A stretch of DNA of 32,486 bases, from assembly GCA_900318465.1 (NCBI GenBank), contig ONKQ01000031.1, positions 1 through 32,486 of the forward strand, in the 5' to 3' direction. The stretch is from an uncultured Bacteroidales bacterium. GTDB taxonomy: Bacteria; Bacteroidota; Bacteroidia; Bacteroidales; F082. Positions 1-32,486 of this stretch are shown here, piece after piece. The notes under the pieces are model-generated. The model had not been told where the DNA came from. It saw only the letters and a program-made list of their open reading frames with translations, and searched no databases. The first letter of the stretch is position 1, and each line of letters opens with the position of its first letter. A program made the translations under genes and the position numbers.

Positions 1-87
1 TCCTTCTTCAAATACGGACTCGATACCATATCCTCAGTATTGCTAAACACTGACAGACAACCAATTATTAAAATATTCGAAATTTTG

Positions 88-531
88 TCATGTACTTAGT
101 GAAGCACCATAATCAAAACATTTGCATTGTATTCCAAGCATCGCACTTCCCATAAAATCCTTGCTTTGACTACCTAATTTAAGGTCAATGTAAGGACTGA
201 CATAAGTATCTGAAAAGTAGACACGGAAGTTGCCAAACCATGATGTCCATACATCACCGAATACTTCTAAACCTACCCCTCCACCAACCGCAATGTAGGG
301 ATTAAACTGGTAAGCAACGATTCCATTAGCATCTAATATGATTCGGTTAAAACTAAGCAATTCCGTTCCCACTCCCACCTCAGGCCTGATGACAAGCCCT
401 TTCACTCTGTCAGATTTGGGAAGGATGACCGTCGTTGAGGCTTGGGTCGAGGTAACCAACGTTTGTGCCATCGAAACTGAGGCAGAGGCTATTATCGCCA
501 ACGTCAATATTAAAAGTCTTGTCTTTTTCAT
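88..531 (-). CDS. Secreted, probable outer-membrane beta-barrel protein
   Basis: The 147-residue product starts with a Sec signal peptide (MKK, hydrophobic stretch, SMA-Q near residues 21-23). The rest alternates polar and hydrophobic residues and is rich in Gly, Tyr and Phe, as in small outer-membrane beta-barrels of Bacteroidota. Glycine-rich strand-like pieces such as YIAVGGGVGLEVFG and YIDLKLGSQS are visible. It lacks the aromatic C-terminal residue typical of barrel proteins and ends in a short Ser/Thr tail, so the last strand may be altered by a late frameshift. It lies 12 nt downstream of the next secreted-protein gene and is probably co-transcribed with it. The specific function is unknown; barrel assignment is by composition only. 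Confidence 0.6.
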   Translation of the reverse strand: MKKTRLLILTLAIIASASVSMAQTLVTSTQASTTVILPKSDRVKGLVIRPEVGVGTELLSFNRIILDANGIVAYQFNPYIAVGGGVGLEVFGDVWTSWFGNFRVYFSDTYVSPYIDLKLGSQSKDFMGSAMLGIQCKCFDYGASLST

Positions 532-543
532 TTCTACATATTT

Positions 544-1020
544 TTATTGGTTTATGGCCTCTTTGACTTTCCTTTCGCTCTCAAAGTTGTTTAGGAAAGG
601 GAGCATCCAACTATCTTCTTTTGTAGCGGGCCTGAATTTCTTGTACTTGGCAGGGAACCCCGTGACTGTAACCGTCATAATATTACCCTCTGGGTTGGTC
701 CGTACCTGAAACATTGGGCTGATAATCAGATCGTAACCATTTTTGCTACAATATCTTGCAACTGTGTATTTTTTGTACTCGTCAAGATATGGACGGATTT
801 CAGTTGCAGCGTCCTTGACTCCGCTGATGTTCCATTGACAGGAATCAATAATCTTGTTCGGCGAGATTTCGCCCAATTCGCCAATGACGGGTGCAGTCAG
901 CACTCCAAATTGAGATTCGATGGCTCGTGCATTAGATTGAGAGATGTTGTGGACATACTTCTGAGAGAATGCCGCAAAGGTCAACATGACAAAGAGCATC
1001 GTAAATGTTACTTTTTTCAT
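544..1020 (-). CDS. Hypothetical secreted protein
   Basis: The 158-residue product has a clear signal peptide (MKK, then a hydrophobic core ending AAFSQ at about residue 20). No lipobox is present, so it is probably periplasmic or surface-exposed. I do not recognise the family. The mature part is mixed alpha/beta with few cysteines, and its last ~25 residues are charged. It is the first gene of a probable two-gene operon with the beta-barrel-like gene downstream. A Bacteroidota -7 element lies about 38 nt upstream of the start. Confidence 0.65.
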   Translation of the reverse strand: MKKVTFTMLFVMLTFAAFSQKYVHNISQSNARAIESQFGVLTAPVIGELGEISPNKIIDSCQWNISGVKDAATEIRPYLDEYKKYTVARYCSKNGYDLIISPMFQVRTNPEGNIMTVTVTGFPAKYKKFRPATKEDSWMLPFLNNFESERKVKEAINQ

Positions 1021-1057
1021 TTTTTTGACGTTTAGTTTGACTTAATTGATGTTGCTG

Positions 1058-1065
1058 CAAAAATA
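1058..1065 (-). promoter_or_regulatory. Bacteroidota -7 element (TATTTTTG) for the 544-1020 gene
   Basis: Read on the minus strand this is TATTTTTG, matching the TAnnTTTG -7 consensus used by the Bacteroidota primary sigma factor. It would give a leader of about 30 nt before the secreted-protein gene. I see no convincing -33 TTG element. Confidence 0.5.
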
Positions 1066-1131
1066 GAGAGTATTGGTAGCGCGTCAATAACTCCTATTGT
1101 GACTTATCCTCACGCTTTCCGTGAATAATAA

Positions 1132-1461
1132 TCACGCCTTTTCGTTAAACTCCGAAAGCATTTCCTTCAGTCGCTCCACTTTTTCGGCGGTGAAGCCGTC
1201 AAAACTTATGTTGAGTTCCAGTTTTGGACTGAAAGTGGCTGTCAGGCCATAGAGTTTCATCGCATCGTCAAGGAAGTTGTGGTTGAGTATTTCGGAAATC
1301 ATGGCCAACAGTTCGACATCCACGGTGCGGCGTTTGAAGATGGTATAGACATTGGTGCGCTCGCAGTGGAGTTGCCGAGCCAATTCGCTCACGGTCATTC
1401 CGCTCTCGTCAAAGACGGATTTAATAAGGTATCCGATATGCACTTTGTCCGTGTTTACCAT
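1132..1461 (-). CDS. XRE-like helix-turn-helix protein
   Basis: The product is 109 residues when started at the internal ATG (MVNTDKVHIG). The frame stays open 30 codons further upstream, but that extension (up to 1551) has no domain character, and the conserved region begins right after this ATG. Residues ~8-60 form a Cro/C1-type HTH: an MTVSELARQL helix followed by a recognition-like helix (CERTNVYTIFKRR), then helices typical of small Bacteroidota XRE proteins. The C-terminal ~40 residues end in a charged helix (FTAEKVERLKEML) that may dimerise. It is a probable transcription factor of unknown target, transcribed away from the HipBST genes. A small inverted repeat just upstream of the start may be an autoregulatory site. 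Confidence 0.65.
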   Translation of the reverse strand: MVNTDKVHIGYLIKSVFDESGMTVSELARQLHCERTNVYTIFKRRTVDVELLAMISEILNHNFLDDAMKLYGLTATFSPKLELNISFDGFTAEKVERLKEMLSEFNEKA

Positions 1462-1466
1462 TGCGC

Positions 1467-1487
1467 CATGTCTTGTTTTGTGACATG
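1467..1487. promoter_or_regulatory. Small inverted repeat upstream of the XRE-like gene
   Basis: CATGTC (1467-1472) is repeated in inverse as GACATG (1482-1487), a perfect 6-bp palindrome with a 9-nt spacer. It starts 5 nt upstream of the chosen start codon. Position and symmetry fit an operator for the HTH protein, but 6-bp arms can occur by chance. Confidence 0.25.
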
Positions 1488-1819
1488 AAAAAAGCGTGGA
1501 AGATATTTCTTGCTCGGCACTCAGGGTTTCCACTCCCACTTCTCCAAACAAGTCATTCCACGCCTTAACAACGGCGTTTCAGAAACTTGCTCTTGGAGAA
1601 GTGTCCTAAAATAGGACTTTGTGGAAATAATGAGCGCCAAGAACTGATTCGAATCGCTTATTCTATGTCAATATGTTGTTGCTTTCTATATCATTATGTG
1701 TTGTTTTATGATGGCAAAAATATGGAAATAAGAGAAATAATCAGCATAAATGCCAAAAAACTCTTTTGGGAAGATTGCTTTTTATATCCTATCGGGTATA
1801 ATTTTGTACTTTTTCATTA

Positions 1820-1886
1820 GTTTTACATCATTTCCAATGTAATTTCAACGAAAAGTATTACTTTTGCAGCCGAAAGGATGTAAAAC
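1820..1886. promoter_or_regulatory. Operator-like control region of the HipBST operon
   Basis: A perfect 10-bp inverted pair, GTTTTACATC (1820-1829) and GATGTAAAAC (1877-1886), brackets the predicted promoter. Nested in the left side is TTACAT-N8-ATGTAA (1823-1842), the same half-site-N8-half-site layout as known E. coli HipB operators (TATCC-N8-GGATA), with different bases. The right half-site ends 1 nt before the hipB ATG. Autorepression by HipB is the natural reading. The rest of the gap 1462-1887 holds no gene I can support. Confidence 0.55.
1859..1866 (+). promoter_or_regulatory. Bacteroidota -7 element (TACTTTTG) for hipBST
   Basis: TACTTTTG matches the TAnnTTTG consensus and places transcription start about 15 nt upstream of the hipB ATG. 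It lies between the two 10-bp inverted half-sites, so repressor bound there would cover it. No clear -33 element is visible. Confidence 0.5.
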
Positions 1887-1887
1887 G

Positions 1888-2100
1888 ATGAAAAAAACAC
1901 TATTGACAGAAACCGTAAAACGGCTCCGAAAACAATACGGCCTTACCCAAGAACAACTTGCCTTCAAATCAGGCGTGGGCTTGAATTTCGTGCGCGAGAT
2001 GGAGCAAGGTAAAGCCACCGTTAGGCTTGACAAAGTCAACCAAGTGCTTGGTTTGTTTAATTATGAGATGGCTCCCGTACCAAGAAAGGATAAGGCATGA
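1888..2100 (+). CDS. hipB: HipB-like antitoxin / XRE-family repressor
   Basis: The product is 70 residues from the ATG at 1888; a TTG 24 nt upstream is in frame but lies inside the promoter element, so ATG is preferred. Residues ~8-60 form an XRE helix-turn-helix (LTQEQLAFKSGVGLNFVREME), including the GKATVRLDKVNQVLGLFNY segment typical of HipB-like proteins. The short tail ends in basic residues. Its stop overlaps the hipS start (ATGA at 2097-2100). In HipBST systems HipB is the DNA-binding component and represses the operon; the inverted repeats just upstream are plausible sites. The family call is strong; the regulatory role is inferred. Confidence 0.8.
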   Translation: MKKTLLTETVKRLRKQYGLTQEQLAFKSGVGLNFVREMEQGKATVRLDKVNQVLGLFNYEMAPVPRKDKA

Positions 2101-2432
2101 AACAAGCATTGGTTTATTACAGAGACACATTAGCCGGCAAACTCAGTGAAACCGATGAAGGTTATGCCTTTCAATACGACGAGGCATATTTGGCGATGCC
2201 CATTGCAGAGCCGATAAGCCTCACTTTGCCTTTGCGCGAAGAAGCTTATCAAAGCCCTGTCTTGTTCCCGTTTTTCGACGGGCTGATACCTGAAGGTTGG
2301 CTCTTGGATGTGGCCATACGTAATACCGACATCAGCATCCTTGACCGCATGTCACTGCTGCTTTTGTGTTGCAAGGACTGCATTGGCGCAGTAAGTGTTG
2401 TACCTGAAAATGAAGAAGAAAGCGATGAATAG
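2097..2432 (+). CDS. hipS: HipS-like protein (HipA N-terminal subdomain as a separate gene)
   Basis: The 111-residue product matches the N-terminal HipA subdomain (Couple_hipA type). Visible features are the YYRDTLAGKLSET opening, PISLTLPLREEAY, FFDGLIPEGW and a late CIGAVSVV strand. One-gene HipA toxins carry this segment fused to the kinase; here it is free, as in tripartite HipBST systems, where HipS acts as the antitoxin against the HipT kinase. It overlaps hipB by 4 nt and hipT by 8 nt, so translational coupling is likely. The antitoxin role is inferred from HipBST homology. Confidence 0.75.
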   Translation: MKQALVYYRDTLAGKLSETDEGYAFQYDEAYLAMPIAEPISLTLPLREEAYQSPVLFPFFDGLIPEGWLLDVAIRNTDISILDRMSLLLLCCKDCIGAVSVVPENEEESDE

Positions 2433-3366
2433 ATGCTTGTTTTGTTATAAGGAATTGGATAAGGGTGAGCATGATTTCCATGCCCGTTGCGCCCGTAAAT
2501 TTTTCGGCATGTCCGATGCTCCTGTAATGGATTATACCCAAGCCGACATGGACCGCTTGGCCCTGCAAATCATCCGCTCGCAGACCACACTTACAGGTGT
2601 GCAGCCAAAGTTGTCGCTCAACCTACAGAAACATGAAGGCGGCCAACGATTGACGATTGTCGGTTTATGGGGTGCTTATATCTTCAAACCTCAAACTTCG
2701 CTTTTTTCAGAACTTCCAGAAAACGAAGACCTTACTATGCATTTGGCAGAGATGGCAGGTATTAGGACGGCGCAACATTCTCTGATTCATCTTGCCGATG
2801 GTTCGTTGGGCTACCTCACTCGCCGCATGGATCGTGATGCGATAGGCAACAAATTGCCGATGGAAGATTTTTGCCAACTGACTGAACGTCAGACCGAATA
2901 CAAATACCGCAGTTCCTATGAACAAGTGGCCAAAGCAATTGAAAAACACTCTTCAGTTCCCCAGCTGGATTTGGTCAATTTCTATGAAGTGGTGCTGTTT
3001 TGCTGGCTTACGGGCAATAATGACATGCATTTGAAGAACTTTTCGTTGCTTTCCAAAGAATCAGGTCGTTACGAGCTTTCTCCTGCCTACGACTTGCTCA
3101 ATTCAACCATAGTAAATCCTGCTGATACGGAAGAGTTGGCACTCACTTTGAACGGGAAAAAGCGTCGCATTAACCGCAAAGATTTTATTGAAGCCGCAAG
3201 CAAGGCTGGAATTTCAGAAAAAATCATTGATGGAATGATAAAGCAATTCAAGAAATGCCTGCCTGCTTGGGAAGAGAAAATAGATGAATCGTTTTTGTCG
3301 GATGAAATGAAAAACAAATACAAAGAATTGATCTACAATAGGATGAACAGAGTGCTGGGCTATTGA
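2425..3366 (+). CDS. hipT: HipT-like serine/threonine kinase toxin
   Basis: The product is 313 residues from ATG 2425, which overlaps the hipS stop as ATGAATAG and has a purine-rich GAAGAAGAAAG stretch just upstream; in-frame starts at 2395 and 2410 are less likely. The N-terminus has a zinc-ribbon-like CxxC (C4, C7) and HxxC (H19, C22). Kinase features follow: TLTGVQPKLSL (residues 55-65), the ATP-binding lysine in YIFKPQ (K88), the catalytic loop GNNDMHLKN (197-205) and the metal-binding AYDLLN (D223). The closest scheme is HipT of tripartite systems. E. coli O127 HipT phosphorylates a translation-related factor (TrpS); the target here is unknown. Where that HipT has an SIS autophosphorylation motif, this protein has TLT. 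Confidence 0.8.
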   Translation: MNRCLFCYKELDKGEHDFHARCARKFFGMSDAPVMDYTQADMDRLALQIIRSQTTLTGVQPKLSLNLQKHEGGQRLTIVGLWGAYIFKPQTSLFSELPENEDLTMHLAEMAGIRTAQHSLIHLADGSLGYLTRRMDRDAIGNKLPMEDFCQLTERQTEYKYRSSYEQVAKAIEKHSSVPQLDLVNFYEVVLFCWLTGNNDMHLKNFSLLSKESGRYELSPAYDLLNSTIVNPADTEELALTLNGKKRRINRKDFIEAASKAGISEKIIDGMIKQFKKCLPAWEEKIDESFLSDEMKNKYKELIYNRMNRVLGY

Positions 3367-3370
3367 AAGT

Positions 3371-3399
3371 TCTGTAGATTCTGCGGATTCTGCGTGAAA
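3371..3399. repeat. Dispersed repeat, core CTGCGGATTCTGCGTGA
   Basis: This 29-bp segment between hipT and the convergent gtrA-like gene contains CTGCGGATTCTGCGTGA, the same core found around the GxxExxY gene (15836-16030 and 16436-16486). It is a dispersed repeat unit, here single, sitting against the 3' end of the gtrA-like gene. Confidence 0.7.
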
Positions 3400-3401
3400 T
3401 C

Positions 3402-3905
3402 TCATTTCTCTTTCCTAAACGAATAAAACTTGTTCGTCAAGTAGCTGAATGTCACGCAGATGACGGAGATGATAACATAGGAAACGGTCGGCCACCATTG
3501 GAACACTTCGACGAAAAGCTTCAGGCCGAAATAGTTGATGAGGATGTTGCCGACTGTAACGAGAAAATACCTGACAATCTGCGTTCTACCACGCAATGTG
3601 GAACCCGAAAAACTGATGTGGCGCGCCATCCAAAAACCCGTCAGGAAAGTAATGGGAAACTTGAACACGAAGGCCGCGATGTGAGGCGTAAAGGCAATGA
3701 AGCCAAGGTCGAAGACCTGGCCTTTGAAAACGAAATGATAGAAAACATAGTACAGCACCCACTCCAACACAAGATTCATTCCGCCGCATGCCGCGTAACG
3801 GAACAGCTCAAGGCTCATCACCTTGCGGAAAGGCGGATAGAAAAAGTCGATGACCGAGATCAAGGTGCGTTCAATCCAAAGTTCTATGTTTTTCAGGGCT
3901 GACAT
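3402..3905 (-). CDS. GtrA-like four-helix membrane protein
   Basis: The product is 167 residues from the ATG at 3905. An upstream in-frame ATG at 3956 is rejected because a -7 promoter element lies between the two. Four hydrophobic segments are visible: around RYAACGGMNLVLEWVLYYVF, HIAAFVFKFPITFLTGFWMA, YFLVTVGNILINYFGLKLF and YVIISVICVTFSYLTNKFY. The arrangement, including the conserved F-SYLTNKFYSF end, fits the GtrA family. GtrA-like proteins are linked to membrane steps in cell-surface glycan synthesis, often with polyprenyl-linked sugars; the substrate here is unknown. It is convergent with hipT and follows the ATPase gene at 3957. Confidence 0.75.
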   Translation of the reverse strand: MSALKNIELWIERTLISVIDFFYPPFRKVMSLELFRYAACGGMNLVLEWVLYYVFYHFVFKGQVFDLGFIAFTPHIAAFVFKFPITFLTGFWMARHISFSGSTLRGRTQIVRYFLVTVGNILINYFGLKLFVEVFQWWPTVSYVIISVICVTFSYLTNKFYSFRKEK

Positions 3906-3922
3906 GGCGTTTTTTGAAGCGG

Positions 3923-3930
3923 CAAAAATA
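3923..3930 (-). promoter_or_regulatory. Bacteroidota -7 element (TATTTTTG) for the gtrA-like gene
   Basis: The minus-strand TATTTTTG matches TAnnTTTG and lies 18 nt upstream of the preferred start codon, giving a very short leader. It supports choosing the start at 3905 rather than 3956. Confidence 0.45.
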
Positions 3931-3956
3931 AGGAATTTTCGGGTTTGTGGCATCAA

Positions 3957-5399
3957 TCAAGCGAATAACGCGCCCAAAGTCACCACTTGCTGAATCACGC
4001 CGCTGTGGGCGTTGTGTTTCAAGTTTACCGTTGTCACCAAAGTCAGGTGTACGATTTGCTTGAACGACAATTGCTCTTGCAAAGTGGCGATTCTCGCTCG
4101 AAGTTTCATCTCATCGTCGGCAGTCGGCTCGTATTCTTTCGAGAGGAACTTCATTTCGCACAGGTTGACTACGCGGTCGTCGCGCACGATGAGCATGTCG
4201 ATTTGCGTCCCGCTGTGGTCGTTGTCGCCGCGCACAACCCAAGCCGATTCTTTCGAGGCCACGTTTTCAACTCCCAACGCACGCTTGATTTGGCCGACAT
4301 GTTCGAAGCAGACTTGCTCGAAAGTAATGCCTCGCCAAGCGTTGAGCGATGGCATGTTTTGGTTGTGTTGCCAAAAGGAGCGGTCTGTAATGTTTTGGTT
4401 ATCAATGAAATTAAGATAAAAACGGCAGAATGGGTCAATGAGTTTGTAGCGGATTTCCTTTTTGCTTTGGCCGAAAGGGTGATAACTTTCGATGAAGTCG
4501 CTGGCCGCGAGCGTTTCGAGCATCTTGCTGAACGTTCCGCCCGGATTGACACCGAGACTTTTGGCCAACTCAATGCGCGTGAAACCGATGTGTTTTTTCG
4601 CGAGCAATCTAACCGCCGCCATATACGCCTCCGGATTGACAAAGAGCGAGCCAAACAGCCGTTGAAACTCCATGTCGAGTTTCGCGTTTCTTTCAAACAG
4701 CAATAAATCAACGTTTTGTGCAAGGCTTTTTCCTTTTTGGAAATAGTTGAGATAGTAAGGTATGCCGCCGAAAATCATGTATGCCTCCACTATGTCATAG
4801 TCCGACATGGCGATACCTTTTCGCTTGAAAAATGTCTTGCACTCGGCCAACGTGAACGGCGACAACTTGATTTGCCAAGTCAGGCGGTCGTAGAGGCCAC
4901 CTTTGTTATTAATGAGGTTGTCGAGCATCCACGAAGTTGCGCTGCCACAAACAATGAGCATCACACGGTCGCGCCACGCACCCCATGTGTTCCAAAAATG
5001 CTCGAAAGCCACCAAGAATTTGGAGCGAGGCGAATCCATCCAAGGCAACTCGTCGATAAAGATGACTTGCCGTCCGCCGTCATCGAGTTCGTCAAGCAGT
5101 CGTCCCAACATCCTGAAAGCCTCCATCCACGACTGCGGGCAACTGCTTTCGGCCATGCCGTGTTGCGTCAAACTGGAATAAAACGCCTCAAGTTGGTCTT
5201 GCATGTCAATCTTGCGTTCCTTGTCGAAAGGCGACAGCCCACTGTGATAAAAGGCCATTTTGTTTTGAAAGAGTTCTTTCACGAGATAGGTCTTGCCCAC
5301 ACGGCGACGGCCATAAATGGCGACAAACTCCGCTTTCCCACTGTTATAGAGATTGTTAAGTTCTTCAATTTCTTGCTTCCGTCCAATGATTCTGTCCAT
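3957..5399 (-). CDS. AAA ATPase with C-terminal DUF234 (PD-(D/E)xK-like) domain, copy 1
   Basis: The 480-residue protein begins with an Arch_ATPase-type P-loop domain: Walker A GRRRVGKT (30-37), Walker B VIFIDE (112-117), and a sensor-like IVCGSATSW (149-157). A winged-helix-like middle follows (about 262-305). The end is a DUF234 domain with nuclease-type residues: D401 in TQIDMLIV and E415-M-K417 in LCEMKF. It is a clear paralog of the protein at 7635-9050, sharing blocks such as NAWxGxxFExVCFxH. The cellular role of this family is not established; it is often present in many copies per genome. A tandem inverted-repeat unit overlaps its promoter. Whether it cuts DNA is not known. Confidence 0.85.
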   Translation of the reverse strand: MDRIIGRKQEIEELNNLYNSGKAEFVAIYGRRRVGKTYLVKELFQNKMAFYHSGLSPFDKERKIDMQDQLEAFYSSLTQHGMAESSCPQSWMEAFRMLGRLLDELDDGGRQVIFIDELPWMDSPRSKFLVAFEHFWNTWGAWRDRVMLIVCGSATSWMLDNLINNKGGLYDRLTWQIKLSPFTLAECKTFFKRKGIAMSDYDIVEAYMIFGGIPYYLNYFQKGKSLAQNVDLLLFERNAKLDMEFQRLFGSLFVNPEAYMAAVRLLAKKHIGFTRIELAKSLGVNPGGTFSKMLETLAASDFIESYHPFGQSKKEIRYKLIDPFCRFYLNFIDNQNITDRSFWQHNQNMPSLNAWRGITFEQVCFEHVGQIKRALGVENVASKESAWVVRGDNDHSGTQIDMLIVRDDRVVNLCEMKFLSKEYEPTADDEMKLRARIATLQEQLSFKQIVHLTLVTTVNLKHNAHSGVIQQVVTLGALFA

Positions 5400-5410
5400 T
5401 TTTGTCCTAT

Positions 5411-5509
5411 ATTTGGCCGCAAAGATACAAAAACTTTTCGATGCGGCTGAATATATAGGTGTTTATTTGGCCGCAATTGCATAAAAATACCTTGATTCGG
5501 CTGAATATA
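5411..5509. repeat. Two tandem 45-bp imperfect inverted-repeat units upstream of ATPase copy 1
   Basis: Unit 1 (5411-5455) and unit 2 (5465-5509) both start ATTTGGCCGCAA and end CGGCTGAATATA, with a diverged centre and a 9-nt spacer. Each is an imperfect palindrome; in unit 1 GCCGCA (5416-5421) pairs with TGCGGC (5442-5447). Unit 1 includes the -7 element of the ATPase gene. Unit length is close to the 48-bp palindromes around the second ATPase, though the sequence differs. Confidence 0.7.
5420..5427 (-). promoter_or_regulatory. Bacteroidota -7 element (TATCTTTG) for ATPase copy 1
   Basis: The minus-strand TATCTTTG matches TAnnTTTG, 21 nt upstream of the start at 5399. It lies inside the proximal 45-bp inverted-repeat unit, so a protein binding that unit would affect this promoter. 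Confidence 0.5.
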
Positions 5510-5517
5510 AATCAGAA

Positions 5518-6402
5518 TCAAATCCAAATCACCTCAAAATTCTTGAGCAAATCGTTGACTTTTTCAACATCATCCGTGAAGCCCAAAACATAGCCGCCAC
5601 CGCCTGAACCAGAGATTTTTACGCCGAAATTGAAACCAAAATCGGTCGTGAAAAGGTCGAGCGTGTTTTCGGTTATCATCGGGCGAAGGAACTGCAATTG
5701 GCCTTGGGTAAGTTGTTTCAACGATTTGAAAAACAACTCTTTATTGCCTTCAATCATTGAATTAATGCAGGAAGTCACACAAGGCACATACTCCGATTGG
5801 AATCGGTTCAAAAACTCGGGATGCTCGCGCTGTGCTTTGAAATGATTGACCAAAGGCTTGGTATTGCTCTTTATCTTTGTGTCAATCAAGCAGATGTGGA
5901 TGTCTTTTTTGAGGAAATCATCCGAAAGTAACTCAACACCTTTTGGCGTGATTTTGAATGGCTGACCAAGGTAGCATTGCAAAGGGTCGATGCCGCTGCT
6001 GCTTCCGTGGAAATGACTCTCCATTAGGCCGAAAAGGGTTTTCAGTTGCAGGCAGTCATCGGTTTTTTGTATGGCGTAACGGTCGTAAACCGCCGCGACC
6101 AACGTTCCCGAACTGCCCAAACCATAGCCCGAAGGCACATTGGAAGCGAGGAACAAACCTTCGTTCAAGTCTTTATTAAAAGATTGAAAGTCAAAGAGAT
6201 TCGATAATTCTTGGTTTTCAGAAAGATATTTGCAAAACTGCTTCAAACTATGGTTGGAGGGAAGTGATGAAGCAAGATTCCGACTTTGCGGAAACTGCCA
6301 TTGCGCCGAAAAGCGTTTCAGTGGAATCATCAGCGCGGTGGCATCGAAAATCATCGAATACTCTCCGAAAAGGATGACTTTGCTATAGTAACGGTCTCTC
6401 AT
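5518..6402 (-). CDS. mvk: Mevalonate kinase (GHMP family)
   Basis: The 294-residue protein shows the three GHMP motifs: KVILFGEYSMIFD (8-20) at the N-terminus, PSGYGLGSSGT (90-100) as the phosphate-binding loop, and KISGSGGGGYVLGF (262-275) near the C-terminus. HGSSSGIDPLQCY (132-144) resembles the mevalonate-kinase active-site region with its catalytic Asp. Mevalonate kinase converts mevalonate to 5-phosphomevalonate in the cytosol. Its ATG shares one base with the stop of the decarboxylase gene (TAATG), so the pair is translationally coupled. Within GHMP kinases, mevalonate kinase is preferred because the adjoining gene is a decarboxylase of the pathway and a second kinase sits at 14828. 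Phosphomevalonate kinase activity is a less likely alternative. Confidence 0.75.
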   Translation of the reverse strand: MRDRYYSKVILFGEYSMIFDATALMIPLKRFSAQWQFPQSRNLASSLPSNHSLKQFCKYLSENQELSNLFDFQSFNKDLNEGLFLASNVPSGYGLGSSGTLVAAVYDRYAIQKTDDCLQLKTLFGLMESHFHGSSSGIDPLQCYLGQPFKITPKGVELLSDDFLKKDIHICLIDTKIKSNTKPLVNHFKAQREHPEFLNRFQSEYVPCVTSCINSMIEGNKELFFKSLKQLTQGQLQFLRPMITENTLDLFTTDFGFNFGVKISGSGGGGYVLGFTDDVEKVNDLLKNFEVIWI

Positions 6403-7472
6403 TACAACAACTTTTTTGGGCCATTGCCCACTTTATCAATAATCCACTGATTACCAACACAATAATCTACCAACCTACGTTCCACAAAATAGCCAATTTC
6501 CTTGGCCACAATTTCGGGATATAGTAAATGCACATTGGGTCCGGCATCCAAAGTGAAACAAAGCGGAATGTGGGACTCGTTTCGGAAAGCCCTGACTTCC
6601 TCAATGATACGCAAGGTGTTGGGTTTCATCAAAATAAAGGAAGGATGGGAGCACATCATCAAAGCATGAAGTTGCATCGCTTCCGACTCGCTTATATCAA
6701 TAAAAGTGTCCAAATCACCTGATTTCAAGGCCATGAGCAGGTTCGTGACATTATCGTTGGCTTGTGCATAACGCGCTGAAGCATAAGGATTTCCTTCCAT
6801 TAATGCGTGGCCAGCACGACTGGAAACGGATTTTTTTGCATCGCTGACGACAAGGATGCTGTCATGGAAGGTCTTGAATACAGGATGAATGTCACTTTCC
6901 AACGTAACGGCATACTCGTCGGAACTGCTTTCATAAGCCGCTGTTGCGCCCCATAGTGCCATTTTCGGAAACACTGACCTCGCCGCGCTGCCAGAAGCTA
7001 AACGGGAGAAATAAGAAGCTTTCTTCATATCAATGTTTTTGCCAACCATCTGACTTTCAATGTTCAACAAGCACATCACAAAAGCACTCATCGAGGAGGC
7101 CGAAGAAGCAATGCCAGAAGAATGTGGGAAGGTGTTGCGGCTCTCAACTTTCAGATTCAGTTGATTAATGAAAGGGAAAAACGACTGATTCTCAAGTAGA
7201 AACTTCTCGATTTTCGCGCCAAAAGCGGAGTTTTCCTTGCCCTCGAAAAAGAATTGGAAACCAAATTTTTCGGCTTTTTCAAAATCAACGAATGTCTCGG
7301 AGCGACATTCCGACAATGTAAAACTAATTGACGGATTTTGAGGAAGTTGTTTTCCTTTTTTGCCCCAATATTTCACCAAGGCAATGTTAGATGGGCATTG
7401 CCAGCCCACTTTGCCTTGAAAGCCGCCCGACATCTCGCCCTTGAAGGCCTCGTTTAACCATTTGTTTTCCAT
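6402..7472 (-). CDS. mvaD: Diphosphomevalonate decarboxylase
   Basis: The 356-residue protein carries the decarboxylase hallmarks: SNIALVKYWGK (28-38), HSSGIASSASSMSA (117-130), SGSAARSVFP (160-169) and TLDAGPNVHLLY (307-318) with the catalytic Asp at 309. It converts 5-diphosphomevalonate to isopentenyl diphosphate, CO2 and phosphate using ATP. This gene is transcribed first in the pair with mvk. Just upstream is a near-consensus -7 sequence, and 71 nt upstream begins the palindrome that brackets the divergent ATPase gene, so the two genes share an intergenic region. The family call is strong. Confidence 0.9.
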   Translation of the reverse strand: MENKWLNEAFKGEMSGGFQGKVGWQCPSNIALVKYWGKKGKQLPQNPSISFTLSECRSETFVDFEKAEKFGFQFFFEGKENSAFGAKIEKFLLENQSFFPFINQLNLKVESRNTFPHSSGIASSASSMSAFVMCLLNIESQMVGKNIDMKKASYFSRLASGSAARSVFPKMALWGATAAYESSSDEYAVTLESDIHPVFKTFHDSILVVSDAKKSVSSRAGHALMEGNPYASARYAQANDNVTNLLMALKSGDLDTFIDISESEAMQLHALMMCSHPSFILMKPNTLRIIEEVRAFRNESHIPLCFTLDAGPNVHLLYPEIVAKEIGYFVERRLVDYCVGNQWIIDKVGNGPKKLL

Positions 7473-7492
7473 TTCCGATGTGTTTTGCGCTG

Positions 7493-7500
7493 CGAAGATA
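7493..7500 (-). promoter_or_regulatory. Near-consensus -7 element (TATCTTCG) for mvaD-mvk
   Basis: On the minus strand TATCTTCG differs from TAnnTTTG at one position. It lies 21 nt upstream of the mvaD start, the usual distance in this window. Confidence 0.3.
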
Positions 7501-7542
7501 GGAAATTATTTGGATTCCTTTGTCACTTTGTGAATGATGTGT

Positions 7543-7592
7543 TTATAATCTGCTCAATTTGGCAAAAAAAATCGAAATTGAGCAGATTATAA
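7543..7592. repeat. Left palindrome of the ATPase-DUF234 cassette
   Basis: TATAATCTGCTCAATTT (7544-7560) is followed after a 14-nt loop by its perfect reverse complement (7575-7591); one more pair (7543/7592) extends it to 18 bp. It sits between mvaD and the promoter of the ATPase gene. The same arms and loop length recur after the gene at 9064-9111. Confidence 0.95.
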
Positions 7593-7605
7593 TTCTTGTT
7601 TTTCA

Positions 7606-7613
7606 TATTTTTG
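7606..7613 (+). promoter_or_regulatory. Bacteroidota -7 element (TATTTTTG) for ATPase copy 2
   Basis: TATTTTTG matches TAnnTTTG and lies 21 nt upstream of the ATG at 7635. The right arm of the palindrome ends 13 nt before it, where the -33 region would be, so a protein bound to the palindrome could control transcription. Confidence 0.5.
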
Positions 7614-7634
7614 CAACTGTAAAACACTTGTAAA

Positions 7635-9050
7635 ATGATAGGAAGAAACCAAGAGAAACAGGAATTGATGGATGCGTATCAATCTGATTATTCGGAGTTT
7701 GTCGCAATTTATGGTCGGCGGCGCATTGGCAAAACATTTCTCGTCAGGGAAACATTCGACTATCAATTTACCTTCCAACATTCTGGCAACTCACATGCGC
7801 CAATGGAGAAGCAACTTGAGGCTTGGTTTGCCTCGCTGAAAAACTGTGGATGGAAGGGCGAAAAGATTCCCGAAACTTGGATTGAGGCTTTTGCCATGCT
7901 CAACGAACTCATCAAGGCATCGCGTAGGAAACGCAAGGTGGTTTTCATCGACGAAATGCCGTGGATGGACACGCCCCGTTCCTTTTTTGTTTCGGCATTG
8001 GAATATTTTTGGAACAACATGGCCTCGGCGCGGAGGGATGTACTACTCATCGTTTGCGGCTCGGCTACCTCGTGGATTATCAATAAAATCATCAAGAATC
8101 ATGGGGGCTTACACAATCGGGTGACGCGACAAATACAATTGCAGCCCTTCACCTTGAACGAATGTGAGCATTATGCAAAAAGCATGAAATTGGCTTTCGA
8201 CCGTTATGCCATCATCAAAGGTTACATGGTTTTTGGAGGGGTGCCCTATTATTGGTCGTTGTTGAAAAAAGGACTGAGCATCGACCAAAACATTGACCAA
8301 CTGGTTTTCAATCCAATGGGCCGCTTACATTCTGAATTTGACGAATTGTATGATTCCTTGTTCCGCTCGCCAGGGGATTACATCAAAGTGGTGACGGTGC
8401 TGGGACGGGTTAAGATAGGCATGACCCGTGAGGAGTTGATTGAAAAAGGAAAAATCACCAATAACGGCAAGTTGAGCAGGATTCTTGGCGACCTCGAACA
8501 TTGTGGATTCATTAGGAAATACAGGGCTATCGGAAGTGCTCAGTATAAAGCGATATATCAATTGATGGACAGTTTTACCCTGTTCCATTTCAAATTCGTC
8601 CAAGAAAACAAGACCAACGACCCTGACTTCTGGATGCACAGTATTGACACGCCGACCTACAACGCTTGGAATGGTTTGGCTTTTGAACGGGTTTGTTTCC
8701 AGCATGTTGCGCAACTGAAACAGGCTTTAGGCATCAGCGGGGTGCAAACCAATGTTTTTGCTTGGCAGGTTGAAGCGTCGGATGACGGTCATGCTGGCGC
8801 ACAAATTGACATGGTCATTGACCGCGACGACCATGTGGCCAATCTCTGTGAGATGAAGTTCTCCGACGAGGAATACCGCCTCAATTCGGCAGAAGACAAG
8901 CGTCTAAAGCACCGAAAAAACAGGCTTCAAGAAGTTCTTCCCAAGCAAAAATCCATCTTCATCACCTTAATCACTCCATACGGATTGGTACGCAATGAAT
9001 TTGCAAGCAATGTTCAGAATGAAATTACTGGTAATGAATTATTTAAATGA
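7635..9050 (+). CDS. AAA ATPase with C-terminal DUF234 (PD-(D/E)xK-like) domain, copy 2
   Basis: The 471-residue protein has Walker A GRRRIGKT (27-34), Walker B VVFIDE (102-107), the IVCGSATSW sensor-like block (139-147), and a DUF234 end with D392 (AQIDMVI) and E406-M-K408 (LCEMKF). All predicted ATPase and nuclease-type residues are intact. It is a diverged paralog of the 3957-5399 protein. The gene runs opposite to mvaD and the downstream lipoprotein gene and is bracketed by identical palindromes. Known facts stop at the domain level; the family's function has not been clearly shown. A self-mobilising or addiction-type role is speculative. Confidence 0.85.
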   Translation: MIGRNQEKQELMDAYQSDYSEFVAIYGRRRIGKTFLVRETFDYQFTFQHSGNSHAPMEKQLEAWFASLKNCGWKGEKIPETWIEAFAMLNELIKASRRKRKVVFIDEMPWMDTPRSFFVSALEYFWNNMASARRDVLLIVCGSATSWIINKIIKNHGGLHNRVTRQIQLQPFTLNECEHYAKSMKLAFDRYAIIKGYMVFGGVPYYWSLLKKGLSIDQNIDQLVFNPMGRLHSEFDELYDSLFRSPGDYIKVVTVLGRVKIGMTREELIEKGKITNNGKLSRILGDLEHCGFIRKYRAIGSAQYKAIYQLMDSFTLFHFKFVQENKTNDPDFWMHSIDTPTYNAWNGLAFERVCFQHVAQLKQALGISGVQTNVFAWQVEASDDGHAGAQIDMVIDRDDHVANLCEMKFSDEEYRLNSAEDKRLKHRKNRLQEVLPKQKSIFITLITPYGLVRNEFASNVQNEITGNELFK

Positions 9051-9063
9051 ATGTTTGTAAAAT

Positions 9064-9111
9064 TATAATCTGCTCAATTTTGTAAAAATAACACAAATTG
9101 AGCAGATTATA
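9064..9111. repeat. Right palindrome of the ATPase-DUF234 cassette
   Basis: TATAATCTGCTCAATTT (9064-9080), a 14-nt loop, and the perfect reverse complement (9095-9111). Arms and loop length are identical to the left palindrome at 7544-7591, while the loop sequence differs apart from an A-rich centre. It begins 13 nt after the ATPase stop codon. Confidence 0.95.
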
Positions 9112-9166
9112 TGCTTAAAACAGATGGCTTTTGGAAGAGGCTTCCTTTCGTTTTACCCTCTTACAT

Positions 9167-9634
9167 TCATCGGACGAACATCAAATTCGTGTCAGACCCA
9201 AAAGTGACCTCGAATTGGAAATAGTCGCGCTCGTCCTTCTTGATGCAGACGGAGTAGGTTTGTCCCAACTTCAGGTTTTCGATGATGATGTCCAAATGGC
9301 GACCGCACAAGCAATCGGCCCACGAATCATCATAGAGCAGTTCGATGGAGATGTTTTGTTCCTGCGTTTGGATTTCAGGTCGGATGGTGTCAACGTCGCA
9401 ATAGAATGGCGTGTTTGTAGTGCTGATTTTCAACTTCGTGTCGTCAACGGCGGTCGCGTAAATCGTGTCATTCTGTTCATTGTCGCGATGGAGAACGATG
9501 TCGTTGCATCCCGAAACGAAGAAGCCGGAAACCTTGGGCTGCTGTGCCTCTTTCTTGTTGCATCCCTCCAAGGCGAGGAATCCGATGACGAAAAGCGCCG
9601 TCAGGGCGATGATGGTTTTGATAGATTTGTTCAT
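9167..9634 (-). CDS. Hypothetical lipoprotein
   Basis: The 155-residue product has a lipoprotein signal: hydrophobic stretch then ALEGC, with the lipidated Cys at residue 25. The mature part contains several Cys residues (for example SGCND and DCLCGRH) and beta-rich segments, suggesting a small Ig-like fold stabilised by disulfides. I do not recognise the family. It is monocistronic, with a -7 element upstream, and ends 55 nt from the right palindrome of the ATPase cassette. Confidence 0.65.
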   Translation of the reverse strand: MNKSIKTIIALTALFVIGFLALEGCNKKEAQQPKVSGFFVSGCNDIVLHRDNEQNDTIYATAVDDTKLKISTTNTPFYCDVDTIRPEIQTQEQNISIELLYDDSWADCLCGRHLDIIIENLKLGQTYSVCIKKDERDYFQFEVTFGSDTNLMFVR

Positions 9635-9692
9635 AACAATTGAATTTAGAGGTTAGTTGAAACTTGATTTTAAGTCTTCGAAAACTTTCCAG

Positions 9693-9700
9693 CAAAAGTA
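9693..9700 (-). promoter_or_regulatory. Bacteroidota -7 element (TACTTTTG) for the lipoprotein gene
   Basis: The minus-strand TACTTTTG matches TAnnTTTG and lies 59 nt upstream of the lipoprotein start. The remaining intergenic sequence to 9804 is A/T-rich and shows nothing else I can name. Confidence 0.45.
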
Positions 9701-9804
9701 TAGAAAAAAACCGCCATTTTTTCAAGTCCAACGGGCATTACAAACTTTTGAAAACCTACTTATTTGAGTATTAGCGTATTACTGTTTTATTTTACAACTT
9801 TTTC

Positions 9805-11949
9805 TTACTCTTTCATCACCCGCGCCACACGGTTTTTCCCTTCCGCATCGGTAATGCGTAGCAAATAAATACCTTTCGGCAAGCCCGCCAAATTAATTTC
9901 ATTTGTGTTTTCCACCGTCTTCACCAATTGCCCGAGACTATTGTAAATTTTCACTTCGGTAGCGGTTGCGCCTTTAACACGAACAATGTCGCTGGCGGGA
10001 TTGGGATACAAACTGACGCTCTCAACGACAACTTCCTCCACATCGTCCCAACATTCACCGTCCGTCCAAACGAGGTTGTCATCCTCGAAATAGCATTGCA
10101 AATAAGCAAAACCACTTGCCGTCCAACCAGGAATGTACCGCCAATGGATGCCCGACAAGCTGCCAATGCCTTCAATCCAAACTTCAGGCTCTTCAGGATT
10201 GACTCCCCAACCTTCATTGAACACATACTTGTTTCGTACCGAGCCGTCCTCCAAAACGACCTCCTCAATAGCCATCACTTGGATAAATCCTGGTTCCACT
10301 TCGTCACCCACAGAAAACCAATCGCCGACTTGTAGATTGAAGTCATAATAGACTTCCTCCTCCATAAAATGCTGAAGCCCTGGTGACCAACGCTTGAGAT
10401 ACACTCTTTTGTTTTCTTCGCGCAAAAGGCCAAATAACTCTGTGTAATTCAAGTCATCATATAATACAGTCAACTCCCTATAGGTTTGTCCCTCAAATTC
10501 AATTTCATCGCCAAGTCTCGCGATTTCGTATCGCGAATCTCCGTAATAGAAATCAAACCGAATATCCCACTGCTTCTCGCCTGTTTTTGGAATCAAAGGA
10601 TAGTACAACGTTATATCTTCAAAGAGCTGCGTCGTCCACACATATTCCGACTGGGCTTCACTCCGTCCGGTAATGGCCACTCTGCCGTCGTCGAACACGT
10701 AGACCGAGGAAATGGCATCGTCGCGGTCGTCCCTATCGTGACGATAACAACCTGTCATTTCGCCCGTTGCGGCATCCAATTTGAGCACGATGTAATCGTA
10801 GTCATTCCCCACGCCCAATCGTTGGCTCTCGCCACCCACATAGACATTCCCGTTTCTGACGAAAAGCGCATTACCGATGTCGGCGTTGTTGCCGCCAAAC
10901 GCATAGCGGTTTTCCCAAAGCAGCTGTCCGTCGGGACTGTATTTCAACGTAAGAATATCGTTGTTGGTGTGGTTAGGCATTCCGTAATTCGAACCGAAGT
11001 GTCTGCCCGTTACATAAATGTTGCCTTCCTCATCTTGCACCATCGCCCTGATTTCGTCGCCCGACACATTACTGGGCAAATTGGTGCCATAATCATGTGC
11101 CCACACCAAGTTTCCTTCCGAATCGATTTTGGAAACTTTATAAGCCATTGTTGCTGTAACCAAAAGATGATGGTCAGCGGTCGACTGGATATTCGAGAAT
11201 CCCCTTGTGTCGCAAGCGGTGCCCTCAAAAATCAGGTTGTTGTCGAAATCAAGTTTGGTCAAATGCCTGTTTGCCCCAAACAAAAGCAGCGTTTCGTCCA
11301 TGGCAAAAACATCATAAAGGAAGGGGTTGGCTCCGCTGGCATCAAAGTCTCTCTGCCACAACAGATTGCCGTCAGCATCGTAGCAATACAGTTGCGGGAC
11401 GGTGACAGTGACAATGTAATCATCGCCAGGGGCGGGATAATCGTATTCCTTGTAGATTGCCAAAGCCAAACGACCATCGGAGGCCAAAGCTATATGCTGG
11501 GCCATGAATGAGGTGTCAGCCTCGTTTTGGAGGGTTTCTTCCCAAACCAAGTCGCCATCCAAATTGAATTTCTGGAGGACAACCCTCGATTTGTAGAACT
11601 CAAGTCGCTCATTGCAAAGGACATAGACATAATCGAAGCCGTCCATCTGGTAGTCAACAATCGTCTTTTCGTAGGATGAATGGGTGCCCATTGATTTTGT
11701 TGAAACAATGTTTCCATCAATGTCATAGGTGACTATCTCCAACAGGGTCTCACCGTTGTTGAGCGTCACTCCCGTCACTTCGACGTAGTCTTTCACGTCC
11801 TCAATGCCGCGGACGACAGGGGTTTTGGAATTGTAGTTGATGTTTCCAACTTGATAGTCTTCTGACCAAAGCAGATCAGATTGTGCCTTCGCCGAGCCCG
11901 CCACTGCCAGCAGTAGAGCAAGCAGAGCATAAATCTTTATGTTTTTCAT
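9805..11949 (-). CDS. T9SS-secreted beta-propeller-like protein
   Basis: The 714-residue protein has a signal peptide (residues 1-22, ending AGSAKA). It then has repeated blades with motifs such as DADGNLLWQRDF, DSEGNLVWAHDYG and SPDGQLLWENRYA, typical of PQQ-like/quinoprotein beta-propellers. The last ~70 residues are a type A Por sorting domain (SLYPNPASD ... GLPKGIYLLRITDAEG ... RVARVMKE) that directs export through the type IX system and surface attachment. The bound ligand is not predictable. Its ATG overlaps the stop of the LRR gene by 4 nt (ATGA), so the two are co-transcribed. Confidence 0.85.
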   Translation of the reverse strand: MKNIKIYALLALLLAVAGSAKAQSDLLWSEDYQVGNINYNSKTPVVRGIEDVKDYVEVTGVTLNNGETLLEIVTYDIDGNIVSTKSMGTHSSYEKTIVDYQMDGFDYVYVLCNERLEFYKSRVVLQKFNLDGDLVWEETLQNEADTSFMAQHIALASDGRLALAIYKEYDYPAPGDDYIVTVTVPQLYCYDADGNLLWQRDFDASGANPFLYDVFAMDETLLLFGANRHLTKLDFDNNLIFEGTACDTRGFSNIQSTADHHLLVTATMAYKVSKIDSEGNLVWAHDYGTNLPSNVSGDEIRAMVQDEEGNIYVTGRHFGSNYGMPNHTNNDILTLKYSPDGQLLWENRYAFGGNNADIGNALFVRNGNVYVGGESQRLGVGNDYDYIVLKLDAATGEMTGCYRHDRDDRDDAISSVYVFDDGRVAITGRSEAQSEYVWTTQLFEDITLYYPLIPKTGEKQWDIRFDFYYGDSRYEIARLGDEIEFEGQTYRELTVLYDDLNYTELFGLLREENKRVYLKRWSPGLQHFMEEEVYYDFNLQVGDWFSVGDEVEPGFIQVMAIEEVVLEDGSVRNKYVFNEGWGVNPEEPEVWIEGIGSLSGIHWRYIPGWTASGFAYLQCYFEDDNLVWTDGECWDDVEEVVVESVSLYPNPASDIVRVKGATATEVKIYNSLGQLVKTVENTNEINLAGLPKGIYLLRITDAEGKNRVARVMKE

Positions 11950-13112
11950 CGTACCGTAATTTTGTTTGTGTAAATATTTCCTTCCGCATCCGCAATCCGC
12001 AGCAAGTAAACGCCTTCGGGTAAACCAGCCACATTGATTTCATTCGCATCGCGCACGGTCTTCACCAACTGCCCAAGGGCGTTGCAAACCTGCACTTCGG
12101 CGGATTCTATGCCTTCGATTCTCACTAAATCGGTTGTAGGATTGGGATAGACGGCCACCGCTGCTGTGCCTTCATGCTCGGCGACGCCGACACCCGGCAG
12201 CTCGATGAAATTCGTGAACTCCGACCAATTAGGGGAGTTTTGGTAGGCTTCGAGAGTCCCTACAGGAATGAAAACGGGAATGCCGTGGTTCACATATTGG
12301 AAAGTCTCGTCACAGATAAAAGGCGGTGTGCTCGCGTTGACTGTCATCTGTTTTAGATTTCGCAGATTGCGGAAGGCCATATCTTCTATGGAAATCATGG
12401 TCGAAGGCAATTCCAGCTCTGTCGGCTTGGTCAAGAAATCGAATACCATCCAATCAATATATCCGACCCCCTCGGGAATCTCGATGGCAGTGATATTGAA
12501 CAGTTCGAAAAATGGGTCGCCATACACATAAATCATGTTGGGCGACAGGCGAAGTGTGCCATCGAAAGCGCAATGGCTGAACCCACAACTGGCGATGTCG
12601 AGCACCGACTCGGGAATGATGAGGTCGCCGCGCATGTTGTCGCATTCGTCGAAGGTGTGCTCTTCAATGTAGGTGAGCGACTCCGACAAGGTCAGGCTCG
12701 TGAACTTCCTGCAACCATAGAAAGCCCATTCGCCGATGTAATCGACGGAATTCGGGATGACCAACGGTCCTGTGAACCAACAGTCCCAAAAGGCGCGAGC
12801 ACCAATGTATCGGACGGTGTTGGGAATGACCAAAGGCCCGGAGTAGCTCATACTCGAGCAGCCTTCCCAAAATGCCCTTTCGCCGATACCGACGACGGTA
12901 TATTCCGTGAAATCGATGCTCACTGTTTCGGGGATGGTGACACCGCCCGAATAAGGGCCAAGACATGTTTCAATCATCACCTCGGGTGGGTTGGTGGAAG
13001 CGATGGCATAGGCCAGGGTCTGACCCGTCGGGCAGACCGAGCAGAAATCGTAGGCCGAAGCCGCAGTGCCCATCATGAGGCACAAAGTCAAAAGGAATAG
13101 ATTTTTTTTCAT
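11946..13112 (-). CDS. T9SS-secreted LRR_5 (BspA-like) protein
   Basis: The 388-residue protein has a signal peptide (1-20) and several LRR_5/BspA-like repeats with the pattern LVIPNTVRYIGARAFWDC, LVIPNSVDYIGEWAFYGC and LIIPESVLDIASCGFSHC. The last ~70 residues form a type A Por sorting domain (VYPNPTTD ... GLPEGVYLLRIADAEG). BspA-like repeats often mediate adhesion or protein binding, so a surface adhesin is plausible. It is the first gene of a two-gene unit with the beta-propeller protein. The sorting domains of the pair are closely similar, suggesting shared origin or parallel export. Confidence 0.85.
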   Translation of the reverse strand: MKKNLFLLTLCLMMGTAASAYDFCSVCPTGQTLAYAIASTNPPEVMIETCLGPYSGGVTIPETVSIDFTEYTVVGIGERAFWEGCSSMSYSGPLVIPNTVRYIGARAFWDCWFTGPLVIPNSVDYIGEWAFYGCRKFTSLTLSESLTYIEEHTFDECDNMRGDLIIPESVLDIASCGFSHCAFDGTLRLSPNMIYVYGDPFFELFNITAIEIPEGVGYIDWMVFDFLTKPTELELPSTMISIEDMAFRNLRNLKQMTVNASTPPFICDETFQYVNHGIPVFIPVGTLEAYQNSPNWSEFTNFIELPGVGVAEHEGTAAVAVYPNPTTDLVRIEGIESAEVQVCNALGQLVKTVRDANEINVAGLPEGVYLLRIADAEGNIYTNKITVR

Positions 13113-13163
13113 GACGTTATAGTTTTAATTGATTTGTTCTTTCGGTCGCACTTTGCAACAATG

Positions 13164-13171
13164 CAAAACTA
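13164..13171 (-). promoter_or_regulatory. Bacteroidota -7 element (TAGTTTTG) for the LRR/propeller pair
   Basis: The minus-strand TAGTTTTG matches TAnnTTTG and lies 52 nt upstream of the LRR protein start. Confidence 0.5.
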
Positions 13172-13262
13172 TAACAAAAAACCACTAAAAAATCAACCTC
13201 CAAGCCCAACTACAGATTTTTTCTCGGTTTATAAATTGCAATACTTTAGAAAACAGTGTATT

Positions 13263-13288
13263 ACAAAAATCCAAATACAGATTTTTGT
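13263..13288 (-). terminator. A/T-rich hairpin after the TPR-HTH gene, possible terminator
   Basis: ACAAAAATC (13263-13271) pairs with GATTTTTGT (13280-13288), a perfect 9-bp stem with an 8-nt loop. It starts directly after the TAA stop of the upstream-reading TPR-HTH gene. The stem is low in G+C and no clean U-tract follows, so terminator function is uncertain. Confidence 0.35.
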
Positions 13289-14797
13289 TTAGACCAACAG
13301 GTCGGAAACGGGGCTTTTTCCCACTTTTTTGATGAGGTCGGAGCGGTATTTTGCTACCGTGTTTTGGCTTAGTTCCAAAATCTCGGCTTCTTCCTTGATG
13401 CGGAATTTGAGAAAGTTGAGCACAAGCAAATCGCGTTCTTGCTCGGTCAGGTCGGGATGGGTGGATTTCAGTTTTTCGTAAACATCGGGGTATGTCTTGT
13501 TGAAGGCTTCCAAGATGCCCTCGCGCGGATGGCCGCCTTTGCCGTAAAGGGGCTTCACTTCCTTCAGCAAGTCCTCAAAAGTCTTTTCCTTCAAGGCAGC
13601 TTGTGCCTCGGTCAATTGTTGGCTGAAGGCTTCGCGCTGCTGGTCGAAAGTTTCGCGCTGTTGTTGGTGCTCTTCGCGGAGGTTGGCTTCGGCTTGCTTG
13701 TGCCGCTTGTGGATAAGCATGAGCAAAAGCCCAAGAGCCAAAACCGCCAATACGACCAATGCAACCGCCAAAATGTTTTGTCGTTCCGATTGTTGCTTTT
13801 TCAGTTGGGCTTCGGCTTCTTGTTTTTTCAGCATGTAGTTGTTGAACAATGCGGTAAGTTCTGATGTTACGGGTGCGAAGGCTTCTTTTGCGTGAGGATA
13901 TTGCGCCAAAAGACGGGCATATTCGTTCATCTTTTCTGTATCGCCCAAAGCTTCATAAACCTCGTGCAAATACTCTATCGTTTGGGCTTTTGCTGTCATG
14001 TCCGAAAGCCCCGAATGTTCAAACTTCTCATAAGCCCGATTCAGATACACCAGCGCCGAATCAAGCTGTTTCTCCTCTTTGTAAATCCAACCGATTGTCA
14101 ATTCAACATCCTGGTTGTCAACTTCACTACAATGCGGAAGCAGCGATTTCAGGTCGCGGATAACTGGTTCAGCATCGTGATGAAGTTTGTAGTCGATGAT
14201 ACCTTTCCTTGAGACCGACATCCTGAAATTGAGTTCGGAAGAATCATTGTCGAAGCATCTTATTGCGCTGTCGTAGTAATAGCAAGCACTGTCAAAACTG
14301 TCACAAATGTCGAATCCATAGGCAATCAAAAACAAAGTGCTCCCAAATGATTTGCGCGAGTTCGAGTATTTCTTATTGATGGCCAAGGCTTGACGATAGA
14401 AATAAGAGGTTGCTTCCGGCAACAAGGAAATCGAATATTGGGTCCCCTGGCCTTTATAAGTTCTCTGAAGGAGATTGATTATACTCCTATCGGGTTTAGT
14501 AAGCTGCTCTTTTTCAGGAAGATTATCAACAGAAAAGCGTTCTTCCAATAGTCCCAACACTTGGTAGAATTCTTTGCAACAAGCAACAGTGCTATCCATA
14601 TCCCAATAATGCAGGGCATTTTGGTAGAGGGTATTGGCCTTGTTATAGATGGAATCGGCACGAAGGCTGTCGGCGGTTGCATCCACTTGTGACGGATCTT
14701 CAACCCTTCGACCGGCCTCAGCGGTTGGATCAAGTTTGCCGCAAGCAGCCAATAGTATGGCGCAAACGGATATTGCTATGATATGATGGATTTTCAT
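13289..14797 (-). CDS. Membrane-anchored TPR regulator with C-terminal HTH
   Basis: The 502-residue protein begins with a lipobox (LLAAC, Cys19) and has TPR-like helical repeats through ~315. It then has one transmembrane helix (about 341-362), a Gln/Glu-rich coiled coil (about 322-415, interrupted by the helix), and a C-terminal LuxR-like HTH (LTEQERDLLVLNFLKF ... LSQNTVAKYRSDLIKK, 450-492). This is a common Bacteroidota design in which the TPR part senses from the periplasm and the HTH binds DNA inside. If the Cys is lipidated, the protein would be tethered at both points. The direct target is unknown; the adjoining secreted proteins are candidates. Confidence 0.75.
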   Translation of the reverse strand: MKIHHIIAISVCAILLAACGKLDPTAEAGRRVEDPSQVDATADSLRADSIYNKANTLYQNALHYWDMDSTVACCKEFYQVLGLLEERFSVDNLPEKEQLTKPDRSIINLLQRTYKGQGTQYSISLLPEATSYFYRQALAINKKYSNSRKSFGSTLFLIAYGFDICDSFDSACYYYDSAIRCFDNDSSELNFRMSVSRKGIIDYKLHHDAEPVIRDLKSLLPHCSEVDNQDVELTIGWIYKEEKQLDSALVYLNRAYEKFEHSGLSDMTAKAQTIEYLHEVYEALGDTEKMNEYARLLAQYPHAKEAFAPVTSELTALFNNYMLKKQEAEAQLKKQQSERQNILAVALVVLAVLALGLLLMLIHKRHKQAEANLREEHQQQRETFDQQREAFSQQLTEAQAALKEKTFEDLLKEVKPLYGKGGHPREGILEAFNKTYPDVYEKLKSTHPDLTEQERDLLVLNFLKFRIKEEAEILELSQNTVAKYRSDLIKKVGKSPVSDLLV

Positions 14798-14801
14798 AGG
14801 G

Positions 14802-14809
14802 CAAAAGTA
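14802..14809 (-). promoter_or_regulatory. Bacteroidota -7 element (TACTTTTG) for the TPR-HTH gene
   Basis: The minus-strand TACTTTTG ends only 4 nt before the ATG at 14797. With the usual few-base distance from the -7 element to the start site, the transcript would begin at or next to the start codon (leaderless). Confidence 0.5.
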
Positions 14810-14827
14810 AGGAATTTTTCCGAATCA

Positions 14828-15814
14828 TCACCTCACAAGATCGTTATACCCGAAAACCACCTCCAAGCCCTTTCCCTTGAAATACTCTTTTACTTGATTT
14901 TCAGGCCATGCCGTTGTAGCAAGAATGAAGTCGCCGCCCCAAGCGCCCAATGATTTCAAAACACCCTCGAAGTCGGGGAAACGCTTTTGCACGGGTTCCT
15001 GCCCGATGCAGCGGGCGATGATGCGCTCGTGGCATTGCATCAGCATGGCGAACTCGTCCAAACTTTCGCATTTCGGCACGGCACGGCTGATTTCCGAAAC
15101 AGCATCAATATCTTTCTGTAAATCAGCAGGATTAGCCTTTGCCAAAAACGTCTTGATTTCTTTTGACGAACTTTGCTTTTGCCCTTGATAGACGAAAAAC
15201 AGATGCTCGGCGAAAGGCGGGTTAAAATCGACAATTTCAACCATTGGTGTCGGCGTTTCGGCAGGCTCAACGGCCTTAATTTGTTGAGGTCCCTGAGCCT
15301 GTCGAAGGGCCGATTCTAAATTAACAAGTTGATAATAAATCGGTTGCTCCGCTGTAGCACAGGCGATGTCATAGCCCGAGCCGCCGAAGGTCAGTTTCAG
15401 CAATTCGTAAGGATTCACCTTGGCCCATCTTGCGAGATTGGCAATCAAGGTGGAACTACTGCCTAAGCCCCAGTTCGGGTCAAAATCAAGGCGGGTGGTA
15501 AACTTTATGTCGTTTCCTTCAAAAGCCTTGGGATTCAGTTGCTTGACGGCCTGTAGGATTTGGCATAGCCGCATGGCTTTGTCCGGGTCATCGGTGGAGA
15601 AATTCACCAAATTTTCACGGTTTAAAGTAACTGAAAACCATCTCCCTTCAGGCCGCCATGCCTTCCATTGGATTTGTTCGTTATTGGTTTCAAGTTGCTC
15701 TACTTCAAAGCTTTGTCCTAATTTCAATGGCAAGGCCAAAGCCAAGGCACCTTTCAGGACGAGGTATTCGCCTGTCAGTAGGAATTTTCCGTGGGAATGA
15801 TATTCTTGTATCAT
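14828..15814 (-). CDS. GYDIA-type GHMP kinase, candidate phosphomevalonate kinase
   Basis: The 328-residue protein has an N-terminal GKFLLTGEYLVL (9-20), a phosphate loop DPNWGLGSSSTL (112-123), and GGSGYDIACATAEQP (144-158), the signature of the Bacteroidota GYDIA GHMP kinase family. A C-terminal AWGGDFILAT (291-300) is the third motif. With mevalonate kinase and the decarboxylase nearby and HMG-CoA reductase next upstream, phosphorylation of 5-phosphomevalonate is the likely role, but this family's substrate is not firmly established. An in-frame insertion of about 25 residues (166-190) is encoded by a dispersed palindromic repeat. Confidence 0.75.
   Translation of the reverse strand: MIQEYHSHGKFLLTGEYLVLKGALALALPLKLGQSFEVEQLETNNEQIQWKAWRPEGRWFSVTLNRENLVNFSTDDPDKAMRLCQILQAVKQLNPKAFEGNDIKFTTRLDFDPNWGLGSSSTLIANLARWAKVNPYELLKLTFGGSGYDIACATAEQPIYYQLVNLESALRQAQGPQQIKAVEPAETPTPMVEIVDFNPPFAEHLFFVYQGQKQSSSKEIKTFLAKANPADLQKDIDAVSEISRAVPKCESLDEFAMLMQCHERIIARCIGQEPVQKRFPDFEGVLKSLGAWGGDFILATTAWPENQVKEYFKGKGLEVVFGYNDLVR
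15257..15306. repeat. REP-like palindrome inside the GYDIA kinase gene
   Basis: TTCGGCAGGCTCA (15257-15269) and TGAGCCTGTCGAA (15294-15306) are inverse copies with one mismatch. The sequence TTCGACAGGCTCAGGGAC is a motif I recall as frequent in dispersed repeats of Bacteroidota and other genomes. Here the whole unit lies in frame inside coding sequence and encodes a Gln/Ala/Pro-rich stretch. Confidence 0.8.
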
Positions 15815-15835
15815 GGTGAAGTGATGTTTTTATTA

Positions 15836-16030
15836 CACGCAGAATCCGCAGAATTATATGAATCGCGATGCGACGCTTTTTTAAGGCACGCAGAATACGG
15901 TGAATTATTTGAATCGCGATGCGACGCAAATTTTGCGTCTAATAAAATCTGCGATTTCTGCGGATTCTGCGTGAAAAAGAGGCATCCTAATAAGTTCTGC
16001 GATTTCTGCGGATTCTGCGTGAAAAAGACG
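15836..16030. repeat. Dispersed repeat cluster left of the GxxExxY gene
   Basis: Two inverted-orientation units (from 15836 and 15887) carry CACGCAGAAT and share AATCGCGATGCGACGC. They are followed by two direct units of 48-bp period (15948-15995, 15996 on) carrying CTGCGGATTCTGCGTGA. Between them is a perfect palindrome GACGCAAA-T-TTTGCGTC (15923-15939). The same core flanks the gene on its other side and recurs at 3371. This 225-nt gap shows no gene; a small ORF here is only the translated repeat. Confidence 0.85.
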
Positions 16031-16039
16031 ACATCCATA

Positions 16040-16426
16040 TCAGTAGTTGTTTACAATTCTATGTATTCCATCCATCAAGTCATCCACATTGAAATTGATA
16101 AGCAATCCGACTTTCTTTCCGGTGAGTTTCAAATAGGAAGTCAACTGTTTGTAATGAACTGGATTTAACTCTTCAACAGATTTCAATTCTATGATGAGTT
16201 GATTTTCAACCAAAATGTCTAACCTCAATCCTTCTCCTATCTCGTCCCCTTTATATACAATACTTACCGGCACTTCCATTTCGGCCTTTAAGCCCTTGAG
16301 TTCAAGTTCTTTCATAAGTGCTTTTTGATACACTTTCTCCAACAATCCTGGCCCTAAAGTCTTATATACCTCCAAAGCACACCCAATTACTTTATAACTC
16401 AACGGATCATTCTTGAATGTGGCCAT
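16040..16426 (-). CDS. GxxExxY family protein (PD-(D/E)xK-like)
   Basis: The 128-residue protein has the family signature GLLEKVY (G27, E30, Y33), and a nuclease-type core with D70 (GLRLDILV) and E80-L-K82 (LIIELKS). The family has a PD-(D/E)xK-like core but its function is unknown. The gene is enclosed by direct copies of a dispersed repeat, lies on the same strand as its neighbours, and separates the GYDIA kinase from HMG-CoA reductase. No promoter element was recognised. Its placement between repeats suggests it travels with them or uses them as sites; this is inference. Confidence 0.8.
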   Translation of the reverse strand: MATFKNDPLSYKVIGCALEVYKTLGPGLLEKVYQKALMKELELKGLKAEMEVPVSIVYKGDEIGEGLRLDILVENQLIIELKSVEELNPVHYKQLTSYLKLTGKKVGLLINFNVDDLMDGIHRIVNNY

Positions 16427-16435
16427 ATTATTTCT

Positions 16436-16486
16436 ATTTGCGTCGCTTTGCGCTTCTGCGATTTCTGCGGATTCTGCGTGAGAAAA
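16436..16486. repeat. Dispersed repeat right of the GxxExxY gene
   Basis: This unit begins ATTTGCGTCGC and contains CTGCGGATTCTGCGTGA (about 16464-16481), matching the units left of the GxxExxY gene. It ends exactly where the TAG stop of HMG-CoA reductase begins (16487). Confidence 0.8.
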
Positions 16487-17812
16487 CTATCTTCTGAGTG
16501 ACTCCAAAAACTGCTCCACCGCCGCATACGACACCGTCTTGTCCTTAAAGTATTCCCGCGCCTTTTTCTTGTCTTCTTCGCTGGCGTTCAGTTGGTTGAG
16601 GATGTTGTTCAAGTGCATCTTCATGTGGCCGGCTTGGATGCCTTTGGTGGTCAGGGAGCGCACGGCGGAGAAGTTGTTGGCCAAGCCCATCGTGGCGGCA
16701 ATCATCATCAGTTCTTTGGCAGTGGGATTGCCCAAAAGCTCCAAAGTTTTCTTGGCCAATGGGTGCAAACTCGTCAGGCCGCCAATGGTGCCCAAGGCCA
16801 TCGGCACCTCCAACTCGAAATGGAAAATGCCGTTTTCAATCGTGACCGACGACAGGCTTTCGTAGTGCCCGTTGCGTGAGGCGAAGGTGTGACCGGCGGC
16901 TTCCACGGCGCGGAAGTCGTTGCCTGTGGCAATGACCACCGCATCAATGCCGTTGTAGATGCCTTTGTTGTGCGTCGTGGCGCGGTCGGTGTCGATGTGG
17001 GCAATGTCGACGGCCTTCTTGAATTTCTTGGCGTATTCGGCACCCGAAAGGTGTTCATCGATGCCATCCAATTGGTTGACAGGACATTCCACCCAAACCT
17101 TCACGCGACAGTCGGGCGTGTTGTTCGAGAGGATGGTCATAATGATTTCCACCTTGCGAAGGTCCTCGGAAAGGTCGTTGCGCTCGGCGAAGAAGTCTTG
17201 CAGACTGTGGCCAAACTGCTCCAAGACGGAGTTGATGAAGTTGGCACCCATCGCGTCGCCCGTGCCAAACTCTACGCGAATTTGGTAATAGTCAGGGATT
17301 TGTGCGCTGTAATCAATGAGGCGCATACCAAGGATGCCGCCGCCACGCTTGCGCATTTTCTCTGTCATGGTGTCGGTGTCGGCCAACAGGCGTTTCTCGA
17401 TTTCGGGGAACAGCGCAAAAAGTTTTTCCTTGTCGCCGCTCCAACCGAAATGCACTTGCCCGACCTTGCGCACGTCAATCACTTCGGCGTGGAAACCGCC
17501 TCTTTCGCCCCAAAACTTGGCCGCAGCCGAGGCCGCAGCCACAACCGAACTTTCCTCGATGACCATCGGCACGATGTAGTCCTTCCCGTTGATGGTCACG
17601 TTGGGCGAAATGCCGTAAGGGATGAAGAAATTGGTGATGGTGTTCTCGCTGAACTCGTCAAACAATTGCTGCTGCTTCGAGTCGGAGTGCCAGTAGCTTT
17701 TCAGCAGGCTGACGACCTCTCCGGGGTTCTCGAAGTAGTTGGCTATCAGTTTCAACTTCTCCTCCTTGAGAAGTTTCGAGAAGCCTTTTTTTATGCGTTC
17801 GCGAGTTGCCAT
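16487..17812 (-). CDS. mvaA: Hydroxymethylglutaryl-CoA reductase, class II
   Basis: The 441-residue protein has all HMG-CoA reductase signatures: EESSVVAAAS with the catalytic Glu at 86/87, DAMGAN (186-191), TTHNKGIYNG with Lys283, GNDFRAVEA with Asp299, and the C-terminal catalytic His396 in AGHMKMH. Length and motif spacing fit class II (Pseudomonas mevalonii type) enzymes. It reduces HMG-CoA to mevalonate, the first committed step of the pathway. It starts 6 nt after the DUF4468-like gene and is probably expressed from that promoter. The 3' end abuts a dispersed repeat. Confidence 0.93.
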   Translation of the reverse strand: MATRERIKKGFSKLLKEEKLKLIANYFENPGEVVSLLKSYWHSDSKQQQLFDEFSENTITNFFIPYGISPNVTINGKDYIVPMVIEESSVVAAASAAAKFWGERGGFHAEVIDVRKVGQVHFGWSGDKEKLFALFPEIEKRLLADTDTMTEKMRKRGGGILGMRLIDYSAQIPDYYQIRVEFGTGDAMGANFINSVLEQFGHSLQDFFAERNDLSEDLRKVEIIMTILSNNTPDCRVKVWVECPVNQLDGIDEHLSGAEYAKKFKKAVDIAHIDTDRATTHNKGIYNGIDAVVIATGNDFRAVEAAGHTFASRNGHYESLSSVTIENGIFHFELEVPMALGTIGGLTSLHPLAKKTLELLGNPTAKELMMIAATMGLANNFSAVRSLTTKGIQAGHMKMHLNNILNQLNASEEDKKKAREYFKDKTVSYAAVEQFLESLRR

Positions 17813-17818
17813 TTCAGT

Positions 17819-18355
17819 TTACCATTCTTCTTCTTCAATGACTTTTTCGGGGACGAGACTCTCCTCAAACTTTTGTCCCCAATCCTCACCAAAAGCTGCA
17901 ATCTGATCCAGATAGCTTCCCCAAATGGGTTGATACATAGGGTCTTCCTTATTCATCCATTCCTCGCAGGGATGGTTGCTTTGGGTCTTCTGCATGAAGT
18001 CGGTGAGGGTGTAGCGCACACGGCCTTCGCGCACCTCAATGGTGAAATAGTAGGTAATCCAAGGCCATTTTGACTTCACGGGGTCGCCGTTGTCGAGCTG
18101 GAACTGGTGCTTGCCTTTCATCGTGCGCCCATCGTTTTGCTGCAAAATGGTAGAAGGGCTCTTGTAGTAAGTGTTCATAAACTGGCTGTAGATGCGGTTA
18201 AACACCTCATCCTGAGAACCTTCCGTTGGAATGACCTTGCGGAAACAAATCTTTTCCGTTTTTGGGTCGATGGGCAGTTTGGATTCGACCTCGATTTGGG
18301 CAAAAGTGACGGTCGCAAACAAGACGGCGACGAGGAACAAAACAGTTTTTTTCAT
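17819..18355 (-). CDS. Secreted DUF4468-like protein
   Basis: The 178-residue protein has a signal peptide (1-19, TVTFAQ). Its body resembles DUF4468, a domain common in Bacteroidota secreted proteins: EVFNRIYSQFMNTYYKSPSTI, then NDGRTMKGKHQFQL, then a beta-rich YYFTIEVREGRVRYTLTDF. The function is unknown. The gene precedes HMG-CoA reductase by 6 nt and has its own -7 element, so it drives the unit. A functional link to isoprenoid synthesis is not evident. Confidence 0.7.
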   Translation of the reverse strand: MKKTVLFLVAVLFATVTFAQIEVESKLPIDPKTEKICFRKVIPTEGSQDEVFNRIYSQFMNTYYKSPSTILQQNDGRTMKGKHQFQLDNGDPVKSKWPWITYYFTIEVREGRVRYTLTDFMQKTQSNHPCEEWMNKEDPMYQPIWGSYLDQIAAFGEDWGQKFEESLVPEKVIEEEEW

Positions 18356-18371
18356 TGCTTGAAATTTTTGA

Positions 18372-18379
18372 CAAAATTA
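18372..18379 (-). promoter_or_regulatory. Bacteroidota -7 element (TAATTTTG) for the DUF4468-mvaA unit
   Basis: The minus-strand TAATTTTG matches TAnnTTTG and lies 17 nt upstream of the start at 18355, giving a short leader. Confidence 0.5.
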
Positions 18380-18438
18380 GTAATTATTCGTTTTGATTTT
18401 GCATGTGAACCGTGAATCTTGCAAATTTTAGGCCAAAA

Positions 18439-19284
18439 TCAAAGCGGAATCATTTGTGAATCGTCCGAACAGTCGACATTGATTTGCGGATGACCCTTGT
18501 AATACAAGGTGGAACCCGATAAAACGAAGCCGTTAATAGTTTCCGTAACGTTCACGGTGGCCTCCGACGCACCATCCAAATGAACGCTCATGTCTTCAAC
18601 TTCAGCCTGAACCATATTAATGGTGCTTGCCTCCTTGACCTCAATGGACGCCGAGGGCATCGAGCCGCCAAAAACGATAAGTTGCGAGGAAATGACCACA
18701 TCCGTGGTGAAGGATTGCTCGACATTGAAATAGCCCTTGCAGGAAGACCTTTTGGTTGCATAAACGGTGCAATTTGCTCCGTTAAAGTTTACGCCATAAA
18801 TGTGCGAATCGTAGGTTAAAGTGATGTCACACAATTGGGTAGTGACTTCTAAACCGTTGCAAACAGAACCGTTGTGCAACTCAAGATTTATGCCATCTTC
18901 CAGTTCGAAAAGCCCTTCCATAGTGATGACAGAGGCGTTATCGGACTTAATGTAAAGATGTTCTCTTTCTGAAGTATGCACTTTTGCCTTGAAAACCGAC
19001 CCTGACTGTTTGTAAACCGCCCCTTTGAACCCGATGTCCAGCCAACCGTTTGTATCCCAGACCGAAACGTGTTCTTCCAAATAGGCGGAATATTCCAGTT
19101 CCACGTATGATTTCAGGCTGTCATAGACGAAAGTGACGTCCCATGCGTCATCGATATGAAACAATGAGATGTCGGTGTTTTCATAGACGGTTTTCTGCAC
19201 AAGGGTCATGTCGACCTCTTTCTTGCAGGAAACGAAGCAACATATTGTTGCACAAATGATTAGAATGTTTTTTATTGCTTTCAT
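18439..19284 (-). CDS. Lipoprotein with GIN/DUF2807-like adhesin domain
   Basis: The product is 281 residues from the ATG at 19284; a GTG-like extension upstream is encoded by the flanking repeat and is rejected. A lipobox (FVSC, Cys20) marks it as a lipoprotein. The mature protein is a parallel-beta, Asn/Ser-rich repeat pattern (LYIKSDNASVITMEG, LELHNGSVCNGLEV, ASIEVKEASTINM, VHLDGASEATVNV) like the GIN/DUF2807 head domain of putative adhesins. The function is unknown. A 136-bp structured repeat lies 13 nt upstream of its start codon. Confidence 0.7.
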   Translation of the reverse strand: MKAIKNILIICATICCFVSCKKEVDMTLVQKTVYENTDISLFHIDDAWDVTFVYDSLKSYVELEYSAYLEEHVSVWDTNGWLDIGFKGAVYKQSGSVFKAKVHTSEREHLYIKSDNASVITMEGLFELEDGINLELHNGSVCNGLEVTTQLCDITLTYDSHIYGVNFNGANCTVYATKRSSCKGYFNVEQSFTTDVVISSQLIVFGGSMPSASIEVKEASTINMVQAEVEDMSVHLDGASEATVNVTETINGFVLSGSTLYYKGHPQINVDCSDDSQMIPL

Positions 19285-19297
19285 GGTTTTCTTTTTT

Positions 19298-19433
19298 CTC
19301 ACAAAACACTCAAAACGAACAAAACTTCAGGTTGTTGTTGAAAAGCACGCCAACTGGCTGCTTTCCGGTGGCAAGCAGTTGCGAGCCGCCTGTCATACAA
19401 ATTTGGTTTTGAGGGTTTTGATAGTTTTGTGAC
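19298..19433. repeat. Structured repeat copy A, between rlmH and the lipoprotein gene
   Basis: The 136-bp segment begins TCACAAAAC and ends GTTTTGTGA as inverted ends, with an internal hairpin (GCACGCCAACTGG ... AAGCAGTTGCG). It is a direct, diverged copy of the element at 19937-20072. The internal stem has a compensated base-pair change relative to copy B: AACTG/CAGTT here, AACCG/CGGTT there. It is positioned immediately upstream of the lipoprotein start on the transcribed strand. Confidence 0.85.
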
Positions 19434-19456
19434 ATAACGATTTTATTACAGTTTTA

Positions 19457-19930
19457 TTATTGATGGTGGTAGGGTTCGCCTTTCAAAATGGTGAAGGCGC
19501 GGTACAGTTGCTCAACAAAGATAAGTCGTACCATTTGGTGGCTGAAGGTCATGGGAGAGAGCGACATTTTCGCGTTGGCGCGGTCGTACACCTCTTGCGC
19601 GAAGCCGTATGGCCCGCCGATGACGAAAACGAGTCGTTTCGCGCCCGAGGCCATTTGTTTTTCAAGGCTTTCGGCGAAGTTTACCGAGGTGAACTGCTTG
19701 CCGTTTTCGTCCAAAAGAATGACTTGGTCGGAGGGCTGCAACTGACTCAGAATCAATGAACTTTCAGCGATTTTTTGTTGTTCCTCGCTGAGGGTCTTGC
19801 GGTTGCGCGGGTCGGGGATTTCCTTCATCTCGAACGAGGCATAATGCCCAATCCGCCCGACATATTTCTTGATGCCAGTGATGAGGTAGTCTTCATCTGT
19901 TTTTCCTATGACCAAAAGCAGGATTTTCAT
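19457..19930 (-). CDS. rlmH: 23S rRNA (pseudouridine1915-N3)-methyltransferase RlmH
   Basis: The product is 157 residues from the ATG at 19930 (MKILLLVIGKTDEDY), the family's standard length. The frame stays open further upstream, but that part is encoded by repeat copy B. The SPOUT signature is intact: VFVIGGPYGF (101-110), then LSPMTFSHQMVR (124-135) and EQLYRAFTILKGEPYHH to the end, where family members typically stop. RlmH methylates pseudouridine 1915 of 23S rRNA in the 70S ribosome using SAM. It is a housekeeping gene flanked on both sides by the structured repeat. Confidence 0.95.
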   Translation of the reverse strand: MKILLLVIGKTDEDYLITGIKKYVGRIGHYASFEMKEIPDPRNRKTLSEEQQKIAESSLILSQLQPSDQVILLDENGKQFTSVNFAESLEKQMASGAKRLVFVIGGPYGFAQEVYDRANAKMSLSPMTFSHQMVRLIFVEQLYRAFTILKGEPYHHQ

Positions 19931-19936
19931 TTTTTT

Positions 19937-20072
19937 CGTCACAAAACCTACAAAACTTTCAAAACTTTTTTCTGAATGAGGGAAGCACGCCAACCGGCTG
20001 CTTCCCAGCGGCAAGCGGTTGCGTGCCGCCAGCCTTACAAATGTGGTTTTGTGGGTTTTGCAAGTTTTGTGA
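19937..20072. repeat. Structured repeat copy B, between ribF and rlmH
   Basis: A 136-bp direct copy of the element at 19298-19433, with ends TCACAAAAC/GTTTTGTGA extending to inverted ends of about 28 bp. An internal stem is GCACGC (19985-19990) with GCGTGC (20021-20026) plus AACCG/CGGTT. It begins 7 nt upstream of the rlmH start and ends 4 nt from the ribF stop, filling the intergenic space. Confidence 0.85.
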
Positions 20073-20076
20073 TAAT

Positions 20077-21024
20077 TTATAAGTTAATGTTCTCCAATAG
20101 TTTATAAGCGTTATCTCGGTCTTGTTCAAGTTGGGCTTTCAGTTCGTCCAAACTGTCAAATTTCACCTCGTCGCGGATGCGGTCGATGAATCTTACTCGG
20201 ATTTGCTTGCCATAAAGGTCACCGTCAAAGTCGAAGAGGTTCACTTCGATAATAGGCTGGTCTTCGCCACGGTCGCCGATGGTTGGCCGATGACCGATGT
20301 TGGCCATTGCCTTGTAAATTAATCCATTATAATCGACGAGGCAGGCAAACACACCACCACGATTGATGAGCATGTATTCCCGAGGCAGTTCGAGATTGGC
20401 AGTGGGGAAGCCCAAGGTGCGCCCGATTTTGTTGCCCACCACGACCTCAGCGGTAACGGAATAAGTGTAGCCCAACAGTCGGTTGGCACTTTTCACGTTG
20501 CCCACGGCCAAGGCATTGCGAATCTTCGTGGAACTAATGGCAATGTTCTCAACATCCTGAGCGGCAACGCGTTCCACCTTGAAGTTATACTTTCGCTTCA
20601 AGTCGTTGAGCAGACTGAAGTCGCCCATGCGGTTTTTGCCGAAATGGTGGTCGTAACCCACCACGATATAGGCGGGCTTGATGTGGTCGATGATGTAGTC
20701 CTTGATGAACACCTCGGAGGGCGTGCGCGAAAACTCCTTGGTGAAGTTGATAATCAGCACATTGTCGATGCCAAACTCCTCAAATTTCTTGAGTTTTTCC
20801 TCGGGCGTGCAAAGGAAACGCAAGTTGGAACTGTCAATGTTGAGCACCTGACGCGGATGAGGCTGGAAAGTGACCACAACCGTTTGTCCTCCAACGCTTT
20901 GCGCCAATGCTTTCATCTTTTTGAAAATGGCCTGATGCCCAAGATGCACGCCATCGAAAGTGCCGATGGTGACCACAGCGTTGGGGATGTTGCGGGCTTC
21001 TATTATGTTTCTATAGACTTTCAT
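20077..21024 (-). CDS. ribF: Bifunctional riboflavin kinase/FAD synthetase
   Basis: The 315-residue protein has the FAD-synthetase nucleotidyltransferase motif GTFDGVHLGH (21-30) and ISSTKIR (163-169). It then has the flavokinase domain with GFPTAN (205-210), NRGGVFACLV, NIGHRPTIG and LFDFDGDLYG. It converts riboflavin to FMN and FAD in the cytosol. Length is normal for RibF. It lies downstream of asd on the same strand with repeat-filled spacers on both sides. No FMN riboswitch or promoter element was seen upstream. Confidence 0.95.
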   Translation of the reverse strand: MKVYRNIIEARNIPNAVVTIGTFDGVHLGHQAIFKKMKALAQSVGGQTVVVTFQPHPRQVLNIDSSNLRFLCTPEEKLKKFEEFGIDNVLIINFTKEFSRTPSEVFIKDYIIDHIKPAYIVVGYDHHFGKNRMGDFSLLNDLKRKYNFKVERVAAQDVENIAISSTKIRNALAVGNVKSANRLLGYTYSVTAEVVVGNKIGRTLGFPTANLELPREYMLINRGGVFACLVDYNGLIYKAMANIGHRPTIGDRGEDQPIIEVNLFDFDGDLYGKQIRVRFIDRIRDEVKFDSLDELKAQLEQDRDNAYKLLENINL

Positions 21025-21030
21025 TTGTAA

Positions 21031-21119
21031 ATTAAGAATGTTGAATTAAGAATGCAGAATGGGGCAAAGCCCAGCAGTGCTTCGCGTCATTCTTCATTCT
21101 ACATTCTTCATTCTGCATT
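21031..21119. repeat. Hairpin-forming dispersed repeat between asd and ribF
   Basis: AATGCAGAATG (21051-21061) pairs perfectly with CATTCTGCATT (21109-21119), enclosing a small GGGC-AAA-GCCC hairpin (21062-21072). Flanking ATTCTTCATTCT-type units make an imperfect arm of about 30 bp. The right arm includes the last codons and TGA of asd. GCTTCGCGTCATT inside it is shared with the insertion in asd (about 21704). Confidence 0.75.
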
Positions 21120-22265
21120 AACTAGTTTTGTTTCAATTATATACTTAGCTATTTGTACTGCATTGGTGGCTGCACCTTTGCGGATGTTGTCGCTGACAAT
21201 CCAGAGGTTCATGCCGTTTTCCACGCTGAAATCGCGGCGGATGCGACCCACGAAGACCTCATCCTTATCAAAAGAGGTGATGGCCATAGGATAAATGTTG
21301 TTGGCGGGGTCGTCCTGCACCACTACACCGGGCATGGCTGCCAACAGTCTGCGGACTTCTTCAATCTCGAAAGGCCGTTCCGTTTCCACATTGACGGCCT
21401 CGCTATGCCCGCCCGTGACGGGTACGCGGCACGCTGTGGCAGTGATGGCTATGTTGTTGTCTTGTAGGATTTTGCGGGTTTCGTTCACCAATTTTTCTTC
21501 CTCAGTAGTGTAGTCATTTTCGCAGAAATCGCCGGCGTGAGGGAGGACATTGCGGTAGATTTGATGGGGATAGGCGTTTGTGAGTTGAGAGTTAAGAGTT
21601 GAGAGTTGAGAGTTGTTGGAAGTTAAGAGTTGAGGGTTGAGAGTTGAGGGTTGAGAGTCGGTTGAGAGTTGAGAGTTGTCAGTTTTCTGCCGCTTCGCGT
21701 CATTGCGAGGAACGAAGCAATCCAGATTTTGGTTTGTCAGTTGAGAGTATTTTATTTCCTCATTGTTCAATTGATTAATCCCTTTCAAACCGCTGCCGCT
21801 CACGCTTTGGTAGGTTGAAATCACCAAACGTTTGATGCCGAAGGCCTTGTGAATTGGGGCAAGAGCCATCACCATTTGGATGGTGGAGCAGTTGGGGTTG
21901 GCGATGATTTTGGTGTCGTTAGTAATCGTGTAGGCATTAATTTCTGGGACAACCAGCGGCACATCCTTTTCCATACGCCACGCCGAACTGTTGTCGATGA
22001 CGAAAGTACCTTGTTTGGCAAACCTTGGTGCATATTGCTTGGAAGCCGCACCGCCCGCCGAGAAGATGGCGATGTCGGGGCGTTGATTAATGGCCTCGTC
22101 CACGCTGACCACCTTATAGGTCTTGTCTTGGAAAACGATTTCCTTTCCCACGGAGCGTTCCGAGGCAGCCACAATCAATTCGTCTATCCGAACCCGTTGT
22201 TCATCAAGCACTTGAAGCATCTTCGAGCCGACCAATCCGGTGGCTCCCACCACTGCGATTTTCAT
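21108..22265 (-). CDS. asd: Aspartate-semialdehyde dehydrogenase with repeat insertion
   Basis: The 385-residue enzyme has the N-terminal VVGATGLVGSKML NADP fold (5-17), catalytic Cys126 in NPNCSTIQM, and the GGHSEAV motif (285-291). It reduces aspartyl phosphate to aspartate semialdehyde for lysine, threonine, methionine and peptidoglycan precursors. Usual length is about 330-340. The extra ~57 residues (173-229) lie between GINQLNNEE and AYPHQIYRNVLPHAGDF, and are encoded by dispersed repeats yet stay in frame. The insertion falls in a surface loop of the family fold, so activity may be kept; this needs a test. Confidence 0.9.
   Translation of the reverse strand: MKIAVVGATGLVGSKMLQVLDEQRVRIDELIVAASERSVGKEIVFQDKTYKVVSVDEAINQRPDIAIFSAGGAASKQYAPRFAKQGTFVIDNSSAWRMEKDVPLVVPEINAYTITNDTKIIANPNCSTIQMVMALAPIHKAFGIKRLVISTYQSVSGSGLKGINQLNNEEIKYSQLTNQNLDCFVPRNDAKRQKTDNSQLSTDSQPSTLNPQLLTSNNSQLSTLNSQLTNAYPHQIYRNVLPHAGDFCENDYTTEEEKLVNETRKILQDNNIAITATACRVPVTGGHSEAVNVETERPFEIEEVRRLLAAMPGVVVQDDPANNIYPMAITSFDKDEVFVGRIRRDFSVENGMNLWIVSDNIRKGAATNAVQIAKYIIETKLVNAE
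21579..21749. repeat. Dispersed and low-complexity repeats inserted in asd
   Basis: The 171-bp segment (57 codons) combines a TTGAGAGTTGAGAG-type low-complexity array (about 21581-21682) with CGTCATTGCGAGGAACGAAG (about 21710-21729), which resembles a repeat known widely in intergenic DNA. Both sit in the asd reading frame without a stop and encode a Ser/Leu/Gln/Thr-rich stretch. Confidence 0.85.
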
Positions 22266-22291
22266 CTTTTTGTCTTTTTGTTATCAAAGCG

Positions 22292-22299
22292 CAAAAGTA
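22292..22299 (-). promoter_or_regulatory. Bacteroidota -7 element (TACTTTTG) for asd
   Basis: The minus-strand TACTTTTG matches TAnnTTTG and lies 27 nt upstream of the asd start. Confidence 0.5.
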
Positions 22300-22333
22300 G
22301 GAATTTTCTTGCAATGACGGTTTGGGGTACATG

Positions 22334-23119
22334 TTATTCTTCTCGCTCCGCGCAAAACAGAGTCAGTTCCTTGAGGACTTTATGGATTCCACGGTTTTCG
22401 AACCCTTCTAACGATTGTAATGTCTTTTCCAAATTGTCAGGCAGCAAAGAATGTGCGATTTCTGTATTTTCTCCGTCAAGCATGTCGTCGCGCAGCTGGA
22501 AAAGGATGCCAAAGTTGAGGCCAAAACCGGAAATTTGTTGGATTTGTTCAGTCTTGGCCCCGACCGACATTGCTCCAGCCACACAACACGAGCGCATCAA
22601 CAGAGCGGTCTTGCGGGTAATGATGTCGAGGTAATCGGCATTGTTTTGGTTCTGCATCAATTCCCCTTCGCTCATGGCAGCAGTGGTGCGAAGCATTTCA
22701 TTCAAGATGTCGGTATCGTTGGCAATGAGCAACATGGCCTTGGCCAAAAGATAATCACCAGCGAGGACTGCCGAGAGGTTGCCGAAGTGCGCTTTCACCG
22801 AGGCTTGGCCGCGTCGTGTGTCCGCATCATCCACCACATCGTCATGGATTAAAGTGGCGGAATGAATCATTTCCACGAAGATGGCCGCACGTAAAGTCTG
22901 CTCGTTGGGTTCGCCAAAAAGTTTTGCGCTGAGTAACACCAAAATAGGACGCAGGCGTTTGCCTTTCGTCTCGTGCACATACTGCATGATGGAGTTCATC
23001 GGCTCGGTTTCGGCTTTCAGAGTCTGCCCGAAAAAGGCCTCGAATTGCTGCAATTCGTCGGCGATGGGGGATATGATTTGATCTATGGATTTCACGGCTA
23101 TAATAGTATTCTTTATCAC
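22334..23119 (-). CDS. Short trans-type polyprenyl diphosphate synthase
   Basis: The 261-residue protein has GKRLRP (53-58), the first Asp-rich motif DDVVDDADTRRG (D93, D94, D97) and the second Asp-rich motif DDMLD (D211, D212, D215), so both metal sites are present. It elongates allylic diphosphates with IPP in the cytosol. It is about 60 residues shorter than usual: the segment normally following the second motif (KPxGxD and GKxTLP type) is missing. Product length cannot be read from this. It starts with GTG overlapping the DUF1016 stop by 4 nt; a GTG 24 nt downstream (VKSIDQI) is an alternative start. Confidence 0.75.
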   Translation of the reverse strand: MIKNTIIAVKSIDQIISPIADELQQFEAFFGQTLKAETEPMNSIMQYVHETKGKRLRPILVLLSAKLFGEPNEQTLRAAIFVEMIHSATLIHDDVVDDADTRRGQASVKAHFGNLSAVLAGDYLLAKAMLLIANDTDILNEMLRTTAAMSEGELMQNQNNADYLDIITRKTALLMRSCCVAGAMSVGAKTEQIQQISGFGLNFGILFQLRDDMLDGENTEIAHSLLPDNLEKTLQSLEGFENRGIHKVLKELTLFCAEREE

Positions 23120-24318
23120 CCTTTATTCTCCTTCATCAGGAATTCCTTTATCTTTTCCTTACTCGGCAATTGAAGCTCGTATTGGGCTACGAAAACGTTG
23201 GGGTCGATGTTGGGGGTCACGTATTCCACCATTTCCTGACCGTATTCTGTGCAAAGCAACAAACCGACAGGTGGATTGTCGTCAGGTTGCATATAGTGGC
23301 GACGATAGTATTCGATGTACATGTTGAGTTGTGCCATATCAGCATAATCCAATCGATGCGCTTTTAATTCCACGATGCAGTGGCATTTCAAGACACGGTG
23401 ATAAAACACCAAATCTGCCTTGAAATAGCGGTCGTCAATGAGCAGTTTCTTTTGTCGTGATTCCAAACAGAAACCCATACCCAATTCAAGCATAAACTCC
23501 TCCAAGTGGTCAATGAGAGCTTGTTCGAGTTCGTCTTCCTCTACGACATTCTTTGCTGCAAGTCCCAAAAACTCAAAGATATAGTGTGACTTAAGCTCCT
23601 CGCGGAACGATGGTTTTTCTGCCTTTTCGTTCACTCTGCTTGCCAGCATTTCCGGCTTTTTGCTCCAGCCACTTTGATCGTAGTAGTTGGAATCTATTTG
23701 GCGCTGTAGTTCTCGGTAACTCCACGGACCACGCATAGCTTCAATAGCATAAAACGCACGTTTCAAAGGGTCGTCTATATAGGCCAATATGGCAATATGT
23801 GTGTATGATAGCCTGTCAAACACCATTTGTGGCACTGGCATCACTTCACCTTGGGGAGTCATCATGGCGAATCCGTCATAAGATACTTTCTCCTGTTCAG
23901 ACGTATATTGAGAAAAGTCAGGCAGTGCTTGGCTTTTTGTAAGCATTTGAGAATCAGGTAATAGAAAAAGGTCAGTCACTGCCTGACTTTTTCCGAAATG
24001 CTGCATCAGATAGTGTAACACTGGTTGTGCAACTTCTGGGAAAGTCAAGTAGAAAGCCCGGGCGTTTTTTAGGTTTGTCTGGCTCCAACTTTTGTCTTTT
24101 AGTCTTTCTGCCAGACGCTTCAACAGCCCCTCACCATACTTTGCCCTGTCGTTGCCGTGTTGTTCGTATTCCACAATATAAAAGCCTGTCAGCCAAGCTC
24201 GTGTCGTCACATTCCGATTGATGACAAGTCGGGCATCCTCTTGTAAAGCACTGCTCGTCGACTGAATCTTTCCAACGAGTGACTCAAAGTCTCCCCTGTT
24301 TTTATCAAATTCGTTCAT
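23116..24318 (-). CDS. DUF1016 (YhcG-type) PD-(D/E)xK nuclease
   Basis: The product is 400 residues from the ATG at 24318 (MNEFDKNRGD), chosen because a -7 promoter element lies 32 nt upstream while the 65-codon extension is a relic of another gene. The N-terminal half is the DUF1016 N domain (SWSQTNLKNARAFYLTFPE, 77-95, and FDRLSYTHIAIL). A KSQA-containing linker (110-135) follows, then a PD-(D/E)xK core with D302 (FKADLVFY) and E317-L-K319 (IVELKAHR). Such nucleases are common in defence islands near restriction systems. It overlaps the polyprenyl synthase start by 4 nt. The biochemical target is unknown. Confidence 0.85.
   Translation of the reverse strand: MNEFDKNRGDFESLVGKIQSTSSALQEDARLVINRNVTTRAWLTGFYIVEYEQHGNDRAKYGEGLLKRLAERLKDKSWSQTNLKNARAFYLTFPEVAQPVLHYLMQHFGKSQAVTDLFLLPDSQMLTKSQALPDFSQYTSEQEKVSYDGFAMMTPQGEVMPVPQMVFDRLSYTHIAILAYIDDPLKRAFYAIEAMRGPWSYRELQRQIDSNYYDQSGWSKKPEMLASRVNEKAEKPSFREELKSHYIFEFLGLAAKNVVEEDELEQALIDHLEEFMLELGMGFCLESRQKKLLIDDRYFKADLVFYHRVLKCHCIVELKAHRLDYADMAQLNMYIEYYRRHYMQPDDNPPVGLLLCTEYGQEMVEYVTPNIDPNVFVAQYELQLPSKEKIKEFLMKENKG
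23913..23991. repeat. 15-bp inverted repeat inside the DUF1016 gene
   Basis: AAAAGTCAGGCAGTG (23913-23927) and CACTGCCTGACTTTT (23977-23991) are perfect reverse complements with a 49-nt loop. They encode the repeated KSQA stretches of the linker between the two DUF1016 domains. Confidence 0.8.
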
Positions 24319-24349
24319 TTGGCCTCTCGTATTCTGTGTTTTGCGGGTG

Positions 24350-24357
24350 CAAAGATA
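24350..24357 (-). promoter_or_regulatory. Bacteroidota -7 element (TATCTTTG) for DUF1016
   Basis: The minus-strand TATCTTTG matches TAnnTTTG and lies 32 nt upstream of the ATG at 24318. It supports the internal start over the longer frame. Confidence 0.5.
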
Positions 24358-24359
24358 CT

Positions 24360-24609
24360 TAAAATCTACAATCTCTCCGACAGACAATGTCAATATTGAC
24401 TCGTTAGGCTGCACCCTTTTCGACAATATAGGTTGCGGCCATTTGTTGTCGCCCCTGCCTTTTTTGATGATGTCCGCAGCGCTGTCAGCCTTTTCGCCGT
24501 TGCTTACGAACACGAAGAGTTTCTTGTGGAATCCCCCTTTGGCCGATTTGTACTCCAGTTCTGTATCCTCGATTTGGGCGATTTAATTTATGATTTGTTT
24601 TGTTGTCAT
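24360..24609 (-). pseudogene. Decayed AlbA_2/Schlafen-like N-terminal fragment
   Basis: An ATG at 24609 opens MTTKQIIN and then meets an in-frame TAA (24583-24585). The same frame continues as IAQIEDTELEYKSAKGGF, which resembles the start of AlbA_2 (Schlafen-type) ATP-binding proteins (E-x-ELE-KSAKGGF). After GGF the similarity stops and the frame runs on, without recognisable domain, into the DUF1016 promoter region. It follows hsdM on the same strand, the position where AlbA-type genes can sit in type I loci. The family call rests on about 25 residues, so it is tentative. Confidence 0.45.
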
Positions 24610-24642
24610 ATTCTTATCCTCATAATCATTCGACAAATTATA

Positions 24643-26280
24643 TTATGGGAGTTCCGGCAAACTGAGTTCGCGGAGATATTTGTTGTGTTCGGCTTTAGCG
24701 GAGGCGATTTCTTTTTCGATGTCTACAAGTTGATTGTGAACTTCGTTAAGATCTATAGGTTCTTCGTCGGTGGTAAGGTCAACGTAGCGGGTGATATTTA
24801 GATTATAATCATTTTCTGTTATTTCCTTTAGTGGAACACGTCGGCTATAGCGTGGCTCTTCTTTCCTGTATTTATAAGTGTTAACAATATAGTCTACATC
24901 TTCTGGACGCAATTCGTTTTGCTTACGACCTTTTGTAAAATGTTCCTTTCCACTGGCATTAATGATGAGAATGTCATCATTCTTCCGACATTTTTTTAGA
25001 ACAATGATGCAAACGGGAATGCCTGTGGAATAGAACAAACCTTGTGGCAAACCGATGATAGCATCAATGTTATCATCCATTAATAGTTTTTTTCGGATAG
25101 ATTCTTCTTTGCCACCACGAAACAATACGCCGTGAGGGAGAATGATGGCCATTGTGCCTTCGTCGCTCAAATAATGAAAACCATGAAGAAGAAATGCAAA
25201 ATCAGCTGCAATACGTGGGGCTACGCCGTATCGCTGGAATCTGAAATCATACATCATATCTTCAGTAGGTTCCCAACGTAAAGAGAACGGTGGATTGGCA
25301 ACAACGGCATCAAATCGTAATTTCTTGGCGGGATTGGGCTCATTGAACAAATCCCAGTCATTTGTCAAAGTATCACCATGATGAATTATAAATTCAGTAT
25401 CTTTTACCTTGTGTAGAATCATATTCATTCGGGCAAGGTTGTATGTGGTAATGTTTTTTTCTTGTCCGAATATCTTTCCTAACTCTATTTTCTGTTTTTC
25501 ACATTCGCGATGCACATTGAGCAGAAGTGAGCCCGAACCGCATGTCATATCAAGGACGCGATTAATGCGTTTGCGCGGTCCGTTTTCGGGACTTTGACAA
25601 TCAAGTGTTACAATTCTCGATAGAATAGTAGAAACTCTTTGTGGGGTATAGAATTCTCCCGCTTTTTTTCCAGAACCAGCAGCAAACTGGCCAATCAAAT
25701 ATTCGTATGCATCGCCAAGATTATCTGCATCTTCTGGAAATTGCTTAATACCTTCTGCTATTTTAACAATGATTTTGCATAAAAGATTATTCCGTTCTTG
25801 CGGTGTTTTCCCAAGCTTATCAGAGTTCAGATTGATTTCAGAGAACAATCCCCGGAAAGTACTTTCAAACGATTCGTTCTCAATAAATTTAAATCCGTTC
25901 TCTAAAGTTTCTAACAGTTCTTTGTTTTGAGTACGAGCCAATTCGTAAATGTTCTGCCACAGAAACTTAGGCTTGATGATAAAATGAATTCTTCGACGCA
26001 TTACACGCTCAAATTCATCAATATCGTTGGGATTCTCGTCATACCAAATCTGCAAGTAACTTGTGGCTCCGAGTATATCCATTACATCTTTTGGAGTATC
26101 ATCTGGATATTCCTTTCCCAATTCTTTTTTTACAGCCTCAGTATAAATGTCTGAGATAGAACGTAGAAAGAGAAAAGAAAGCATATAGTCACGGAAATCA
26201 TCGGCATTCATTATTCCGCGCAACTGGTCGGCGATTGCCCATAAGGTTTTGCCTAATTCATTCTGATTATTTGTACTCAT
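24643..26280 (-). CDS. hsdM: Type I restriction-modification system, HsdM adenine methyltransferase
   Basis: The 545-residue protein has an N-terminal helical HsdM domain (LWAIADQLRGIMNADDFRDYMLSFLFLR pattern, 12-40), a SAM-binding motif I DMTCGSGS (244-251) and catalytic motif IV NPPF (329-332), the class for N6-adenine methylation. GEFYTPQRV (208-216) is a family hallmark. It works with HsdS to methylate the host recognition site. It begins 3 nt after the ATPase stop and is the last intact gene of the operon. Recognition sequence cannot be predicted. Confidence 0.95.
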   Translation of the reverse strand: MSTNNQNELGKTLWAIADQLRGIMNADDFRDYMLSFLFLRSISDIYTEAVKKELGKEYPDDTPKDVMDILGATSYLQIWYDENPNDIDEFERVMRRRIHFIIKPKFLWQNIYELARTQNKELLETLENGFKFIENESFESTFRGLFSEINLNSDKLGKTPQERNNLLCKIIVKIAEGIKQFPEDADNLGDAYEYLIGQFAAGSGKKAGEFYTPQRVSTILSRIVTLDCQSPENGPRKRINRVLDMTCGSGSLLLNVHRECEKQKIELGKIFGQEKNITTYNLARMNMILHKVKDTEFIIHHGDTLTNDWDLFNEPNPAKKLRFDAVVANPPFSLRWEPTEDMMYDFRFQRYGVAPRIAADFAFLLHGFHYLSDEGTMAIILPHGVLFRGGKEESIRKKLLMDDNIDAIIGLPQGLFYSTGIPVCIIVLKKCRKNDDILIINASGKEHFTKGRKQNELRPEDVDYIVNTYKYRKEEPRYSRRVPLKEITENDYNLNITRYVDLTTDEEPIDLNEVHNQLVDIEKEIASAKAEHNKYLRELSLPELP

Positions 26281-26283
26281 GGC

Positions 26284-27381
26284 TTAATCTCTATGTAAAA
26301 CAAAGTGATATGTATCCATTATTGCCTTAAAGATACGTTTAAACAACTCTTTATTATCGGGAACAAGTTCCACGAATTCATAGCGAAATACATTCTTATG
26401 AGAGAGTGCGTTGACAATATTTGCAACATCTTTATCTATGCCTATTTGTTCGAGTGTGTATGAAAATCTGCCAACACCGAGAAAAGATGCAATGTTTTCA
26501 AGAATCTGTCTTAAATAGGCAAAATGATATGCATATATTTTATCATTGTTGATCGCATCTTGAAGAATCTGAAGAAGTTCAAGATGATATAATAAAACAT
26601 CTTTGTCGTCATTTACTAAAAAAACTCTATCACCTTCTTTTTTTAGAATATATGTTTGTAACTCCTTTTTATAGGAGTCCTTATGTTCTGATTTTGTCAA
26701 CCAAGCACCTAATATTGTATATAAGCCAATATGATGTGTAGTAATTATTATTTTCCGTTTTCGATAGTGCTTATCAATTAAATTCATCAAGGAAGCAACG
26801 GTGACAAATATATTGTGATCATCAAAACTTGATACTGGGTCATCGATAAAAAAGTGTTTGGATAACTTGTCTTCACCAGTAAAATTGTCGATGTCAAATA
26901 GCGTCAAAAAGAAACACCATACAAAAAATTGCTGCTCTCCTCTTGAGATTTTGATAGGAGTATCTCCTGTATGAATGTCTTCTCCTTCTGATGCAGGAAA
27001 GTCTTTTTTTGGGAAAAATTGGACATACTCAATACCCTCCGAGATGTCATCGTGATTGTGGAACCTATAATCAAATCGCGGTTTGTAATCTTTGAGATAC
27101 TCATTCAACTTTTCTTCTGTGATATATTTATGATATTTATTCAAACTACTGTATTTTATATCTAGTTTTTTATTTGCTCCCGAATGTTCATCATCATTAT
27201 CCCATACAAATAAATCCTCACTATAGGCATTATAATAAACCCCTATATGGTTATCACTATTTTCTTTTTTTGTCACATCTTTATATGCAACAGACAATCT
27301 TGTTTTGCCAGTACCATTAAAAGCATAAATTAAAACAATATGCTTCTTTAACTTATATAATGTTGATGCTATTGATTCCAT
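26284..27381 (-). CDS. ABC-type ATPase, PrrC/RloC-like anticodon nuclease candidate
   Basis: The 365-residue protein has Walker A AFNGTGKT (20-27), an ABC signature-like ISRGEQQ (145-151), Walker B HFFIDDPVSSFDD (176-188) and an H-loop ITTHH (213-217). The C-terminal ~85 residues carry R291-x3-E295 and H328, spacing close to the Arg320/Glu324/His356 triad of the PrrC anticodon nuclease (33 versus 32 residues from Glu to His). PrrC and RloC are linked to type I systems and cut tRNA when restriction is disabled. The gene is inside the hsd operon, 10 nt after hsdS and 3 nt before hsdM. ATPase assignment is firm; the nuclease role rests on triad spacing and context. A generic AAA_13 accessory ATPase is the alternative. 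Confidence 0.7.
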   Translation of the reverse strand: MESIASTLYKLKKHIVLIYAFNGTGKTRLSVAYKDVTKKENSDNHIGVYYNAYSEDLFVWDNDDEHSGANKKLDIKYSSLNKYHKYITEEKLNEYLKDYKPRFDYRFHNHDDISEGIEYVQFFPKKDFPASEGEDIHTGDTPIKISRGEQQFFVWCFFLTLFDIDNFTGEDKLSKHFFIDDPVSSFDDHNIFVTVASLMNLIDKHYRKRKIIITTHHIGLYTILGAWLTKSEHKDSYKKELQTYILKKEGDRVFLVNDDKDVLLYHLELLQILQDAINNDKIYAYHFAYLRQILENIASFLGVGRFSYTLEQIGIDKDVANIVNALSHKNVFRYEFVELVPDNKELFKRIFKAIMDTYHFVLHRD

Positions 27382-27391
27382 TTTGATAGTT

Positions 27392-28672
27392 TTAATCAGG
27401 GAATAATTGTTGCATTAATCCACGTTTATGATTTTTTAAAAGCTCATATTTTTTTTCGGAAGCTTCAATAATAGTATTGATTGAAGAGAGTGTTTTTGCA
27501 ATGGTTTCTTGTTCTTCAACCAAAGAGGGAACAAGTAATTTCGTTTTTGTAAAAAAATCTTTAACGCTAACATTCAATAGTCCATGATTTCGAGCTCCTT
27601 CTTGGGCAATCTTTCTTATTTCATAATTAAAATGACCTGATTCAAAATAGTGTTCAAAGAAATCGTGAACAAATCCATCTTTCACTCTAAAACAGATATA
27701 CAAAGGGGATACTACACCATCCTCGTAGTTTTTCAGTGGTTTGATAACACCCATAGGATATTGTGAGGAGTAACTTTTATTATATGTAAAATCACCTTTC
27801 TTTATCAGATAATAGTCTTTAATGTCATTTGATATTGTTCTATCAAAAAAATCCTGTTGCTTAATTAACCCAAATTGGGCAGAAACAGTTAACACATTGT
27901 CACTTTGTCCATTATTTCTTTCCGTTACCCTTATAAAGACCTCTTCTGTATGCAATACTTTCCATTTTTGATTACTTCTAACAACTCTCACACGAGGTTT
28001 GTTATTTCCAATATGAGGGAAAAGTTGCTGCATTAAAGCTTGCTTATGTTGTTTTAAGGCTTCCAACTCCTTTCGCTGTTGCTCAATTTGTTTATCGATA
28101 GACGCAAGACATTTTACGATTTTCATTTGTTCTTGAGTACAAGGTATTGAGATATTGAAAGCAGCTATGGTTTTATTACTGATGGAAAAGACTTTAATCC
28201 CTTGTGTGGATTTTCTTATCTGAGAGCGGAAGATTTCTGCGTTAAATAAGTAACCTTTGAATCCTACGCTTGTAATATGTTTATTATCTCGACCATGAAT
28301 TGTATGCAATCCACAAATAATATTCTGCCCCCCCAAGTTTATGAGTTCTACACATTTTGCTATCCCATCAATATCCTCAGATGCATCAGTGAGTACAATA
28401 TCTCCTTTCTTACATAGTTTATATTTGTGAGGTAACTGATTTTGCAAGATTGAGGGTAAAGTACATTTTCTTATATCAACAAGTGTTGGCAGATAAGTAT
28501 GTATTAATCCATAATGAATGTTTTTAATGCCATTTATTCCGTATTGTAATTGTTCCCAACTTAAAGTATTTGTTGGATAAAAATCAATAAAATCACCAAC
28601 TTTAAATTGCTGCCAAGGATTTTTAAACCCAGGGAAACGCACCTTTGGTATATGTGGACAGTTATCTTTCAT
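27392..28672 (-). CDS. hsdS: Type I restriction-modification specificity subunit HsdS
   Basis: The 426-residue protein has two target-recognition domains, each followed by a long conserved helix: KCLASIDKQIEQQRKELEAL ending LMQQLFPH, and TLSSINTIIEASEKKYELL ending LMQQLFPD. The repeat of these spacer helices is the usual HsdS half-site layout, each half reading one part of a bipartite target. The gene overlaps hsdR by 11 nt, so they are translationally coupled. No recombination sites or split copy was found, so phase variation is not indicated here. Specificity cannot be read from sequence. Confidence 0.9.
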   Translation of the reverse strand: MKDNCPHIPKVRFPGFKNPWQQFKVGDFIDFYPTNTLSWEQLQYGINGIKNIHYGLIHTYLPTLVDIRKCTLPSILQNQLPHKYKLCKKGDIVLTDASEDIDGIAKCVELINLGGQNIICGLHTIHGRDNKHITSVGFKGYLFNAEIFRSQIRKSTQGIKVFSISNKTIAAFNISIPCTQEQMKIVKCLASIDKQIEQQRKELEALKQHKQALMQQLFPHIGNNKPRVRVVRSNQKWKVLHTEEVFIRVTERNNGQSDNVLTVSAQFGLIKQQDFFDRTISNDIKDYYLIKKGDFTYNKSYSSQYPMGVIKPLKNYEDGVVSPLYICFRVKDGFVHDFFEHYFESGHFNYEIRKIAQEGARNHGLLNVSVKDFFTKTKLLVPSLVEEQETIAKTLSSINTIIEASEKKYELLKNHKRGLMQQLFPD

Positions 28673-31640
28673 ATGCTGATAACCCTGATATTTCTTGCCC
28701 GTTCGATAAACGATACAGGACAGGTATTAATTCATCCATTAACTGAGACTCTTCCTTTGCTCGTGCTTTCCAGCCAAGTTCCAGCGGTTCAAGTAAGTCA
28801 TTGAGGCTTTCGCTGTCAAAGATATTGCGAGTAAGTGTGTCATCAATAAATCCTTGCAATGCAGCAGGGCTAAGTTGATGGCGGTGCGCAATATCAATTA
28901 TCTCATTAGCATATTTATTTGTCTTAAATACTTCGTATCCCTCTCTTATTTCCCGTTCGGTGCGACCATTGACGGCATCTTCCTTCTCAAGACTATCAAT
29001 ATATGCAATAATATCATCACGCTCATCCATTAAGTTAGCGCTTGACTGTATAAGACTGATTAGTTTATCTTTAGTGATTTTTAGTTTTTTCGCTCCAATG
29101 CCAGCATAACGAGCAATGAGGTCCATTATATAGTCATAATCAATCAAGGCCGAGGCAAACAAAACAAATTCAAAATCGTAGTTATCAATTTGCTCATTGA
29201 TTTCAGGGGTGTTGTCTTCCCGATTTTTGACAGCACGAAGTTGTCGCGCAGTTTCGAGATATGCACCACGGAAGCCCTGTAACTCCTCTTTTGAGAGCAA
29301 GTTGTCAATCTCTGTTTTTTGTTCTTGGCTAATGTCGGTATATTGGTCAAGTTGTGTACGGCAGCGCTGAACCTCTTTGAAATAGTTGACAAAAGCCAAT
29401 CGTGCTTCGTCCCCTTGAAGTGCATACACATCTTCTGCTGTACAACCAAGATCTTGGGTCTGCATAAAACTTGACAATGCCGCAACGGCCTCCTTATAGC
29501 GACCAATAATTTCAGAAGCAGGTTCCACCAACCAGATTCGTCGGGCTTCATCTTTTCTGTTCTCGCCAGAGAATAAAGCAATAGCTTGGTCAACCTCAGT
29601 TTGTTGAGCTCGGAAATCGAGTATGTTGCCGTAAGGCTTGCTGTCATTAAGCACACGATTTGTACGGGAGAATGCCTGAATCAGTTGATGATACCGAAGG
29701 TTCTTATCGACATATAATGTGTTGAGATATTTTGAGTCAAAACCAGTAAGCAACATATCAACAACAATCGTGATGTCAATCTTGTTGGAGTGTGGATAAT
29801 CGTGATTAGAATACTGCTGGTCTTTAATGCGTTTTTGAAGGTCTTGATAATAAGCATCAAATTCGACAACCGAATGATTTGTATTAAACATTGCATTATA
29901 ATCCTTGATTATCTCCTGTAATGCTTTTTTCTTCACATTAGGTTCTTCACGATAATCATATTTTTCTTGTTCCAAGTCTTCTTGAAATTGGCGGTTGTCT
30001 TTGTTGATACTTGCTGGTGGAGAAAATATACAATTGATATTTAATGGCATATAATCCTCGCGTTCATTTACGAATCTTGTCTGTTCTTGCTTGAAGATGT
30101 GGTAATACTCGATAGCATCATTGATCGACCCTGTTGCAAACAATGCATTGAATTTTCTCCCCCCTGTAGCCGCATCGTGTTTGTCAATAATTGCATCAAC
30201 TATTGCCAGTTTGCGCTTGGACTCTTCAGCGGGTATATCCCCTTCGGGTTGAAAATAATCAACATGGAAACGTAGGACATTGTGGTCGTTTATGGCGTGA
30301 GTGATGGTGTAAGTGTGCAATTCCTTTTGGAAAATATCCTCTGTGGTCTTTAAAGTCTTTTCCTCGCCGGTAACTTGGGTGTAAGTTGCATTCTCCTCAA
30401 AAATGGGAGTGCCTGTAAAGCCGAACAATTGAGCTTTTGGGAAGAACTCTTTTATAGCTTTATGATTGTCGCCAAACTGGGAACGGTGACATTCGTCGAA
30501 GATAATGGCCATACGTTTTGTGCTCAATGACTCAAGCCTTTTACGATAACTTTTTCTATAGTGTGCATCGAGGGCAAGGCCAAGTTTTTGTATAGTGGTG
30601 ACAATGACCTTGTTTGAATAGTCGTTGGATTCTAAACGTTCAACGAGAGTTTCCGTATTAGTGTTTTCTTCCACACATCCTTCTTGAAAGCGGTTGAACT
30701 CATCGCGAGTTTGACGGTCAAGGTCTTTGCGGTCGACAACAAACAAACATTTTTCTATATCAGGGTTCTCTTTCAACAAAGTAGAGGCTTTAAAAGAAGT
30801 AAGCGTTTTTCCACTACCAGTTGTATGCCAGATATAGCCGTTTCCACGATTCTCATCAATGCAATTGATAATTTCTTTGACGGCATAAATTTGGTACGGA
30901 CGCATTATCAATAATTTTTGCTCGCTTGCGACAAGCACCATATAACGACTTATAATTTCTCCAAGTTTGCATTTGGCAAGGAAGTTTTCAGTAAAAGAGG
31001 TTAATCCTGTTACGGGTATATTGTCTTTCCCAGCCCAATGATAAACAGGGAGAAATCTTTCGTCTGCGTTGAAGTTGAAATGCTGATTGTTGTTATTTGC
31101 AAAATAGTAGGTGTTGGCCATGTTACTAACAACAAATAGTTGAATAAAGCACAATAAAGAGTTTGTATAGCCGTTGCCAGTATCACGTTTGTAGTCTACA
31201 ATCTGTTGGATGGCACGTCGTGGACTAACATCAAGGGTCTTTAATTCTACCTGAACAACTGGAAGTCCGTTAATTAACAGAATGACATCATATCGTTGAA
31301 AACTGTTCTGGGTATTGATTCGGAGTTGGCGTACAACCTCATAGTCGTTTTTGCACCAATCTTTTGTATTAACAAGAGAGAATTGGAGGGGGATGCCATC
31401 TTCACGAAAAAAAATTTCCCGTTCACGTAGCATACGAGAAGCCTCAAAAACATCGGAGGTGGTTATCTGTTCCAATAAACGGCGGAACTCAACATCGAGG
31501 AGATTTACATGATTGAGTTTGTTGAATTTTTCGCGGAAATTATCTTCCATTGTCTTTCGATCATGAATATCGTCTCGAAAGACATAGTTAGCGCGTTTTA
31601 GCTCCTCAATAAGAATATCTTCTATCTGTTTTTCTAACAT
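28662..31640 (-). CDS. hsdR: Type I restriction enzyme HsdR (endonuclease/translocase)
   Basis: The 992-residue protein has the N-terminal nuclease domain with D118 and E132-L-K134 (VVQVELKTL), the helicase Walker A TTGSGKT (273-279), DECHR (382-386) and further SF2 motifs such as GFTGTPIF and the late RTNRVLND. It translocates and cuts unmethylated DNA with HsdM2HsdS. All key residues are present, so it looks active. It is the first gene of the operon, ahead of hsdS, the ATPase and hsdM; a -7 element lies about 20 nt upstream. Confidence 0.95.
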   Translation of the reverse strand: MLEKQIEDILIEELKRANYVFRDDIHDRKTMEDNFREKFNKLNHVNLLDVEFRRLLEQITTSDVFEASRMLREREIFFREDGIPLQFSLVNTKDWCKNDYEVVRQLRINTQNSFQRYDVILLINGLPVVQVELKTLDVSPRRAIQQIVDYKRDTGNGYTNSLLCFIQLFVVSNMANTYYFANNNNQHFNFNADERFLPVYHWAGKDNIPVTGLTSFTENFLAKCKLGEIISRYMVLVASEQKLLIMRPYQIYAVKEIINCIDENRGNGYIWHTTGSGKTLTSFKASTLLKENPDIEKCLFVVDRKDLDRQTRDEFNRFQEGCVEENTNTETLVERLESNDYSNKVIVTTIQKLGLALDAHYRKSYRKRLESLSTKRMAIIFDECHRSQFGDNHKAIKEFFPKAQLFGFTGTPIFEENATYTQVTGEEKTLKTTEDIFQKELHTYTITHAINDHNVLRFHVDYFQPEGDIPAEESKRKLAIVDAIIDKHDAATGGRKFNALFATGSINDAIEYYHIFKQEQTRFVNEREDYMPLNINCIFSPPASINKDNRQFQEDLEQEKYDYREEPNVKKKALQEIIKDYNAMFNTNHSVVEFDAYYQDLQKRIKDQQYSNHDYPHSNKIDITIVVDMLLTGFDSKYLNTLYVDKNLRYHQLIQAFSRTNRVLNDSKPYGNILDFRAQQTEVDQAIALFSGENRKDEARRIWLVEPASEIIGRYKEAVAALSSFMQTQDLGCTAEDVYALQGDEARLAFVNYFKEVQRCRTQLDQYTDISQEQKTEIDNLLSKEELQGFRGAYLETARQLRAVKNREDNTPEINEQIDNYDFEFVLFASALIDYDYIMDLIARYAGIGAKKLKITKDKLISLIQSSANLMDERDDIIAYIDSLEKEDAVNGRTEREIREGYEVFKTNKYANEIIDIAHRHQLSPAALQGFIDDTLTRNIFDSESLNDLLEPLELGWKARAKEESQLMDELIPVLYRLSNGQEISGLSAYER

Positions 31641-31659
31641 TACTATAATATATGCGCTG

Positions 31660-31667
31660 CAAAATTA
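31660..31667 (-). promoter_or_regulatory. Bacteroidota -7 element (TAATTTTG) for the hsd operon
   Basis: The minus-strand TAATTTTG matches TAnnTTTG and lies 20 nt upstream of the hsdR start. Confidence 0.5.
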
Positions 31668-31754
31668 CAATTTTTCCTAATATACCCTAAATTCATTCCT
31701 TTCCAACCACCGCCTAAGCAAAAACGCACAAAAAAAGCGTTATCGACCCTTTTT

Positions 31755-31839
31755 CACATTTTATGAACCATTTTCGCGGCAAATTTACACATTTTATGAA
31801 CCATTTTTACCCCAATTTCACACATTTCATGAAAATCAT
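31755..31839. repeat. Three iteron-like repeats with 33-bp period upstream of hsdR
   Basis: CACATTTTATGAACCATTTT occurs at 31755-31774 and 31788-31807, and a degenerate third copy (CACATTTCATGAAAATCAT) starts at 31821. The 33-bp spacing is about three helical turns, placing each copy on the same face of DNA. They lie about 90 bp upstream of the hsdR promoter. No gene is seen in 31641-31942; a short ORF here merely translates these repeats. Confidence 0.75.
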
Positions 31840-31931
31840 CGGAAAACCGTTCACAAAGAATGTCGGCAATTCTATCCAAAATGAGTTTTGCATGACAAAT
31901 CCAACAGAATTTGCAGATGATTTGTGATGCA

Positions 31932-31968
31932 ATTTTATGCATTCATTCAAGGGATAACTGCATAAAAT
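31932..31968. other. Inverted repeat across the PIN gene stop codon
   Basis: ATTTTATGCA (31932-31941) and TGCATAAAAT (31959-31968) are perfect reverse complements with a 17-nt loop that includes the PIN-gene stop. It could be a terminator or a regulator-binding site; no T-tract follows, so I give no firm call. Confidence 0.4.
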
Positions 31969-32359
31969 CAGTCGGAGATAACACAATGATTCCGCTTTGC
32001 GGGAAATGCCGCTCATTTCGTGTTACAATATGACTACATCCAGCAGCCAGTGCTGCATGGTATTGCAACATGTCTTCAAAATCTGGAGCGACAGCATAAA
32101 GTGCCTCATGAAGTTGAATGGAATCCATGGTGGCGACATTGATATGATGTTCTAATATCTTTAATGCTTCCAAAGCGTTGGCATATCCTAACATCTTGCG
32201 AGCCACAAACATACACGTTGAAAACGAAAGTGGAGTGGAATATAACGCAATCTCGCCTTTGAACCCCCTATTCAGTACACGTGCCGAATCATGTACAAAC
32301 GGTTCGCGATGGAGCAACACATCAAGCAACACATTGGTATCGAGAAAAACACGTATCAT
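31943..32359 (-). CDS. PIN-domain (VapC-like) toxin
   Basis: The 138-residue protein opens with FLDTNVLLD (5-13; acidic D7 and D13), has central acidic residues near 93-96 (APDFEDMLQY), and ends IVTRNERHFP (111-120) with the polar residue pattern of PIN ribonucleases. PIN toxins cut RNA when freed from their antitoxin. The start overlaps the stop of an upstream gene by 4 nt (ATGA), as usual for TA pairs. It sits beside a type I system and could help maintain the island. Target RNA is unknown. Confidence 0.8.
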   Translation of the reverse strand: MIRVFLDTNVLLDVLLHREPFVHDSARVLNRGFKGEIALYSTPLSFSTCMFVARKMLGYANALEALKILEHHINVATMDSIQLHEALYAVAPDFEDMLQYHAALAAGCSHIVTRNERHFPQSGIIVLSPTDFMQLSLE

Positions 32360-32486
32360 AAGGCGTATTTTTCTTTCAGGTAGTCGGTTCGTGCATACTC
32401 GCCATTGAGACCCACCTCTGAATCGTCAAGCAACGGCATTGCAAGTATGGCCTCCAAATCTGGTGCATAGTGCTCTGTGGTGTCTT
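32356..32486 (-). CDS. Partial putative antitoxin for the PIN toxin
   Basis: Only the last 42 residues are in the window (ending ARTDYLKEKYAL). They are acidic and helical, as in the tails of small TA antitoxins, and the stop overlaps the PIN start by 4 nt. The N-terminus is beyond the right edge, so the DNA-binding type cannot be judged. The pair assignment rests on overlap and gene order. Confidence 0.55.
   Translation of the reverse strand, partial: DTTEHYAPDLEAILAMPLLDDSEVGLNGEYARTDYLKEKYAL

Follow-up and report, generated by a model that had tools for sequence, protein, structure and literature searches.

Positions 7543-9111 of the stretch of DNA analysed here (the window; 32,486 nucleotides from an uncultured Bacteroidales bacterium) are best explained as a single-gene mobile unit of about 1.57 kb whose protein would read its own palindromes, a reading to which we assign a probability of roughly 0.57. 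The case for it rests on comparative evidence throughout, which makes a gut-bacterium gene now catalogued among candidate antiviral defences look like a small mobile element. We infer that the protein itself moves the unit.

Organization of the unit

The features of the unit are as follows.

7543-7592, no strand: upstream palindrome (U), 18-bp arms 7543-7560 and 7575-7592 around an A-rich 14-nt loop; probable left end of the mobile unit and probable operator
7606-7613, plus strand: -7 promoter box of the Bacteroidota type, TATTTTTG (TAnnTTTG), 13 nt past the U palindrome, assigned from sequence
7635-9050, plus strand: gene for a 471-aa AAA+/STAND ATPase, winged-helix and PD-(D/E)xK protein (PADLOC PDC-S27; Pfam ATPase_2), assigned from profiles and models
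7713-7736, plus strand: Walker A motif, residues 27-34 (GRRRIGKT), from a 61-sequence alignment
8415-8528, plus strand: winged-helix region predicted at residues 261-298, its putative recognition helix spanning 278-289, from the model, a PHROG match and covariation
8463-8465, plus strand: codon of residue 277, beside the putative recognition helix
8592-9047, plus strand: C-terminal PD-(D/E)xK nuclease-like domain with E351, D392 and E406-M-K408 (8850-8858)
9064-9111, no strand: downstream palindrome (D), 17-bp arms 9064-9080 and 9095-9111 as in U, 14-nt loop of different sequence; candidate right end of the mobile unit

The palindromes share the arm sequence TATAATCTGCTCAATTT. As stated in a preliminary description of this DNA, their 17-bp arms are identical at 7544-7591 and 9064-9111 and their 14-nt loops differ in sequence; the arms of U lengthen to 18 bp when its limits are set at 7543-7592. 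A single ORF of annotated size (7635-9050, plus strand) occupies the interval between them, where no second gene-sized ORF was found outside the ATPase frame, and hence no cognate methyltransferase in the unit. The enclosed gene is indeed opposite in strand to both its neighbours, with mvaD to the left (6402-7472) and a small gene to the right (9167-9634) both on the minus strand. The latter appears lipoprotein-like by eye from its N-terminus and has no Pfam match.

When up to three mismatches are allowed the arm is matched four times within the window, against a chance mean of 0.23, and none of 100 shuffles reached four. The same search of the 3.67-Mb genome gave 16 matches compared with seven for a reversed control pattern. 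Four of these are exact and belong to the window's two palindromes, one has two mismatches and 11 have three; no arm with fewer than two mismatches was found elsewhere in this genome. Perfect-core palindromes with the window's arm are present in five of 99 genus genomes (its own included), seven palindromes in total.

TAnnTTTG is the consensus of the Bacteroidota -7 box. Scans for sigma-70 promoters (five found, 3.5 expected) and for terminators (four, with 2.4 expected) were not telling. An Rfam scan of 7300-9400 returned 14 matches, nearly all of them hairpin models of the miRNA type over the palindromes; none reached the gathering score and RNA hairpin families were set aside as chance matches.

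The encoded ATPase-nuclease

The protein matches the PADLOC PDC-S27 profile PDLC04984 along its full length (residues 1-470, E = 1.6e-196). It carries Walker A and B motifs in an ATPase_2 fold, as an AAA+/STAND ATPase should, and the P-loop noted previously is intact: within GRRRIGKT, residues Gly27, Arg28, Arg29, Arg30, Gly32, Lys33 and Thr34 are invariant in the 61 aligned sequences. The preliminary description had also assigned an ATPase-DUF234 architecture with a PD-(D/E)xK-type end. The latter assignment stands, with E351, D392 and K408 invariant and E406 nearly so in the alignment of 61, forming the E..D..ExK signature within an alpha-beta core fold. The DUF234 label does not, since the match to PF03008 (19.2 bits, E = 0.0017) falls below the gathering threshold of 22.5 bits.

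Structure models were predicted with a pLDDT of 93.0 (93.8 for the C-terminus) and place helices at residues 265-272 and 278-289. Residues 248-301 give a weak match to a transcriptional-regulator PHROG (E = 0.0032). Searched against Pfam up to E = 10, the protein matched ATPase-type families, DUF234 and one chance-level beta-propeller but no Y1 transposase, and neither this search nor the ORF list revealed a known transposase or integrase within the unit.

Matched palindromes across the family

Loci are labelled L and genomes G, with G000 the window's own genome. There, 29 matches to the protein were found, 24 of them full length without stops (L017-L040). An upstream palindrome (score at least 11, at most 350 nt upstream) was called in 20 of these 24, of which one or two, for example that at L034, may be due to chance; none was called at L027, L028, L029 or L018. 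Eleven of the 24 have an arm-matched pair, and at L018 an imperfect matching pair is visible by eye. L027 is a second full-length paralog within the window (3957-5399, minus strand, 44% identical); upstream of it (5400-5515) we noted by eye an imperfect palindrome, CTATATTTGGCCGCA...TGCGGCTGAATATATAG, and a second one like it, neither of them called by the scan.

The survey was extended to 22 further loci from the genus and 80 from other genomes. In all, 119 of the 126 loci were usable, the exclusions being L144, which was not parsed, three whose start had been misread (L018, L092 and L118) and the duplicates L068, L084 and L114; many loci derive from related genomes, hence the counts are not independent. 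Of 117 loci, 71 have a palindrome scoring at least 13 in the 200 nt upstream and 56 have one in the 150 nt downstream. Such a palindrome is present in one of 107 stretches taken 1000-1200 nt upstream, and when each flank was shuffled once with dinucleotides preserved, none appeared in the 117 sequences from either side. A palindrome is absent on one or both sides in 56 of the 119 loci. Where both sides have one, the arms match in 52 of 63 and mismatch in 11, and over the 52 matched pairs the identity between U and D is 0.907 in the arms (1546/1705 positions) and 0.725 in the loops (530/731), as if both ends were maintained for their arms. The expectation that other genes of the family would have paired flanking palindromes was therefore borne out.

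Between loci, arms match in 72 of 74 ordered pairs at 80% protein identity or above, in 39 of 70 at 65-80%, in 90 of 890 at 55-65% and in 100 of 2872 below 55%. The arms are lineage-specific and track the protein. Lone family palindromes with no gene nearby make up 12 of 145 distinct palindromes in 329 loci, a sample biased by retrieval.

PDC-S01 genes of the same genome, which encode related ATPase-nucleases, were taken as a control (25 parsed of 30 loci fetched, from 66 profile matches). An upstream palindrome scoring at least 11 was found in 10 of the 25 and a downstream one in three, so a weak upstream palindrome alone is uninformative. A matched pair was present in one of 25, and PDC-S01 was dropped as a second palindrome-bearing family. 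Upstream of one PDC-S01 gene (L044, G000:C103, about 52.7 kb) lie several direct repeats of the GGAAAAAGTCCCCTTTTT type, and this family may have non-palindromic sites of its own. With 66 PDC-S01 profile matches (some of which are PDC-S27 genes) and 24 full-length PDC-S27 genes, G000 carries a heavy load of ATPase-nucleases.

Probable recognition of the arms and overlap with the promoter

Covariation between protein and arm was assessed with 63 representatives less than 75% identical, with overall identity removed and 2000 permutations. Only protein windows 261-280 (partial r = 0.179, p = 0.002) and 271-290 (partial r = 0.240, family-wise p = 0.0005) predict arm similarity family-wise. This strongly suggests that the winged helix is the part of the protein that reads the palindrome arm, and lends support to the earlier proposal that the palindromes are sites recognized by the encoded protein.

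Residue 277 was compared with arm content in 37 sequences with Asn and 15 with Gly, nine with Ser and two others being excluded. CCAAA occurs in the arm of 11 of 15 with Gly277 and 6 of 37 with Asn277 (family-wise p = 0.0002 over all 5-mers, by label permutation), and the opposite tendency is seen for CGGAA (1 of 15 and 14 of 37; p = 0.075). The residue was picked after the covariation results had been seen and the 5-mer test is thus not independent of them; grouping by residues 276-277 instead gave Fisher p values of 0.06 and 0.21.

Of the 61 loci whose strong palindrome lies at most 75 nt from the start, 51 have a TAnnTTTG box; among 93 control segments, each 60 nt long and taken downstream of the genes, six do. 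The box most often follows the palindrome by 13 nt (12 loci) and then by 12 nt (six loci), and the expected -33 region overlaps the upstream palindrome in 47 of 61. A role in self-control, also raised in the preliminary description, is supported by this overlap. Self-control and a function as ends of a mobile unit are not mutually exclusive, since both are supported and the upstream palindrome overlaps the promoter region.

Boundaries of the unit and gene-free sites

The window unit shares 86.5% DNA identity over 7543-9111 with a copy in G022 and 80.6% over the same interval with L145, in each case with no BLAST match of the flanks. Homology with L046/L068 and with L145 starts at 7543 and stops at 9111. 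L019 and L080 are 95.6% identical over 1577 bp ending at the palindromes, and comparable edges are seen for L057/L062 (79.2%), L102/L107 (83.2%) and others. In pairs from the same locus, such as L021/L058, similarity continues into the flanks; some units (L021/L058/L065 and others) are kept at one locus across species and resemble resident genes. No target-site duplication is present beyond the palindromes in 58 of 59 units. Recent horizontal transfer is not claimed from genes that are 96% identical, because the flanks common to the same congeners are about equally similar.

Empty sites were sought by comparing the joined flanks of eight own-genome units with 99 genus genomes, scoring at most three candidates per genome among the matches listed. 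Forty regions were fetched. Of the 37 examined, nine, at four loci, have one palindrome and no gene (G077, G030, G012, G050, G007, G097, G016, G090 and G029, the last with an extra half). They include the L035 locus in G077 (45 nt), the L036 locus in G030 (49 nt) and the L019 locus in G012, where the copy is worn, as are all three one-palindrome regions at L019. The remainder comprise nine regions with the gene, three with a lone palindrome on the left flank only (G073, G018 and G074), one in which palindromes flank a decayed gene (G061), and 15 with neither gene nor lone palindrome. Six of these 15 were read more closely and no family palindrome was seen in them.

The lone copy at L036 is the same as the downstream palindrome in five of the seven relatives that have the gene there, and the idea that it was a hybrid was dropped. 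At L022 the copy in G029 equals that in G061; other lone copies differ in the loop. Five genomes were examined at L035, with the gene in G000 only and a lone palindrome in G077, G073, G018 and G074. The simplest account of this distribution is that the gene was gained where a palindrome already stood; the tree behind it is that of one gene, mvaD, on which the G000 copy has a long branch. The loop of this lone palindrome is inverted in G018 (L254) relative to G073, G074 and G077 (L253, L255 and L256), as if flipped.

The L019 locus in G055 and G078 has no palindrome. Other genes occupy the L019 insertion point in G071, with a 419-aa ORF carrying a P-loop by eye (L270), and in G094, with several ORFs (L271); the point may be an insertion hot spot. 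Lone palindromes with the window's own arm occur in G091 and G094, that in G094 beside 54 bp of the right flank of L145. A lone palindrome may be a target, a scar or both.

The window locus in congeners

In nine congeners (G077, G018, G072, G074, G031, G002, G055, G078 and G068) the ATPase gene is missing and 97-99 bp separate mvaD from the lipoprotein-like gene, so that the empty site sought between these two genes exists and the locus is not always occupied. No family palindrome was seen by eye in the nine spacers. The spacer of the window (7511-7542 and 9112-9170; 32 and 59 nt) did not align with those of the four congeners tried. The suggestion that the palindromes are ends of a minimal mobile unit is supported by the homology that stops at their outer edges and by one-palindrome empty sites, but a clean insertion at this locus is unsupported, since the spacers of relatives do not align and the junction cannot be read. 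We also note that mvaD (6402-7472) has 80-86% DNA identity to its counterpart in congeners, and that the lipoprotein-like gene of these same congeners is 95-97% identical to the window's; the part of the window left of about 9171 may have been acquired by recombination.

Plasmid and phage relatives

Matches were found in seven of 50,697 phage records and 132 of 72,556 plasmids, and seven relatives, two of nearly the same sequence, were fetched. An upstream palindrome was called in six, placed 49 nt before the start in the Butyrivibrio and Emticicia relatives and further off elsewhere. A matching downstream palindrome was found in none of the seven, three of which are from Bacteroidales or gut phage. 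The upstream site is more widespread than the pair, which favours the operator as the older role. Such relatives fit an operator better than unit ends and count against the mobile unit; so far, the bounded unit is known from the own-genome, genus and other-genome loci surveyed. Among viral contigs one stretch fits a peptide pattern and no relative was confirmed. In Wolbachia phage WO (MN180249, L328) a relative annotated as an archaeal ATPase fused to DUF234 adjoins phage head genes, and upstream of it two tandem palindromes of the ACCGCGGTAT...ATACGCCGCGGT type, uncalled by the scan, were noted by eye.

Proposed mechanism and alternative explanations

We envisage a family of single-gene units of about 1.55-1.7 kb, each consisting of a palindrome, a promoter, the ATPase-nuclease gene and the same palindrome again. 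One protein subunit would occupy each palindrome arm, and the upstream palindrome, lying over the -33 region of the promoter, would repress the gene. The ATPase would assemble at the palindromes and the PD-(D/E)xK domain would cut there, with entry and exit by recombination between palindromes and host repair, the single palindrome being target or scar. New lineages would arise as the recognition helix and the arms change jointly. To our knowledge a PD-(D/E)xK domain alone joins no strands, which counts against a unit moved by its own protein.

The position of the upstream palindrome over the promoter region (47 of 61) would equally be expected of a self-regulated candidate defence gene, with an upstream operator and a downstream second site for control, looping or self-protection, spread by ordinary homologous recombination and lost by recombination between repeats of about 48 bp. 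The plasmid and phage relatives (upstream palindrome in 6/7, matching downstream in 0/7) and the match to the PDC-S27 model (E = 1.6e-196) agree with such a gene, and repeat recombination would leave one-palindrome empty sites. Ordinary recombination, however, would not set edges at the palindromes in unrelated loci, and the L035 pattern (gene in G000 only, lone palindrome in four genomes) fits gain better than repeated loss, on a one-gene tree. We consider this explanation unlikely, if a serious contender. Were it correct and the protein not the mover of the unit, the result would instead be a novel variation on self-regulated genes.

That no known transposase or integrase lies within the unit would also follow if the ATPase gene were cargo, its palindromes serving as att-like sites for an enzyme (integrase or transposase) from outside the unit, and the ATPase using them only as operators. 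The lone palindromes without a nearby gene (12 of 145 in the retrieval-biased sample) are in keeping with this, but an outside enzyme common to all units would be expected to act on common sites, whereas the lineage-private arms follow the protein's own recognition helix, and we judge the idea improbable. Least credible, and very improbable in our view, is that the palindromes are ordinary bidirectional transcription terminators to which the genes are adjacent by happenstance. In some, as at the L035 locus, the stem is indeed preceded by an A-run and followed by a T-run; however, the T-run is found with just 15 of the 58 palindromes downstream and 20 of the 73 upstream, and with neither of the window's, the arms travel with the gene between loci, and such palindromes occur in one of 107 distant flanks.

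Comparison with known systems

Returning to the mobile unit, we rate it as new in kind because no known recombinase family fits. It is possible, at somewhat under even odds, that some PDC-S27 genes represent a new class of one-gene mobile element in which an ATPase-winged-helix-nuclease recognizes its own palindromes and moves between them, helix and arms diverging together. If so, many orthogonal PDC-S27 copies could coexist in one genome, and recombination would here run on a system that lacks any known transposase. If many PDC-S27 genes are mobile elements with private sites, then defence counts change and an expanded ATPase family of unknown function gains a testable role. The diverged helix-palindrome pairs would provide a ready-made set of protein-DNA specificities.

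An integron gene cassette, which carries an attC site and is inserted by IntI, bears some resemblance to the unit. The absence of a cognate methyltransferase sets the unit apart from restriction-modification systems. If the palindrome is taken as the site, it also differs from a homing endonuclease, since both palindromes are whole in occupied units and one is found in empty sites.

The family is catalogued in PADLOC, where PDC-S27, which corresponds to our protein across its full length, is described as a single-gene phage defence candidate. PDC-S27 has been presented as candidate immunity consisting of an ATPase fused to PD-(D/E)xK, with 4562 systems in bacteria and 3503 in archaea within the immune repertoire (PMC12988326), and as a candidate defence with 2865 in rumen genomes (PMC13356809). 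The available portions of these two papers mention neither palindromes nor gene mobility for PDC-S27 and report no antiviral test of it. The open-access PMC literature, a library that mostly excludes subscription papers and preprints, held no description of such a unit. The archaeal ATPases SSO1545 (2fna) and PAB2304 (2qen) are 14-15% identical to the protein, with the nuclease-like end outside the aligned range.

IS1272 (PMC5678879), in the portion of the account available, likewise targets inverted-repeat structures without target-site duplication. Unlike the window unit, it encodes a transposase, carries inverted repeats at its termini and is described as replacing the target repeat; the unit, with a single ATPase-family gene and no transposase match, does not fit this or other DDE insertion sequences. 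A parallel in layout may be drawn with RAYT/REP systems (PMC2817692, PMC3733652 and PMC3116915), which, as far as the available text of these papers goes, likewise comprise one gene with cognate palindromes that are also found gene-free. RAYTs are tyrosine transposases, whereas the window protein combines an ATPase, a winged helix and a nuclease and lacks the Y1 HUH transposase of the RAYT and IS200/IS605 group. REPs are usually dispersed in more than 100 copies per genome, in contrast to the PDC-S27 units, where each gene has two palindromes and lone copies are few.
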